Of a stretch of DNA of 64,000 nucleotides, positions 1-64,000 are shown piece by piece. Every line of letters starts with the position of its first letter. Position 1 is the stretch's first letter. Position numbers and translations under genes: made by a program. The notes under the pieces were generated by a model. That model was not told where the DNA came from. It did not search any database and worked only from the letters and a program-made list of their open reading frames with translations. The DNA comes from Variovorax paradoxus (lineage in GTDB: Bacteria; Pseudomonadota; Gammaproteobacteria; Burkholderiales; Burkholderiaceae_C): assembly GCF_009498455.1 (NCBI RefSeq), contig NZ_CP045644.1, forward strand, positions 1,643,001-1,707,000. Direction: 5' to 3'.

Positions 1-1346
<1,346 letters not shown>

Positions 1347-1363
1347 GACTTCGCGGCCTCCAT

Positions 1364-1391
1364 AAAAAACGCGCCCTCGGGCGCGTTTTTT
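1364..1391 (+). terminator. Rho-independent terminator after gapA
   Basis: The 8-bp stem CGCGCCC/GGGCGCG region has a TCG loop, with an A-run before it and a T6 run after it. It lies 18 bp after the gapA stop. The A-run on the other side could also stop transcription arriving from the minus-strand lipoprotein gene, so it may act in both directions. Confidence 0.9.
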
Positions 1392-1416
1392 CATGGGCGA
1401 ATGGTCGTCGAGCCGC

Positions 1417-2016
1417 TCAACGCAGCTTCTCGTTGCGCCGGATCTCGCTGCTGAGCTGCGCGGTCATCCGCGTGGCCGCGCGTCGTGCGGCCAGCCCGTA
1501 GTCGCCGTTGAACTCGCCGAACTCCGCCGTGCCGTTGCCGACCGCGCGCACGCGCGTGACCTCGGCGCCCGCGGTGTCCGTCACCACGCAGGCCACCTCG
1601 GCGGTGAACGCGGTGGGTGGCCAGGTGATCCATGAGGACGAGCTCGAATCGGTCTTGATCCGCGGCGTGAACACGAGCGAGATGCCGGCCGCCTCGTTGG
1701 CCTTGGCATCGCCGGCGGTGCGCAGCACGACCACGTTGCGGTAGACGCCGCGCAGCGCATCGCGGATCGACTTTTCGAGGTCGCGGTACGGGTAGTAGCT
1801 CACGCGGTCGCCGCTGCCGCCGGCGGTGATCACCTGCAGATCGCGTTGCGCATCGGTCATCACGTAAGCCACCTTCTTGGGAATGAGGTGGGCCGTCGAC
1901 CGCGGAGGTGCGGTCTCGGTGATCATCGTGATCGGGTGGGCGCAGCCCGCCAGCAGCACGATGGTTGCGAGGGCTGCGGCCAGCCGGGGCATCGCAGAAG
2001 AAAAAAGAAACGACAT
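1417..2016 (-). CDS. Putative lipoprotein, uncharacterised
   Basis: A 199-residue protein with an N-terminal hydrophobic segment ending in the lipobox LLAGC, so a lipid-anchored envelope protein is expected (signal peptidase II cleavage before the Cys at about residue 25). The body has the phrase VAYVMTDAQRDLQVITAGGSGDRVSYYPYRDLEKSI and no enzymatic motif I recognise. It is followed on the same strand, upstream, by a second lipoprotein gene ending 16 bp before it, so the two are probably one operon. The function is unknown; a role in cell-envelope assembly is only a guess. Confidence 0.8.
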   Translation of the reverse strand: MSFLFSSAMPRLAAALATIVLLAGCAHPITMITETAPPRSTAHLIPKKVAYVMTDAQRDLQVITAGGSGDRVSYYPYRDLEKSIRDALRGVYRNVVVLRTAGDAKANEAAGISLVFTPRIKTDSSSSSWITWPPTAFTAEVACVVTDTAGAEVTRVRAVGNGTAEFGEFNGDYGLAARRAATRMTAQLSSEIRRNEKLR

Positions 2017-2031
2017 GGTGCTTCTCCGGCC

Positions 2032-2622
2032 TTACTGCGCAGACGGCGCAATGGCCGCGACGAATTGCGGGTCGGCATACACCTGCCGCAGCAGCGCCCG
2101 CACCAGCCGCGGGTACGCGGCCTGCCCGGCGGGCACGGCCACGATGTTGGCGTAGCTCGAATCGAAGGCGATCTCGCCGCGGTAGGTCTTGCGCAGCCTC
2201 TGCGCGGCGTTGCGCGTGACGGTGACTTCGACGTCCATGCGGCCGGAGCCGTTGACCACGCCCAGGTCGAGTTCATTGACGAGGATGCGCGCCGCGATGC
2301 GGGTTGGGGCCTTGGGGTCGTAGACCGAAATCTCGCCCAGGTCGCGCATCAGCGCGTCTTCGAGGTACTGGGCGAAGGTGCCGCTGGGCGACACCAGCCT
2401 GGCACGGCGCAGGCGCAAGGTGTTGACGGTGTCGTTGGGGTCGGTCGGCTGCACCTTGCCCACCGCGACCTTGCCGGGGTTGTGGGCCTCGAGCCGGTCG
2501 AGCGCCTCGTAATCGGCGGCATAGGGCGGCGCGCCGAGTTGTGCGCAGCCCGTGGCCAGGGCAGCCAGCAGGAGCGCGCCCATGCGCCAGCGCAGACCCA
2601 GCGGTCTGAAGACGATCGCCAT
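2032..2622 (-). CDS. Putative lipoprotein, uncharacterised
   Basis: A 196-residue protein. It starts MAIVFRPLGLRWRMGALLLA and then has a lipobox-like LATGC (Cys at about residue 26), indicating export and lipidation. The rest is mixed alpha/beta with LEDALMRDLGEISVYD and a long strand-rich section ending in RALLRQVYADPQF. It is the first gene of a two-gene unit with the lipoprotein at 1417-2016 (16 bp gap). The two share general architecture: signal peptide, about 170-residue soluble domain, and small variable amino acids at the end. I do not recognise the family. Confidence 0.8.
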   Translation of the reverse strand: MAIVFRPLGLRWRMGALLLAALATGCAQLGAPPYAADYEALDRLEAHNPGKVAVGKVQPTDPNDTVNTLRLRRARLVSPSGTFAQYLEDALMRDLGEISVYDPKAPTRIAARILVNELDLGVVNGSGRMDVEVTVTRNAAQRLRKTYRGEIAFDSSYANIVAVPAGQAAYPRLVRALLRQVYADPQFVAAIAPSAQ

Positions 2623-2728
2623 GTATTGATCCTCCCCTCGTCCGAGATGAGATGTCTTCTTCTCCCCGGCGCGAGGGTAGCAGGCATCGCACCGCGCGCG
2701 AAGGCGGCGGCCGCGCGACGCGGCGAAT

Positions 2729-3037
2729 TCAGACCGGCTCGAGCACGTGGATCAGCTTGCTCTCGGTGAACTCCCGGGTCTGGGCGCTGAAGGCCGCCAT
2801 GTGCGGCGCGACCCCGTGGGCCTGCAGCGCAGGCAGCGAGGCCCACTTCTCGATCACCACGAAAGTGTCGGGCCCGAAGCTGGCCTTCGACGGCGGAACG
2901 CCCTGCGCGTCGATCGTGGCCCCGTACTCGATGCAGCCCTCTTCGGCGAGCACGGCGGCGCGGTTGGCGATGAAGGCTTCGAGCAGACGGGCGCGCTGGC
3001 CGGGCTTGGCGGTGATGACGGCAACGACTTGGATCAT
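2729..3037 (-). CDS. Antibiotic biosynthesis monooxygenase (ABM) domain protein
   Basis: 102 residues from the ATG at 3037; a longer frame upstream lacks sense. The fold signature is the ABM/YgiN type: a first strand IQVVAVITAKPG, then the helix ALLEAFIANRAAVLAEEGCIEYG, a middle strand FVVIEKWAS, and the end segment AHGVAPHMAAF. Family members are dimeric ferredoxin-fold quinol monooxygenases or stress proteins that need no cofactor. The gene is monocistronic. The specific substrate cannot be told from the sequence. Confidence 0.85.
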   Translation of the reverse strand: MIQVVAVITAKPGQRARLLEAFIANRAAVLAEEGCIEYGATIDAQGVPPSKASFGPDTFVVIEKWASLPALQAHGVAPHMAAFSAQTREFTESKLIHVLEPV

Positions 3038-3264
3038 GGAACAGGGTCTCCGTTGAAGTGAGGTGGTGATGCGGTGAAGGGAGCCACCGAATCTACGAGA
3101 TCGCGCGCCGCCGCGCAGGTCCGGTGGGCGACAAGGCCGCCGCTCGGCCACCGCATGCACACGCCGCATGCGACACAGTTACCCGCGAGACACACTCTCG
3201 CCCCGCCACTGTCGCGCCGAGGTCATAGGATCAGGTCTTCTTCCGCATCGACCAGCCTTTTGCC

Positions 3265-3555
3265 ATGTTCATCGTCACCCTGACCTACATCCGCCCGCTC
3301 GAGGAACTCGACGCTCTGATGGATGCGCATGTCACCTGGCTCAAGAAGCACTACGCCAGCGGCCTGTTCGTGGCCTCGGGGCGCCAGGTGCCGCGCAAGG
3401 GCGGCGTGATCCTCGCGCGCTCGGGCGACCGCGAGGGGCTCGAAGCGGTGCTCGCACGCGACCCCTTCGTGCAAGGTGGCGTCGCGCGCACCGACGTGAT
3501 CGAGTTCATCCCCAGCATGACCGCGCTGAGCGTCGAGGTGCTGCGCGGCTACTGA
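3265..3555 (+). CDS. YciI-like protein
   Basis: 96 residues, typical of the YciI/YCII family. The pattern is FIVTLTYIRPLEELDALMDAHVTWL at the start, then ASGRQVPRKGGVILARSG and the C-terminal DPFVQGGVARTDVIEF. Conserved His (in DAHVTWL) and Asp (DPF) form the putative active site of this dimeric alpha/beta barrel family. The biochemical role is generally unknown; one relative is a chlorohydroquinone dehydrochlorinase. It faces away from the ABM gene, leaving a 227-bp divergent region in which I see no clear operator. Confidence 0.85.
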   Translation: MFIVTLTYIRPLEELDALMDAHVTWLKKHYASGLFVASGRQVPRKGGVILARSGDREGLEAVLARDPFVQGGVARTDVIEFIPSMTALSVEVLRGY

Positions 3556-3578
3556 CGCCGCGCAGTTTCAGCGGCAGA

Positions 3579-4661
3579 TCAAGCCCCCGGCACTTCCTCG
3601 CGCCCGTCCGGATGCCGTGCAAAGCGCGCGGCCTCGGCGCCGTGCACCGGCGCCGGGTCGGCCCAGGGCCAGCCACCAAATTGCGTGCGGCGGTAGTCGG
3701 CCATCGTCTGGCTGATCTCGGCCTGCGTGTTCATCACGAAGGGGCCGTACTGCGCCACCGGCTCGCCGATCGGGCGGCCCTGCATCAGCAGAAACTCGCC
3801 GTCGCCCTCGGGGCCGTTGCACAGTTCCACGGCCGCGTCGGCGCGCAGCTCGATGGCCGCCGGCCCGTCCACGCGCCGGCCCGCCACCTGCGCGGTCGCG
3901 CCCTTGAAGAAATACAGCATGCGCCGCGTGCCTTCGCCGGTGGCGGGCGGCAGTGTCCAGCGCGCGCCGGGCGTCATGCGCAGCGTCCAGATCGCGAGGT
4001 CGGCACCGGCCTGCGCGGCCCATGAATCGGGCGGTGGCGCGAGCGGGTCGATGGCGGCTTGGGCCAACGCGCTATCGCCGCTGAAGCGCCCGGCGATCAC
4101 CGCCACCTCGGTGCGGCCGCCCTGCGCGTCGTCCGAGGCGAAGCGCGGGATCGCCTCCGACCAGAACATCGTGAAGTGGGGATCGACCATCTTGTTCTTT
4201 GCCGGCAGGTTGAGCCAGATCTGGAACAGCTCCAGCGGGTTCGGCGCCGTGGCGTCGAGCAGCGGGAACATCTCCGAATGCACGATGCCCTTGCCGGCCG
4301 TGAGCCACTGCACATCGCCGCCGCCGAAGCGCGCCGTGGCGCCCAGCGAATCGGAATGGTCGACCAGGCCCTTGCGCACGATGGTCACCGTCTCGAAGCC
4401 GCGGTGCGGGTGCGAGGGAAAGCCCGGTACCGTTTCGCCGTGGTACATGCTCCAGCCGTCTTTGCGGCTGAAGTCCTGGCCGATCTGGCGGCCGGCCAGC
4501 GAGGCCTCGGGGCCCATGCGGCCGTTGGCCTTCGGGTACGCGTCGTCGTGGTAGACGCAGAACAGGAACGGGTCCAGCGTCTGCCACGGGAAGCCGAGTG
4601 GCTGAACCTGGACGATGGGAGACGGGCTGCTCTTGCTGCTGCTTTCGTTGCTGTCGGACAT
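3579..4661 (-). CDS. Pirin family protein
   Basis: 360 residues from the ATG at 4661, which follows a GGAGTCCC-type Shine-Dalgarno region. The N-terminal cupin carries HPHRGFETVT (metal-binding His pair) followed by the HSE motif in GKGIVHSEMFP; FQIWLNLPAKNKM is also characteristic of pirins. The C-terminal cupin is degenerate, as usual. Pirins are cytosolic iron-binding proteins, some with quercetinase activity. There is a low-complexity Ser-rich N-terminal start (SNESSSKSSPSP). A second pirin lies at 12594-13448. Confidence 0.9.
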   Translation of the reverse strand: MSDSNESSSKSSPSPIVQVQPLGFPWQTLDPFLFCVYHDDAYPKANGRMGPEASLAGRQIGQDFSRKDGWSMYHGETVPGFPSHPHRGFETVTIVRKGLVDHSDSLGATARFGGGDVQWLTAGKGIVHSEMFPLLDATAPNPLELFQIWLNLPAKNKMVDPHFTMFWSEAIPRFASDDAQGGRTEVAVIAGRFSGDSALAQAAIDPLAPPPDSWAAQAGADLAIWTLRMTPGARWTLPPATGEGTRRMLYFFKGATAQVAGRRVDGPAAIELRADAAVELCNGPEGDGEFLLMQGRPIGEPVAQYGPFVMNTQAEISQTMADYRRTQFGGWPWADPAPVHGAEAARFARHPDGREEVPGA

Positions 4662-4807
4662 GTCGGGACTCCTGGGTGGGGTGGGCACGGCCGCCATGCG
4701 GGCCGTGCCTGAACCAGGAATATCGGGGCGCCGCCGCCTTTCGGTAGGTGCCTTCCGCGCAACGATCAAGAGCGCATATGGAACGATGGGCATCGTCCGG
4801 GCCGGTG

Positions 4808-5224
4808 TTACTGCGCGGGCATCTCGGCGTTCGGGTCCATGTAGACCAGCTCCCACAGGTGGCCGTCCAGGTCCTGGAAGCCGTGGCCGTACATGAAGCC
4901 GTAGTCCTTCGGCTCGCTCGGCGTCGTGGCGCCCGCGGCCACCGCCTTGGCGACCAGGTCTTCGACCTCGGCGCGGCTCTCGCACGACAGGCACACCAGC
5001 ACCTCGGTGCTCGTGCGGGTGTCGGTGATGGCCTTGGTCGTGAACGTCTTGAAGAAGTCTTCCATCAGCAGCATCGCGTGGATGCTGCCTTCGTGGATGA
5101 CCATGCAGGCGGCGTTGGCGTCGGTGAACTTCGGGTTGAAAGTGTAGCCCAGCGCGCCGAAGAACGCCTTGCTCTTGTCGAGGTTCTTGACGGGGAGGTT
5201 CACGAAGATCTGTTGGGTGGCCAT
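4808..5224 (-). CDS. VOC family (glyoxalase-like) protein
   Basis: 138 residues from the ATG at 5224. The start QQIFVNLPVKNLDKSKAFFGALGYTFN and end GFQDLDGHLWELVYMDP are the paired beta-alpha-beta-beta-beta modules of the vicinal oxygen chelate superfamily. Known close relatives are annotated as glyoxalase/bleomycin-resistance-like or lactoylglutathione lyase relatives, but the substrate is not predictable. Upstream, 5282-5314 contains an inverted repeat and two GTCCACA copies that could be an operator. Confidence 0.88.
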   Translation of the reverse strand: MATQQIFVNLPVKNLDKSKAFFGALGYTFNPKFTDANAACMVIHEGSIHAMLLMEDFFKTFTTKAITDTRTSTEVLVCLSCESRAEVEDLVAKAVAAGATTPSEPKDYGFMYGHGFQDLDGHLWELVYMDPNAEMPAQ

Positions 5225-5281
5225 GGTGTCTTTCCTGTGTCGATGAAGGTGAAAGGGGTGTTTGCCGACGTCTTGTGTACG

Positions 5282-5322
5282 CCGTCCACAAAAGATATCA
5301 AAGAAAATGGACGGTGTCCACA
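5282..5322. promoter_or_regulatory. Possible operator between VOC and CYTH-CHAD genes
   Basis: The arms CCGTCCA (5282-5288) and TGGACGG (5308-5314) form an inverted repeat around an AT-rich core containing GATATC. The heptamer GTCCACA occurs at 5284-5290 and again at 5316-5322. The site lies upstream of both divergent genes. It is a sequence pattern only; the cognate regulator is unknown. Confidence 0.3.
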
Positions 5323-5386
5323 TGATTTTTTGAGCCTCCGGAATCGGCCGGCACCACGTCGCTGAGGGAGAAGAAGAGCGGGCATC

Positions 5387-6961
5387 ATGAACACCATGGA
5401 AATCGAGTTCAAGTTCTGCATCCCCCCCGACCGCCTGAAGGCCGTCGATACCGCATTGCGGCGCGGCGCCGTCGTGCGCACGCGCCTGCAAGCCCGCTAT
5501 TTCGACACCGCCGACCAGCGCCTCGTCGCCGACGGCATGGTGCTGCGCCTGCGCAAGGAGGGCCGGCGCTGGGTGCAGACCGTCAAGGCCGCCGGCGACA
5601 ACGCGCTGCACCGGCTCGAGCACAACGTCGACCTGGGCACCGGCGCCGCCGCGCCCGCCATCGACCCTGCGCGCCACGCCGGCACGCCCGTCGGCGAGCG
5701 GCTGGCCCGCCTGCTGCAGCCAGCCGATGGCAATGCGGTGCCGCTGGTCGAACGTCAGTCGACCGACATCGTGCGGCTCACGCGCGACCTGCGCGTGAGC
5801 GGCCCGGGCGGCGCCGTCGTCGAGATGGCGCTCGACGTCGGCAAGGTCGTCGTGCACGCGGGCACGCCGGCGCAGCGCACCTCGCCCGTGTGCGAGCTGG
5901 AGCTCGAACTCAAGAGCGGCGACGTGCAGGGGCTCGTGGCGCTCGCGCGGCGCTGGTCGCAGCAGCACGGCCTGTGGTTCAGCACCGTCTCGAAGGCCGA
6001 GCGCGGCATGCGCCTGCTGGCCGAGCAGGAGACCGTGCCCGCCGTCAAGGCCGAAGCGCCGCGCTTCCCGGCCCACGGCCTCGATGGCCGCACCCTCCAG
6101 CAGGCCGTGGTCGCGTCGTGCCTGGGCCAGATGCTGCCCAACGCCAGCGAGATCGCCGCAGGCAGCACCGACGAAGAACAGATCCACCAGCTGCGCATCG
6201 GCATCCGCCGCCTGCGCACCGCGCTGCGCGAATTCGCGGGGCTCGACGCCGACACGAGCCGCTTCGACGCCGCCACCTGGGAGCCGCCGCTCGTCGACGC
6301 CTTCCGTGCGTTGGGCGATCTGCGGGATCGCGAACAGGTCGTGAAACTTGCGCAGCCGCTGCTGCGCGAGGCGGGTGCGCCGGAGGTCGATCCGTTGGCG
6401 GGTGATGCCGACGACAGCGCAGCAGCGTCGGCACTGACACCCGGCGACATCGTGCGTGCCGCGGCGTTCCAGGACGTGCTGGTGTCGCTGATCGGCTTCA
6501 CTGCCGCCACGCCGTCGTCGACGGGGTCTGCGCCGTTGGCCGCCGACGAGGCCCGCCAGCTGCTGCGCGAACGGCTCCAGCGCCTGCACAAGCAGTCGGT
6601 GCGCGACGGCGAGCGTTTCGAATCGCTCGCCACCGAACACCAGCACCGCGCACGCAAGCGGCTCAAGCGTTTGCGCTACCTGGCGGAGTTCGTCGCGCCG
6701 TTGTTCGTGGAGACGGACGGCGGCAAAAAGAAGAAGGACGCGGCCGAGCGCTACCTGAAAGCCTTGCGCCCCGCACAAGACGCGCTGGGCGAGTTCAACG
6801 ACGAGGCGGTGGCGCTCGCGCTGTACCGCGAGGTCGCATCGCGCGACCCGCGCGCGTGGTTTGCGGTCGGCTGGTTCAGTGCGCGCCGCGCAGGGAGGGC
6901 GACGGCGTGCCGCAAGGCGCTGGAAGAGATCGGCGAGGCGCCGAGGTTCTGGAAGAAGTGA
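5387..6961 (+). CDS. CYTH and CHAD domain protein
   Basis: 524 residues. The N-terminal CYTH domain (~1-210) starts with the ExExK signature EIEFK (residues 5-9) and has alternating charged strands that form a triphosphate-binding tunnel. The C-terminal CHAD domain (~225-524) is helical, with conserved His and basic residues (HQLRIGIRRLRTALREF and RARKRLKRLRYLAEF). CYTH enzymes hydrolyse triphosphate compounds, and CHAD domains bind polyphosphate, so a role in polyphosphate metabolism or granule binding is expected. It is a single gene, and the start has a purine-rich region AGGGAGAAGAAGAG upstream. Confidence 0.92.
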   Translation: MNTMEIEFKFCIPPDRLKAVDTALRRGAVVRTRLQARYFDTADQRLVADGMVLRLRKEGRRWVQTVKAAGDNALHRLEHNVDLGTGAAAPAIDPARHAGTPVGERLARLLQPADGNAVPLVERQSTDIVRLTRDLRVSGPGGAVVEMALDVGKVVVHAGTPAQRTSPVCELELELKSGDVQGLVALARRWSQQHGLWFSTVSKAERGMRLLAEQETVPAVKAEAPRFPAHGLDGRTLQQAVVASCLGQMLPNASEIAAGSTDEEQIHQLRIGIRRLRTALREFAGLDADTSRFDAATWEPPLVDAFRALGDLRDREQVVKLAQPLLREAGAPEVDPLAGDADDSAAASALTPGDIVRAAAFQDVLVSLIGFTAATPSSTGSAPLAADEARQLLRERLQRLHKQSVRDGERFESLATEHQHRARKRLKRLRYLAEFVAPLFVETDGGKKKKDAAERYLKALRPAQDALGEFNDEAVALALYREVASRDPRAWFAVGWFSARRAGRATACRKALEEIGEAPRFWKK

Positions 6962-6992
6962 CGGTGTTGCTGTCGCACCGTCGGCGCTGACA

Positions 6993-7829
6993 TCAGGTCG
7001 AGAGGCCCAGGCTCAGCTGGGCGCCCGGCACGGCTGGGTCGATCTGCCTTCCTGCGAGTTTCTTGGCGGAAGCTCCAGCGACCCATGAAAAGAAGCTCAT
7101 CCAGAACAGCACGGCACTCACGCCGAACAGCTTGACAGACGACCAGAATTGATCGGCAAGCGTGCGCTTGAGAAAGGCATCGGCGCCGCTGTCCGTGAGG
7201 ATCGTGCAAAGGATGCCTACTTCCTGCTCAGTGAATCCACTTCGTTGCGCGTTGGCGCTGGGAGGGCGTGTGCAGTCCGTGGCCTTCAACGATTTGGGGC
7301 CAAAAGGAAGGATCGAACCGAGACTCCCGACCTGTGTGGACGTCGCAAAGAAATGCCGCTGTGTCGCGTTGAGGGTCATGACGGTTCGGTCGAGAAACAG
7401 ACTGCCGAAACTCAGCGCGGCGACAAGCAGCCACCAGAACAGTCCTGCGGCCCTCAGCTTTTGAGTGAAGCTCGACGGAAGCTTGTCTACTTTGACCTGC
7501 CGGGCGTCCGGATCGAAGAAATCACCGCACAGGCGCAGACGGTACATCTGCACATCATTCAGCTTCGTCCAGCGAATGAGTTCATGGGCCTTCTCGAGCG
7601 AGGAAACGGGAACGCCCGCCAGGATCCGAAACGAGATGAAGCTCGCCTCTTCCTCGGCGAACGCCCGGACTTCGGGGTCGGCAATTTCTTGCTTCCCACG
7701 AACAAACTGCCAAAGCCGGTGAACGACGACCTGCCGTGATCCTGCGCGCAGGATCGCCCAGACAAACGCAAACGCAATCAGGGCTGGCGGCAGGAGGCCC
7801 AGAAATCCGGAAACACTGGTGAGCTCCAT
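6993..7829 (-). CDS. Uncharacterised membrane protein
   Basis: 278 residues. Hydrophobic segments lie near residues 8-27, about 130-150 and about 230-255, so probably three membrane spans, with a cytoplasmic-looking segment FAEEEASFISFRILAGVPVSSLEKAHELIRW between the first two. Base composition is lower in GC than its neighbours, and codon use is more mixed, which hints at acquisition. It is isolated, between the CYTH-CHAD gene (convergent) and slyD (18 bp upstream, same strand). I do not recognise the family and infer no function. Confidence 0.7.
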   Translation of the reverse strand: MELTSVSGFLGLLPPALIAFAFVWAILRAGSRQVVVHRLWQFVRGKQEIADPEVRAFAEEEASFISFRILAGVPVSSLEKAHELIRWTKLNDVQMYRLRLCGDFFDPDARQVKVDKLPSSFTQKLRAAGLFWWLLVAALSFGSLFLDRTVMTLNATQRHFFATSTQVGSLGSILPFGPKSLKATDCTRPPSANAQRSGFTEQEVGILCTILTDSGADAFLKRTLADQFWSSVKLFGVSAVLFWMSFFSWVAGASAKKLAGRQIDPAVPGAQLSLGLST

Positions 7830-7847
7830 CGGGTGCGCGGCTGCGTC

Positions 7848-8324
7848 TTAGTGATGGTGCCCATGCGCCCCATGCACATGCCGATGCTCAATCTCCACCG
7901 GCAGCGCCGCGCGCACGTCCGTCACCTGCAGGCTGAACTTCAGCGCCTTGCCGGCCCAGGGGTGGTTGCCGTCGAGCAGCACGACCGGGCCTTTAATCTT
8001 GGTCACGGTGAACACGTGCTCGGTGCCGTCATCGAGCCGGCCCTGCAGCTGGCCGCCGACCTTCACGCCGGGCGGGAACTCGGTCTTGGGAATGGTGCGC
8101 ACCAAGGCTTCGTCGCGCAGGCCGAAGGCGTCTTCGGGGGCGAGGTTCAGCGTGGTCTGGAAGCCCTTTTCCTGGCCGTCGAGCGCTTGCTCGATCTTGG
8201 GCAGGGTGTTCTCGTAACCGCCATGCAGGTAGGCCATCGGCTCGGGGCTGGCTTCGATGAGCTTGCCCTGGGCATCGGCGACTTTGTACTTGAGGGTGAC
8301 GACGGTGTCTTTTTCGATTTTCAT
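7848..8324 (-). CDS. slyD: FKBP-type peptidyl-prolyl isomerase SlyD
   Basis: 158 residues. The FKBP domain is interrupted by an insert-in-flap (IF) domain: the FKBP part starts KDTVVTLKYKVADAQG, the IF region contains APEDAFGLRDEALVRTIPKTEF, and the last FKBP strand carries DGNHPWAGKALKF. The C-terminus is His-rich (HRHVHGAHGHHH), the metal-binding tail that delivers nickel to enzymes such as hydrogenase or urease. It is a cytosolic chaperone and prolyl isomerase. Only 21 bp separate its start from the upstream nuclease-like gene, so its native promoter appears to have been displaced or replaced. Confidence 0.95.
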   Translation of the reverse strand: MKIEKDTVVTLKYKVADAQGKLIEASPEPMAYLHGGYENTLPKIEQALDGQEKGFQTTLNLAPEDAFGLRDEALVRTIPKTEFPPGVKVGGQLQGRLDDGTEHVFTVTKIKGPVVLLDGNHPWAGKALKFSLQVTDVRAALPVEIEHRHVHGAHGHHH

Positions 8325-8345
8325 AGTTGATGGTACGGCTTAAGC

Positions 8346-9056
8346 TTAACTTTGATAGGAATCAAGGGAGTCAAAGTGTCGCGCAAGATTTGACAAAACA
8401 TCGCTCGCTTTAAGTCCGCTAATGGATTGGCATATCGAATCCAAAGACTTGACCCAGAATGCTCCCGTTCTGGGGTTGCACAGCCCAATGCGGTCAAATT
8501 CCAAAGATCCACTGGCATATGCCAAGGTTGAATAAACCAGTAGTTGCCGTATGTCGGAAATTCGAAACGCTCTGGCGCCCGCTTTTATTTCATAAAGGCA
8601 GCCTGAGGAGATTATGTCACCCTCGGCTGCGCCGAGTATTCCGCAACCAAGAAATTTCGGGCGAAGTACGTCGCCAGGTTTTGCTGGAAAGGTGTCTAAC
8701 AAATTGCTGGCGATCGCAGAGGCTTCTTGAATGCAAGTTGCGCTTACGTCTGAAGCGTCCATTGCGCTCGGATAAGTAAATCTATTTATGTAGGCAATTG
8801 TGCTTGGGATCGAATTGTCTATAGCGTTGATGATGGATGTTCTACGCTTTGACATCTCCTCATTTCGCGTGAGACAAAATGCTGAAAAAGCGAGTTCGTT
8901 GACAAAACCCCGTAGTCCCGTATTTGTTTGCGTTGATATGGCGGGATGAATTTGATGAAGGAATAGATTTTCTCGACGCCAGTAGCTATCCCCTAGCGGC
9001 ATCACTTCGCGCCACACAGATGTATAGCTCGAAATAAATTTGTGCTCTGATATCAC
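8346..9056 (-). CDS. PD-(D/E)XK nuclease-like protein, partner of the reverse transcriptase
   Basis: 236 residues, AT-rich relative to the chromosome. I see a PD-(D/E)XK signature: Asp147 in AAEGDII, then Glu156 and Lys158 in YEIKAG, followed by Gln171 in DIRQLLVYSTLAY and the strand IGLCNPRTGAFW. An earlier helix has Glu54 (GFVNELAFSAF). That is the catalytic core layout of restriction-endonuclease-like folds, so DNA or RNA cleavage is inferred, not shown. The start is GTG at 9054-9056, overlapping the TGA of the upstream reverse transcriptase gene (9053-9055) by 4 bp, so translation is coupled and the proteins probably act together. I do not recognise a named family. Confidence 0.75.
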   Translation of the reverse strand: MISEHKFISSYTSVWREVMPLGDSYWRRENLFLHQIHPAISTQTNTGLRGFVNELAFSAFCLTRNEEMSKRRTSIINAIDNSIPSTIAYINRFTYPSAMDASDVSATCIQEASAIASNLLDTFPAKPGDVLRPKFLGCGILGAAEGDIISSGCLYEIKAGARAFRISDIRQLLVYSTLAYASGSLEFDRIGLCNPRTGAFWVKSLDSICQSISGLKASDVLSNLARHFDSLDSYQS

Positions 9057-10807
9057 AAAATCACCTGCCAGGCGTCACCCTTTTTGGCTTTGGCGTCACC
9101 TGCCCATTTGAGTAGCAACTTATCGAATTCATTGAGGTCGCGTCGTATTGATTTTCGCCAGTGTTCTCCCTCATCTCCGAGAGTGTAAGAGCTTACGAGT
9201 AAAGCTCTGCGCTCCCAAATTGTCAAAGTAGAAAAACTTCGTCTGCAATTTGAAACCCAGTGATCTGCGCGACGCTGTGCCATCATAAGAATGATGTCTC
9301 GGCGAACCATCATGCTGTCGCTTCGTTTGAAAGCGGATGCCAGTAGTATTTCCGTTTCCTCAGAATTATCGGAGGCCAAGGTTCTTAAGGAAAACGCCAA
9401 ATTAGTTGGCACTTGCGTCACATATGAGTTATCGGTGATGAGATTTCGGAGCGTTTTGTAAAGTTCGTCTTTTACCTGTGGAGTCAATATGTCAATTAAG
9501 CCTCGACACAAATTCATTACAGAGGGGAAAATTGGATAAAGTAAATCAATGCTCTTCAAAAGAGACAACACCGCGTCGTTTTGCACGGCAGGAGCCAAAT
9601 GCTTGAGTGCTGAAATCAGGCGGCGCGTCAAACTTTCGTCAACTCTGCTTTTGGCAAGCTCTCTTCCAAGCATTCCAACAATATCAAAATTATCCAACTC
9701 TGAACGCAGTTGTTGATAATCGGATTCTGCGGTTGGAGAATATGGGTCATAGTAAACGCGCAGCCTTCGGAAGGCTCTTTCTTGCTCTTCGTCTTGGCTT
9801 TCTTCATTTTTTGTCTCGATTGAAAATTCCGAGGTTCCTAGGAATTCGGCTCTAGACATCACGCGAGTTTTTGCCTTTTGCAAAGACAGGCCTTCATTGT
9901 TTAGTAGAAGGCTCGTTAGATTGATTAGAGCGGTGTATGCTTCTTCTCGGCTGTTTGCGAATATCACATAGTCGTCGACAAATCGGCAAAACTTTATTTG
10001 CTCTCCGATTAGAAGGCGATCAATTCTGTTTAGTAGGATTTCACTCAGAATTCGAGAGGCGGGCCCTCCCACGGGCAACCCATAAGAGGCGCCACCAGAA
10101 ATGGCGCCCAGTATCTTCATTATGCGATTGCTTGCGCTTCGATTGTTTGTCGCAGCACTTAAGGCATTCTCAAGTCGATGATGATAAATTCGAGGATAAA
10201 AATCGGAGATATCGCAGCGAAGGACATAATCAAAACTCTTCACCATCTCGATAGATTTTTCTTGAAATTGGTGCCAGCCAATTTCCCGGTCAAATATTGA
10301 GTGTTTATCTTTTTGTGGGAGATGTCGGTAGGAGAAAACAATTTGATTCGAAACCCTTCGTTTCTCTAGGTCGCCAGCGATTGTGAGTGTCAAGGCAAGC
10401 AAATAAGCGTTCCATATCGGGTCAATTTGAGTTCCCCAGCGAAATCCGCTGTAACCTACGACCGATAAATCTTTGGAGCTTAATATGGGGATATCAGAAG
10501 AGGCTTTTTCAAAATCTGCGTCGATGTAAAAAAGAATTTTCTTAACATCGTCTGGGGCGTCAAAAAAAATGTGATTCTCTATCGGGAACGGAAAAATATC
10601 GGTGTCACCGAAATTTGCAATGTTGGATATTGCCAATTCTGCGGCGTCGCTGCTAATGATGGGCATTTTTATTAAAGTAAATGGAGATTTATAATTTTGG
10701 CGAAAGAAGATGTCGTGCGGGCTTAATTTGGGAGAATTTTCGGGGAATGAGGTTTCCGAGAGCCTGAAGAATTTTTCGTCGACAAGATATTGAGGCCGCC
10801 ACTTCAT
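9053..10807 (-). CDS. Reverse transcriptase of the Abi/DRT (unknown-group) type
   Basis: 584 residues, low GC. Motif A is YVLRCDISDFYPRI with catalytic Asp199; motif B is YGLPVGGPASRILSEI (242-257); motif C is CRFVDDYVIFA with Asp278 and Asp279, an FVDD version of the YxDD box; motif D is LSLQKAKTRVMS. There is no group II intron maturase or HNH domain. From about residue 365 the protein is all-helical with repeated helix pairs, like the alpha-repeat domain that replaces the thumb in Abi and defence-associated RTs (family knowledge). The ATG at 10807 has an AAGGAT about 14 bases upstream. The nuclease-like gene overlaps its stop. A defence role is inferred from type, composition and operon, not demonstrated. 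Confidence 0.88.
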   Translation of the reverse strand: MKWRPQYLVDEKFFRLSETSFPENSPKLSPHDIFFRQNYKSPFTLIKMPIISSDAAELAISNIANFGDTDIFPFPIENHIFFDAPDDVKKILFYIDADFEKASSDIPILSSKDLSVVGYSGFRWGTQIDPIWNAYLLALTLTIAGDLEKRRVSNQIVFSYRHLPQKDKHSIFDREIGWHQFQEKSIEMVKSFDYVLRCDISDFYPRIYHHRLENALSAATNNRSASNRIMKILGAISGGASYGLPVGGPASRILSEILLNRIDRLLIGEQIKFCRFVDDYVIFANSREEAYTALINLTSLLLNNEGLSLQKAKTRVMSRAEFLGTSEFSIETKNEESQDEEQERAFRRLRVYYDPYSPTAESDYQQLRSELDNFDIVGMLGRELAKSRVDESLTRRLISALKHLAPAVQNDAVLSLLKSIDLLYPIFPSVMNLCRGLIDILTPQVKDELYKTLRNLITDNSYVTQVPTNLAFSLRTLASDNSEETEILLASAFKRSDSMMVRRDIILMMAQRRADHWVSNCRRSFSTLTIWERRALLVSSYTLGDEGEHWRKSIRRDLNEFDKLLLKWAGDAKAKKGDAWQVIL

Positions 10808-10925
10808 TTTGTACGCCCAAGATCCTTAACGTGCATCGCGGACAAGCCTCTCTTTTAGAGCAGGCACCATCGATTCGTATCGCGTGACTACCCTGAAAGA
10901 CGCTGTTCAATCGCGACATCAGCTG

Positions 10926-11867
10926 TCAAGTCTCTTGGACTCGAAATATTCTTGGTAGCGTTTCTGTGTTGCCCGTCAGCCCTTCCATCACCATTTCAAT
11001 GAACGCCGACACCGCCCGCGGCAGGTGCTTGCGGCTCGGGTAGACCACGCTGAGCCCGTGCCCGGTGCGCTGGTACTGCGGCAGCACCGGCACCAGCCGC
11101 CCGGCCTCCACGTCGAGCCGTCCCATGGCCGGCGGCAACAGCGCGATGCCCAGGCCGGCGATGGCGGCCTTGCGCAATGCCTGCGCGGTGTTGCCGCTGA
11201 AGCGGCCGCCGACGTGCACTTCTTCTTCCTTCCCGCCGGGGCCGGTCAGGCGCCATGTGGTGCGGCCGCTGGGGTGGCCGGGGGTCACGCAGTCGTGGTC
11301 GGCCAGTTCGGCCAGTTCGGCCAGCGTGGCGGGCGTGCCGCGCGCGGCCAGGTAGGCGGGGCTGGCGACGAGGCCGTCGGTGCGCGGGCCGAGCAGCTGG
11401 CGGGCGACGTAGCCCGAGTCGGCCAGCGCGCCGCCGCGGAAGGCGATGTCGATCTGTTCGGCGATCAGGTCGGCCTTGGCGTCGCTGAGCACGAACTCGA
11501 TGCGCACCAGCGGGTACGCCGCCAGGAAGTCGGCCACCCAGGCCATGGGGAAGAAGTCGAAGAAATCGGCCGTGGCCGCCACGCGCACCCGGCCGCTGGG
11601 TTCCTGGCTGCCGGTGATGAGCGCCTGCCCGGCCTCGACCAGCCCGTCGACCGCCTCGGCGCAGCGCGCGTGAAAGTCCTGCCCGGCACTGGTCAGCGTG
11701 AGCTTGCGGGTCGAGCGCTGCAGCAGCCGGGTGCCGAGCTGCGCCTCCAGCTGCTGGATGCGCCGGCTCACGGTGTTGGGCGGCAGGCCCAGCCGGCGGC
11801 CGGCCTCGGCAAAGCTGCCGTGGCGCACCACCTGCACGAAGACGGCGATGTCGTTGAGATCGAGCAT
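10926..11867 (-). CDS. LysR-family transcriptional regulator
   Basis: 313 residues. The N-terminal winged helix-turn-helix carries FAEAGRRLGLPPNTVSRRIQQLEAQLGTRLLQRSTRKLTLT, and the effector domain follows with RVRVAATADFFDFFPMAWV. LysR proteins bind upstream of the divergent gene and respond to a small ligand. The divergent neighbour is the flavin reductase at 12007, its likely target. The last ~16 residues (after MEGLTGN) use AT-rich codons such as CTA, AGA and ATA, unlike the rest, as expected if the nearby reverse transcriptase island replaced the original 3' end. Confidence 0.9.
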   Translation of the reverse strand: MLDLNDIAVFVQVVRHGSFAEAGRRLGLPPNTVSRRIQQLEAQLGTRLLQRSTRKLTLTSAGQDFHARCAEAVDGLVEAGQALITGSQEPSGRVRVAATADFFDFFPMAWVADFLAAYPLVRIEFVLSDAKADLIAEQIDIAFRGGALADSGYVARQLLGPRTDGLVASPAYLAARGTPATLAELAELADHDCVTPGHPSGRTTWRLTGPGGKEEEVHVGGRFSGNTAQALRKAAIAGLGIALLPPAMGRLDVEAGRLVPVLPQYQRTGHGLSVVYPSRKHLPRAVSAFIEMVMEGLTGNTETLPRIFRVQET

Positions 11868-12006
11868 GGCGGGGCCTATTTCTTCTGTTCGTGGATGAGT
11901 GCAATCCGACTCTACCGTCTAGTCGATCAATGCGTGCGTGCCTAACCTTGGGTCCATGGCCTTGCGGCCTTCGACCACCCCCATTTCATTCAGGAGCACG
12001 CACCCC

Positions 12007-12597
12007 ATGACCGGACAGCAACAACAACCCCGCATCGGCATCGTCATTGGCTCGACCCGCGAAGGCCGCTTCGGCGAGAAGCCCGCGCACTGGATCCACG
12101 AGATCGCGAAGCAGCGCACCGACCTGGCCTTCGAGCTGGTCGACCTGCGCGACCACCCGCTGCCCTTTTTCAATGAAGCCGGCGCGCCCGCCTGGGGCCC
12201 GGTGAAGAACGAGGCCGCGCAGCGGTGGCAGGCCAAGCTGGCCACCTTCGACGGGCTCATCATCGTCACGCCCGAGTACAACCACGGCCCGAGCGCGGTG
12301 CTGAAGAACGCGATCGACTGGGCCTACAAGGAGTTCATCCGCAAGCCGATCGGCTTCGTGGGCTACGGCGGCGTGGGCGCGGCGCGGGCCGTGGAACAGC
12401 TGCGGCTGGTCGCGGTCGAGATGCAGATGGCGCCGGTGCGCCACGCGGTGCACATCGGTATGGTCGAGTTCCTCGGCATCTGGCAGCAAGGCAAGTCGTT
12501 CGACGATTTCCCGCACCTGGCGCAGTCGGCCACGGGCCTGCTCGACGACATGGCGTGGTGGACCCGCGCACTGAAGACCGCCAGGGAGGCCGTATGA
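12007..12597 (+). CDS. NADPH-dependent FMN reductase
   Basis: 196 residues from the ATG at 12007, which has AGGAG a few bases upstream. The flavodoxin-like start IGIVIGSTREGRFGEKPAHW is the FMN phosphate-binding loop, and EYNHGPSAVLKNAIDW is the signature of the NADPH_FMN_reductase family (azoreductase/chromate reductase type). It uses NAD(P)H to reduce FMN or quinones in the cytosol. The stop overlaps the start of the pirin gene (ATGA at 12594-12597), so the two form an operon, divergent from the LysR regulator. Confidence 0.92.
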   Translation: MTGQQQQPRIGIVIGSTREGRFGEKPAHWIHEIAKQRTDLAFELVDLRDHPLPFFNEAGAPAWGPVKNEAAQRWQAKLATFDGLIIVTPEYNHGPSAVLKNAIDWAYKEFIRKPIGFVGYGGVGAARAVEQLRLVAVEMQMAPVRHAVHIGMVEFLGIWQQGKSFDDFPHLAQSATGLLDDMAWWTRALKTAREAV

Positions 12598-13448
12598 ACG
12601 CAGTAGTTGCAACGGACACCCGCGCCATCGTCTACCGCACGCGCGGCGCCAAGCATGGTCCGATCACGCGGCTCATGAGCCCGGGCGACCTGGGCGAGTA
12701 CCTCAAGCCCTTCGTGTTCCTCGACCTCTTCGGCTTCGACACCACGAGCGGCCGCAAGGGCTTCGGCATGCATCCGCACTCGGGCATCGCCACGCTGACG
12801 TGGCTCATCGAAGGCGACACGCTGTACGAGGACACGACCGGTGAACAGGGCGTGCTGCGCGGCGGCGGCGTCGAGTGGATGCGCGCGGGCAACGGCGTGT
12901 GGCACACGGGCGCACCGGCGCCGGGCGTGACGCGCGTGCAGGGCTTCCAGCTCTGGGTGGCGCTGCCGGCCGCCGAGGAAAACGCGCCCGCGCAGAGCAT
13001 CTACCTCGCGCCCTCGCAGGTGCCGCAGGACGGCCCGGCGCGCGTGCTGCTCGGGCGCTACGGCGCGGCGCAAAGCCCCATTCCGGCGCCCTCGCCGATG
13101 AACTACCTGGCCGTGCAGTTGAAGGACGGCGAACGCTGGCGCTACACGCCGCCCGCCGGCCACACGGTGGGCTGGGTGGCGGTGAACGCAGGCCAGCTCG
13201 ACGCGGGCGACGGCACCGGCGGGCCCATCGGTACCGGCGAACTCGCGGTGTTCGAAGAGTCCGACGCGGCGCTCAGCTTCGTGGCGCAGGGCGACACGGC
13301 CTTCGTGCTCGGCTCGGCGGTGCCGCATCCGCACGAGCTGGTGATGGGCCACTACTCGGTCCACACCAGCCGCGCGACGCTCGACCAGGGCGAGGCCGAG
13401 ATCCGCCGCATCGGCGCGAAGCTGCGCGAGGAAGGCCGGCTGGCCTGA
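12594..13448 (+). CDS. Pirin family protein
   Basis: 284 residues from an ATG overlapping the previous stop. The N-terminal cupin carries HPHSGIATLTWLIEG and the second metal-site region GNGVWHTGAPAPG. The pattern AKHGPITRLMSPGDLGEYLKPFVFLDLFG is like the pirin start RxxGPFxxxxP. The C-terminal cupin is shorter and degenerate. The coupling with an FMN reductase suggests a shared stress or quinone-detoxification role. It is clearly different in sequence from the pirin at 3579-4661, so the two are not recent duplicates. Confidence 0.9.
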   Translation: MNAVVATDTRAIVYRTRGAKHGPITRLMSPGDLGEYLKPFVFLDLFGFDTTSGRKGFGMHPHSGIATLTWLIEGDTLYEDTTGEQGVLRGGGVEWMRAGNGVWHTGAPAPGVTRVQGFQLWVALPAAEENAPAQSIYLAPSQVPQDGPARVLLGRYGAAQSPIPAPSPMNYLAVQLKDGERWRYTPPAGHTVGWVAVNAGQLDAGDGTGGPIGTGELAVFEESDAALSFVAQGDTAFVLGSAVPHPHELVMGHYSVHTSRATLDQGEAEIRRIGAKLREEGRLA

Positions 13449-13547
13449 GCGGTTGAACCACGCGTAAGCCAGCATGCGCCGCGCGGGCGGCTGCGCCAGA
13501 ATCGTTCGCTTCTGTTTTCTCTCTCGAACGATCCGCAGCCGCCCGCC

Positions 13548-14753
13548 ATGAATCTCGTCGACGCCTTCGCCACCCACGCCACCCATTTCATCGACATCCG
13601 GCGTGACATCCACGCGCACCCCGAACTCGGTTTCGAGGAGCACCGCACGGCCGAGAAGGTGGCGAGCCTGCTGACCGAATGGGGCATCGAGGTGCACCGC
13701 GGCATCGCGGGCACGGGCCTGGTCGGCGTGCTGCGCAAGGGCACGGGCACCCGCACCATCGGCCTGCGCGCCGACATGGACGCGCTGCCGCTGAACGAGG
13801 CCAACGACTTCGCCCACAAGTCCACGCACGCGGGCCGCATGCACGCCTGCGGGCACGACGGCCACACGACGATGCTGCTGGCCGCCGCCTGGCACCTGTC
13901 GCAGCAGGGGCCCACCGATTTCGACGGCACGGTGCATTTCATCTTCCAGCCCGCCGAAGAGATGGGCAAGGCCGGCGCCAAGAAGATGATCGACGAGGGC
14001 CTGTTCGATCGCTTTCCGTGCGACGCGGTGTTCGCGCTGCACAACTTCCCGGTCGGCGACGTGGGCCGCTTTGCGCTCAATGAAGGTGCGCTGATGGCGT
14101 CGAGCAACACCTACAAGATCACGCTGCGCGGACGCGGCACGCACGCCTCGATGCCGCACACCGGCATCGACCCGGTGGCCGCCGTGGTCACGCTGGCGCA
14201 GCAGCTGCAGACGATCGTGCCGCGCACCATTCCGAGCACCGAGCGCGCCCTGCTTGCGGTCACGCAGCTGCAGGGATCCGACGCACCGAACGTGATTCCT
14301 GATGAAGCCTCGGTGGGCGGCACGGTCCGCACCTTTTCCGTCGAGGCCATCGACAAGATCGAGGCGCGCCTGCGCGAGGTGGCCGAGGGCGTGGCCATGG
14401 CGCACGGCTGCACGGCCGACATCTTCTTCAAGCGCTCGTCGCCGCCGGTGGTGAACCACGCGGCCGAGGCGCGCTTTGCGGCCGGCGTGATGCGCGAGGT
14501 GGTGGGCGACGACATGGTCACCGACGACTTCCCCGCCGTGATGGGCGCCGAAGACTTCGCGCACATGCTGCTGGCGCGGCCCGGCTGCTACGCCTTCCTG
14601 GGCAATGGCGACGGCGACCACCGGCTGGACGGCCACGGGCCCGGCCCTTGCATCATCCACAACACCTCGTTCGACTTCAACGACGAGATCATCCCGATCG
14701 GTGCCAGCTACTTCGTGAAGCTGGTGCAGCGCTGGCTGCCGTCGGGCGCCTGA
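13548..14753 (+). CDS. M20 family amidohydrolase (hippurate hydrolase type)
   Basis: 401 residues. Metal ligands are visible in RADMDALPL, HACGHDGHTTMLLAAAWHL and PAEEMGKAGAKKMID. The C-terminal MGAEDFAHML carries the last ligand Glu. These are the marks of peptidase family M20D: N-acyl-amino-acid, hippurate or IAA-amino-acid hydrolases with two zinc or manganese ions. It is followed 39 bp later by a Bug receptor gene, so the pair probably takes up and splits an N-acylated or carboxylate substrate. The substrate is not predictable. Confidence 0.92.
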   Translation: MNLVDAFATHATHFIDIRRDIHAHPELGFEEHRTAEKVASLLTEWGIEVHRGIAGTGLVGVLRKGTGTRTIGLRADMDALPLNEANDFAHKSTHAGRMHACGHDGHTTMLLAAAWHLSQQGPTDFDGTVHFIFQPAEEMGKAGAKKMIDEGLFDRFPCDAVFALHNFPVGDVGRFALNEGALMASSNTYKITLRGRGTHASMPHTGIDPVAAVVTLAQQLQTIVPRTIPSTERALLAVTQLQGSDAPNVIPDEASVGGTVRTFSVEAIDKIEARLREVAEGVAMAHGCTADIFFKRSSPPVVNHAAEARFAAGVMREVVGDDMVTDDFPAVMGAEDFAHMLLARPGCYAFLGNGDGDHRLDGHGPGPCIIHNTSFDFNDEIIPIGASYFVKLVQRWLPSGA

Positions 14754-14792
14754 CCCATTTTTTTGTTGACGATGATGAAAGCGGCCCCGCCC

Positions 14793-15767
14793 ATGACTTT
14801 TTCTCTGCTGACCCGACGTTCGCTGGCTGCCGCGGCAGCCGCCCTGGCCCTGGGCAGCTTCGGCCTGGCCCATGCGCAGCAACGCGTGATCCACATCATC
14901 GTGCCCTTCGGCACCGGCGCCGTGCAGGACACGGTGGCGCGCGCCTTCAACAACGAGCTGGGCGCCGCGCTCGGCGGCAGCGCCATCGTCGAGAACCGCG
15001 CGGGCGCGGGCGGCACGGTGGGCGCGGCCATCGCGGCCAAGGCGCCGGCCGACGGCAACACGCTGGTGCTGGCGGCGGCCAGCCACAACATTGCGGGCTT
15101 CCTGTACAGCAAGCTCCCCTACGACCCGCTGAAGGACTTCGTCGGCGTGGCCAACGTGGGCAACGCGGGCTATGTGCTGGCGGTGGCCAGCGGCATGAAC
15201 GTGGCGAGCACGGCCGACTTCATCAAGGAGGTCAAGGCCAACCCGGGCAAGTACAACTACGCCTCGGCCGGCAACGGCAGCGCCACGCACCTGGCGATGG
15301 CGTCGTTCCTCGCGAAGGCGGGGCTGCAGATGACGCACATCCCGACCAAGTCGACCGGCGAGGCCGTGAACGAGGTGCTCGCGGGCCGCGTGCAGGCGGT
15401 GATCTCGTCGAGCATCGGCGTGATGGGCTTCCAGGACGACGCGCGCATGAAGCTGCTGGCCTCCACCGGTCAATCGCGCAGCCCGTTCCTGCCGAAGCTG
15501 CCGACGGTGGCGGAGAGCGGCTTGCCGGGCTACGCCTTCGATTCGTGGATCGGCCTGCTGGCGCCGGCCGCAACGCCGAAGGCCGAGGTCGAGCGCATCA
15601 ACGCGGCGGCCAACAAGGTGCTGGCCGATCCGGTGATCCAGGAACGCTTCAAGCGCCTGGGCGTGGAACCGCGCAGCCAGAGCGCCGAGGCTTTCCAGAA
15701 GCTGCTGCGTGCGGACTGGGATGCGATGGGGGTGGTGGTGAAGGCTTCGGGGGCGAAGGTCGACTGA
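14793..15767 (+). CDS. Bug/TctC-type periplasmic solute receptor
   Basis: 324 residues from the ATG at 14793. A TTG at 14763 and an ATG at 14775 lie upstream in frame, but 14793 gives a clean signal peptide with RRSLAAAAAALALG and cleavage near AHA. The mature part has the Bug landmarks: IIVPFGTGAVQDTVAR, VENRAGAGGTVGAA, YDPLKDFVGVANVG and SAGNGSATHLAM. Bug proteins bind carboxylates or amino-acid-like ligands for tripartite tricarboxylate transporters, but no TctA or TctB gene lies near. It probably works with the M20 hydrolase just upstream. Confidence 0.9.
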   Translation: MTFSLLTRRSLAAAAAALALGSFGLAHAQQRVIHIIVPFGTGAVQDTVARAFNNELGAALGGSAIVENRAGAGGTVGAAIAAKAPADGNTLVLAAASHNIAGFLYSKLPYDPLKDFVGVANVGNAGYVLAVASGMNVASTADFIKEVKANPGKYNYASAGNGSATHLAMASFLAKAGLQMTHIPTKSTGEAVNEVLAGRVQAVISSSIGVMGFQDDARMKLLASTGQSRSPFLPKLPTVAESGLPGYAFDSWIGLLAPAATPKAEVERINAAANKVLADPVIQERFKRLGVEPRSQSAEAFQKLLRADWDAMGVVVKASGAKVD

Positions 15768-15820
15768 CCGTTTTTGGCGCGCCTGTTCGGGGCGCGTGCC
15801 CGGGCCACCGGGTACTTCCC

Positions 15821-16005
15821 TCCGCGAATGTCCCCCGCTTCGCTCCTCCTTGATTTCGCTGCGGGAAGCACCCAGTGTCCCGGGCACGCAGGGCGCTGTC
15901 GTTGGGCTGCCCGATCCATCACTGCACTGCCCAACGAGCACGTCGATGGGGTGCCTTGCGCAGCGAAATCAAGGAGGAGCCCGAAGGGCGGGGGACATTC
16001 GCGGA
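15821..16005. repeat. Long imperfect palindromic intergenic element
   Basis: The left arm is 15821-15863 and the right arm 15959-16005, with perfect pairing of 18 bp (15821-15838 / 15988-16005) and 22 bp (15842-15863 / 15959-15980), offset by a short bulge. Inner pairs are GCACCC/GGGTGC (15868-15873 / 15949-15954) and CGTTGGGC/GCCCAACG (15900-15907 / 15929-15936). It fills most of the 432-bp gap between the Bug gene (ends 15767) and the ABC receptor (starts 16200). Such elements are common in Comamonadaceae and are often wrongly called as ORFs (memory, not checked). No gene is seen here. The rest of the gap, 16010-16199, is AT-richer and holds nothing I recognise beyond the upstream region of the next gene. 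Confidence 0.75.
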
Positions 16006-16199
16006 GCAAGGCTCCCCGTCGGCGGGATCGTCGCCCTGAACGGCCCCGTTTGTTCACAGATATCACAGAAGCCCGCAGCCCGAAAGAGCGCTTGCCCCAC
16101 AGATATCTACAAGATATGTACTTAATATATTTAAACTGCGACAGGTAGCCGTGGAGTCGGTCCTGTCGTTTTTCATTGTTCTTAACCCTAGGACGAAGC

Positions 16200-17342
16200 A
16201 TGAAGTCACAAGCAGGCATGGTTTCCTCACTCAGTCTCGCGGGCCTTGTTGCCTTGGCCGTGGCAAGCCCCACGCATGCGCAGGAGCAGGTGGTCAAGAT
16301 CGGTCACAGCGGTCCGCTGTCGGGGCCCAACGCCTTCGCGGGCAAGGACAATGAAAACGGCATCCGCCTGGCCATCGAGGAGCTCAACGCGAAGAAGCTC
16401 AGCGTCGGCGGCAAGACGCTGAAGTTCGAGCTGATCTCCGAAGACGACCAGTGCGACGCCAAGACCGGCGTGAGCGTGGCGCAGAAATTCGTCGACGACG
16501 GCGTCAAGTTCGTCATGGGCCCGTACTGTTCGGGCGTGGCCATTCCGGCTTCGCGCATCTACAGCGACGGCGGCACGCTGGTCTCCACCGTGGGCACCAA
16601 CCCGAAGGTCACGCAGGGTGGCTACAAGAACCTGTACCGCATCATCGCCAGCGACAACCAGATCGGCGGCGCCATGGCCGTGTACGCGGCCAAGGAACTG
16701 AAGGTGAAGAAGGTCGGCGTGATCGACGACCGCACCGCCTTCGGCCAGGGCCTCGCCGAAGAGTTCACCAAGGAGGCCAAGAAGCAGGGCCTCACGATCG
16801 TGGGCCAGGAGTTCACCACCGACAAGGCCGTGGACTTCACCGCCATCCTGACCAACATGAAGGGCAAGGCGCCCGAGGCGATCTTCTTCGGCGGCTACGC
16901 GCCGCAGGCCGCGCCCATGGCGCGCCAGATGAAGCAGCTGGCGGTGCCCGGCAAGCTGCTGGGTGGCGACACCGTGTGCAGCCCGGCCACCGGCAAGATC
17001 GGCGGCGACGCGGTGAACGACCTGGTGTTCTGCGCGCAGGGCGGCTCCATGCTCGAGAAGGCGCAGAGCGGTCCGGCGTTCAAGGAGAAGTTCAAGAAGC
17101 GCTTCAACATCGATCCCGATGCGTACGCCGCCTCGTACTACGACCAGGTGCTGTTCATCGGCGAGTCGATGAAGAAGGCCAACACCATCGACCCCGACAA
17201 GGTCGGCGCCGAACTCTACAAGACCACCTACAAGGGCGTGGCCGCGACCTACGCCTACGACGACAAGGGCAACATGAAGCAGGCGCCCATCACCGTCTTC
17301 ACGTTCAAGAACGCGGCCCCCGTGCCGATTGCAAGCTACTGA
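16200..17342 (+). CDS. Branched-chain amino acid-type ABC transporter substrate-binding protein
   Basis: 380 residues from the ATG at 16200. A signal peptide ends at THAQE, and the mature protein starts [28 protein letters not shown], then has the typical [19 protein letters not shown] hinge region. It belongs to the type I periplasmic-binding fold of the LivJ/LivK family (Peripla_BP_6). It would capture an amino acid or related ligand in the periplasm. The next gene is a 4-hydroxyproline epimerase, so hydroxyproline is the likely ligand. No permease or ATPase genes are adjacent, so the transporter core must be elsewhere. Confidence 0.92.
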
Positions 17343-17353
17343 GCCGCACACGT

Positions 17354-18289
17354 ATGCAACGCATCCAGGTCATCGATTCGCACACGGGCGGCGAGCCCAC
17401 GCGCCTTGTGATCGGCGGCTTTCCCGATCTGGGGAAAGGCTCCATGGCCGAGCGCCGCACGCTGCTGGCCGATCAGCACGACAAGTGGCGCGCAGCGGCC
17501 GTGCTCGAGCCGCGCGGCAGCGACGTCGTGGTCGGCGCGCTGTTGTGCGAGCCGGTGTCGCCCGATGCGGCGGCCGGCGTGGTCTTCTTCAACAACGCCG
17601 GGTATCTGGGCATGTGCGGCCACGGCACCATCGGGCTGGTCGCGAGCCTGGCGCACATGGGGCGCATCGGCGTGGGCGAGCACCGCATCGAGACGCCCGT
17701 GGGCACGGTCACGACCACGCTGCATGAAGACGGCTCGGTGAGTGTGCGCAACGTGCCCGCGTACCGGCACCTGCACCAGGTGGCGGTCGACCTGCCCGGC
17801 CACGGCACCGTGCGCGGCGACGTGGCGTGGGGCGGCAACTGGTTCTTCCTCGTGAGCGAACACGGCCAGCGCGTGGCGAGCGACAACCTCGCGGCGCTGA
17901 CCGACTACACGGCCGCCTTGCGCAAGGCGCTGGCGGCGCAGGGCATCACGGGCGCGGACGGCGCGGAGATCGACCACATCGAACTCTTTGCTGACGACGA
18001 TGCCGGCGCCGACAGCCGCAACTTCGTGCTGTGCCCCGGCAACGCCTACGACCGCTCGCCCTGCGGCACCGGCACCAGCGCCAAGATCGCCTGCCTCGCG
18101 GCCGACGGCAAGCTCGCGCCCGGCGCGGTGTGGACGCAGGCCAGCGTGATCGGCAGCGTCTTCGAGGCCAGCTACGCGATGGACGGCGAGCAGGTCATTC
18201 CCACGCTGCGCGGCCGTGCGCACATCAGCGCCGAAGCCACGCTGCTCATCGAAGACGACGATCCCTTCGGCTGGGGCATCCGGCTCTGA
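17354..18289 (+). CDS. lhpA: 4-hydroxyproline 2-epimerase (proline racemase family)
   Basis: 311 residues. Both catalytic cysteines are present: Cys88 in [15 protein letters not shown] and Cys237 in [13 protein letters not shown], with Asp233 nearby, so it is an epimerase/racemase rather than a dehydratase (which has Thr in place of Cys). It interconverts trans-4-hydroxy-L-proline and cis-4-hydroxy-D-proline, the first step of hydroxyproline degradation. It lies 11 bp after the receptor gene and 11 bp before an FAD oxidase gene. The call rests on the family residues plus the oxidase neighbours; a proline racemase activity cannot be fully excluded. Confidence 0.88.
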
Positions 18290-18300
18290 CACCGGCGCGC

Positions 18301-19404
18301 ATGGACGCGGACGTCATCGTCATCGGCGCCGGCATCGTCGGCGCGGCGTGTGCCCATGCGCTGGCGCAGGCCGGGCGCCGCGTGTGCGTGCTCGATGCGC
18401 GCCTCGGTGGCGCCACCGGCGCGGGCATGGGCCACCTGGTGGTGATGGACGACAACGCGGCCGAGCTCGAACTCAGCCGCCATTCGGTTGCGCAATGGCG
18501 CGCCCTTGCGCCGCGCCTGGGTGCCGACTGCGCCTACAGCCCCTGCGGCACGCTCTGGATCGCGGCGAACGACGAAGAAATGGCCGAGGCCGAACGCAAG
18601 CAGCAACGGCTGGGCGCGCTCGGCATCGAGAGCCGACTGCTGACTGCGGCCGAACTCGCGCGCGCCGAGCCTGCTTTGCGCCGCGGCCTGTCGGGCGCGC
18701 TCGAAGTGCCGGGCGACGGCATCCTCTATGCGCCGAATGCGGCGCGCTGGCTGCTCGCGCAGCATGCGGCATTGGTGCAGGTCGAACACGCGAAGGTCGA
18801 GGCCCTTGAAGACGACGGCACGCTGCGCCTGGCCGACGGCAGCCGTCGCCGCGCGCCGCAGGTCGTGCTTGCCAACGGCATCGAAGCGACGACGCTGTGC
18901 CCCGAGTTGCCGATCCGCCCGAAGAAGGGCCACCTGCTCATCACCGACCGCTACCCGGGCACGGTGCACCACCAGCTCGTCGAGTTGGGCTACGTGACCA
19001 GCGCGCACCACAGCGACGGCGACTCGGTCGCCTTCAACGTGCAGCCGCGGCCCACGGGGCAGTTGCTGGTGGGCTCGTCGCGCCAGTTCGACACGACCGA
19101 CCTGGCCGTCGAGGCGCCAATGCTCGCGCGCATGCTGCAGCGCACGCTCGACTACCTGCCGGGGCTCGCCGGCCTGAACGCCGTGCGCGCGTGGACCGGC
19201 CTGCGCGCCGCCTCGCCCGACGGCCTGCCGCTGCTGGGCAAGCACCCGTGGCGCGAGAAGCTCTGGCTCGCCGTCGGCCACGAAGGGCTGGGCGTGACCA
19301 CAGCGCCGGGCAGCGCGCATGTGCTTACGGCGTTGATGACCGGCGCGACGCCCGATCTCGACGCCGCGCCGTATGCGCCGCGCGGCCTGCGAGAGGTGGC
19401 ATGA
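18301..19404 (+). CDS. FAD-dependent D-hydroxyproline dehydrogenase subunit (DAO type)
   Basis: 367 residues of the D-amino acid oxidase/glycine oxidase fold. The dinucleotide-binding motif is ADVIVIGAGIVGAACAHALAQAG, and the C-terminal FAD contact is LWLAVGHEGLGVTTAPGSAH. In pseudomonads this subunit pairs with a ferredoxin-like and an NAD/FAD subunit to make the membrane-associated D-hydroxyproline dehydrogenase (LhpBEF type). The next gene begins inside its stop codon (ATGA), which supports tight coupling. The order matches the hcn/lhp-like trimeric dehydrogenases. Confidence 0.88.
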   Translation: MDADVIVIGAGIVGAACAHALAQAGRRVCVLDARLGGATGAGMGHLVVMDDNAAELELSRHSVAQWRALAPRLGADCAYSPCGTLWIAANDEEMAEAERKQQRLGALGIESRLLTAAELARAEPALRRGLSGALEVPGDGILYAPNAARWLLAQHAALVQVEHAKVEALEDDGTLRLADGSRRRAPQVVLANGIEATTLCPELPIRPKKGHLLITDRYPGTVHHQLVELGYVTSAHHSDGDSVAFNVQPRPTGQLLVGSSRQFDTTDLAVEAPMLARMLQRTLDYLPGLAGLNAVRAWTGLRAASPDGLPLLGKHPWREKLWLAVGHEGLGVTTAPGSAHVLTALMTGATPDLDAAPYAPRGLREVA

Positions 19405-19649
19405 GCGATCAGACGCAACTGCACATCGATGGCCAGCTCGTGCGCGTGAAGGCGGGCAGCTCGGTCGCCGCCGCCTTGCGCGTTGTCGACGGCAAGGGCG
19501 CGGCGCGCACCTCGGTCACGGGCCAGCCGCGCGCGCCGTTCTGCGGCATGGGCGTGTGCCAGGAATGCCGCGTGCAGATTGATGGGCGACGACGCCTCGC
19601 GTGCCAGACCGTGTGCGCCGAGGGCATGCGCGTGGAGACGACGGCATGA
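19401..19649 (+). CDS. (2Fe-2S)-binding dehydrogenase gamma subunit
   Basis: 82 residues, a short ferredoxin domain. The cluster ligands are visible as CGMGVCQECRV followed by ACQTVC. It resembles HcnA and LhpF: the small iron-sulfur subunit of hydrogen-cyanide synthase-like and D-hydroxyproline dehydrogenases that passes electrons to the quinone pool. Its start overlaps the DAO-type gene stop, and its own stop overlaps the next start (19646), so three subunits are translationally coupled in fixed order. Confidence 0.88.
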   Translation: MSDQTQLHIDGQLVRVKAGSSVAAALRVVDGKGAARTSVTGQPRAPFCGMGVCQECRVQIDGRRRLACQTVCAEGMRVETTA

Positions 19650-20920
19650 GCGGCGTGGCGTTCGACACGTGCGATGTGCTGGTCGTCGGCGCGGGCCCCG
19701 CGGGCATGGCTGCGGCCGTGGCGGCGGCGCCGAGTGGTGCGTCGGTCGTGGTGATCGACGACAACCCCGCGCCCGGCGGACAGATCTGGCGCGACGGCCC
19801 CGGTGCGTCGTTGCCGCCCGTGGCGCGCCAGTGGCGCGAGGCGCTCGCACGCCACGCGAACATCCGCGTGCGCAGCGGCACGCGTGTCGTCGCTGCGCCT
19901 GCTTCGCATGAACTGCTGCTCGAAGACGCCGACGGCGCGATGCGCATGCGATGGACAAAACTCATCCTGTGCACCGGCGCGCGCGAACTGCTGCTGCCCT
20001 TCCCCGGCTGGACCTTGCCCGGCGTGACGGGCGCGGGCGGGCTGCAGGCGCTGATCAAGGCGGGCCTGCCGGTCGAGGGCGAACGCATCGTCATCGCAGG
20101 CAGCGGGCCTTTGCTGCTGGCCGCCGCAGCCACGGCCATAGCGGCGGGCGCGCAGGTGCTGCGCATCGCCGAGCAGGCGTCGTTCGCTTCGGTCGCGGCC
20201 TTCGGTGCCAGCCTCGTGCGCTGGCCTGGCAAGGCCTTGCAGGCGCTCACGCTGGCCGATGCGCGCTACCGCACCGCGTCGCGCGTGCTCTCGGCGCAAG
20301 GCACGGCGCAGGTCGAATCGGTGCGCCTGCGGCAAGGTGATCGCGAGGTCGAGATGGCCTGCGATCGCATCGCCTGCGGTTTCGGGCTCACGCCCAACAC
20401 GCAGCTGGGCCAACTGCTCGGCTGCGCGCTCGCGGGGCAAGCCATCACAGTCGATGCGCTGCAGGCCACGAGCGTCGCAGGCATTTACGCGGCCGGCGAA
20501 TGCACCGGCTTTGGCGGCAGCGAGCGCGCGCTGGTGCAGGGCACCATCGCCGGCCATGCGGCCGTCGGCGAGGTCGCGAAGGCTCGCACCCACGACCGCG
20601 AACGCGCCCGCTGGAATGCCTTCGCGGCCCAGCTGCACCGCCGCTTCGCACTGGCCGACGACCTCAGCGCCCTGCCCCGCCCCGACACGCTCGTGTGCCG
20701 CTGCGAGGACGTGCCGTTTTCCGCGCTCTCGGCCTGCACCGGCTGGACCGATGCCAAGCTGCACCGCCGCTGCGGCATGGGCGCCTGCCAGGGGCGCGTC
20801 TGCGGCGACGCGGCGCAGTTCCTGTTCGGCTGGACGCCGCCCGCGCCGCGCCCGCCGCTGGTGCCGGTCCGCATCGAGACACTGGCCGGGCTCGCCACGC
20901 CCGGCGACGCCCGACAATGA
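19646..20920 (+). CDS. FAD/NAD(P)-binding dehydrogenase alpha subunit with (2Fe-2S) C-terminus
   Basis: 424 residues. The N-terminal FAD motif is CDVLVVGAGPAGMAAAVAAA, a second dinucleotide motif is RIVIAGSGPLLLAAAATAIAAG, and the C-terminus has the cysteine motif CRCEDV..., then CGMGACQGRVC, the BFD-like (2Fe-2S) site found in HcnB/LhpE. The GECTGFGG motif marks the FAD-binding domain end. It completes the trimeric D-hydroxyproline dehydrogenase that gives delta-1-pyrroline-4-hydroxy-2-carboxylate. The following deaminase and KGSA dehydrogenase genes are not in this window. Confidence 0.88.
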   Translation: MSGVAFDTCDVLVVGAGPAGMAAAVAAAPSGASVVVIDDNPAPGGQIWRDGPGASLPPVARQWREALARHANIRVRSGTRVVAAPASHELLLEDADGAMRMRWTKLILCTGARELLLPFPGWTLPGVTGAGGLQALIKAGLPVEGERIVIAGSGPLLLAAAATAIAAGAQVLRIAEQASFASVAAFGASLVRWPGKALQALTLADARYRTASRVLSAQGTAQVESVRLRQGDREVEMACDRIACGFGLTPNTQLGQLLGCALAGQAITVDALQATSVAGIYAAGECTGFGGSERALVQGTIAGHAAVGEVAKARTHDRERARWNAFAAQLHRRFALADDLSALPRPDTLVCRCEDVPFSALSACTGWTDAKLHRRCGMGACQGRVCGDAAQFLFGWTPPAPRPPLVPVRIETLAGLATPGDARQ

Positions 20921-20964
20921 CGGCCCCGCATCTGTACACGCACGAGCACCTCCACATCCCCACC

Positions 20965-21632
20965 ATGCCCGCCCCGAAGACCGCTCTCCGACCCCGCCCA
21001 AGCGCCGCGCGGCCGACCTGGCCTACGACGCCATCGAGGCACTGCTGTCCACCATGCAGCTGGAGCCCGGCAGCCAGATCGTCGAGGCCGATCTGGCCGA
21101 GCGCACGGGCCTGGGCCGCACGCCGGTGCGCGAGGCGCTGATGCGCATGGTGTCGATCGGCCTCATCGTGCAGCAGCCGCGACGCGGCCTGCTGGTGTCG
21201 ACCATCGACCTGGCCGACCATCTCGACGTGATCCAGACCCGCCGCGTGCTCGAGCAGCTGATTGCGGCCTGCGCCGCGCGCCGCGCCACCGCGCCGCAGC
21301 GCCAGGCCATCGTGCGCTGCGCCGAGGCCATGGTCGAAGCCGCGGGCCGCGGTGACCTGACCGACTACATGCACGCCGACCGCGCGCTCGACCTCGTCAC
21401 GCACCACGCCAGCCACAACGACTCGGCGGTGAAGGCGGTGGTGCCGCTCATCGTGCAGTGCCGCCGCTTCTGGTACGCCTACCAGCACGAGGGCGAGATC
21501 GTCGAGGGCGCCAACGCGCACCTCGAACTGGCGCAGGGCATCGCCACCGGCGACGAGGCCGCGGCCATCGCGGGTGCCGAGCGGCTCATGGACTACCTCG
21601 AAGTCTTCGCCCGGAAAATCATCGACAAGTAG
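20965..21632 (+). pseudogene. GntR-family regulator with apparent 1-base deletion near the start
   Basis: The wHTH and FCD-domain frame is intact from about 20983 to the TAG at 21630-21632 (AYDAIEALLSTMQLEPGSQI, then ERTGLGRTPVREALMRM), but this frame has no usable start codon in front of it. The only good ATG, at 20965, is one frame off. Adding one C in the run at about 20985 would give MPAPKTRSPTPPKRRAADLA and a normal 222-residue protein. It is downstream of the hydroxyproline dehydrogenase genes, its likely target. It is either a real frameshift or a sequencing error; the remaining alternative is a start at ATG 21054, which would cut into the DNA-binding helix. Confidence 0.75.
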
Positions 21633-21711
21633 GCCGAAGGGCCTCGCCCGCACGCGTTTCCATCGGGGAACTACGCGTGATCTGCCCGCGGCTTCGCCGC
21701 ATACTGGCCCG

Positions 21712-22638
21712 ATGGCCGCTGCACCCCGCGCTCAACCCGACGACTTCTTCACCCCCGACGAGTGGCAATCGCTCACCACGCGTTCGTCGTGGCGGGGCCT
21801 GTGGCTGGTGGCGCACTGCTGGGGCGTGATCGGCGCCGCGATGGTGGTGGGCATCGTGTGGCCGTGGACCATTCCGCTCATGGTGCCGATCGTCGGCACG
21901 CGCCAGCTGGGCCTGTTCATCCTCATGCACGACGCCGCGCACGCGGGGTTGCACCGCAACCGCAAGGTCAACGACTGGGTCGGCTACTGGCTGTGCTCGC
22001 CCACGCTGCGCGACTACCGGCCGTATCACCTGCAGCACCACCGCTTCGTGCAGCAGACCGAAGACCCGGACCTCGTGCTGTCGGCGCCCTTTCCGATCTC
22101 GCGCGACTCGATGTGGCGCAAGGTCGTGCGCGACCTGAGCGGGCAGACCTTCTACAAGCAGCGCTTCGGCCACATCGCCGAGGCCCTGCGCCAGCGTGCG
22201 CCGGGCGAATCGGCGCTGCGTGTGTTCGGGCGCGCGCTGGCAAAGGACAAGCGCTTTCTCATCGGCAACGGCCTGGGCCTGCTGGCCTTCACGCTGGCCG
22301 GGGTGGGGTGGGCCTGGGTGCTGATGTGGCTGCTGCCGATGGCGACCTGGCTGCCGCTCGTGAGCCGCGTGCGCAACATCGCCGAGCATGCGCTGGTGGC
22401 GCAGAACGAGGCCGACCCGTTGCGTCAGGCACGCACCACGCATGCCGGCTGGCTCGAACGCATCTTCGTGGCGCCCTACTGGGTCAACTACCACTGCGAG
22501 CACCACATGTTCACCAACCTGCCCTGCTGGGCGCTGCCGAAGGCGCACCGCCTGCTGCAGCGCCAGGGCGCGACCGCGCGCATGGAAGTGCAGCCCGGCT
22601 ATCTGCAGCTGCTGCGTCGCGCCGCCCCGGTGGGCTGA
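21712..22638 (+). CDS. Fatty acid desaturase family protein
   Basis: 308 residues. All three His boxes of the membrane desaturase/hydroxylase family are present: HDAAHAGLH, HLQHHR and HCEHHMF. At least four hydrophobic spans lie around them (e.g. GAAMVVGIVWPWTIPLMVPIVG). It is a di-iron inner-membrane enzyme using O2 to desaturate or hydroxylate acyl chains or other lipids; substrate unknown. The start ATG is at 21712. It converges on the EamA gene, with only 4 bp between stops. Confidence 0.9.
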   Translation: MAAAPRAQPDDFFTPDEWQSLTTRSSWRGLWLVAHCWGVIGAAMVVGIVWPWTIPLMVPIVGTRQLGLFILMHDAAHAGLHRNRKVNDWVGYWLCSPTLRDYRPYHLQHHRFVQQTEDPDLVLSAPFPISRDSMWRKVVRDLSGQTFYKQRFGHIAEALRQRAPGESALRVFGRALAKDKRFLIGNGLGLLAFTLAGVGWAWVLMWLLPMATWLPLVSRVRNIAEHALVAQNEADPLRQARTTHAGWLERIFVAPYWVNYHCEHHMFTNLPCWALPKAHRLLQRQGATARMEVQPGYLQLLRRAAPVG

Positions 22639-22642
22639 AATC

Positions 22643-23533
22643 TCAACGACTGGGTGCGGGCTGCACCGCCGGCACCGGCTGCGCACCGCGCTGCGCCTGC
22701 TGGCTCAGCCAGATGCTCGCGATCACGATGCCGATGCCCGCCACCTGCCAGCCCGACAGGCTCTGGCCCAGCAAGGCCCAACCCAGGATCACCGCCGTCA
22801 CCGGGCTCAGGAAGGCCAGCGGCGCGATCGCCGAGGACTCCAGCCGGGCCACGCCGCGGAACCACACGATGTAGGTGAGTGCGGCGCCGATCAGGCCGAG
22901 CCAGGCGAAGCCGACCCAGTTCATCGCCGTGAGCGCGGGCAGCGGCGGTTCCAGCCACAGTGCCACCGGCAGCAGCAGCAGGCCGCCCGCGGTCAGCTGC
23001 CAGGCCGTGAAGGTCAGCGCCGACACCGGCGGCTGCCAGCGCCGGCTCAGCACCGTGCCGAAGGCCATCGACACGGCCGCCGTGAGCGCGGCGGCGATGC
23101 CCAGCGCGTCGAGCGTGGCGTTCGGCGTGAGCACCAGCAGCGCCACCCCGCCCATGCCGATGACGGCCGCTGCCACCGACAGCGCGCGCACCGGCGCGCC
23201 CAGCAGCAGGCCGGCGAGGAACACCACGAACAGCGGCTGCACCGAGGTGATGGTGGCCGCCACGCCGCCCGGCAGCCGATAGGCGGCCAGGAACAGCATC
23301 GCCCACAGCACCGAGAAGTTCAGCGCGCCCAGCAGGAAGATGCGGCCCCACCACGCCCGGGGCGGCAGCTGGCGCACGAAGAGCATCAGCAGCAGGCCCG
23401 CCGGCAGCGCGCGCAGCAGCGCCACCGTCAGCGGGTAGTTCGCCGGCAGCAGCTCGGTGGTCACGATGTAGGTGCTGCCCCAGATCGCGGGCGCAATGGC
23501 GGTGAGCAGGACGTCGGTGGTGCGGGAGGTCAT
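22643..23533 (-). CDS. EamA/DMT-family transporter
   Basis: 296 residues with about ten hydrophobic segments, arranged as two EamA repeats of five. Motifs at the start, TAIAPAIWGSTYIVTTELLPAN, and in the second half, YIVWFRGVARLESSAIAPLAFLSPVTAVILGWALLGQSL, are typical of the drug/metabolite transporter superfamily. It probably exports an amino acid or metabolite across the inner membrane; substrate unknown. It is a single-gene unit. Confidence 0.9.
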   Translation of the reverse strand: MTSRTTDVLLTAIAPAIWGSTYIVTTELLPANYPLTVALLRALPAGLLLMLFVRQLPPRAWWGRIFLLGALNFSVLWAMLFLAAYRLPGGVAATITSVQPLFVVFLAGLLLGAPVRALSVAAAVIGMGGVALLVLTPNATLDALGIAAALTAAVSMAFGTVLSRRWQPPVSALTFTAWQLTAGGLLLLPVALWLEPPLPALTAMNWVGFAWLGLIGAALTYIVWFRGVARLESSAIAPLAFLSPVTAVILGWALLGQSLSGWQVAGIGIVIASIWLSQQAQRGAQPVPAVQPAPSR

Positions 23534-23542
23534 GGCCTGAAT

Positions 23543-23857
23543 CTATTCAATTGACCCCTCGGGCGCTTCCCACCCCAGCAGCTCGGCCAGCCGCTGCACG
23601 ATCCAGCCGGCCTCGGCGGGCGCCACGCCCGATTCGGGCGTGGCGAGCCCGGCGTGGATGCGCCGCAGGATCTCGCTTTCGACCGGCACCTCGGTGTGGT
23701 GCTGGATCTGCGCATGGCCTACGAGGTGGCCGGCGAGGTCTTCGCAGATCTCGTAGCGCGCGCGCACCACGTCGATCGGTTCGCGCAGGCGCTGGCGCGC
23801 GTCGCTGTAGACCGCGAAGAACGAGGGCGGGATGTAGATCTGGTTGTCGTCGGACAT
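23543..23857 (-). CDS. Conserved small protein, uncharacterised
   Basis: 104 residues from the ATG at 23857. It has a compact pattern SDDNQIYIPPSFFAVYSDARQRLREPIDVVRARYEICEDLAGHLV and an end EAGWIVQRLAELLGW. I know similar small proteins from Comamonadaceae under vague names, with no experimental function. There is no signal peptide or membrane span. It lies 9 bp downstream of the EamA start region on the same strand and is not evidently co-functional. Function unknown. Confidence 0.7.
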   Translation of the reverse strand: MSDDNQIYIPPSFFAVYSDARQRLREPIDVVRARYEICEDLAGHLVGHAQIQHHTEVPVESEILRRIHAGLATPESGVAPAEAGWIVQRLAELLGWEAPEGSIE

Positions 23858-23894
23858 GGCGGCCTTGGGCCTTGGTTTTGGCGGGCCCAATGAC

Positions 23895-23915
23895 AAAACG
23901 CGCCCGGGGGCGCGT
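23895..23915 (-). terminator. Hairpin terminator after the 56-residue basic protein gene
   Basis: ACGCGCC/GGCGCGT arms (23898-23915) form a tight palindrome. On the minus strand it is followed by TTTGTC. It lies 37 bp beyond the 23953 stop and fits a Rho-independent terminator with a weak U-run. Confidence 0.65.
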
Positions 23916-23952
23916 TCGTCGTGGCTCCGAAGAAAGAGCCGCGGGGGCCGGA

Positions 23953-24123
23953 TCAGCCGCCCTTGGTGGGGCGCTTGCCCGGGTTCTTCTTGCTGCGCGT
24001 GGCGGTGCCGCGCTCGAGGCTGATCTTCTGGCCGCCACCGTTGCGCGGCACGGTGTAGCCGGGCATGGGCGTCGGCTTCGGGCTGGCAAGACGGTCGGCT
24101 TCGGTACGGATTTTCTTGGGCAT
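23953..24123 (-). CDS. Small basic protein, uncharacterised
   Basis: 56 residues from the ATG at 24123: PKKIRTEADRLASPKPTP then TVPRNGGGQKISLERGTATR and a C-terminal KKNPGKRPTKGG. It is strongly basic, with Gly/Lys/Arg richness and no hydrophobic core, which suggests nucleic-acid or ribosome binding by composition only. It ends before a terminator hairpin and has its own start after a short gap from dbpA (ends 24218). It could be a cold-adaptation or ribosome-associated companion of dbpA; that is inference from position. Confidence 0.6.
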   Translation of the reverse strand: MPKKIRTEADRLASPKPTPMPGYTVPRNGGGQKISLERGTATRSKKNPGKRPTKGG

Positions 24124-24217
24124 GGAAAGCTCGGATAAAAAGGATGTTCGACCCCCGATTAGGCCACATCGGCAGATTTCATCTGCCAAGCGCCGAAACG
24201 GGAGCATGGGACGGATG

Positions 24218-25660
<1,443 letters not shown>

Positions 25661-25708
25661 CGTTCGGCAGCCGGAGACATACAGACAGGAAGACGCAAAA
25701 GGAAAAGT

Positions 25709-25779
25709 GACGCCCGGAAAAGACAAAGGCCTTGCAGGGCCCCCTCCGGGAGGGCGCTCTGCAAGGCCGGCCGGGCGTC
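25709..25779 (-). terminator. Double-stem hairpin between infA and dbpA
   Basis: The inner arms GGCCTTGCAG/CTGCAAGGCC (25728-25737 / 25759-25768) and outer arms GACGCCCGG/CCGGGCGTC (25709-25717 / 25771-25779) make a long hairpin starting right after the infA stop. On the minus strand it is followed by a T-rich stretch. It reads as the infA terminator or as an attenuator for dbpA. Confidence 0.65.
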
Positions 25780-25781
25780 GC

Positions 25782-26045
25782 TCAGCGACGGGGCGAGTTG
25801 TTGTTGGTTGGCGGGGGGCCGCGGCGTTCCAGGTGACGGAACGTGATGCGGCCCTTCGTCAGGTCGTAGGGCGAGAGCTCGAGCGACACCTTGTCGCCGG
25901 CCAGGATGCGGATGTGGTGCTTGCGCATCTTGCCGCCGCTGTAGGCGATCAGCTGGTGACCGTTGTCGAGCGTGACGCGGTAGCGCGAGTCGGGCAGGAC
26001 TTCGGTCACTGCGCCGTTCATTTCGATCAGTTCTTCCTTGGGCAT
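25782..26045 (-). CDS. infA: Translation initiation factor IF-1
   Basis: 87 residues, slightly longer than the usual 72. The OB-fold pattern [63 protein letters not shown] is that of IF-1. Burkholderiales often carry this as a second infA, with a C-terminal basic extension (here NNNSPRR). It binds the ribosomal A site and assists IF-2/IF-3. Its neighbours dbpA and the 85-residue protein at 26104 suggest a ribosome/cold-response group. Confidence 0.92.
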
Positions 26046-26103
26046 AAGTGATTACCTCTGAATCGTTCGATGTGTGTTGGAGATGGAATTGGGCGTAATT
26101 GTT

Positions 26104-26361
26104 TCAGGCCGCGCACGGAAGTGCGAGAGGGGCCAGCGGTGTGCGTTCGCGCACCCAACCCAGGCCCTGTTCGATGGCGTAGCCGAGCGCCGCGCCATGG
26201 CTGGCAAAGCGCGGCGTGAAGCGCATCACGCGGTCGTGCATGCCGCTGCCGTGGCCGGAGCGGATCGAGACGGAGGCGGCATAGCCGCCGTCGTCCTGGT
26301 GTCGAATGAGCGGGGAAACAAGGTACTTGCCCACCGCGATACTGTGTTGAATGATGTCCAT
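26104..26361 (-). CDS. Hypothetical protein of cold-shock neighbourhood
   Basis: 85 residues from the ATG at 26361. It begins MDIIQHSIAVGKYLVSPLIRHQDDGG and has a recognisable RSGHGSGMHDRVMRFTPRFASHGAALGYAIEQG. It has no signal peptide. Similar short proteins are known next to cold-shock or helicase genes in Burkholderiales (memory, unchecked), with no assigned activity. It is separated from infA by 58 bp and has a long leader of roughly 270 bases upstream with a good TATAAT. Confidence 0.65.
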   Translation of the reverse strand: MDIIQHSIAVGKYLVSPLIRHQDDGGYAASVSIRSGHGSGMHDRVMRFTPRFASHGAALGYAIEQGLGWVRERTPLAPLALPCAA

Positions 26362-26629
26362 GAAGCCTTGGCGCCACGCGCAGAGACAGCGCGCGAAGAG
26401 CCTGAAAAATAATTGAAAACGGACGCGGACCGGCCGCAACGGCGCGGGGGATGCGCAATTCGCTTCAACAGGAACGAAGGCAGTGGTGGCAATCATGGGC
26501 GCCCGGTCTGGCGCTCCAACACACTGTGAAGCCGGCTTGAAAATGAGAGGCCTGAAGAATCCAAGGACAGTGCAGGTCAGCCGGCGGGAGTGACGAAATT
26601 CTTCGTCGTGGTATCGAAACGAACCCGAC

Positions 26630-26635
26630 ATTATA
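26630..26635 (-). promoter_or_regulatory. Candidate -10 box (TATAAT) of the 85-residue protein gene
   Basis: On the minus strand, AAGCTATAATGTCGGG contains a perfect TATAAT. The -35 region 16-18 bases upstream is poor (AGCAAC-like), so an alternative sigma factor or activator is possible. The distance to the ATG is about 270 nt. Confidence 0.35.
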
Positions 26636-26682
26636 GCTTGCAGGGCATGACAGTTGCTTGTCTTAAAAACAACGTCTGCATG

Positions 26683-26701
26683 AAAAAGGCCCCGAAGGGC
26701 C
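26683..26701 (-). terminator. Rho-independent terminator of the isomerase gene
   Basis: The stem GGCCC/GGGCC has a TTCG-type loop and is followed on the minus strand by T5. It lies 77 bp past the stop at 26778. Confidence 0.85.
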
Positions 26702-26777
26702 GTCTGTCATGCAATGACAGCTATTAAAAATATAGCAACTCATCCGCTGCAAGCGCCTGGGTCGTGCCCGGCACGGC

Positions 26778-27830
26778 TCAGATCCCCAGCATCCGCCGGT
26801 TCGCCGCCACGTCTGCCCCTCCCGCCGCGAAGTCATCGAAGGCGCGATCGGCCACGCGGATGATGTGGTCGCGAATGAAGCTCGCGCCTTCGCGCGCCCC
26901 GTCTTCCGGGTGCTTGATGCAGCACTCCCATTCGAGCACTGCCCAGCCCGGAAAGTCGTACTGCGCCATCTTCGAGAAGATGGCCTTGAAGTCGACCTGC
27001 CCGTCGCCCAGCGAGCGGAAGCGCCCCGCGCGGTTGATCCAGCTCTGGAAGCCGCCGTACACGCCCTGCTTGCCGGTCGGGTTGAACTCGGCGTCCTTCA
27101 CGTGGAAGAGCTTGATGCGCTCGTGGTAGTGGTCGATGTAGGCCAGGTAGTCGAGCTGCTGCAGCACGAAATGGCTCGGGTCGTAGAGCAGGCACGCGCG
27201 CGGATGGTTGTTCACGCGCTCCAAAAACATCTCGTAGCTCACGCCATCGTGCAGGTCTTCGCCGGGATGAATTTCGTAGCCCACGTCGACGCCCACGGCA
27301 TCGAAGGCATCGAGGATCGGGCGCCAGCGGCGCGCCAGTTCGTCGAAGGCTTCCTCGATGAGGCCGGGCGGGCGCGGCGGCCACGAATACAGGTACGGCC
27401 AGGCCAGCGCGCCCGAGAAGGTCGCGTGCGCCGTGAGCCCGAGGTTCGCCGAGGCCTTGGCGGCATGGTGCAGCTGCTGCACCGCCCACTGCTGGCGCGC
27501 GACGGGATTGCCGCGCACCTCGGGCGCCGCAAAGCCGTCGAAGCCCGCGTCGTAGGCCGGGTGCACCGCGACCAGCTGGCCCTGCAGGTGGGTCGAAAGC
27601 TCGGTGATCTCCAGGCCGTGGCCCGCAAGCAGGCCCTTGATCTCGTCGCAGTAGGTCTTGCTCTCGGCGGCGCGTTTCAGGTCGATGAGGCGCGTGTCCC
27701 AGCTGGGAATTTGCACGCCCTTGTAGCCGAGGCCCGCGGCCCAGCCGGCGATGGCGTCGAGCGAGTGGAACGGGGCCGTATCGCCCGCGAACTGGGCCAG
27801 GAAAATGCCCGGCCCCTTGATCGTCTTCAT
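26778..27830 (-). CDS. Sugar phosphate isomerase/epimerase (TIM barrel)
   Basis: 350 residues from the ATG at 27830. It has the AP endonuclease family 2-type TIM barrel: IAGWAAGLGYKGVQIPSWD, then VDVGYEIHPGEDLHDG and RACLLYDPSHFVLQQLD, with Glu/Asp/His metal ligands (EIHPG, DPSHF, HVKDAEF). It may act on inositol- or sugar-like substrates; many relatives are myo-inositol catabolism enzymes or ketose epimerases. It is oriented away from the hydrolase gene that starts at 27936, with a shared divergent region of about 105 bp. Confidence 0.87.
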   Translation of the reverse strand: MKTIKGPGIFLAQFAGDTAPFHSLDAIAGWAAGLGYKGVQIPSWDTRLIDLKRAAESKTYCDEIKGLLAGHGLEITELSTHLQGQLVAVHPAYDAGFDGFAAPEVRGNPVARQQWAVQQLHHAAKASANLGLTAHATFSGALAWPYLYSWPPRPPGLIEEAFDELARRWRPILDAFDAVGVDVGYEIHPGEDLHDGVSYEMFLERVNNHPRACLLYDPSHFVLQQLDYLAYIDHYHERIKLFHVKDAEFNPTGKQGVYGGFQSWINRAGRFRSLGDGQVDFKAIFSKMAQYDFPGWAVLEWECCIKHPEDGAREGASFIRDHIIRVADRAFDDFAAGGADVAANRRMLGI

Positions 27831-27935
27831 GCGTGTCTCCTGATGCGCCGCACAGCATACTTCGGGGGTTCGGCTGACACACGACCGAAGTTCGATGGGC
27901 GCACAATGAACTTTGTCCACAGGGAACCCATCGAG

Positions 27936-28823
27936 ATGTCTCAGCCTGTCGCCGCCCGGCTCAAGATCGGCTTGTCCGCCTGCTTCTCGCACGCCGACCC
28001 GGCCCGCTCGCTCTTCACGAACAAGACACTGCAGTACGTCGAACAGTCGATCGCACACTGGCTCATGTCGGCCGGCGCGATGGTGGTGATGGTGCCCTGC
28101 CCCACGGGCGAAACGGCGCGCGGCGACACCAAGCTGTCGCACTACGCCGAATGGCTCGACGGCGTGGTGATGCACGGCGGCGCCGACGTCTGGCCCGGCA
28201 GCTACGGCGAAGAGCCTTTGAAAGACGCCTGGATCGGCGACCAGATCCGCGACCTGTACGACCTTGCGCTGGTCGAAGCCTTCGAGCAGGCCGGCAAGCC
28301 GATCTTCGGCGTGTGCCGCGGCCTGCAGCTGATCAACGTGGCCTTCGGCGGCTCGCTCTACCAGGACATCGAAGCGCAGCATGGCCACCCCGAAACGCTG
28401 CGCCACCGCGACCCCGTGACCTACGACCAGAACTTCCACCAGATCGAGATCGTCGAAGGCACGCGCCTGTCGAAGCTGTTTCCCGACGTGCGCACGGCGC
28501 GCGTCAACAGCATCCACCACCAGGGCATCAAGGGCCTCGCACCGGGCTTCGAGGTCGAGGCCTGGAGCCTGCCCGACCGCGTGCCCGAAGCGATCCGCCG
28601 CCGGCCCGAGAAGGGGCGCGGCTACATCGCGGCGACCCAGTGGCATCCGGAGTTCCACAAGTACGGCAGCACCGAGACGGTGGACGACACGCCGATCCTG
28701 CACGACTTCCTGTGGGCCTGCGCCACCGCCCGCGTGGCGCCGCGCACGAGCATGCGCGAGATGCAGGGGCGGATTCGCAACCGGGCGTCCCGGCTGCTGC
28801 GGCAGGCGTTGCTGCGGCGCTGA
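27936..28823 (+). CDS. Gamma-glutamyl-gamma-aminobutyrate hydrolase family protein (class I GATase-like)
   Basis: 295 residues from the ATG at 27936. An in-frame ATG at 27906 is possible but has no ribosome-binding site, while 27936 follows AGGGAACCC. The nucleophile elbow GVCRGLQLINV carries the catalytic Cys, and the later HPEFHKYG provides the His and Glu of the triad. PuuD-like members cut gamma-glutamyl-GABA in putrescine degradation. An Arg-rich C-terminal tail (RIRNRASRLLRQALLRR) is unusual for the family. Confidence 0.88.
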   Translation: MSQPVAARLKIGLSACFSHADPARSLFTNKTLQYVEQSIAHWLMSAGAMVVMVPCPTGETARGDTKLSHYAEWLDGVVMHGGADVWPGSYGEEPLKDAWIGDQIRDLYDLALVEAFEQAGKPIFGVCRGLQLINVAFGGSLYQDIEAQHGHPETLRHRDPVTYDQNFHQIEIVEGTRLSKLFPDVRTARVNSIHHQGIKGLAPGFEVEAWSLPDRVPEAIRRRPEKGRGYIAATQWHPEFHKYGSTETVDDTPILHDFLWACATARVAPRTSMREMQGRIRNRASRLLRQALLRR

Positions 28824-28827
28824 TCGG

Positions 28828-30468
28828 TCAGTGCCAGGCCGCGCGCACCAGCGCGGCGGGGTCGCTGGTGCCGGCGCTGATGCCGGTCACCGGGCCCCAG
28901 TCGGGATCGAAGCGGCTCGACACGAACGCGGCCGAGGCGAGCGGGCTCGCGTGCTGCAGCATCAGGCCGGCCTGTGCCGCGCGCACCAGCCGCTGCGTGA
29001 AGCGGCGCGCCTGGCGTTCCAGATCCTGCGGCGCGAGCTGCACCATCTGGCGCAGGGCCTGCACCTCGGCCTGCAGGCGCGCTTCGCCGGCGGTCACTTC
29101 CTGCAGGTGGTCGAGCACGAGGTGCGCGTCGCCGGGGTTGCGCGACACGGCGCGCAGCACGTCCAGGCACATCACGTTGCCCGAGCCCTCCCAGATCGAG
29201 TTGACGGGCGCCTCGCGGAACAGGCGGCCCATCGGGCCGTCTTCCACGTAGCCGTTGCCGCCGAACACTTCCATCGCCTCGCCCGTGAGCGCCACCGCGC
29301 GCTTGCAGTTCCAGAACTTGGCGGCGGGCGTGAGCAGACGGCGCCACGCAGTGTCCAGCGGTGCGGGCGAGCCGAAGCGCGACGCGAGTTCCATCGCCAG
29401 CAGCGTGGCGCTCTCGGTTTCGAGCGCCATGTCGGCCAGCAGCTCGGTCATCACGGGCTGGTCGACCAGCGCCTTGCCGAAGGCAAAGCGGTTGCGCGTG
29501 TAGTGCAGCGCCTGCGCGAAGCCCTGGCGCATGAAGCCGGCGCTGGCGAGTGCGCAGTCCAGGCGCGTGACGGTGGCCATCTCGATGATGGTCGGGATGC
29601 CGCGGCCCTCGTCGCCCACGAGGACGCCCCAGGCTTCCTTGAACTCGACCTCGCTGCTGGAGTTGGAGCGGTTGCCGACCTTGTCCTTCAGGCGCTGGAT
29701 GTGGATCGCGTTCTTGCTGCCGTCGGGCCGCCAGCGCGGCACGAAGAAGCACGAGGAGCCGTGCTCGTCGGTCTTGGCCAGCACCAGGTGGCCGTCGCAC
29801 ATCGGCGCCGAGAAGAACCACTTGTGGCCGGTGATGAGGAACTCGCTGCCCCACGGGCCCTGGCCGGCCGGCACGGCGCGCGTGGTGTTGCTGCGCACGT
29901 CGCTGCCGCCCTGCTTCTCGGTCATGCCCATGCCGACGGTCATCGAGGTCTTGCCCTCGAGCGGGATGTCGCGCGCATCGTGTTCATTTGACGCGAGCTT
30001 GGTGCTCAGGTCGGCGTACAGCGCGGCGTTGCGGCGCATCACGGGGATGCAGGCCTTGGTCATGGTGGTCGGGCAGGTCGAGCCCGACTCGATCTGGCTG
30101 TGCATGTACAGCGAGGCGCCGTAGCCCACCCAGGCCGAGGGCCGCTCGTCGAAGAATGGCAGGTTGGCGATGCCGTTGCGCCGCGCGATCGACATCAGGG
30201 TGTGCCACGCGGGGTGGAACTGCACGCTGTCGATGCGCGTGCCGGTGCGCGAGTGCGTGTGCAGTTCGGGCTCGTGGCGGTTGGCGTCCTCGGCGGCGCG
30301 CAGCGTGGCCTCGGCGCCGTACTCGGCGCCCTGGCGCACCAGCTCGTCGTCGCGCCAGGCGGCGCCGCCGCGCGCCACCGCGCCGCGCAGCGCGGGGTCG
30401 CTGGTGTAGACGTTGTAGTCCTTGAGCTCGGGGACCTGGTTGTCGGGGTGGATGCCGGTGGTGGTCAT
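28828..30468 (-). CDS. aidB: Acyl-CoA dehydrogenase of the AidB family
   Basis: 546 residues, the usual AidB size (~540). Typical motifs are MTEKQGGSDVRSNT (the acyl-CoA dehydrogenase MTEPGAGSD equivalent), FFVPRWRPDGSKNAI and the FAD/active-site region VFGGNGYVEDGPMGRLFREAPVNSIWEGSGNVMCLDVLRA. AidB is an adaptive-response FAD protein that binds DNA and is linked to resistance to alkylation damage in E. coli. It lies upstream of a thioesterase on the same strand (37 bp gap), an arrangement suggesting acyl-CoA chemistry. Confidence 0.92.
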   Translation of the reverse strand: MTTTGIHPDNQVPELKDYNVYTSDPALRGAVARGGAAWRDDELVRQGAEYGAEATLRAAEDANRHEPELHTHSRTGTRIDSVQFHPAWHTLMSIARRNGIANLPFFDERPSAWVGYGASLYMHSQIESGSTCPTTMTKACIPVMRRNAALYADLSTKLASNEHDARDIPLEGKTSMTVGMGMTEKQGGSDVRSNTTRAVPAGQGPWGSEFLITGHKWFFSAPMCDGHLVLAKTDEHGSSCFFVPRWRPDGSKNAIHIQRLKDKVGNRSNSSSEVEFKEAWGVLVGDEGRGIPTIIEMATVTRLDCALASAGFMRQGFAQALHYTRNRFAFGKALVDQPVMTELLADMALETESATLLAMELASRFGSPAPLDTAWRRLLTPAAKFWNCKRAVALTGEAMEVFGGNGYVEDGPMGRLFREAPVNSIWEGSGNVMCLDVLRAVSRNPGDAHLVLDHLQEVTAGEARLQAEVQALRQMVQLAPQDLERQARRFTQRLVRAAQAGLMLQHASPLASAAFVSSRFDPDWGPVTGISAGTSDPAALVRAAWH

Positions 30469-30505
30469 GGCGTGGTCTCCGTGAAGCGGTGAAAGAAGAG
30501 CGTGT

Positions 30506-31342
30506 TCAGGCGGCGGCGGCGCGTTCGCGCACCACCAGCGTCTGGGTCGCGAGGCCGATCAGGCCGCGCGTGTCGTACAGGTGGGACACGGTGAGGCCCG
30601 CGCCGTCGCCATGCATCTCGGTGCTGGCGCGCAGGCCGATCCACTCGCCCTCGGGCACGCGGAACAGGTTCAGGCTCAGGTCGGCGTTCGAGAACAGGAA
30701 GTCGGTGGGCGGCAGCACCCAGCTCAGGCCGTTGCCGAAGTCGGCCGCCGCCGCCGCGCGCATCGCGGGCGAGGTGGCCACGCCGCGCACCAGCGGCACC
30801 GCGAGCCGGAACCACGCGGCGCCCGCGCCGGGCTGCGAGATGTCGCCTTGCGCGAGGCGCGATTCGACGGCGGTCTGGTGGAACGAGATCCCGTCGGGCA
30901 GGCCGGGAATGCGCAGCCGCTCGGTGCAGTCTTCGGGCCGCGGCAGCAGTTCGCGCGGCGCGTCGCCTGCGGGCAGGTTCGTCGGCAAGGTCAGCGGCGA
31001 CGTCTTCAGCAGCAGTGCATGCGCGCGCGCCACCACCGTGTCGCCCGCGAGCAGGTCGATGCCCACGCGCACCGTGGCGCGCGAGGCCTGCGACTGCGTG
31101 CGCGTGACCAGCGGCGCCACCGGCACCGGCCTCACCAGCTCGAGCGTGAGGCGCGCCAGCTGCCAGCCCGGGCCGGGCGCCGCGCATTCGGCGATGTGCG
31201 CGAGCAAGGCCGCGGGCGCACCGCCGTGCTGCGCACGCGGATCCCACGGGCCGCGCGAGAGGGTGTCGGGCTGCCACGCGTCGCCCTCGCCGGTGTAGAC
31301 GGCGGGGGGCGTTGTCTCGGGGGCACGGTCGTGCGAGGTCAT
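30506..31342 (-). CDS. Acyl-CoA thioesterase, TesB-like double hotdog
   Basis: 278 residues from the ATG at 31342. The pattern GEGDAWQPDTLSRGPWDPRAQHGGAPAALLAHIAE and SRATVRVGIDLLAGDTVVARAHALLLKTS match the TesB/acyl-ACP thioesterase-like hotdog repeat, followed by a second repeat with LPPTDFLFSNADLSLNLFRVPEGEWIGLRA. It likely hydrolyses acyl-CoA esters. It is transcribed with aidB, and a TetR regulator gene lies divergently at 31415. Confidence 0.85.
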   Translation of the reverse strand: MTSHDRAPETTPPAVYTGEGDAWQPDTLSRGPWDPRAQHGGAPAALLAHIAECAAPGPGWQLARLTLELVRPVPVAPLVTRTQSQASRATVRVGIDLLAGDTVVARAHALLLKTSPLTLPTNLPAGDAPRELLPRPEDCTERLRIPGLPDGISFHQTAVESRLAQGDISQPGAGAAWFRLAVPLVRGVATSPAMRAAAAADFGNGLSWVLPPTDFLFSNADLSLNLFRVPEGEWIGLRASTEMHGDGAGLTVSHLYDTRGLIGLATQTLVVRERAAAA

Positions 31343-31414
31343 TGCAGAATGCCTTTCGATGGGATCAAAAATTCTAGGAACAACGCGCCCCCAAGGTGTT
31401 CGGGTTCGGCGGCC

Positions 31415-32047
31415 ATGACCGGCGCCCGTGCACCCGCCGCCGCCCCGAGGAGGAAGCCGCGCCAGTCCCGCGCGCGCCACACCTCGCAGGCCTTGCAGGA
31501 AGCCTTTGTTCGGCTTTTGGTCGAGAAGGGATTCGCCGCCATCACGATCCGCGAGATCGCGGCCGTGGCGGGTACGGGCCTGGGCAGCTTCTACGAATAC
31601 TTCGAGAACAAGGAAGACCTGGCGCGCGTGTGCCTGCACCTGCGCTCCAAGGCGCTGCTGCTGGACATGCGCGCGGTCGTGGCCGCGAACGAAGGCCGGC
31701 CGTGGCGCGAGATCGTCGACGGGGTGATCGATGCGCAGCTCGACGCGCACCGCGCGCAGCCCGTGGCTTGGGGCGCGCACTACCTGCTGGAGCGCCACCT
31801 CTCCAGCCCCGAGGCCTACCGCAAGATGTACGACCGCTTCGTGGCCGAATGGGTGGGCGTGCTGGACGCGGCGGGCGACGTGAAGGCCGACGGCCCGAAG
31901 AAGAAGGAAGCGGCGCGCGTGTGCCAGACCATCATCTATGGGCTGGTGGCGCACACCCACCTCGGCACGGGCGGGCGGCCCGATCTGCAGGCGCTGTCAC
32001 GCCAGCTGCGTGATGTGCTGCGGGGCTACCTGGCGACGGTCGCCTGA
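31415..32047 (+). CDS. TetR-family transcriptional regulator
   Basis: 210 residues from the ATG at 31415. The helix-turn-helix is QEAFVRLLVEKGFAAITIREIAAVAGTGLGSFYEYFENKEDLA, the family core. The N-terminus has a basic arm APAAAPRRKPRQSRARHT. The C-terminal ligand domain follows. The divergent thioesterase-aidB operon starts 72 bp away, so it is the likely target. The ligand could be an acyl-CoA or fatty acid, by analogy with similar arrangements (inference). Confidence 0.9.
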   Translation: MTGARAPAAAPRRKPRQSRARHTSQALQEAFVRLLVEKGFAAITIREIAAVAGTGLGSFYEYFENKEDLARVCLHLRSKALLLDMRAVVAANEGRPWREIVDGVIDAQLDAHRAQPVAWGAHYLLERHLSSPEAYRKMYDRFVAEWVGVLDAAGDVKADGPKKKEAARVCQTIIYGLVAHTHLGTGGRPDLQALSRQLRDVLRGYLATVA

Positions 32048-32058
32048 TGCGGGGTCGC

Positions 32059-32235
32059 TCAGCGCGACGACTTGTTCGTCGTGCCGCTGACGCCGGCGTC
32101 GATGGTGCCGAACACCGTCACGCCGCTGCCCGATGAAGACGTGGAGGAAGAAGACGGCGACGGCGCGGTGCCGGCACAGCCCGAAATCAACAGGCCGGTC
32201 GCAAGGACGGCGAGGGCGGCAAGGATCGACTTCAC
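32059..32235 (-). CDS. Small lipoprotein (58 residues)
   Basis: This gene is below usual length limits. It starts with GTG at 32233-32235 and stops at 32059-32061. The product begins KSILAALAVLATGLLISGC, a compact signal peptide with lipobox LISGC. Its mature part is Ser-rich, then has VTVFGTIDAGVSG, which resembles the first strand of betaproteobacterial porins (VTLYGVVDAGV-like). A GGAG lies 5 bases before the GTG. It lies between the TetR gene (convergent, 11 bp) and the N-formylglutamate amidohydrolase gene. Function unknown. Confidence 0.6.
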   Translation of the reverse strand: MKSILAALAVLATGLLISGCAGTAPSPSSSSTSSSGSGVTVFGTIDAGVSGTTNKSSR

Positions 32236-32337
32236 GGCAGGACTCCAGAGAAAAAGGACGTCCCACTATAGGCCGGGGGCTCCGGCCGCCCTGTAACAAA
32301 GACACCAGCCGCCGCAGGGGTTGCGGCGTGGTGGCGT

Positions 32338-33222
32338 TCAGCTCGTTGCGATGCGCGGGTCGGTCGCCAGCAGCATCTCGACCATCGATCGCAGGTCGGC
32401 CTGCAGCCGCACTGCGCCGGCTTCGTCGAGCGCCAGCGTGGCCTCGTCCATGTAGAGCTTGCGGTTGATCTCGACCTGGATGCTGTGCCGGTTCGCCGCC
32501 GGGTTGCCGTGCCGGCGCACCAGCTCCACGCCCTTGTACGGGTGGTTGTAGTCCACGCTGTAGCCGCGTGCGCGCAGGTGCGCGCACAGCCGCTGCGACA
32601 GCGCCGGGTCGGCCGTGCTGCCGTCGCGGTCGCCGATCACGAAGTCGGCGTGCGCCAGCCCCGGGAAGTCGGTGGCGTGGCTGCCCGCAATGGCCGGCAT
32701 CGAATGGCAGTTGATGTGGAGGCTGTAGCCGTGCCGCGCATGCGCCTCGTCGATGGCCTGCGCCACCGCCGCGTGGTACGGGCGCCAGCACTGGTCGATG
32801 CGCTGGCGCACCTCGGCCACCGTGAGCGGCCGGTCGTAGATCGGCAGGCCTTCGTCGGTGAGCTTCCAGATCAGGCCTTTGCCCAGACGCACTTTGGACA
32901 GCACGCGCGGGTCGCTGGACACCGGCTCGGTCCACGGGCCGTCGAGCATGGTGGTGTCGACCTCGGTCATGTCGCGGTTGGCGTCGAGATAACTGCGCGG
33001 AAAGTGCGCCTCGACCCAGGCGGCGCCCATGTCGCTCGCGAAGGCGTAGAGCTTCTCGACGTGGGTGTCTTCGGCCCGGCGCAGCGTGGCGAGGTCGCAC
33101 ACGGGCCGGAAGTCCTCGGGGTAGACGGTGCCGCTGTGCGGCGAGTCCAGCACCAGCGGCGTGTGCCCGGCGACGCTGGTCACCTGGGCGCGGGTTTGAA
33201 TCAGTTTCAGAACTGGATGCAT
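32338..33222 (-). CDS. hutG: N-formylglutamate amidohydrolase
   Basis: 294 residues. The family shows LVLDSPHSGTVYPEDF (zinc ligand His), then EVDTTML and the NCHSMPAIAG and EINRKLYMDEATL elements. The enzyme cuts N-formyl-L-glutamate to L-glutamate and formate, the last step of one histidine degradation branch. No other hut genes are in view, so a different N-formyl or N-acyl amino acid substrate is possible. It lies 12 bp downstream of the Bug receptor at 33235, so the pair probably acts together. Confidence 0.88.
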   Translation of the reverse strand: MHPVLKLIQTRAQVTSVAGHTPLVLDSPHSGTVYPEDFRPVCDLATLRRAEDTHVEKLYAFASDMGAAWVEAHFPRSYLDANRDMTEVDTTMLDGPWTEPVSSDPRVLSKVRLGKGLIWKLTDEGLPIYDRPLTVAEVRQRIDQCWRPYHAAVAQAIDEAHARHGYSLHINCHSMPAIAGSHATDFPGLAHADFVIGDRDGSTADPALSQRLCAHLRARGYSVDYNHPYKGVELVRRHGNPAANRHSIQVEINRKLYMDEATLALDEAGAVRLQADLRSMVEMLLATDPRIATS

Positions 33223-33234
33223 AGGCAGGGTCGG

Positions 33235-34197
33235 TCAGTCCAATCGGATGCGCGCGAAGGCGGCCACCTTCTTCATCTTCTCGATCTCGCTCGCGATCTG
33301 CTTCGTGAACTCGGCCGGCGTGGTGCCCGAGGCGTACAGCCCCTGCAGCGCGAGGCGCTCGCGCACCGCGGGGTCCTTCAGCGCGGTGGCCACGGCCTGC
33401 TGCATGCGCAGCACCAGCTCGGGCGGCGTGCCGGCGGGCGCGATCATGCCGAACCACGACGGGTCGTTGCTGGCCGCCTGGCCCAGTTCGCCGTAGGTCG
33501 GCACGTCGGGCAGCACGTCGAGGCGGCCGCTCCAGGACACGGCCAGCGCCTTCAGCTTGCCGGCCTTCACGTGCGGCAGCGACGAGGCCACCTGGTCGAA
33601 GTACACCGGCACCTGGCCCGCGAGCACGTCGTTGATGGCCGGGCCCGCACCGCGGTAGGGGATGTGCACCATCGAGGTTCCGGTGCTGCTCTTGAACAGC
33701 TCGCCCCACATGTGGCCGATGGTGCCGTTGCCCGGCGAGGCGTACGACACCTTGCCGGGGTTGGCCTTCAGGTACTTCACGAGTTCCGCGAAGCTGCCGA
33801 CCGGCAGCACGGCCGGGTTGATGACGATCACGCCCGGCGCCTTCACCAGCTCGCTCACGGCGGTGAAGCCCTTGATCGGGTCGTAGGGCAGCTTCTGGTA
33901 CACGGCCGGGTTCACCCCGTGCGTGGACAGCGTGGCCACGCCGAAGGTCAGGCCGTCGGGTGCGGCGCGTGCCAGCTCGGCCATGCCGATCGAGCCGCCT
34001 GCGCCGGCGCGGTTGTCGATCACCACGGGCTGCTGGAGGATCTTGGCCAGGGGCTCGGAGAGCACGCGGGCCGTGATGTCGGTGGCGCCACCGGGCGGGA
34101 ACGGCACGACCAGGCGGATCGGCTTGCCTTGGGCAAAGGATATTCCTGGGGCGAAAGAAGCGGCGGCCAGGATGGAGAGGAGATGACGACGTTGCAT
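33235..34197 (-). CDS. Bug/TctC-type periplasmic solute receptor
   Basis: 320 residues from the ATG at 34197. The signal peptide QRRHLLSILAAASFAPGISFAQG is followed by the Bug landmarks [51 protein letters not shown] and SYASPGNGTIGH. It is upstream of the N-formylglutamate amidohydrolase on the same strand and divergent from a LysR gene that likely controls both. It probably binds a carboxylate or N-acyl amino acid in the periplasm. Confidence 0.92.
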   Translation of the reverse strand: MQRRHLLSILAAASFAPGISFAQGKPIRLVVPFPPGGATDITARVLSEPLAKILQQPVVIDNRAGAGGSIGMAELARAAPDGLTFGVATLSTHGVNPAVYQKLPYDPIKGFTAVSELVKAPGVIVINPAVLPVGSFAELVKYLKANPGKVSYASPGNGTIGHMWGELFKSSTGTSMVHIPYRGAGPAINDVLAGQVPVYFDQVASSLPHVKAGKLKALAVSWSGRLDVLPDVPTYGELGQAASNDPSWFGMIAPAGTPPELVLRMQQAVATALKDPAVRERLALQGLYASGTTPAEFTKQIASEIEKMKKVAAFARIRLD

Positions 34198-34271
34198 GAG
34201 GGTTCTTCCAATGGAACGATGAGTGAATGTGCAAAGCTGCAGCTCACCTGAAGCAAAGGATATACCCGATA

Positions 34272-34290
34272 TCATTCCGATTTGGAATGA
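34272..34290. promoter_or_regulatory. LysR-type operator candidate
   Basis: A perfect palindrome of two 7-bp arms, TCATTCC and GGAATGA with a GATTT centre, lies in the 109-bp region between the divergent Bug (34197) and LysR (34307) genes. LysR boxes are usually interrupted dyads of this size. Spacing from the LysR start (17 bp) fits autoregulation. Confidence 0.55.
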
Positions 34291-34306
34291 CTTGATGGGC
34301 TCCCCC

Positions 34307-35242
34307 ATGCCGCTGCGACGCCTCAACCCGCCCCTGAACCTGCTGCGCGCCTTCTCCACCGTGGTGCGCTTCGGCGGCGTCTCGCGCGCGGCCGAGGCGC
34401 TGCACCTCACGCAGGGCGCGGTGAGCAAGCAGGTGCAGGAGCTCGAGCGCTGGATTGGCGCGCCGCTGTTCGAGCGCAGTCGCAAGCGCCTGGCGCTCAC
34501 GCCGGCCGGCGAGCGCTACGAAAAGGCCGTGCGCGCCCTGCTGGCGCAGCTGGAAGCGGCCACGCTGGAGCTCATCACCAGTGGCGACGGCGGCGGCGCG
34601 CTGCACCTGTCGACCCTGCCCACCTTCGGCGCCAAGTGGCTGATTCCGCGCCTGCCCGATTTCCAGCAGCGGCACCCGCAGATCACGTTGCATTTCGTGC
34701 CCTTCGTGCACGGCTACGACTTCGAACGGCCCGAGCTCGACTGCGCCATTTTGTTCGGTGACGGGCACTGGCCCGGCGCGCGCTCGCATTACCTCGCGGG
34801 GCAGGACGTGGCGCTCATCGCCCCGCGCGCCGCGCAGGCCGAAGCCCCCATCCGCACGCCGCAGGACGTGGCGCGCTGCACCCTGCTGCGCCACGTGAGC
34901 GTGCCGCAGTCGTGGCTGCACTGGAGCGAGGCGCACGGCGTGCGCGGGCTCGACCCGCTGGCCGGGCTGCAGTTCGACCAGTTCCAGACCATGATCCGCG
35001 CCGTCATGGCCGGCATGGGCGTGGCGCTGGTGCCGCGCTGCCTGGTGCAGGACGAAATCACGTCGGGGCTGGTGGAAGAGCCGCTGCCCAACGGCGGCTA
35101 CCGGGGCAGCGAGGGCTACTGGTTCTGCTACCCCGAGGGGCGCGGCCAGCTGGCCACGCTGGATCATTTCCGCAACTGGCTGCTGGCCGAGGTCGACCGC
35201 AGCGGGGAAGCGACGGCGCTGCCGCCGGCTGCGCCGGCCTGA
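34307..35242 (+). CDS. LysR-family regulator (GcvA-like)
   Basis: 311 residues from the ATG at 34307; an ATG at 34295 is also in frame. The HTH is [59 protein letters not shown]. The effector domain has [21 protein letters not shown], similar to GcvA-type regulators. It is divergent from the Bug/amidohydrolase operon, and the perfect palindrome between them is a likely binding site. An adjacent Bug pseudogene (35247-36039) converges on it. Confidence 0.9.
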
Positions 35243-35246
35243 GAAG

Positions 35247-36039
35247 TTATTCGGGCTTCGCGCCCGACGCCTTCACCGCCGCACCCCAGAGCCCGATCTC
35301 GCTCGCCACGAAGCGGTCGAACTCGGCGCCGGTCGTCGGTGCCGGCTCGGAGCCCCGGTCGCGGATGAAGCGCGCCATCTGCTCGCTCTTCAGGATGTCG
35401 GTCACTTCGTGGTTCAGCCGCGCCACGATCTCGGGCGGCGTGCCGCGCGGTGCCATCAGGCCGAGCCAGCCCACGGCCTCGAAGTTCTTCGTGCCGGCCA
35501 CGCCGGTCTCGCGCACCGCAGGCACGTCGGGCAACTGCGACGAGCGCGTGGCCGACGTCACTGCCAGCGGCACCGCCTTGCCCGACTTGATGTGCGGCAG
35601 CGCGGCCGTCACCGAGTCGACCATCAGCGGCACCTGGTTGCCCAGGAAGTCCGCCTGCGCCGGCCCGCTGCCGCGGTACGGAATGTGCGTGATGAACACA
35701 TGCGCCGCCGACTTGAGCATCTCGCCCGACAGGTGCTGCGTGCCGCCGATGCCGGCGCTCGCGTAGCTCAGCTTGCCGGGCTCGGCCTTGGCGCGCGCCG
35801 TGAGGTCGGCCAGCGTGCGGATGCCGCTTTCGGGCGTGGCCAGGAACACCAGCGGCACCTTCGCGATCAGCGAGATGCCGACGAGGTCGCGGCGTGGGTC
35901 GGTCGGTGGCCTGTCCCGGTGGGAAAGGCACGACCAGCTTGACGGGCTTGTCAGGCCACGCGGCGGCCTGGGCCAGGCCCGCGCCGGTCAGCAGCATCGC
36001 TGCTGCAGCCAGCGCGGTGGCGAGGTGTCTGCGCTGCAT
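35247..36039 (-). pseudogene. Bug/TctC receptor with internal deletion and frameshift
   Basis: The N-terminal part (36039 to about 35910) reads [19 protein letters not shown] and then [20 protein letters not shown], then the frame fails. In another frame the C-terminal part ([20 protein letters not shown] onward to 35247) is intact to [10 protein letters not shown]. Compared with other Bug proteins, the region with VENRAGAGG...YDPxKDF is missing, about 70 residues, so a deletion of more than 200 bp took place around 35885-35915, likely between GC-rich short repeats. The gene probably does not make a working receptor. topB begins its stop 7 bp upstream of the start. Confidence 0.85.
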
Positions 36040-36045
36040 GCGTCG

Positions 36046-39015
36046 TCAGGCCGCGTCGGGCGCCGAGAGGTGCTTGCCCACGATGCCCGCCAGTTCGAAC
36101 ATCGTCACCTGGTCCTTGCCGAACACCGGCTTCAACTTCGCGTCGGCGTTGATCGCACGCTTGTTGGTCGCATCCTGCAGGCCGTTGGCCTTGATGTAGT
36201 CCCACAGCTTCTTGATGACCTCGGTGCGCGCCACCGGTTCGGCGCCGATCACCGCGGCCAGCGAGTCGCTGGGCTTGAGGCCTGCGCCCGGCTTGCGCGG
36301 CTTGGCCGCCTTCTTCTCGGCCGGTGCCTTCTTGGCGGCGGGCGTCTTCTTCGCTGCGACCTTCTTGGCGGCCGCGGTTTTCGCGGCCGGCTTGCCGAAG
36401 GTCTTGCGCGGCGGGAACTTGCTGCCGCCTTCGCGCGGTGCGAATTCGAAGGTCACCTTGCCTTCCTCGGCATTCCAGGTCAGGAAGGCCTTGAAGGCGC
36501 GGCGCGTGCGCATCGACACGAACTTGTCGAGCAGGTCGGTCTTGCCGGTGGCGAGCAGCTTTTCCATCTGGTCGCGCTCGACCGGTTGCTGCAGGATGAT
36601 CTTGCCGGTCTTGAAGGTGCAGCTCGGCGTCGGTTGCTCGTTCGTGGGCACCGATTTTTCGCAGACGTAGTTGCTGCCGTGATCGAACACCGGCGCGCCG
36701 CACACCGGGCACGGGCCCACGGTGTCTTGCTGGCTGAAGTCGACGATCTCGCCGCTTTCGGCGTTCTTGTCGTCGCCGAAGTCGAATTCGAGCTTCCAGT
36801 TCTTCGCTTCTTCCTCGTCGTACTTGAGGATGATCTCGGCCGTGAAGGGCCAGCCCGCCTTGGAGCGGAAGCCGTCGAGCGGGCCGATGTGCTTGTCGCG
36901 CACCAAGGCCTCGGCCTCGACCACCTCGAAGGTGCGTCCGGCCGGCGACTTGCCGAACGAGAAGCCGCAGGCGTCCTCGCCCGTGCCGCTCTTGCCGGTG
37001 CAGCCGTAGCGGCGGTAGTTTTCCTTCACCACGCCGCCGCAGTTCGGGCAGGGCGTGGCGAGCGTGGCGTAGTCGCCGGGCACGGTGTCGCGGTCGTACT
37101 CCTTGGCCTTCTTGACGATGTGTTCCGTCATCTCGGCGATCTCGCGCATGAAGGCGTCGCGGCTCAGCGCGCCCTTCTCCATCTGCGCGAGCTTGTACTC
37201 CCACTCGCCCGTGAGCTCGGCCTTGGAGAGTTCTTCCACGCCCAGGCCGCGCAGCAGCGTCATGAGCTGGAAGGCCTTGGCGGTCGGAATGAGTTCGCGG
37301 CCTTCGCGCAGCATGTACTTCTCGGCGATCAGCCCTTCGATGGTGGCCGCGCGCGTGGCTGGCGTGCCCAGGCCCTTCTCCTGCATGGCCTCGCGCAGCT
37401 CGTCGTCGTCGATGGTCTTGCCGGCGCCTTCCATGGCGCCCAGCAGCGTGGCTTCCGAATAGCGTGCGGGGGGGCGCGTCTTCAGGCCCTTGAGGTCGGC
37501 CGACTCGGTGTTGACGATTTCGCCCGGCTTCACCGGCACGAGGCGCTTGCCGTCCTTGTCGTCTTCCTTCTCGTCGTCCTGCGCTTCCTTGCCGTAGATG
37601 GCGAGCCAGCCCGGCTTCACCAGCACCTTGCCGTCGGTGCGGAAGGGGTACTTCTTGCCGCCCTGCTCCACCGTGCTGATGCGCGTGGTCACCTGGTGCT
37701 CGGCGCTCGGGAAGAACACCGACAGGAAGCGGCGCACCACGAAGTCGTACAGCTTCTGCTCGGCTTCGCTCAGGCCGCTCGGGGCCTGCAGCGTCGGGAT
37801 GATGGCGAAGTGATCCGACACCTTGGCGTTGTCGAAGATGCGCTTGTTGGGCTTGACGTAGTTGCCGTCGACCGCCTGCTGCGCGAACGGCGCCAGGTGT
37901 TTCATGCCGCTGTTGGCGAGCATTTCCATGGTCTGCTTGACCACTGGCAGATAGTCTTCGGGCAGCGCGCGCGAATCGGTACGCGGGTAGGTCAGCGCCT
38001 TGTGGCGTTCGTACAGGCTCTGGGCCAGGGCGAGCGTGGTCTTGGCGCTGAAGCCGAAACGGCCGTTGGCCTCGCGCTGCAGCGAGGTCAGGTCGAACAG
38101 CGCGGGCGAGGCCTGCGTGGTGGGCTTGCTCTCTTCGGTGACCGTGGCGGGCTTGCCGCGCGAGGCGTCGGCGATGGCGCGGGCCTCTTGCTCGGACCAC
38201 ACGCGGTCGGCGCGCTGCTCGGCATCGGGCTCGCCGTTGGCCAGGAGCGGCGCGTTGGCCTTCTTCCAGTCGGGGTTGAACCACTTGCCCGGGTACTGGC
38301 CGGCCTCGGCCGCGAAGCTGCCGTGCACTTCCCAGTAGTTGCGCGAGACGAACTTGCGGATCTGCTCTTCGCGCTCCACCACCACCGACAGCGTCGGCGT
38401 CTGCACGCGGCCCACGGTCGTGAGGAAGAAGCCGCCGTCGCGCGAGTTGAACGCGGTCATGGCGCGCGTGCCGTTGATGCCCACCAGCCAGTCGGCTTCG
38501 GAGCGCGAGCGCGCGGCGTCGGCCAGACCTTGCATCTGCTTCTCGGTGCGCAGCTGGTCGAAGCCGTCGCGAATGGCTTGCGGCGTCATCGACTGCAGCC
38601 ACAGCCGCTTCACCGGCTTGCCCAGCGGGCTCTTGCCGCCGGCGTACTGCTCGATGAGGCGGAAGATCAGTTCGCCCTCGCGGCCCGCGTCGCAGGCGTT
38701 GATGAGCTGCGTCACGTCCTTGCGCTTGGCCTGCTTGACCACGGCGTTCAGGCGCGTCTTCGTCTTGTCGACCGGCTTGAGGTCGAAGTGCGGCGGAATC
38801 ACCGGCAGGTTGGCGAAGCTCCACTTGCCGCGCTTCACGTCGAATTCTTCCGGGGCCTGGATCTCGACCAGGTGGCCCACGGCACTGGTCACGACGTAGG
38901 TGTCGTTCTCGAAATGCTCGTCATGTTTGTCGAATTTGCCGGCCACCGGCGTGAGGGCCCGGACGATGTCCTGGGCCACCGACGGCTTTTCTGCGATTAC
39001 CAAAGTTTTTGTCAT
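36046..39015 (-). CDS. topB: DNA topoisomerase III with C-terminal SWIB domain
   Basis: 989 residues from the ATG at 39015. The TOPRIM part has Glu9 and DAGREGE (Asp109), and the catalytic Tyr343 lies in ALTYPRTDSRALPED. Cys pairs CPNCGG and CPVCGA at the C-terminal side form zinc-ribbon-like modules, followed by a Lys/Ala repeat tail (AAAKKVAAKK, APAEKKAAK) and about 80 residues of SWIB/MDM2 fold (KPSDSLAAVIGAEPVARTEVIKKLWDYIKANGLQD). It relaxes and decatenates DNA. SWIB fusions to topoisomerases are known from chlamydiae and some proteobacteria. It is divergent from the SET gene. Confidence 0.93.
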   Translation of the reverse strand: MTKTLVIAEKPSVAQDIVRALTPVAGKFDKHDEHFENDTYVVTSAVGHLVEIQAPEEFDVKRGKWSFANLPVIPPHFDLKPVDKTKTRLNAVVKQAKRKDVTQLINACDAGREGELIFRLIEQYAGGKSPLGKPVKRLWLQSMTPQAIRDGFDQLRTEKQMQGLADAARSRSEADWLVGINGTRAMTAFNSRDGGFFLTTVGRVQTPTLSVVVEREEQIRKFVSRNYWEVHGSFAAEAGQYPGKWFNPDWKKANAPLLANGEPDAEQRADRVWSEQEARAIADASRGKPATVTEESKPTTQASPALFDLTSLQREANGRFGFSAKTTLALAQSLYERHKALTYPRTDSRALPEDYLPVVKQTMEMLANSGMKHLAPFAQQAVDGNYVKPNKRIFDNAKVSDHFAIIPTLQAPSGLSEAEQKLYDFVVRRFLSVFFPSAEHQVTTRISTVEQGGKKYPFRTDGKVLVKPGWLAIYGKEAQDDEKEDDKDGKRLVPVKPGEIVNTESADLKGLKTRPPARYSEATLLGAMEGAGKTIDDDELREAMQEKGLGTPATRAATIEGLIAEKYMLREGRELIPTAKAFQLMTLLRGLGVEELSKAELTGEWEYKLAQMEKGALSRDAFMREIAEMTEHIVKKAKEYDRDTVPGDYATLATPCPNCGGVVKENYRRYGCTGKSGTGEDACGFSFGKSPAGRTFEVVEAEALVRDKHIGPLDGFRSKAGWPFTAEIILKYDEEEAKNWKLEFDFGDDKNAESGEIVDFSQQDTVGPCPVCGAPVFDHGSNYVCEKSVPTNEQPTPSCTFKTGKIILQQPVERDQMEKLLATGKTDLLDKFVSMRTRRAFKAFLTWNAEEGKVTFEFAPREGGSKFPPRKTFGKPAAKTAAAKKVAAKKTPAAKKAPAEKKAAKPRKPGAGLKPSDSLAAVIGAEPVARTEVIKKLWDYIKANGLQDATNKRAINADAKLKPVFGKDQVTMFELAGIVGKHLSAPDAA

Positions 39016-39100
39016 CTGAGGGCTCTCTATACTCTGCGGCTTCCCGCGTGCACACGCGCGCACACGCATGTGTGCATATTCAACCTAACAGACTTCGGCG

Positions 39101-39760
39101 ATGCCTTCCAAATCCCCACGCTCCAGCGGTCGTCGCATCCAGACGCGTCGCTCCACCGTCCACGGCAACGGCGTGTTCGCCGTGCAGGACCTGGCGGAAG
39201 GCGAAACGCTGATCGAATACAAGGGCCAGGTCATCAGCTGGAAGGAGGCGCTGCGCCGCCATCCGCACGACCCTGCGCAGCCCAACCACACCTTCTACTT
39301 CCACATCGACGACGGTCGTGTGATCGACGGCAATGTCGAAGGCAACGCCGCGCGCTGGATCAATCACTCGTGCGAGCCGAACTGCGAGGCCGACGAAGTC
39401 GATGGGCGCGTTTATATCAAGGCCCTGAGAAACATCGCCGCCGGTGAGGAACTCAACTACGACTACGGCCTGGTCATCGACGAGCCGTACACCGAGAAGC
39501 TGTTGTCCGAGTTCCCGTGCTGGTGCGGCTCCGCGCAGTGCCGCGGCACGCTGCTGACGCCCAAGGACGAGGACGAAGAAAAAGACAAGAAGAAAAAGAA
39601 GAAGGCCAAAAAGAAGGCCGAGAAGAAGGCCGAGGCCAAGGAAGCGAAGAAGGCTGAAAAGAAAGCCGAGAAGAAAAAAGCCGACAAGAAGGCCGACAAG
39701 AAAAAGGCCGACGGCAAGAAGAAGCCCAAGGACGACACCGCGTCCGCCGCCGGAGACTGA
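39101..39760 (+). CDS. SET-domain protein-lysine methyltransferase with H1-like tail
   Basis: 219 residues. The SET domain (about 15-150) has VHGNGVFAVQDLAEGETLIEY, the cofactor and lysine channel motif NHSCEPNC, and ELNYDYG, then a post-SET Cys cluster CWCGSAQCRG. The C-terminal 65 residues are Lys/Ala/Glu-rich (KKAKKKAEKKAEAKEAKKAEKK), resembling bacterial histone H1-like proteins. It methylates lysine side chains in the cytosol; the target is unknown. Lys-rich tails such as its own or that of the divergent topoisomerase III are plausible. It is upstream of birA (2 bp gap). Confidence 0.88.
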   Translation: MPSKSPRSSGRRIQTRRSTVHGNGVFAVQDLAEGETLIEYKGQVISWKEALRRHPHDPAQPNHTFYFHIDDGRVIDGNVEGNAARWINHSCEPNCEADEVDGRVYIKALRNIAAGEELNYDYGLVIDEPYTEKLLSEFPCWCGSAQCRGTLLTPKDEDEEKDKKKKKKAKKKAEKKAEAKEAKKAEKKAEKKKADKKADKKKADGKKKPKDDTASAAGD

Positions 39761-39762
39761 CC

Positions 39763-40575
39763 ATGGGCACGCCGGCCTCCGCCTGGTTCGAAGACCGGAT
39801 CGCCGCGGCGGTCGCGCCGCTGCTGCCCGGCTTCGCGGTCGAGGCCGTGGCCGAGATCGATTCCACCAACACCGAGCTGATGCGCCGCGCGCGCGCCGGC
39901 CGCACCGACCCCGTGCTGCTCGTGGCCGAGCGCCAGACGGCCGGGCGCGGTCGCCTCGGCCGCCCCTGGCAGAGCGCGCAAGAACCCGAGGCGCCCGCCT
40001 CCCTCACGTTTTCGCTGGGCCTGCCGCTCGCACCGGCCGACTGGTCGGGCCTGTCGCTGGCCGTGGGCGTGACCGTGGCCGAAAGCCTCGACCCGACGGG
40101 CGTGCACCAGGTCGGCCTCAAGTGGCCCAACGACATCTGGGTGAACGACCGCAAGCTGGTCGGCATCCTCATCGAAACCGCCATGCCGCAGACGGCGCGC
40201 CCCGATGCGGCGCGCTACCTCGTGGTCGGCATCGGCATCAACATCGGCCCACGCGAAGGCGACGGCATGCGCACGCCGCCTGCCTGGCTGCGCCAGTGGC
40301 AGCCCGACGCCTCCGCGCCCGAGGTGCTGCAGGCGCTGGCCGAGCCGCTGGTGCGCAGCGTGCTCGCTTTCGAGGCGAACGGCTTCGGGCCCTTTGCCGA
40401 ACGCTTTGCGGCGCGCGACGTGCTGCGCGGGCGCGAGGTGACGCTCAGCGACGGCACCGCCGGCCTGTGCGAAGGCGTGGCCTGGGGCGGCGAACTGCAG
40501 GTGCGCACCGACGCCGGCCTGCAACTCATCTCGAGCGACGAAGTGAGCGTGCGCCCGCGCGGCATGTCTTTCTGA
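39763..40575 (+). CDS. birA: Biotin--[acetyl-CoA-carboxylase] ligase
   Basis: 270 residues, lacking the N-terminal wHTH of E. coli BirA, so a class I ligase without repressor function. The biotin/ATP motif AERQTAGRGRLGRPWQ and GLKWPNDIWVNDRKLVGILIE are clear, and the C-terminal SH3-like domain ends LISSDEVSVRP. It attaches biotin to BCCP. It follows the SET gene with 2 bp between stop and start and is followed by a short membrane-anchored protein. Confidence 0.92.
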   Translation: MGTPASAWFEDRIAAAVAPLLPGFAVEAVAEIDSTNTELMRRARAGRTDPVLLVAERQTAGRGRLGRPWQSAQEPEAPASLTFSLGLPLAPADWSGLSLAVGVTVAESLDPTGVHQVGLKWPNDIWVNDRKLVGILIETAMPQTARPDAARYLVVGIGINIGPREGDGMRTPPAWLRQWQPDASAPEVLQALAEPLVRSVLAFEANGFGPFAERFAARDVLRGREVTLSDGTAGLCEGVAWGGELQVRTDAGLQLISSDEVSVRPRGMSF

Positions 40576-40583
40576 GCGAAGGC

Positions 40584-40772
40584 ATGAAGCTGCGCCTGGT
40601 CCTCATCGCCCTGCTCGCGGCCAACGCGGGCTACTGGCTGTGGACGCGCGGTGACCTGGCCGGTTTCGGGCTCGCCCCTGCGGCGCTCGACGAGCGCGAG
40701 CCGCAGCGCGTGGCGCGGCAGATCCACCCCGAGTGGTTGCAGATCCGCAAGGAAGCCAAGCCCGCGCCCTGA
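40584..40772 (+). CDS. Small membrane-anchored protein
   Basis: 62 residues starting KLRLVLIALLAANAGYWLW, a single N-terminal membrane span or uncleaved signal, then AGFGLAPAALDEREPQRVARQIHPEWLQIRKE. In related genomes the gene after birA commonly encodes a longer protein with a SPOR domain; here there is none, so it may be truncated or a distinct short form. It is 8 bp after birA. Function unknown. Confidence 0.65.
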   Translation: MKLRLVLIALLAANAGYWLWTRGDLAGFGLAPAALDEREPQRVARQIHPEWLQIRKEAKPAP

Positions 40773-40777
40773 CCGGG

Positions 40778-41515
40778 TCAGGCGGCCGCAGCAGCGCGCG
40801 CGAACATGCGCCGCGCCTTGGCCAGGGCGGCCTGCAGTTTTTCTTCCGACGGCGGCTCGTGCGAGCTCGAACTCAGGCCGAACTTCTTGCCCGCGATTTC
40901 CTGCACCGCGACCAGGATGCTGCCCAGCACGACCGGATCAGTCTCGGTGTCGAGCGCCTGCCGCAAGGGCTCGAGCGCCTTGGGCGCGGCGCTGCGGCGG
41001 CTCAACACGATCTGCATCAGCGCGCTCGCCGCCCATTGGCGGTTCGTGGCGACGGCATCGTGCGTGAGCAGCGGCACGACCTTGGCGATGTCGGTCGTGC
41101 CGCCGAGCCAGCCGATCACCCACAGCCCCTTGCAGCGCAGCTCGGCGTGCGGTGACGCGAGCGCGGCGCGCGCCAGGGCCGCAGTCTCTTTCAGCCGACG
41201 GCCCTTGCGGTACTTGAAGGCGCCGAGCATCTGCAGCACCGTGGCTTGCATGGCCGGGTCGGGCTCTTGGTCGAACTGCGTGAGCAGATGGTCTTCGGCC
41301 GCGTCGCCGCGCTCTCCGAACTTGCGGCAGAGCCAGTCGTAGAGCTCGCTGTCCATGCCGGTGTCGTGCAGCAGCGCGTAGTGGAAGGCGAGTGCTTCGG
41401 GCGATTGCAGCTCGAGCAGGTCGGCGCCGAAGTCGAACATGTCCGACACGTCGGTGTCGGTGCGGATCTCGGCGAAGCGCTGGCGCAGCGCGTCGAGCGT
41501 GGGGGGCGAACTCAT
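40778..41515 (-). CDS. HEAT-repeat-like protein, uncharacterised
   Basis: 245 residues, almost all alpha-helical, with paired helices of the HEAT/Armadillo kind (TVLQMLGAFKYRKGRRLKETAALARAALASPHAELRCKGLWVIGWLGGTTDIAKVVPLLTHDA). No signal peptide. Its start overlaps the stop of the histidine kinase gene (ATGA), so it is co-translated as the last gene of that operon and could be an accessory protein binding the kinase, though that is only inference. Ends in an Ala tail. Confidence 0.75.
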   Translation of the reverse strand: MSSPPTLDALRQRFAEIRTDTDVSDMFDFGADLLELQSPEALAFHYALLHDTGMDSELYDWLCRKFGERGDAAEDHLLTQFDQEPDPAMQATVLQMLGAFKYRKGRRLKETAALARAALASPHAELRCKGLWVIGWLGGTTDIAKVVPLLTHDAVATNRQWAASALMQIVLSRRSAAPKALEPLRQALDTETDPVVLGSILVAVQEIAGKKFGLSSSSHEPPSEEKLQAALAKARRMFARAAAAA

Positions 41516-42969
41516 TCGGAAGGGGCCTCCTCGAAGCGCACGGTAAAAAGCGCGCCCGGCGGATGCTTGCCGGGGTGCGCGTCTTCCAGTTTCACCTGTG
41601 CGCGGTGTTGGTTGGCGATCTCGCGCACGATCGGCAGGCCCAGCCCGGAGCCGTCGGCCTCGTTGCCGAGCACGCGGTAGAAGGGCTCGAACACCAGCTC
41701 GCGGTCGGCCTCGGCGATGCCGGGGCCGTTGTCCTCCACCTGCACCAGCTGCACGTGGCCGAAGGGGTCGGCCAGCACGCGGGCGGTGATCACGCCGGGG
41801 CGCTCGGGCGTCGAGGGCGTGTAGTTGAGCGCGTTGTCGACCAGGTTGCGCACCAGCTCTTTCAGCAGCGTCGGGTTGCCGTCGACCATCACGCCGGGCG
41901 CGCCGGCCTGGGCGCCGTCGTAGCCGAGGTCGATGCGCTTTTCGATGGCGCGCGGCACGGCCTCGCGCACCACCTCGATGGTCAGCCGCGCGAGGTCGCA
42001 GGGCTGGCAGTGCGTCATGGCGCTGGTGCCCTCGGCGCGTGCCAGCGACAGCAGCTGGTTCACGGTGTGCGTGGCGCGCACGCTGGCGCGTCCGATCTGC
42101 TTGAGCGACTGCTTCAGCTCGTCGGCATTGGCGCCCTCGCGCTGCGCCAGGTCGGCCTGCATGCGCAGGCCCGCGAGCGGCGTCTTGAGCTGGTGGGCGG
42201 CGTCGGCCAGGAAGCGCTTCTGCGTGAAGATGGAGTCGTTGAGCTTGTCGAGCAGCTCGTTCACCGACGACACCAGCGGCACCACCTCGAGCGGCACCGA
42301 GGATTCATCGAGCGGGCTCAGGTCGCCCGGGCGGCGCTCGCGGATGCGCGCCTCGACCACCGACAGCGGCTTGATGCCGCGCACCAGCGCCAGCCAGATC
42401 AGCAGCACCGCCAGCGGCAGGATCGCGAACTGCGGCAGCAGCACGCCCTTGATGATCTCGGTGGCGAGCACGGCCTGCTTCTCGCGCGTCTCGGCCAGTT
42501 GCAGCAGCGAGGGCGGCACGTCGTCGCTGCCGCTGGGAATCCACAGCGAGGCCACGCGCACCGGCTGGCCGTGCACCGTGCTGTTGTGCAGCAGGACCAC
42601 GTTGGTGCCGGGCGGATCGTCCACGTTGGGCTGCGGCAGGTCGCGCTCGCCGTGCAGCAGCGTGCCGTGGCCGTCGAGCAGCTGGTAGTAGATGTGGCCC
42701 GCGTCGTCGGCACGCAGGATCTCGCGCGCCGACTGCGACAGCACGAAGTGCGTCTGCCCCTGCTTCACCGTGACCAGCTCGGCCAGCACCTTCACGTTGT
42801 GCTCCAGCGCGCGGTCGTAGGGCGCGTTGGCGATGCCCTGCGCCACCAGCCAGGTCACGCCGATGCTCACCGGCACGAGCAGCAGCAGCGGCGTGAGCAT
42901 CCAGTCGAGGATTTCGCCGAACAGGGAGCGCTGGGCGCGCTGGAAGAGCTTCAAGGGAGTTCCTGGCAA
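41512..42969 (-). CDS. Two-component sensor histidine kinase (TctE-like)
   Basis: 485 residues. It has an N-terminal membrane span (MLTPLLLLVPVSIGVTWLV), a periplasmic sensor domain, a second span around 176-198, HAMP-like region, and H-box FLADAAHQLKTPLAGLRMQADLA with phosphorylated His259. N-, G1- and G2-boxes follow (ELVRNLVDNALNY, EDNGPGIAEADRE, SGLGLPIVREIA). The frame begins with TTG at 42969; no ATG precedes it. It should pair with the response regulator at 44083, but an inverted lipoprotein gene lies between. TctDE senses tricarboxylates, which fits the many Bug receptors. Confidence 0.9.
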   Translation of the reverse strand: MPGTPLKLFQRAQRSLFGEILDWMLTPLLLLVPVSIGVTWLVAQGIANAPYDRALEHNVKVLAELVTVKQGQTHFVLSQSAREILRADDAGHIYYQLLDGHGTLLHGERDLPQPNVDDPPGTNVVLLHNSTVHGQPVRVASLWIPSGSDDVPPSLLQLAETREKQAVLATEIIKGVLLPQFAILPLAVLLIWLALVRGIKPLSVVEARIRERRPGDLSPLDESSVPLEVVPLVSSVNELLDKLNDSIFTQKRFLADAAHQLKTPLAGLRMQADLAQREGANADELKQSLKQIGRASVRATHTVNQLLSLARAEGTSAMTHCQPCDLARLTIEVVREAVPRAIEKRIDLGYDGAQAGAPGVMVDGNPTLLKELVRNLVDNALNYTPSTPERPGVITARVLADPFGHVQLVQVEDNGPGIAEADRELVFEPFYRVLGNEADGSGLGLPIVREIANQHRAQVKLEDAHPGKHPPGALFTVRFEEAPSE

Positions 42970-43096
42970 GGCGAAAGAACGCTGGCGAGCGTGAACTAGT
43001 GCTGCGATTCGCAGCTGTGTCGTTTCATTGACGAGGTGTGACTGGTTGTAGCCTTGGCGTGCAGTTTCTGCAATTCAAAAACATCAGGGAGAAATC

Positions 43097-44056
43097 ATGA
43101 AGCAAAAGACCGTGGGCGGCTGCCCCAAGCCGCTCTGGATCGCCGCGACCGTGTTGGCCGCCAGCGTCGGTGTGACCGCATGCGGCGGGGGTGGCGGAGG
43201 CGGTGGGGGTGGCATGCCGATGCTGCCGATGGGCGTCGTGCCCACGCCGGCACCCGCACCCGCGCCCTCTCCGGCTCCCGCGCCCGCACCGGCCGAGAAC
43301 CGCGATGCGGTGCCGGGCTCCGAGCCGTCGCCCTCGCTGAGCGCGCCGCAGGCTGGTTCGACCGCCGCGGTGGGCAACGACAGCGAAGGCATCTACGCCG
43401 CGGGCGTGCGCGGGCTCGCCTTCGTCGGCGCCGATGGCTCGATTGCGCGCAGCTTCACGGTCGGCACGTTGTGGGGCTCGCTGAAGCTCACGGGGCTCGA
43501 CTGGTCGTTCAACCCCGACACCGAGTTCTCTTTTCTCAGCGTCTCGCAGGCCACCGGCTCGGGCACCTTCGCGCCGAAGAAGACGATGAACGGCACCTAC
43601 GCCTACGGCACCCGCGACCCGGCCGATTTCGGTCCCCTGACCTACACCATCGAGAACGCGTTGGCGGTGTCGCAGGCGAGCGTGGTCGGCACGTGGTCCA
43701 ACAACGACAGCAGCCTCGGCGTGACCGTCCAGGTCGACGACAAGGGCGTGTTCACCGGCACCACGAGCGGCGCGGAAGTCGGCCAGTGCACGCTCTCGGG
43801 CACCGTCGCCCTGGCGCAGCCCGGCTCGGCCAAGAACATGTACGAGCTCAAGCTGAAGGCGGTGAATGCCGCGACGGCCAGCAAGGACGATTGCGAACTC
43901 ACCCTTGCCACCGCCGGTTCCTACGTCGGACCGGCGGCCATCGGGCTGGTGCCGGCGGGCGTGTTCGAGAGCAACGGCTACTTCCGCAGCCTCATGTTCC
44001 TGATCCGTTCGAACACCGGCGCCACGCTGCTGGTCGGCCTGCGCAAGCAGCCCTGA
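43097..44056 (+). CDS. Putative lipoprotein with Gly and Pro-Ala repeats
   Basis: 319 residues. The signal peptide ends in a lipobox-like VTAC followed by ten Gly and MPMLPMGVV, then a low-complexity stretch of alternating Pro-Ala (residues about 50-66), a spacer as in cell-surface lipoproteins. The mature domain, from about residue 90, is rich in Thr/Ser/Gly with a beta-sandwich pattern (GSLKLTGLDWSFNPDTEFSFL). No enzymatic motif. It is on the opposite strand to the kinase and regulator genes. Likely surface-anchored; function unknown. Confidence 0.75.
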   Translation: MKQKTVGGCPKPLWIAATVLAASVGVTACGGGGGGGGGGMPMLPMGVVPTPAPAPAPSPAPAPAPAENRDAVPGSEPSPSLSAPQAGSTAAVGNDSEGIYAAGVRGLAFVGADGSIARSFTVGTLWGSLKLTGLDWSFNPDTEFSFLSVSQATGSGTFAPKKTMNGTYAYGTRDPADFGPLTYTIENALAVSQASVVGTWSNNDSSLGVTVQVDDKGVFTGTTSGAEVGQCTLSGTVALAQPGSAKNMYELKLKAVNAATASKDDCELTLATAGSYVGPAAIGLVPAGVFESNGYFRSLMFLIRSNTGATLLVGLRKQP

Positions 44057-44082
44057 CGGCGTTCTGCGCGGGCCGGGCACGC

Positions 44083-44757
44083 TCAACCGGGAATCTTCTC
44101 GAGGCAGTAGCCCAGCCCGCGCACCGTCGCGATGCGTATCGGTCCTTTTTCGATCTTCTTGCGCAGGCGGTGGATGTAGACCTCGATGGCGTTGATGCTC
44201 ACCTCTTCGCCCCATTCGCACAGCCGGTCCACCAGCTGGTCCTTGCTGACCAGCCGGCCGGCGCGCTGCAGCAGCACTTCGAGCAGGCCCAGTTCGCGCG
44301 CCGACAGCTCGATCATCTTGCCGTCGATGGTCGCCACCCGGCCGGCCTGGTCGTAGACCAGCGGGCCGTGGCGGATCGCGTTGCTGGTGGCGCCCATGCC
44401 GCGCCGCGTGAGGGCGCGCACGCGCGCTTCGAGTTCCTGCAGGCTGAAGGGCTTGGCCATGTAGTCGTCGGCGCCGTGGTCCAGGCCCTTCACGCGCTCT
44501 TCGACGCTGTCGGCCGCCGTGAGCACCAGCACCGGCAGCTGCGAACCGCGGGCACGCAGGCGCTTCAATATCTCGATGCCGTGCAGGCTGGGCAGCCCGA
44601 GGTCGAGGATCAGCAGGTCGAACTCGCTGTGCGTCATGAGCGCGGTGTCGGCCTGCGAGCCGTTGGCCACATGATCGACCGCCGCGCCCGAGGTGCGCAG
44701 GCTGCGCAGCAGGGCATCGGCCAGCACCTGGTCGTCTTCGGCAATCAGTATTCGCAT
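44083..44757 (-). CDS. OmpR-type response regulator (TctD-like)
   Basis: 224 residues from the ATG at 44757; an upstream GTG at 44766 adds three residues but is less likely. The receiver domain has the acidic pocket ED at 7-9 and phospho-acceptor Asp52 (LILDLGLPSLHG), with Lys104 in YMAKPFSLQE. The winged-helix DNA-binding domain carries SARELGLLEVLLQRAGRLVSKDQLVDRLCEWGEEVSINAIEVYIHRLRKKI. It controls target genes upon phosphorylation by its cognate kinase, probably that at 41512-42969, which is no longer next to it. Confidence 0.92.
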   Translation of the reverse strand: MRILIAEDDQVLADALLRSLRTSGAAVDHVANGSQADTALMTHSEFDLLILDLGLPSLHGIEILKRLRARGSQLPVLVLTAADSVEERVKGLDHGADDYMAKPFSLQELEARVRALTRRGMGATSNAIRHGPLVYDQAGRVATIDGKMIELSARELGLLEVLLQRAGRLVSKDQLVDRLCEWGEEVSINAIEVYIHRLRKKIEKGPIRIATVRGLGYCLEKIPG

Positions 44758-44822
44758 GTGCGCCACCTCCGGCTCAGTCAGTGTCGGCGCCCCTCGGCGC
44801 TCGTTGTCCCATGGGCGAAGTC

Positions 44823-45091
44823 TAGGGCCTGTTCACGCGATTTGCGGCGTCGCGTTGGCCGGCAAAGGGGCTGGCTGCAAGGCGCCCGTGCGCAGCAAGG
44901 CTGAAGCCTTGCAAGCGCGGGCAACGCCGCAGACGGCCCCTTTGCCGGCCAACCCGAAGGGAAGGCCTGCCAGGGCGGGCCACTCGGCGTTGCGCTCCTT
45001 GCATGGGCATCTGCACATGCGGCGTCGCGCGCCTTGATTGGCCCGCCCTGGCAGGCCTTCGCGACGCCGCAAATCGCGTGAACAGGCCCTA
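44823..45091. repeat. Three-armed palindromic element
   Basis: The outer arms 44823-44854 and 45060-45091 are perfect complements (32 bp). Inside are two further perfect stems: 44854-44871 / 44936-44953 (18 bp) and 44961-44982 / 45039-45060 (22 bp), and a small one, GCAAGGCT/AGCCTTGC, at 44895-44912. Folded, this gives a cruciform-like three-way junction. The element fills the 331-bp gap between the response regulator start (44757) and the MarR stop at 45089; its right edge contains the MarR stop codon. It has no convincing ORF. It resembles intergenic repeats of Comamonadaceae (memory). Confidence 0.85.
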
Positions 45092-45574
45092 ACCCGCCGT
45101 ATAGGCCTCGAGTCCGATGGTTACCACGGTGGCAATCTCGTCGCCCACGCTGGCGCGGAACTCGCGCTCGGCCTGCGTGACGGCGCGGCGGAAGGCGTCG
45201 AGCCAGGCCAGCCCGTCGGCCGTGAACAGCACACGCCGCGCGCGCGCATCGAGCGGGTCGGGCCCGCGCGTGACCAGCCCCCAGGCTTCGCACTGGTCGA
45301 CCAGCGTGCCCATGGCCTGCTTGGTCATGCCGGCGCGTTCGGCCAGCTCGGTCAGGCGCGAGCCCTCGCGTGCCAGGTGCCGCGTGATGTGGATGTGCGC
45401 GGCGCTCACCTGCGCACGCGCCGCGAGGTTCGACAGCGCCAGCGGCACCTCGATGTCGTGCGCGATCAGCGCCAGCACGCGTTCGTCGAAACGGCGCATG
45501 GCGTGGCCCAGCAGGCGGCCCAGGTGGGTCTGCCGCCAGGCATCGGGATCGGTCGGAAAAGCGGCGTCGGACAT
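45089..45574 (-). CDS. MarR-family transcriptional regulator
   Basis: 161 residues from the ATG at 45574. The wHTH is recognisable in AHIHITRHLAREGSRLTELAERAGMTKQAMGTLVDQCEAWGLVTRGPDPLDARARRVLFT. MarR dimers repress genes for drug, phenolic or oxidative stress response and often their own gene. The end of the gene is inside the palindromic element: its TAG stop is the last part of the outer arm. The divergent gene is recA, with a palindrome GTTTGCAAAC in between. Confidence 0.9.
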   Translation of the reverse strand: MSDAAFPTDPDAWRQTHLGRLLGHAMRRFDERVLALIAHDIEVPLALSNLAARAQVSAAHIHITRHLAREGSRLTELAERAGMTKQAMGTLVDQCEAWGLVTRGPDPLDARARRVLFTADGLAWLDAFRRAVTQAEREFRASVGDEIATVVTIGLEAYTAG

Positions 45575-45610
45575 GGCGCCGAATGGTAAGCCAAACTGAC
45601 CATAAAGTGG

Positions 45611-45620
45611 GTTTGCAAAC
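45611..45620. promoter_or_regulatory. Palindrome GTTTGCAAAC between MarR and recA
   Basis: A perfect 10-bp palindrome, 36 bp upstream of the MarR start. It fits a MarR dimer operator for autoregulation. No direct evidence. Confidence 0.4.
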
Positions 45621-45640
45621 TGCAATGAGCCCCTACACTA

Positions 45641-45656
45641 CTGTTCAAGCATCCAG
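45641..45656 (+). promoter_or_regulatory. Degenerate LexA (SOS) box upstream of recA
   Basis: CTGTTCAAGCATCCAG matches CTGT-N8-ACAG at 7 of 8 fixed bases (CCAG in place of ACAG). It lies 65 bp ahead of the recA start. recA genes are normally LexA-controlled. Confidence 0.5.
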
Positions 45657-45720
45657 CCTGTGGTTAAAAGCAGATGGATGAATCCCGACACAAACCGTTG
45701 ATATTCAAGGAGATTTCCAC

Positions 45721-46833
<1,113 letters not shown>

Positions 46834-46889
46834 GTTCGACAAGGCGGCCTTCGCGTGTTGCGTGGGCCGCGTGAGCGACCCACACCCGC

Positions 46890-47363
46890 ATGGCTTTCAG
46901 CGCCCCTTCCCTCAAAGGCCGCGCCCTGCGCCTCCTGAGCCAGCGCGAGCATTCGCGCGCGGAGCTGGAGCGCAAGCTGGCGAAGCACGAGGAAGAGCCC
47001 GGTACGCTGGCGAAGGCGCTCGACGAGCTGGCCGCCAAGGATTTCATCAGCGAGCCGCGCGTCGTGGCCTCGGTGCTGAACCAGCGCGCCGCCCGTTCGG
47101 GTGCCTTGCGCGTGAAGCAGGAACTGCAGGCCAAGGGCATCGCGCCCGAAGCCATCGCCGAGGCGGTGGCCGGTTTGCAGGAAACGGAAGTCGCGCGCGC
47201 CACGGCCCTGTGGCGCCGCCGCTTCGATGCGCCGCCGGGCGATGCCAAAGCGCGTGCGAAGCAGATGCGATTCCTGATGGCGCGCGGTTTCTCGGGCGCT
47301 GTCGTGTCCAAGGTGCTCAGGAGTGATTTCGATGACACAAGCGACGACAACCCCGACGAATGA
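46890..47363 (+). CDS. recX: Regulatory protein RecX
   Basis: 157 residues. The helical repeats start [61 protein letters not shown], the characteristic RecX pattern. It inhibits RecA filament growth. It lies 56 bp downstream of recA, the usual partner arrangement. The end overlaps the beginning of the next gene (47332). Confidence 0.95.
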
Positions 47364-47772
47364 AGGCGGCGCGCTCTCCCGCGTCATCACGCAGCGTGTG
47401 AACTGCGAATGGCGCGACGCCTATGCGCTCGCGTCCGACCCCAAGCGGCTGCCTGACTGGGCCAGCGGCCTTTCGAAAAGTGCGCTGGTGCCGCACGGCG
47501 ACCACTGGGTCGTGCGCACGCCCGAAAGCGGCGAGGCCCGCATGCGCTTTGCGCCGCCCAATGAGTTCGGCGTGCTCGACCACTGGGTGGCGCCCGAAGG
47601 CGTGCCCGAGGTCTACCTGCCGTTTCGTGTGATCGGCGTGGCGCCGGGCGTGTGCGAGTTGCAGTTCACGCTGCTGCGCCAGCCGCACATGGACGACGCA
47701 GCCTTTGCGCGCGATGCCGACTGGATCGCGCGCGACCTGCAGGCCCTGCGCCGCCTGCTCGAGGCGGGCTGA
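47332..47772 (+). CDS. SRPBCC/polyketide cyclase-like protein
   Basis: 146 residues from the ATG at 47332, which overlaps the end of recX by 32 bp. The pattern VITQRVNCEWRDAYALASDPKRLPDWASGLSKSALVPHGDHWVVRTPESGEARMRFAP is of the START/Bet v1-like helix-grip fold, with a hydrophobic ligand cavity. No catalytic residues are evident. It is probably co-transcribed with recA-recX, but its role there is unknown. Confidence 0.7.
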   Translation: MTQATTTPTNEGGALSRVITQRVNCEWRDAYALASDPKRLPDWASGLSKSALVPHGDHWVVRTPESGEARMRFAPPNEFGVLDHWVAPEGVPEVYLPFRVIGVAPGVCELQFTLLRQPHMDDAAFARDADWIARDLQALRRLLEAG

Positions 47773-47784
47773 GCCGGGTCTGGC

Positions 47785-48225
47785 TTACTCCGCGGCGGCG
47801 ACTTCGTCGGCCAGCGGGTTCTCGGCCTTGTACGAGGCGATGTCGCGCACGTTCTTCTGCACCGCCACTGCGCCGAACAGGCTCAGCAGAAAGGCCATGG
47901 CGTAGAAACCTTTTTCGCTCGCGGCCAGCGAGGCGTTGAACAGGCCCACGGCCAGCAGGCCGACCGACAGCAGCAGCGAGACCCAGCACAGGCCGAAGTA
48001 GATGCCCGTGACCGAGATCCCCTCAAGCCGGTCGCGCACCGTCTTTTGCAGCGACACGGCAGAGAACAGGCCGTACATCAGGATGGTGAAGTAGTAGCCC
48101 TTCTCGTTGAGCTGCATCGCGGCATTCCACAGCCCGAGCAGGTAGACGATGGCACCGATGATCAGCGCGGCCCAGGAGGCGGCGACGAATGCAGCGGTCG
48201 GTTTCTGAAATCTGACGGTTCCCAT
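47785..48225 (-). CDS. yiaA: YiaA/YiaB family inner membrane protein
   Basis: 146 residues with four hydrophobic segments, arranged as two YiaAB repeats: [62 protein letters not shown] and [23 protein letters not shown]. The duplicated xFSAVSLQK/xFGAVAVQK motif is characteristic. Inner membrane, stress-associated in enterobacteria, with no known activity. Confidence 0.9.
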
Positions 48226-48338
48226 GGCGATCCTCCTCGTTGTTGTGTGGCGCGATTATGGTGCGGGAAGGCGGTGGCATGATCGCCGGCGACCGGCCTC
48301 CCAGGAGGCGGCTTTCCAAAAAACCGGAGGAACCGTTC

Positions 48339-49073
48339 ATGTCGTCACAACCCGCTCGTCCGCAGTCTCTCGTTCGCACCGGCGCCAAGGTCGGCTTCGC
48401 CTTCGCCGGCTCGGCCATCAAGGGCGCGCTGATCGGCCTGTTCCTCGGCGGCGGCGTGTTCTTCTATTACCTGAGCCAGCTGCAGGGGCCCGGCAACCCG
48501 GCCGCGCGGGCCGGCGGTGCGGGTGCCATCGTGGCCCTGATCACGTCGCCGCCGCTGCTGGTGGCCGTGCTGCTGGCGCTGTTCGTCGGCGTGTACTTTC
48601 TGCTCGGCGTGCAGCAGGGCCGCGCCCGCGCGATGCAGCATGTGGTCGTGGCGCGTGGCGAGGCCGTGTCGCAGCGGCTCGGCGACGCGATCGCGGGCCG
48701 CATCGAAGCCATGCCCCGCACCCACGGCGGGCTGCAGCGCGTGGCCGACTGGTTGTCGCCCGACGCCCTGTGCCAGCAGCTCGCGCCGATGCTCGGCGAA
48801 GGCCGCGCCGTGCGCACCGTGGTCGGCTTCGTGCTGGCCCGCCTGCCCCTGAGCGAGATGCTGGCCGAGTGGCAGCAGGAGCGTGCCGCGCACGGTGCAG
48901 CCGCACCGGCGACGGGCGAAGGCGCCGCGCAAGATCCCGCGCTGCGCGCGCTGCTCACGCGCCGCATCCACGAGGTGCTGCAGGACATGGCGACGCCTTC
49001 GCGCACGCCCTTCTTCATCGCGCTGGCCGTGCATGCGGTCCTGCTGGGCGTGGGGCTGTGGCTCGTGCGCTGA
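48339..49073 (+). CDS. Uncharacterised membrane protein
   Basis: 244 residues from the ATG at 48339, preceded by GGAGG. It has an N-terminal span pair (KGALIGLFLGGGVFFYYLSQL and IVALITSPPLLVAVLLALFVGVYFLLG), a cytosolic middle part with GEAVSQRLGDAIAGRIEAMPRTHGGLQ, and a C-terminal span (FIALAVHAVLLGVGLWLV). Function unknown; the family is not recognised. Confidence 0.7.
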   Translation: MSSQPARPQSLVRTGAKVGFAFAGSAIKGALIGLFLGGGVFFYYLSQLQGPGNPAARAGGAGAIVALITSPPLLVAVLLALFVGVYFLLGVQQGRARAMQHVVVARGEAVSQRLGDAIAGRIEAMPRTHGGLQRVADWLSPDALCQQLAPMLGEGRAVRTVVGFVLARLPLSEMLAEWQQERAAHGAAAPATGEGAAQDPALRALLTRRIHEVLQDMATPSRTPFFIALAVHAVLLGVGLWLVR

Positions 49074-49206
49074 GCCCGACCGTCTTCGTTGGGCTTGGGG
49101 CGCGCAGCCGCCCTCGCGCTGACGCCTCGGCCACAATGAGCGCCCGCGCAGGCCTTGCGGCATGCGCGGCATCCATGCCCCCCTGTTCGCCCTCCGCCCT
49201 GCTTTC

Positions 49207-50157
49207 ATGATCGTCCGGAAACGCCCGTCCGGGCTCAAGCTGTTCCTGTCCTGGCGGGGCTCCGTCCTGCCGCGCATCGCCGCGGCGCTCGCGCTCAACG
49301 TGATCGTGGCCATCGTCGTCACGGTGCTGCATGGGCGCTTCGGCTCGATCAAGATTCCGCTCGGCACCGTGCCCTTCGCGCTGCTCGGCTTGCCGCTGGC
49401 GATTTTCCTGGGCTTTCGCAACACCGCGGCCTACGACCGTTTCTGGGAAGCGCGCAAGCTCTGGGGCGAGGTGATCCTGCGTTCGCGCAACCTGGCGCGC
49501 CAATGCCAGAGCCTCATCGACGGCGATACGCCGGTGAATGCTGGCGCCGACACCGTCCGTCGCCTGGACGATCTGCGCGTGTGCATGACCTTGCGCGCCG
49601 CGGCTTTTGCCCATGCGCTGCGCCATCAGTTGCGCGGCACCGACGCCGCCGCCGACACCCGGCCCTTCCTGCGCGAAGCGGAATGGCAGGGCCTGACGCA
49701 GGTCGCCAACCGGCCGCATGCGCTGCTGATGCACATGGGCGCCGACCTGCGCGAAGCGCTGCGCGCGCGACGCATCGACCCGGCGCTGGCGGCGGGCGTC
49801 GACGGCACGCTGTCGGCGCTGAGCGCGGCGGCCGCGTCGTGCGAGCGCATCCTCAGCACGCCCATTCCCTTTTCGTACACGCTGCTGCTGCACCGCACGG
49901 CGTACCTCTACTGCTACCTGCTGCCCTTCGGGCTGGTGGACTCCGTCGGATTCATGACGCCGGTGGTGGTGCTGATCGTGGCCTACACCTTCTTCGGCCT
50001 GGACGCGCTCGGCGACGAGATCGAGGAGCCCTTCGGCACCGAGTCGAACGACCTGCCGCTTGAGGCGCTGTGCCGCACGCTCGAGATCGACCTGTGCCAG
50101 TCGGTGGGCGCTCCGGCGCCGGCGCCGATGGTGCCGGTCGATTACTTCCTGCGCTGA
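49207..50157 (+). CDS. Bestrophin-like (UPF0187/YneE) membrane protein
   Basis: 316 residues from the ATG at 49207. Hydrophobic segments flank the region FGSIKIPLGTVPFALLGLPLAIFLGFRNTAAYDRFWEARKLWGEVILRSRNLARQ, the bestrophin signature, and the end has the acidic stretch DALGDEIEEPFGTESNDLPLEALCRTLEIDL. Bacterial bestrophins form pentameric ion channels (sodium or chloride). Inner membrane location expected. It ends before a terminator hairpin. Confidence 0.9.
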   Translation: MIVRKRPSGLKLFLSWRGSVLPRIAAALALNVIVAIVVTVLHGRFGSIKIPLGTVPFALLGLPLAIFLGFRNTAAYDRFWEARKLWGEVILRSRNLARQCQSLIDGDTPVNAGADTVRRLDDLRVCMTLRAAAFAHALRHQLRGTDAAADTRPFLREAEWQGLTQVANRPHALLMHMGADLREALRARRIDPALAAGVDGTLSALSAAAASCERILSTPIPFSYTLLLHRTAYLYCYLLPFGLVDSVGFMTPVVVLIVAYTFFGLDALGDEIEEPFGTESNDLPLEALCRTLEIDLCQSVGAPAPAPMVPVDYFLR

Positions 50158-50185
50158 CGTCCGCCCCAGGGGCCCGACGGAAAGC

Positions 50186-50218
50186 AAAAAGGCCGGTCCT
50201 TGCGGGCCGGCCTTTCTT
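50186..50218. terminator. Bidirectional terminator between bestrophin-like gene and argC
   Basis: A GGCCGG/CCGGCC stem with extra pairs lies between an A-run on the left and T-rich CTTTCTTGT on the right. It is 29 bp past the 50157 stop and 23 bp beyond the argC end, so it serves convergent genes. Confidence 0.85.
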
Positions 50219-50240
50219 GTCTGTCAGCGGTTGAAGTGGC

Positions 50241-51164
50241 TCAGAGACCGAGCATCAGCTTGAGGTTCTGCACCGCAGCGCCGCTGGCGCCCTTGCCCAG
50301 GTTGTCCAGGCGCGCGATCACCACGGCGTGGCGGTGGTCCTCGTTCGGGAACACGCGGATCTCGAGCTGGTTGGTGTCGTTGAGCGCCAGCGCGTCGAGC
50401 TTGCCGTCGTCGGTCGGTGGCAGCACCTTCACGAACTGCTCGGGCGTGTTGCTCTTGGCGTAGTGGGCGGCCAGGGCTTCTTGCAGGTCGCCAGCCTTGG
50501 GCTTGCCGGGCAGCAGGTCGAGGTGCAGCGGCAGCTGCACCAGCATGCCCTGCTTGAAATTGCCCACCGACGGAATGAAGACCGGGCGGCGCGTGAGGCC
50601 GGTGTAGGTCATGATTTCGGGGATGTGCTTGTGCTTCAGGCCCAGCGCGTAGGTCTCGAACAGCGGCGCCTTGCCGGCTTCGTAGTCCTCGATCATGGTC
50701 CGGCCGCCGCCCGAATAGCCGCTCACCGAAGGCAGCGACACCGGGAAGTCAGCCGGCAGCAGGCCCGCATCGACCAGCGGGCGCACCATGGCGATCGCGC
50801 CGGTGGCGTAGCAGCCGGGGTTGCCGACGCGGTCGGCCTGGGCCACCGCCTGCCAGTGGCCCGCAACGAGTTCGGGGAAGCCGAAGACCCAGCCCGGCGC
50901 GATGCGGTGGGCGGTCGAGGCGTCGATGATCTTGGGCTTTTGGCCCGGGAGCTGGTCGATCAGCGCGACCGACTCGCGCGCCGCGTCGTCGTGCAGGCAC
51001 AGCACCACGAGGTCGACGCCGGCCATGAGCTCGCGCTTGGCGGCCACGTCCTTGCGCAGCTCGGGCGCGATGCTCACAAGTTCGATGTGCGGCATCGTCT
51101 GCAGCCGCTCGCGAATTTGCAGGCCGGTGGTGCCGGCTTCGCCGTCGATGAAAACCTTGGCCAT
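50241..51164 (-). CDS. argC: N-acetyl-gamma-glutamyl-phosphate reductase
   Basis: 307 residues, the short type 2 ArgC. The start [19 protein letters not shown] is the NADP-binding loop, and the catalytic Cys118 lies in [17 protein letters not shown]. It reduces N-acetylglutamyl phosphate to the semialdehyde in arginine biosynthesis. The gene stands alone here, divergent from sucC. Confidence 0.95.
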
Positions 51165-51371
51165 ATCGGAGTATGCGTAGAGTGGCTAGAAGAAAGTACG
51201 TATTGACCGCAACCGCACATCAAGTATTGGTGCGGCGCACCATGATACAGTCCGCGGTTGTTCGCCGCCCCCAGCCGTCAGGCTGCCGTCGCCCGCGAAC
51301 AACAGAGCAGAAACAACAGTCTCACTCCCGATCTCCCGTTCTCAACCTCCTCCTTCCGAGAGACATCCCTC

Positions 51372-52538
<1,167 letters not shown>

Positions 52539-52548
52539 GGAAAAAGTC

Positions 52549-53442
52549 ATGTCGATCTACATCAACAAAGACACCAAAGTCATCACGCAAGGCATCACCG
52601 GCAAGACCGGTCAGTTCCACACCGAGAAGTGCCAGGAATACGCGAACGGCAAGAACGCCTTCGTGGCCGGCGTGAACCCGAAGAAGGCCGGCGAGTCGAT
52701 CTTCAACATCCCGATCTTCGGTTCGGTGAAGGAAGCCGCCACGCAGACCGGCGCCACCGTGTCGGTGATCTACGTGCCGCCGGCAGGCGCCGCAGCCGCC
52801 ATCTGGGAAGCCGTCGAAGCCGACCTGGACATGGCGATCTGCATCACCGAAGGCATCCCGGTTCGGGACATGCTCGAAGTGCGCAACCGCATGAAGGCCA
52901 AGGAAGCGGCCGGTGGCAAGAAGACCTTGCTGCTGGGCCCGAACTGCCCCGGCCTGATCACGCCCGACGAAATCAAGATCGGCATCATGCCCGGCCACAT
53001 CCACCGCAAGGGCCGCATCGGCGTGGTCTCGCGCTCGGGCACGCTGACGTACGAAGCCGTGGCTCAACTGACGGAAATCGGCCTGGGCCAATCGTCGGCA
53101 GTCGGCATCGGCGGCGACCCGATCAACGGCCTGAAGCACATCGACGTGATGCAAGCCTTCAACGACGATCCCGAAACCGACGCCGTCATCATGATCGGTG
53201 AAATCGGCGGCCCCGACGAAGCTGACGCAGCCCGCTGGTGCAAGGACAACATGAAGAAGCCGGTCGTCGGTTTCATCGCCGGTGTCACCGCCCCTCCCGG
53301 CAAGCGCATGGGCCACGCCGGCGCGCTGATCTCGGGCGGTGCCGACACGGCCGAAGCCAAGCTCGCCATCATGGAAGAGTGCGGCTTCACCGTGACGCGC
53401 AACTTCTCGGAGCTGGCAAAGCTGCTCAAGGGCAAGCTCTAA
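52549..53442 (+). CDS. sucD: Succinate--CoA ligase, alpha subunit
   Basis: 297 residues. The CoA-binding start [28 protein letters not shown] and the phospho-His region [24 protein letters not shown] (active-site His in GHAGAL) are typical. Partner of SucC, cytosolic. Terminated by the hairpin at 53498-53532. Confidence 0.97.
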
Positions 53443-53497
53443 AAAGCACTCGTACCGCAGGCGGCATTCCCGCCGCTCGCATTACCACGCAGAAATG

Positions 53498-53532
53498 AAA
53501 AAGCGCCCGCATTGAGTTGCGGGCGCTTTTTT
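53498..53532 (+). terminator. Rho-independent terminator after sucCD
   Basis: Perfect stem GCGCCCGC/GCGGGCGC with an A5 run before and T6 run after, 56 bp past the sucD stop. Confidence 0.95.
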
Positions 53533-53558
53533 AACTACAACACAGTGGAATCAGAGAC

Positions 53559-54242
53559 ATGGAACTTCTTCAAAGCACGGACTTCTGGATCGGCCTGATC
53601 AAGATCGTCTGGATCAACATCATCCTGTCGGGCGACAACGCCGTCGTGATTGCCATGGCGGCGCGATCGCTGCCGCCCGCGCAACAGAAAAAAGCCGTGC
53701 TGTTCGGCTCGGGCGCGGCCGTGGTGCTGCGCATCGTGCTGACGGTGGTGGCGGCCAAGCTGCTGGCGCTGCCTTACCTGCAGATCATCGGCGGCCTGCT
53801 GCTGCTGTGGATCGGCCTGCAGCTCTTGAGCGAGGAAGATGACGGCGAAGGCGAGTCCAAGGAGTACGGCAGCATGTTCGTGGCCGTCCGGACCATCCTG
53901 CTGGCCGACCTGGTGATGAGCCTGGACAACGTGATCGCCGTGGCGGCCGCCGCGCAAGGCAGCATGGTGCTGCTGGTGTTGGGTTTGGCCATCAGCATCC
54001 CCTTGGTGATTTTCGGCAGCACGCTCATGATCAAGCTCATGGAACGCTTCCCGATCATCGTCATGCTGGGCGCCGCGCTGATCGGCTGGGTCGGCGGCGA
54101 GACCATCGTGAGCGACGTGTCGCTGCACGACATGCTGGCAGCCAACCCCTGGATGCACTACGCGGGCGCAATCGCCGGCGTGGTGATCGTCGTGGCCCTG
54201 GGCCGCTTTCTGCAACGGCGCGCACGCGCTGCTGCGCACTGA
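53559..54242 (+). CDS. TerC family integral membrane protein
   Basis: 227 residues with seven or so hydrophobic segments. Family motifs are WINIILSGDNAVVIAMAAR and LADLVMSLDNVIAVAAAAQGS, with conserved Asp/Asn in the membrane that likely bind metal (the SGDNAVVIA and SLDNVIAVA pair). YjbE/TerC proteins export manganese during translation of membrane proteins or mediate tellurite resistance in other species. It is 116 bp after sucD and 29 bp before the phosphatase gene, so linked transcription is possible. Confidence 0.92.
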   Translation: MELLQSTDFWIGLIKIVWINIILSGDNAVVIAMAARSLPPAQQKKAVLFGSGAAVVLRIVLTVVAAKLLALPYLQIIGGLLLLWIGLQLLSEEDDGEGESKEYGSMFVAVRTILLADLVMSLDNVIAVAAAAQGSMVLLVLGLAISIPLVIFGSTLMIKLMERFPIIVMLGAALIGWVGGETIVSDVSLHDMLAANPWMHYAGAIAGVVIVVALGRFLQRRARAAAH

Positions 54243-54271
54243 ACTTCAAAAAAAGCGAGCGCTGACAAACG

Positions 54272-55081
54272 ATGGCAGGTGTTGGCGTTTCCCTTTTCTC
54301 CAGTCGACCGGCCCTGAGCTGGGAGTTTGCGGCACTGACCGATGTCGGGCGCCTGCGCGCCCACAACGAAGACGCGGTGCATGTCGATCCCGCCCTCGGC
54401 CTGGCGCTGCTGGCCGACGGCATGGGCGGCTACAAGGGCGGCGAGGTGGCCAGTGCCATGGCCATTTCGCTGATGCACGCGAGCTTCGGCCGCTGGTTCG
54501 CCCAGGCCGGCATGCAGGCGCCCGCCCGCGTGGTCCGGCGTGCGCTGCAGGCGGCCACCGACGAGGCCAACGGCGCCATCCTCCAGGCCGGCATCACCCA
54601 CGAAGAGCTGCGGGGCATGGGCACGACCCTGGTGCTGGCGGCGTTTCGTCCGCAGCGCGTGGTGGTCGGCCACATCGGCGATTCGCGCTGCTACCGCCTG
54701 CGCAACAACAAGCTGGAGCAGCTCACGCGCGACCATTCGCTGCGCCAGCAGCAGCTCGACGCCGGGGCCATTACCCCGGAAGAGGCCCTGAACTCCCCCA
54801 CCCGCAACCTCGTGACGCGCGCTGTGGGGGTGGAAGCCCAGGTCTTGCTGGAGATGCACGAGCACAGCGCCAGGCCGGGCGACCTGTACATGCTGTGCTC
54901 CGACGGACTCAGCGAGATGGTGCCGGATGCGCAGCTTTTCACGCTTTTGACTCGCGATCTCGGCCTCAAGGAGATGGCTTCACTTTTGGTTGCAATTTCA
55001 AACGACAATGGCGGACGGGATAACATTTCAGTTGTTCTGGCCAAGGCGGGCGTTAGCGAAGCGACCCGCGGGGCCATGTAG
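54272..55081 (+). CDS. PP2C-type Ser/Thr protein phosphatase
   Basis: 269 residues. The motifs run in order: TDVGRLRAHNEDAVHVD, LLADGMGGYKGGEVAS (metal-binding Asp), GMGTTLVLAAF, GHIGDSRCYRL, LTRDHSLRQQQ, NLVTRAVGVE, YMLCSDGLSEMV and ISNDNGGRDNISVVLAK. This is a Mn/Mg-dependent cytosolic phosphatase. The next gene encodes an FHA protein (phosphothreonine reader), so they likely form a reversible phosphorylation circuit; a kinase gene is not in this window. Confidence 0.93.
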   Translation: MAGVGVSLFSSRPALSWEFAALTDVGRLRAHNEDAVHVDPALGLALLADGMGGYKGGEVASAMAISLMHASFGRWFAQAGMQAPARVVRRALQAATDEANGAILQAGITHEELRGMGTTLVLAAFRPQRVVVGHIGDSRCYRLRNNKLEQLTRDHSLRQQQLDAGAITPEEALNSPTRNLVTRAVGVEAQVLLEMHEHSARPGDLYMLCSDGLSEMVPDAQLFTLLTRDLGLKEMASLLVAISNDNGGRDNISVVLAKAGVSEATRGAM

Positions 55082-55154
55082 CAGCCAACCCAGGCGGCGG
55101 ACCGTTTGCGCCGCCTGAGGGTGCTGGATCTTTGCAAACGGGGAGTAATCGGCC

Positions 55155-55805
55155 ATGCCGAAGATGATCATTTCGGTCGATGGCGTCGTCATCGGCCAAG
55201 TGGCGCTCGCCAAGAATCGCACGACGTTGGGCCGGCGCGCCTACAACGACATCGTGATCGACAATCTTGCCGTCAGCGGCGAGCATGCCGTGCTGCACAT
55301 GAGCGGCGGCGAAGTCGAAATTGAAGATCTCAACAGCACCAACGGCACCTACGTCAATGCGCTCGCCATCCAGAAGCAGGCGCTCCAGGACAACGACGTC
55401 ATCGAGGTCGGTGGCTGTCGCATCCATTTCCGCTCGCACAGCAACCTCATGGCCGGCCCCGGCTCCGTGCGGGCCTCGCTCTCCGAGTATTCGACACCGA
55501 TGCCGCTCTCGTCGGCGCCCACCGAATCGGGCGCGCTGGTCGAGCTGGGCGTGCCCATGCTGCGTGTGCTCTCGGGCACCAACGAAGGCCAGGACGTCCC
55601 GCTGCAGAAGGTGGTCACCACCATCGGCAAGCCCGGCGTGGCCGTGGCTGTCGTCACGCGTCGCCGACAAGGCTACGTGGCTGCCACCGTTGTGGGCAGC
55701 GTCACGCTCAACGGCGCGCCGCTGGGCGCCGAAGCCGTCGCGCTGCAGGAAGGTGACGTGCTCGAACTCGGCGGCGCCACGCGCATGCAGTTCGTCCGGA
55801 TCTGA
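55155..55805 (+). CDS. FHA domain protein (two FHA-like repeats)
   Basis: 216 residues. The first FHA domain (about 16-85) has the key contacts TTLGRRAYNDIVIDNLAVSGEHAVLHMSGGEVEIEDLNSTNGTYVN (GR, SxEH and NG). The second half (from about 130) is a degenerate FHA-like fold with VTTIGKPGVAVAVVTRRRQGYVAA and LNGAPL. FHA domains read phosphothreonine on partner proteins. It lies between PP2C phosphatase and the cyclase gene and may link them. Confidence 0.88.
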   Translation: MPKMIISVDGVVIGQVALAKNRTTLGRRAYNDIVIDNLAVSGEHAVLHMSGGEVEIEDLNSTNGTYVNALAIQKQALQDNDVIEVGGCRIHFRSHSNLMAGPGSVRASLSEYSTPMPLSSAPTESGALVELGVPMLRVLSGTNEGQDVPLQKVVTTIGKPGVAVAVVTRRRQGYVAATVVGSVTLNGAPLGAEAVALQEGDVLELGGATRMQFVRI

Positions 55806-55877
55806 GTCGGCGGGGGCGCCCTTCTCCGCTCCCCGTTTTTTTGCCGTCAGGTCACCGTTGTCCAAGGCTGATCGGCC

Positions 55878-58151
55878 ATGAGCGCATTGCGGCGGCACTG
55901 GCCGCGCATTGCCATCACGCTGCTGCCGGTGCTATTGGCGCTGCTCCACGCCACCGGCGCTTGGCGGCTGGGCGTGATCGAGCATCTGGACCACCTGATC
56001 TACGACGCCCGCCTGCGCGCCACCATGCCGGGCACGCCCGACACGCGCGTCGTGATCGTCGACGTCGACGACGCCAGCCTGGCGCGCGAAGGCCAGTGGC
56101 CCTGGCCGCGCGACAAGATCGCCAGCCTCACGAATGAATTGCTGGTTCGCCAGCGCGCGGCCGTGTTGGGCTTCGACGTGATGTTTCTCGAGCCCGACCG
56201 CAGCTCCGGCCTCGGGCGCCTGAAAGAGATCGCAGCCGGACCGCTGCGCGGTGTGCCGGGTCTCGCCGCCGAGATCGACCGGCTCGCACCGACCCTCGAC
56301 CACGACGCGACCTTGGCCCAGGCCCTGCGCGGCCAGCGCGTGGCGCTCGGTTATTACTTCACGCGCACCGAACAGCCCAGCGCCAAGGGGCTGCTGCCCG
56401 CAACGCCGGTACTGCCGCCCGAGGCGTTTCCGCCCCACGCTTCCTTCGTCACGCTCTGGAACGGATTCGGGGCCAGCCTGCCGGTGCTGGCGAGTGCGGC
56501 GCCGGTCGCGGGGTTCCTCAACACCCTGGTCGGTGACGGTGGCGACGACGGCGTGATCCGCAGCGTGCCGCTCATCGCGCGCTACGAAGGCGAGCACGCG
56601 TCACCCGGGCACTACGAGTCGCTGGCGCTGGCGGTGTACCGGCTGGCGAACGGCTCGCCGCCGGTGCGGCCCGCGCTCGTGGCCGGCGACGGCGACTTTC
56701 CGCGCCTGCAGGCGCTGGTGCTCGGGTCGCTGCGCATCCCGGTCGACCAGAGTGCGAGCCTGCAGGTGCCGTTCCGCGGGCCGGGCGGTCCGCGTGCGGG
56801 GTCGTTCCGCTACGTGGCCGCCGCCGACGTGCTCGACGGCCGACTGGCGCCGGGCGAATTGAAGGGCAAGATCGTGCTGCTCGGCGCCACCGCACCCGGC
56901 CTGCAGGATTTGCGTGCCACCCCGGTCGGCGCGGCGTTCCCGGGCGTCGAAGTGCACGCCAACATCGTCTCCGGCTTGCTCGACAAGCGCCTGCTGGCCG
57001 TGCCCGACTACGCGCCGGGCTACGAGGTGCTGACCGTGCTGGCCGCGGGGCTGCTGCTCGCATTCGGGCTGTCGCTGCTGTCCGCGTCGCGCGCCGTGCT
57101 GCTCGGCGCGGGCGTGGTCGCCGCACTGGTCGGCCTCAACACCTGGCTCTACATCGGCCACAGCCTCGTGCTCCCGCTGGCGTCGGCGCTCGTCATGGCG
57201 GCGCTGGCCTTCGCGCTCAACATGAGCTGGGGCTACTTCGTCGAATCGCGCGCGCGGCGCGGGCTGGTGCGGCTCTTCGGCACCTATGTGCCGCCGCAGC
57301 TGGTCGACGAAATGCTCGTGCGCCCCGGCCGCTACAGCATGCGCGCCGAGAGCAAGGAAATGACCGTGATGTTCTGCGACATGCGCGACTTCACCCGGTT
57401 GTCCGAGCAGATGGCGCCGGCCGAACTGCAGGCCTTTCTGAACACCGTCTTCAGCCGGCTCACCGAGGTGATCAGCGCGCACCGCGGCACCGTCGACAAA
57501 TACATGGGCGACTGCGTCATGGCCTTCTGGGGCGCGCCCATCGACACGCCCGACCACGCCGCGCTCGCCGTGCAGGCCGCGCTCGACATGGCCGCCGCCG
57601 TGCACGACATCAACCGTCAGCACCGCGCCAACGGCCGCCCCGAAATCAGCGCCGGCATCGGCCTCAACAGCGGCCTCATGAGCGTGGGCGACATGGGCTC
57701 CACTGCCCGCCGCAGCTACACCGTGGTCGGCGACGCGGTCAATCTCGCGGCACGGCTGGAGGGCCTGAGCGGCCACTACGGCGTCGAGATCGTGGCCAGC
57801 GGTGCCACCCGCGACGCGGCGCCCGGATTCGTCTGGCAGGAACTCGACAGCGTGCGCGTCAAGGGCAAGGCCCAGGCCGTCGCGATCTACACCCCGCTCG
57901 CGGTGCAGGTCGGCACCGACGCCGACGCCGACGCGCAGGACAGCACACGGCAGCAACTCGAGCGCTGGCGCGAGGTGCTCACCGCCTACCGACGCCAGGA
58001 TTGGGCGCTGGGCCGAAACTTGCTGGCTCCCCTGCTCGCCGCGGATGCGAAAAAAGTCCTTTACCAGCTCTACGCCCAGCGTTTAGCCTCGATGGCGCTT
58101 CGCCCGCAAGACCCGGACTGGGACGGCGCCACCCGGTTCGACACCAAATGA
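55878..58151 (+). CDS. CHASE2-domain adenylate/guanylate cyclase
   Basis: 757 residues. An N-terminal span (IAITLLPVLLALL), a periplasmic CHASE2 sensor (about 35-370), then three spans (about 383-455), and a class III cyclase domain (from about 490) with metal Asps Asp501 (CDMRDF) and Asp545 (KYMGD), substrate Lys541, and GDAVNLAARLE with Asp619 and Arg626. The usual CHASE2-TM-cyclase architecture. It makes cAMP or cGMP in response to an unknown external signal. The phosphodiesterase gene follows. Confidence 0.93.
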   Translation: MSALRRHWPRIAITLLPVLLALLHATGAWRLGVIEHLDHLIYDARLRATMPGTPDTRVVIVDVDDASLAREGQWPWPRDKIASLTNELLVRQRAAVLGFDVMFLEPDRSSGLGRLKEIAAGPLRGVPGLAAEIDRLAPTLDHDATLAQALRGQRVALGYYFTRTEQPSAKGLLPATPVLPPEAFPPHASFVTLWNGFGASLPVLASAAPVAGFLNTLVGDGGDDGVIRSVPLIARYEGEHASPGHYESLALAVYRLANGSPPVRPALVAGDGDFPRLQALVLGSLRIPVDQSASLQVPFRGPGGPRAGSFRYVAAADVLDGRLAPGELKGKIVLLGATAPGLQDLRATPVGAAFPGVEVHANIVSGLLDKRLLAVPDYAPGYEVLTVLAAGLLLAFGLSLLSASRAVLLGAGVVAALVGLNTWLYIGHSLVLPLASALVMAALAFALNMSWGYFVESRARRGLVRLFGTYVPPQLVDEMLVRPGRYSMRAESKEMTVMFCDMRDFTRLSEQMAPAELQAFLNTVFSRLTEVISAHRGTVDKYMGDCVMAFWGAPIDTPDHAALAVQAALDMAAAVHDINRQHRANGRPEISAGIGLNSGLMSVGDMGSTARRSYTVVGDAVNLAARLEGLSGHYGVEIVASGATRDAAPGFVWQELDSVRVKGKAQAVAIYTPLAVQVGTDADADAQDSTRQQLERWREVLTAYRRQDWALGRNLLAPLLAADAKKVLYQLYAQRLASMALRPQDPDWDGATRFDTK

Positions 58152-58180
58152 CGACAGACGCAACCAAGGGGTCTTCCACA

Positions 58181-58984
58181 ATGCAGGTACGCGTGCTGGG
58201 TTGCTCGGGCGCCATCGCCAAGGACTGCCGCACCACCTCGTTCCTGGTCGATGCGGACCTGCTCGTGGACGCCGGCACGGGCGTCGGCGATCTCACCCTC
58301 GACGAGATGGCCGCCATCGACGACGTGGTGCTCACCCACTCGCACCTCGACCACATCGCCGCCCTGCCCCTGATGCTCGACGCCGTCGGCAGCCGCCGCA
58401 CCCGGCCGCTGCGCGTGCATGCATTGGCCGCCACCATCGACGCGCTGCGGGCGCATGTGTTCAACAACGTCATCTGGCCGAATTTCGAACGCATTCCCAG
58501 CCCCGAATCGCCCTTCGTGAGCTTCCACGAGATCGCCGTCGGCCAATGCCTCGAACTGGGCAGCGACGCCCCCAAGCTCATCGAAGTGCTGCCGGCGGTT
58601 CACACCGTTCCCGCCTGCGGCTTCGCGATCCGCCGGGCCGAAGGCGGCGCCCACTGGGTCTTCAGCGGCGACACCGAACGCAACCCGCCCTTCTGGGAGC
58701 GCATCAACGCCATCGACGTCGCGATGCTCGTCATCGAGACGGCCTTCAGCTCCCGCGAGGAGGCCTTGGCCGAACGCAGCCTGCACCTGTCGCCGGTGGC
58801 GCTGGCGCACGAGCTGGCGCAGATCGATCCGGGCAAGCAATACCCGATCTACATCACCCACACCAAGCCGGCGGAGACCGAAGAAATCATGAGCCAGATC
58901 GAGATGCTGGCAGGGCGCGAGGTGGCAGGGTTGGCGCAGCGGGACATTCGCTGGCTCAAGGCAAACGGGGTGCTGACCTTCTGA
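58181..58984 (+). CDS. Metallo-beta-lactamase fold cyclic-nucleotide phosphodiesterase
   Basis: 267 residues from the ATG at 58181, which has AAGGGG 9 bases upstream; an ATG at 58148 overlapping the cyclase stop is an alternative. The fold signature is THSHLDHIAAL (metal ligands HxHxDH), with VHTVPACGFAIRRAEG and the WVFSGDTERN aspartate and THTKPAE His. Class II PDEs of this fold degrade cAMP. It lies right behind the cyclase, so both ends of the messenger cycle are in one unit. Confidence 0.87.
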   Translation: MQVRVLGCSGAIAKDCRTTSFLVDADLLVDAGTGVGDLTLDEMAAIDDVVLTHSHLDHIAALPLMLDAVGSRRTRPLRVHALAATIDALRAHVFNNVIWPNFERIPSPESPFVSFHEIAVGQCLELGSDAPKLIEVLPAVHTVPACGFAIRRAEGGAHWVFSGDTERNPPFWERINAIDVAMLVIETAFSSREEALAERSLHLSPVALAHELAQIDPGKQYPIYITHTKPAETEEIMSQIEMLAGREVAGLAQRDIRWLKANGVLTF

Positions 58985-59185
58985 CCGGGCCCGGTTGGGC
59001 ATGACAAATTTGTCGACACAATTGGCATCTGAGTGCGAGTTGTGTCACATCATGTAACCATCTTGTGACCAAAGACGGCCCTAGCGAGGGCTGCAGGGTG
59101 GTGAAGCCGGGTGGCACGGATGCTGCGGAAGTTACTCCGCTCCGGGCTGGTTCCCGGGCTCTACAAACCAACCTGGAGTTAATGA

Positions 59186-59695
59186 ATGAACCGTCGTTCT
59201 ATCGCACGCAATGTGCAAAAGGGTTTCACCCTGATCGAATTGATGATCGTTGTGGCGATCATTGGTATCTTGGCTGCTGTGGCGCTGCCGGCGTATCAGG
59301 ACTACACGGTCCGTGCTAAGGTTTCTGAAATTGTGCTGGCGGCTTCGTCTTGCCGTACTACCGTCACAGAAGCTGTTCAATCGACTTCTGCAACTACCTT
59401 GACCGCTGCAATGTTCCCGTGCGACGGCGGCGCTGCTTCGGGCGTGACGGTGTCGAAGTATGTCAAGAGCATCGCAGTCGATGCTAATGGCAAGGTCACC
59501 GTGACCTCACAAGGCATCTCTCAATTGACTGCGGGATCTGCCGATGTCTTGACGCTTGTTCCGTTGACCGATGCGACCACCGCCCTGGCTGCAGCCAGTG
59601 GAGCGGGTAAGACAATCTTCGCTTGGAGGTGCGGTGCTTCGTCGGATCTGACGACCATCCCTCCGAAGTATCTCCCAGGCTCTTGCCGCGGGTAA
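59186..59695 (+). CDS. pilA: Type IV pilin PilA
   Basis: 169 residues. The short leader ends in QKG, then [31 protein letters not shown], with cleavage by PilD before Phe and Glu5 for assembly. Cysteines at the C-terminus (WRCGASSD and GSCRG) form the D-region loop with SSCRTT. It is the major pilus subunit for attachment, twitching and DNA uptake. It is followed by a terminator and then by a putative pilin O-glycosylation gene. The pilin lacks a C-terminal Ser, so classic TfpO-type modification of a terminal Ser is unlikely. Confidence 0.94.
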
Positions 59696-59707
59696 TTTTT
59701 TAAATCT

Positions 59708-59739
59708 AAAAAGCGCTCCCTTGGGAGCGCTTTTTTTTT
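59708..59739 (+). terminator. Rho-independent terminator after pilA
   Basis: AAAAAGCGCTCCC, then TT, then GGGAGCGC followed by T10. It is directly before the next gene start. Confidence 0.93.
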
Positions 59740-59749
59740 GAAATCAAAC

Positions 59750-61444
59750 ATGCGGATGATGGCGTTCTTGGGGGGCATGCTGGCATTAAGCCTGCTAAAC
59801 CCGGAGCATTTCATGCCTTGGCCAGCTTTCGGGAATGATTTTTTGGCCGGAATTGGATTCTTTCCTCTTGGGGGTTATGTTATATGGAAGTGCACTGGCG
59901 TTCCAAAAATTGCGTTACCCATATTTTTTCTTTCACTGACCCCTTTGTTGCAGATGGCAACTGGAAGAATTTTATTCCTTGGTGACGGTTGGATTGCGTG
60001 GGTGTATATCTCTGCCGCGTTTATTTCCGTGGTTTCGGCGGCCAATTTTTTGCGCGAGAGCAAGTTGCAAAATCCAATGCTGGAAGTTCAGCCGCTGATT
60101 TTGGCGTTGATCGCTGCCTCCATTCTTTTGGTGGGGATTTCATTGATCCAATGGCTTGATTTTGATTTTCTTTCCGAGTTTATTGCGAAGCCCCAAGCCA
60201 AGGGGCGGTATGGCGCAAATCTAGCGCAGCCGAATCAGCTCGCAATTGTTCTTTTGTTAGGCGTGGCAAGCACCTTATTTTTGTTTGAAAATAGGATGTT
60301 GAATGCATGTTCGGCGACGTTGTTGGCTGCATTTTTGATACTTGGCCTCGCAATGACGCAGTCACGAATGACTTTTATCGCGTTGTTTTTTTTGTGGGTA
60401 TTGTTTTGGAGCCTTCGGCAACGAGCTTCGCTGCGTACGTCGGGGACATCAATTCTATTTTTAAGTGGATTTTTTGGTTTGATGATGTTCGCCTGGCCCT
60501 TGGTCAATGAGATCCTTTTATTGGGAGGGGCGCCTTCGTTGATTGGCCGATTGAGCAAAGACAGTCGCTTCGATATTTGGAAAAGCATGATTGACGCCGC
60601 TAGCCAATTACCATGGACCGGTTATGGTTGGGGGCAAATCCCTCTGGCCCAACAGGCAACGGCACTGGAGCATCCAGCAACATACGCATTTTTTGATTCG
60701 ACCCACAACCTCGGGCTAGATATTGCCGTTTCAGCAGGGCTGCCTGTGGCGGTGATATTTTCTTTATGGGTAATGTTGTGGTTCAAAAAGCAAATTGCCA
60801 ACTGTCGAGATCCTTTGTCATGGAGTGTCTTGCTGGCGGTAGGATTTGCTTTTTGTCATGCCATGGTTGAGTATCCACTAACGTATGCTTATATATTGCT
60901 GCCCATTTGCTTTTTCATGGGGGCATTAAGTCGAATTGATGTAATTAAGTTCGAAGTGAATGGAGAAAATCTACCCTCATTCCGATGGGGGATTGCTGGA
61001 GTCAGTGTACTTACATTGGTGGGTTTTGTTGTGGTTTCAAACGAATACATTCGATTTGAAAATGACTGGCGCCACACCCGGATGAAGATTTCCGGAATTT
61101 CCTCCGCTGAAGAAGGCTGGGAAGCTTATAGGCCAATTTTCTTGACTCAATTGCGGGATTATTCGGAGTTTGCGAGAACAGTACCCGAGCGGGGCATGAC
61201 AGAAGAGAAAATTCTCTGGATGAGTGAAGTCGCAAAGCGCTTTGGTCAACCATCGGTGCTGACAAGGTACGCGATAGCGGCAGCGCTAAACGGAAAGCCG
61301 GAGGCGGCAGCGCATTCATTGGCATTGCTATGCAAGACCCAGGCGCCTCGTGTCTGTGTCAAAGTTTTGGAAAATTGGCGGACGATTTCTTCTGATCCGA
61401 CTTACCCGGAGCTGAAATTGGTCGCACTTCCCGAATTAGGTTGA
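59750..61444 (+). CDS. PglL/Wzy-type O-oligosaccharyltransferase-like membrane protein
   Basis: 564 residues from the ATG at 59750. The TTG at 59738 has GGGAG from the terminator stem as a possible ribosome-binding site and is an alternative. It has about 10-12 hydrophobic segments and the Wzy_C-type loop STHNLGLDIAVSAGLP (60698-60745), then a C-terminal domain after the last span. Such proteins transfer sugars to pilin (TfpO, PglL) or ligate O-antigen. GC content is clearly lower than its neighbours, so acquisition is likely. It abuts a truncated J-domain gene at 61445. Confidence 0.82.
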   Translation: MRMMAFLGGMLALSLLNPEHFMPWPAFGNDFLAGIGFFPLGGYVIWKCTGVPKIALPIFFLSLTPLLQMATGRILFLGDGWIAWVYISAAFISVVSAANFLRESKLQNPMLEVQPLILALIAASILLVGISLIQWLDFDFLSEFIAKPQAKGRYGANLAQPNQLAIVLLLGVASTLFLFENRMLNACSATLLAAFLILGLAMTQSRMTFIALFFLWVLFWSLRQRASLRTSGTSILFLSGFFGLMMFAWPLVNEILLLGGAPSLIGRLSKDSRFDIWKSMIDAASQLPWTGYGWGQIPLAQQATALEHPATYAFFDSTHNLGLDIAVSAGLPVAVIFSLWVMLWFKKQIANCRDPLSWSVLLAVGFAFCHAMVEYPLTYAYILLPICFFMGALSRIDVIKFEVNGENLPSFRWGIAGVSVLTLVGFVVVSNEYIRFENDWRHTRMKISGISSAEEGWEAYRPIFLTQLRDYSEFARTVPERGMTEEKILWMSEVAKRFGQPSVLTRYAIAAALNGKPEAAAHSLALLCKTQAPRVCVKVLENWRTISSDPTYPELKLVALPELG

Positions 61445-61844
61445 AGCGAACCAGGCCTACGCGGCCAACGACCTGCTCGCGCTGCTGGAACTGCAACCCC
61501 AGATCGAGCAGATCGACGCCAGCCATATCGCGAGCGCCAGTGCCGAGCGCTTGAGGCACTCCAACAAGGTGCTGGGCGAACAACTGGTGGAACTGAAGGC
61601 GGAGATCGAGGGCGTCGAGCTGCGGTTCTGCTACGACCACGGGCTCGAGCCCGGCCGCGCCGCCATCGACCCGCGCAAGCTGGGCCCGTTGCTCGAGAAG
61701 CACTGTCGGCAACTGCGCCTGGAACTGAGCCAGCAGCAGCACGAGTTGGGCATGCTGGCCGACACGGCAGCGACCAAGCGCTGGCTCAAGCAGCAGCGGC
61801 AGTTGCTGCACGATCCGGCTTACGGATTCGACCCGTTCTTTTAA
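61445..61844 (+). pseudogene. J-domain protein remnant, C-terminal part only
   Basis: The frame is open directly from the stop of the previous gene and encodes ANQAYAANDLLALLELQPQIEQIDASHIASASAERLRHSNKVLGEQLVELKAEIEGVE, then TAATKRWLKQQRQLL to the TAA at 61842-61844. I know this as the C-terminal part of DnaJ/J-domain proteins of Comamonadaceae (about 350 residues); the J domain and most of the protein are missing. It has no start codon until ATG/TTG at 61551. The break is exactly at the low-GC gene end, so that insertion removed the 5' part. Confidence 0.78.
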
Positions 61845-61941
61845 GCGCGCGGACCGGCACTGCGCTTGCTTCGTCAGTTCGCGATGACTTCCCGCCACAT
61901 GATCCGCGTGAGATTCGATGCGAGCGCCATAGAGCGCATCT

Positions 61942-62559
61942 TCACCGCATCGACAGCGATGTGTTGTCGAACACCACTTCCACTCGCAGCCGCGACTTGA
62001 CTGCCCGGCCATCGACTTCACCGGGAGAAAACTCCGCGGCCATGAAGGACTCGCGTACGGCTTGCTCGAAAGTCGAGGGAAGTGTCGGCACCTCTGCATC
62101 GACGCGTTGAACCCGACCTTGCTCATCGATGAAGAGCAAAAGAATGCCCACAAGCCGGTCGGCCGCTAGTTCACCAAGCGGAGGCTCGAGCACGATGCTC
62201 GTCTTGGCAATGGGTGGTGTCGACAGTTGGCTGCGTGGAACGTAGTTGTCGACTTCAACCTCGCTTGTGACGGAGGCGGGCGGCGCAGTAGATGGCGTGC
62301 TTGCCGACAGTTCCTCCGTAAGGATCGGTTCACTCCCTGATGAATGAGGCGCTCCGGTCGTCAGAAGGACGGCATGGACTGGCAAAAGCGGGGGCAAGGA
62401 AGGATGGGCGCGGACCGTTCGCACTCGCATGGAGGCGACAGCACTTCCAACTGCACCGTTCGCGGCCTGCCTTGGGGCGACGGATGAGATGCATGTCGAA
62501 AGCGCAGCAACGTGAAGTGCCAGAGAGAGCACTGCACTCGCACAAAGTATGTATCGCAT
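61942..62559 (-). CDS. TonB-C-like periplasmic protein
   Basis: 205 residues. A N-terminal signal or anchor (YILCASAVLSLALHVAALS), a Pro/Ser/Thr-rich middle (about 45-115) and a C-terminal domain from about 125 with RLVGILLLFIDEQGRVQRVDAEVPTLPSTFEQAVRESFMAAEFSPGEVDGRAVKSRLRVEVVF, the TonB_C fold. Near the pilY1 gene on the same strand; it may energise or stabilise an envelope complex, but role is not known. It is preceded by a GC hairpin (62568-62587) only 8 bp before the ATG. Confidence 0.72.
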   Translation of the reverse strand: MRYILCASAVLSLALHVAALSTCISSVAPRQAANGAVGSAVASMRVRTVRAHPSLPPLLPVHAVLLTTGAPHSSGSEPILTEELSASTPSTAPPASVTSEVEVDNYVPRSQLSTPPIAKTSIVLEPPLGELAADRLVGILLLFIDEQGRVQRVDAEVPTLPSTFEQAVRESFMAAEFSPGEVDGRAVKSRLRVEVVFDNTSLSMR

Positions 62560-62567
62560 CTTTGCCT

Positions 62568-62587
62568 GGCCCGGCGCACGCCGGGCC
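62568..62587 (-). other. GC hairpin in front of the TonB-like start
   Basis: GGCCCGGC and GCCGGGCC with GCAC loop, perfect 8-bp stem. It sits between pilY1 stop (62608) and the ATG at 62559, covering the ribosome-binding site zone. Could be a terminator (no U-run) or translation-control hairpin. Confidence 0.45.
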
Positions 62588-62607
62588 GGGACCGCCTTTA
62601 TCGCAGA

Positions 62608-64000
62608 TCAGTCCACCAGCTCACGCCAGGAGGTCCGATGCACACTGCCAGAGCCTGAGGACGTTGCCACCGGCGGCGTTTCAACCACGTTGTCGCCATT
62701 GCTCTTCTGATAAATGATGCGGGCATTGCCGTTGCTGTCCTGCACCCACGTCATGCCCATGATCAATCCGTCAGTGCTCCAGAGACCACCGGCCGGGTTG
62801 GTGGTGACTACGCCGCCATTGGCCACGTTGAGGTAGTAGCGCCAGGCTGTGCCGCCCGATGCGCAGGCATCACCGTTCGGGATGGCGGTGGCAATCGACA
62901 GGGTGGTGTATTGCAGGCCTAGGTTGGTGTTCACGCGTTCGCGCGAATGCGGCAGATCAATCCACCATCCTCCCTTGGTCGACCAGTTGACCGCCGTGTT
63001 GGATACCGAAGCCGCAGTGGCCGTTGCCACGGGGCCGTTCAAGGTGAATGTCTGCCTGACGAAGTTCGCAGTATCGGCGCGCACGTCGCTCCATCCGTTG
63101 GCAGTCAGTGTGTCTCTCACCGCATAGATGCTTTGCTGCGTCGAATCCGCGATGTCGGTTGCGCCGAGGTAGCGGCCCGTCGCAACCACGACCACCGGTC
63201 GGCCTGAAATTTCAACGGTTTCCGGTTTGGTCGTGATGGGTTGGGGCGTCGAAGCGTCGATCTGGAACTTGGCGAGTCGCATCGCTGCCCGGTTGGGCGG
63301 CAGGAGCGCGTCAATATCGAAACGCCAGAGGTTGCCTTGCAGATCGCCGCCATAGAAGCGCTTGGCCGTGTTGTCGCTGGTGCTTTCGATCCAGGCGTTG
63401 ATCTTTGCCAGGCCGCTCGGATCCGTGTTGCTGCCGTCGCTGGTGGCGATGTCCAGCAGCAGGGCGCCGGTATTGGCATTCAGCACGTAGAGGTGCCCCT
63501 TGCCGTCGGCGTTGTTGTAGCCAGAGGCGAAGGCAACGATCCACGTGCCGTCGCTGCGTTTGGCAATCACCGGATTGCCAAAGCTGAGGCCCAGGTTGGC
63601 GTCGGTGAACTCCCAAAGGGCTTTGGGATCGTTGGGGTCGGTGATGTCGAGTGCGTAGTAACCGCGTCCGCCGCTGTTGAGGCCGCCAACGACAATGGTC
63701 TTCCAGGTGGTTCCGACCTTGATGTCGCCCATGACCGGCGCGCCGTCCACGGAGTATTGGTGCTTCGAGCCATAGCTCGTGTCGGCCATCTTGTAGAGGT
63801 TGGGCATGACGGCGCTCGGAACATAGGCCCAGAGCTCGGTGCCGCCCGTGTCGTTGGTGGCGGCCGAGAAGGCGTGCAGCATGCCGTCGTTCGAGCCCAC
63901 ATACACCACGGGCGTACGCGTTGCCTTCGCCGTGACGAAATCGGCGTAGCCTGCGTCGGCATACCGGAACGGCGGCTTCCCGACATGGACCGGCGCGCCG
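62608..64000 (-). CDS. pilY1: PilY1/PilC C-terminal beta-propeller, partial
   Basis: The frame is open to the right edge (codons end in phase at 63999), so about 464 C-terminal residues are seen, with the start outside the window. The beta-propeller blades start TRTPVVYVGSNDGMLHAFSA and contain WAYVPSAVMPNLYKM, then YSVDGAPVMGDI, AFASGYNNADGKG and FYGGDLQGNLWRFDIDAL, all typical of PilC_C/Neisseria PilC. It is a tip adhesin and pilus-biogenesis protein exported to the cell surface. A Ser/Gly-rich end (SSGSGSVHRTSW) follows the propeller. Confidence 0.93.
   Translation of the reverse strand, partial: GAPVHVGKPPFRYADAGYADFVTAKATRTPVVYVGSNDGMLHAFSAATNDTGGTELWAYVPSAVMPNLYKMADTSYGSKHQYSVDGAPVMGDIKVGTTWKTIVVGGLNSGGRGYYALDITDPNDPKALWEFTDANLGLSFGNPVIAKRSDGTWIVAFASGYNNADGKGHLYVLNANTGALLLDIATSDGSNTDPSGLAKINAWIESTSDNTAKRFYGGDLQGNLWRFDIDALLPPNRAAMRLAKFQIDASTPQPITTKPETVEISGRPVVVVATGRYLGATDIADSTQQSIYAVRDTLTANGWSDVRADTANFVRQTFTLNGPVATATAASVSNTAVNWSTKGGWWIDLPHSRERVNTNLGLQYTTLSIATAIPNGDACASGGTAWRYYLNVANGGVVTTNPAGGLWSTDGLIMGMTWVQDSNGNARIIYQKSNGDNVVETPPVATSSGSGSVHRTSWRELVD

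Follow-up and report, generated by a model that had tools for sequence, protein, structure and literature searches.

A DRT type 8 reverse transcriptase and nuclease pair carried at an intergenic insertion hotspot in Variovorax

Two overlapping genes on the minus strand of the window (the whole 64,000-nucleotide stretch of DNA that was analysed) almost certainly form a complete DRT type 8 (DRT8) system, composed of the reverse transcriptase (RT) Drt8 and its partner RTasPDDEXK. Sequence analysis and structure prediction established the identity of the pair, its near-constant pairing across genomes, the conservation of both active sites and the fold class, and revealed no detectable conserved RNA. 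The best explanation of the whole, to which we assign a probability of about 0.6, is a DRT8 system in which untemplated DNA synthesis is coupled to a RecB-like nuclease effector. The family is already named, and this locus adds a further member to it and, for the genus, a small hotspot where compact defence systems are swapped in. Comparative anatomy gives DRT8 a polymerase resembling those of DRT4 and DRT6, a nuclease of the RecB/Cas4 type and a near-universal NTGA overlap, with no dedicated RNA detected, and narrows the DRT8 question to a choice among effector, guard and processing roles.

The available text of a 2025 paper describes DRT8 as the DRT type that has a PD-(D/E)XK domain (PMC12596737). 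Anti-phage protection has been reported at the family level, for loci other than this one, in the accessible parts of two 2026 papers, where the mechanism is presented as not established (PMC13213688, PMC13314766). A literature search conducted mostly without subscription papers found no stated DRT8 mechanism.

Identity and anatomy of the two genes

The features of the two open reading frames (ORFs), with the evidence on which each is based, are as follows.

9053..10807, minus strand: DRT8 reverse transcriptase ORF, 584 aa (probable start M48 at 10666, giving 537 aa); PADLOC, alignment and pLDDT
10211..10213, minus strand: RT motif A aspartate D199; 82 of 83 rows, the odd one being a partial piece of frameshifted L039
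9971..9976, minus strand: RT motif C D278-D279 (FVDD); 82 of 83 rows, the odd one being L080, cut at a contig end
9056..9796, minus strand: RT C-terminal helical repeat, about residues 338-584; predicted structure and lengthwise alignment with DRT6, DRT4 and AbiK
8346..9056, minus strand: RTasPDDEXK partner, RecB/Cas4-like PD-(D/E)XK nuclease, 236 aa, GTG start; PADLOC and predicted fold
8532..8618, minus strand: nuclease active-site stretch D147, E156-x-K158, Q171-xxx-Y175; 81 of 81 rows each
9053..9056, minus strand: GTGA stop/start overlap of RT and nuclease; NTGA likewise in 75 of 79 other loci

Motifs found in the RT included CDISDFYP (D199) and FVDD (D278/D279), and those in the partner were GD (146-147), EIKAG (E156, K158) and RQLL (Q171). 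The junction between the two genes reads TTTTGTGATATC, a 4-base GTGA overlap, and the GC content of positions 8346-10807 was 0.446 versus 0.662 for the window. These ORFs, with their coordinates, lengths, motifs, overlap and low GC, had been described in a sequence-only reading of this DNA, and all were verified in the sequence.

Searches against PADLOC profiles matched the RT to Drt8 (549.2 bits, E 3.1e-165, profile positions 3-491 of 493), with the second-best family, RT_UG21, at 131.9 bits, and matched the partner to RTasPDDEXK (203.2 bits, E 1.1e-60, profile positions 1-223 of 226). Together with the conserved catalytic residues and the recurring gene order, these E-values mean that the pair is not a chance feature. 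Elsewhere the pair appeared unnamed, because Pfam gave the RT just RVT_1 and the partner nothing, and NCBIfam returned 0 models for the two proteins at their own cut-offs; additionally, the pair was not named by any match in a PDB sequence search. The sequence-only reading had proposed a new two-gene system outside every named DRT type, and the Pfam, NCBIfam and PDB results would fit that proposal, but its probability is now negligible, as the DRT/UG profile search matched Drt8 and RTasPDDEXK nearly end to end, placing the RT within a known type with a known partner and ruling out a genuinely new system. The host genome, a single 7.29-Mb contig, holds one Drt8 match and one RTasPDDEXK match.

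The RT probably starts at M48, because similarity to the family begins there in an alignment with 19 homologues chosen among the 120 matches listed, most of those 120 RT homologues are 536-544 aa long (a longer exception, P0105, has 682 aa) and residues 1-46 of the RT model have a pLDDT below 50. The closest listed RT relative was 75% identical, and the closest listed nuclease relatives were 55-56% identical.

In the predicted structure of the RT, helices extend from residue 338 to residue 579, giving the arrangement of class 1 UG/Abi enzymes, an RT followed by a helical-repeat domain. The model aligned over residues 54-584 with DRT6 (9wy8), and its fold matched DRT6, DRT4 and AbiK over the full length, helical half included, with an aligned identity of 12-17%. 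The earlier proposal of an Abi/DRT-type RT with a helical repeat instead of a thumb was thus borne out, as was that of a PD-(D/E)XK partner, which is here predicted from its model to be of the RecB/Cas4 type. Structural searches gave the predicted nuclease a RecB/AddA/Cas4-like fold, with the Cas4-family ACE1 and Dna2 as the best Foldseek matches, and a second structural comparison, which was a re-ranking of Foldseek's own list, pointed to the AddA/AdnA/RecB/MGME1 fold with an aligned identity of about 6-17%. The modelled core fold carries D, ExK and QxxxY, which we take to be the motif of RecB/Cas4-type PD-(D/E)XK nucleases.

Conservation, insertion site and mobility

A contig scan with one genome per species was used to follow the pair across genomes, and the best 80 of 92 related loci were analysed, their titles including Proteobacteria, Firmicutes, Bacteroidetes, Actinobacteria, Cyanobacteria and Acidobacteria. 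The nuclease lay directly 3' of the RT in 79 of these best 80 species-level loci, confirming that the pair is conserved elsewhere; in the 80th (L080), the contig ends within the RT. RT residues D199, D278 and D279 were each kept in 82 of 83 rows, the exceptions being partial sequences, and D147, E156, K158, Q171 and Y175 of the nuclease in all 81 rows. Both sets count in the window's own locus (L001) and the duplicate L004/L082, which are identical over the flanks compared (L082 comes from a same-genus genome, G064); the RT rows also take in the cut L080, the divergent L083 and the best piece alone of frameshifted L039 and L070, and the nuclease rows exclude L080 and L083. Tyrosines Y160, Y204, Y356 and Y364 of the RT are highly conserved and, from their conservation, are candidate protein-priming residues. 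RT and nuclease distances were correlated (r = 0.84 over 77 loci, with 0 of 999 permutations as high), and the two proteins had the same nearest neighbour in just 46 of the 77; L001, L039, L070, L080, L082 and L083 were omitted from this test.

Amongst 101 Variovorax genomes, Drt8 profile matches occurred in 25 and were full-length in only 3, one of which (L083/L137, genome G025) had no partner in the stretch examined. The RTasPDDEXK profile matched 2 of 398 phylum-sampled genomes, the host and, weakly, G499, where no RT-sized ORF was found in the 3.3 kb examined.

Several loci depart from the usual arrangement. At L137 (6037-11210), where the Drt8-scored RT lacks its customary partner, the gene about 0.23 kb 3' of the RT is of the LmuA type, with an ABC-three-component domain at the C-terminal end; two more ORFs come after it, the last of 621 aa and ATPase-like by eye. 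A Brenneria locus (L056, 7584-8180) has an intact RT and a nuclease gene truncated past the catalytic core, a natural variant bearing on the effector versus guard role. A distant DRT-like RT ORF of 827 aa in G216 (L124, 544-3027) continues past the RT with a hydrophobic stretch that may span a membrane and with additional C-terminal sequence.

In the host chromosome, the pair occupies an insert between two conserved flanks.

7848..8324, minus strand: left flank, FKBP-type peptidyl-prolyl isomerase-like gene (weak Pfam match, under the cut-off)
8325..10987, no strand: low-GC insert between conserved flanks, where relatives G006 and G040 have 97 bp
10926..11867, minus strand: right flank, LysR-family regulator (flank similarity starts at about 10988)

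Given where the flank similarity starts, the last LysR codons differ from those of relatives. DRT8 is best explained here as a 2.66-kb horizontally acquired cassette, carried alone at a chromosomal hotspot. The left flank was matched in 97 genomes, and the hotspot count uses the best 48 of these 97 (at least 87% identity, the host's own included), one of which was without a right-flank match among the rows compared. Both flanks were on one contig in 47 genus members, with a gap of 83-106 bp in 31 and an insert in 16, the host included. Within the genus, the intergenic site between FKBP and LysR is a hotspot for insertions and also holds other defence systems. For the other inserts (L107-L121), nine proteins from 8 of the 15 were scanned with PADLOC, which gave strong matches to DRT3 (Drt3a and Drt3b, G026), a dCTPase (G081), the NERD-UvrD family C3a187 (G043) and PDC-S05 (G089), a weak match in G020, and no match for the scanned insert proteins of G080, G100 and G084. 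Five inserts are about 5 kb with host-like GC, and those of G046 and G079 are smaller.

The G020 insert (L113, 352-2118) carries a low-GC ORF of 589 aa with a weak PDC-S60 match (E 2.6e-6), which is possibly an uncharacterised defence gene. The window has a second low-GC stretch at 59186-61444, where a pilin-like ORF is followed by a membrane protein that presumably resembles an O-antigen ligase-type pilin glycosyltransferase.

A search of 50,697 phage records gave no match at E 1e-30. Six related loci were found in viral contigs, and three plasmid records, each about 28% identical, matched at E 1e-40; the partner is kept in 6 of 6 and 3 of 3, respectively. With the two genes of a Citrobacter locus as the query, 105 of 5,426 E. 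coli genomes had a region matching at least 80% of it. Three of the E. coli loci were inspected. In two (L139 and L140), the pair follows an integrase at tRNA-Thr and is accompanied by psu, ogr/Delta-like and primase-helicase genes, in elements that we label P4-like; the third (L141) has an integrase interrupted by an IS and a psu gene as neighbours. At L139 (4800-8342), DRT8 sits directly behind the integrase of the P4-like element and the RT start overlaps the integrase stop.

Defence-island context was assessed through the nearest ORF on each side of 79 loci, which yielded 148 ORFs, 138 of them scanned and 10 left out; these came from a mechanical finder, and some are not genes. Although 105 PADLOC families were matched (E 1e-10), none occurred in more than 2 of the 138 neighbours, and the commonest Pfam family, Phage_integrase, was found in 5 of 138. 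The immediate neighbours, represented by these 138 ORFs at 79 loci, therefore give no clear sign of an island association. A table in the accessible part of PMC10952713 lists an association of Cap17 with DRT8.

RNA search and the role of the nuclease

A search of positions 7800-11400 against Rfam, with E up to 1, returned 0 matches. Flanks of the loci, taken as 500 nt upstream and 400 nt downstream with start codons guessed by script, were compared with one another in an all-against-all blastn search; many upstream matches began about at the guessed start codon, with exceptions that included L014/L077, L061/L063, L052/L055, L047/L057, L005/L033 and L009/L052. The ends of conserved blocks were compared in twelve pairs, and windows of 4-fold sites in seven. 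In L139 and L056 (75% identical), conservation sets in 15 nt ahead of the annotated start of the RT and extends as far as the stop codon of the nuclease gene, and between the Pseudomonas loci L002 and L003 the conserved block covers 5983-8308, essentially the two genes, with 36% identity at 4-fold RT sites. For L139 and L140, similarity reaches 13 nt upstream and 40 nt downstream of the genes, and a separate 69%-identical block lies about 55-270 nt downstream. The L139 stretch at 8343-8644 matches 2,399 of 5,426 E. coli genomes (in 98 of them over 80% or more of its length) versus the 105 with the DRT8 pair, and is therefore not DRT8-specific but mostly common mobile-element sequence; the corresponding L140 stretch matched 53 genomes. 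The pairs L139/L047, L139/L129, L139/L131 and L139/L141 were uninformative, since their similarity also takes in long stretches around the genes, and closer pairs sometimes keep longer similar flanks (more than 100 nt downstream in L014/L077).

Blocks ending near both genes in several pairs, combined with the finding that no synonymous window was protected across all seven pairs, argue against a DRT2/DRT9-style ncRNA. As to a cis-encoded ncRNA template, which class 1 UG/Abi enzymes lack, neither a conserved flank specific to DRT8 nor a sign of embedded RNA was detected, although such absence is no proof and DRT8 may have a weakly conserved RNA.

By analogy with AbiK and DRT4, we consider it likely that the RT makes untemplated, probably protein-primed DNA without a dedicated ncRNA. 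In the preferred reading, this class-1-type (helical-repeat) RT would synthesise such DNA, and the RecB/Cas4-like nuclease, translationally coupled to it, would act on single-stranded DNA or DNA ends. In the healthy cell the nuclease would be kept inactive by the RT or by the DNA that the RT makes, and phage infection would release or redirect it, leading to DNA degradation. An effector role is suggested by the analogy with DRT1, for which the available text of PMC13275509 reports that both activities are needed and that DNA adducts regulate the effector; we put the chance of the nuclease being an effector under the control of the RT or of its DNA at roughly even.

Less probable is a guard role, in which the RT would constantly make toxic ssDNA and the RecB-like partner would constantly destroy it, until the partner is stopped by a phage protein, either an inhibitor of RecB-type nucleases or one that protects DNA ends, whereupon the DNA would accumulate and growth would stop. 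Such a role would suit the predicted AddA/AdnA/RecB/MGME1 fold of the partner and the resemblance of the RT to DRT4 and DRT6, and the near-constant NTGA overlap would help to balance polymerase and nuclease. The DRT4 product, according to the accessible part of PMC13314766, is shielded from host exonucleases by phage ORF55, with the result that toxic ssDNA accumulates. However, a Drt8-scored RT exists without a nearby partner (L083/L137), as does an intact RT with a truncated nuclease (L056), and host exonucleases could suffice, such that a private nuclease is not obviously required. That DRT8 is a self-contained guard circuit of co-translated polymerase and private RecB-like exonuclease, triggered by phage anti-RecBCD or end-shielding proteins, seems somewhat less likely again.

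A processing role is rather improbable. The nuclease would then be a maturation enzyme, neither toxin nor guard, that trims or releases protein-linked RT DNA into the active product. Cas4-family ACE1- and Dna2-like enzymes trim DNA ends, and these are the best Foldseek matches of the partner; both active sites are also kept in the rows covering them. Counting against this role, single-gene AbiK is not known to need such a processing enzyme. Single-gene DRT4 likewise does without one, as described in the available text of PMC13314766.

Comparison with known systems

The locus and DRT type 8 are alike in near-full profile matches, gene order and active sites, and no substantial difference was found. 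With DRT6, DRT4 and AbiK, it shares the full-length fold, helical half included, and no conserved RNA was detected here; DRT4 is, per the accessible part of PMC13314766, a single-gene system, whereas a nuclease partner is present at this locus. DRT2, DRT9 and DRT3 belong in common with it to the antiviral RT family but need a cis-encoded ncRNA, as stated in the available text of PMC12596737, and none was detected here. The partner has the PD-(D/E)XK fold and the order of D, ExK and QxxxY in common with the RecB, AddA, AdnA, Cas4 (ACE1) and MGME1 nucleases, but unlike them it is a stand-alone protein of 236 aa tied to an RT. DRT1 (RT-nitrilase) likewise joins an RT to an enzymatic effector activity and makes template-free, protein-primed DNA, according to the portion of PMC13275509 that is available, and it differs from the present pair in being a single fused protein of class 3 with a nitrilase in place of the nuclease.
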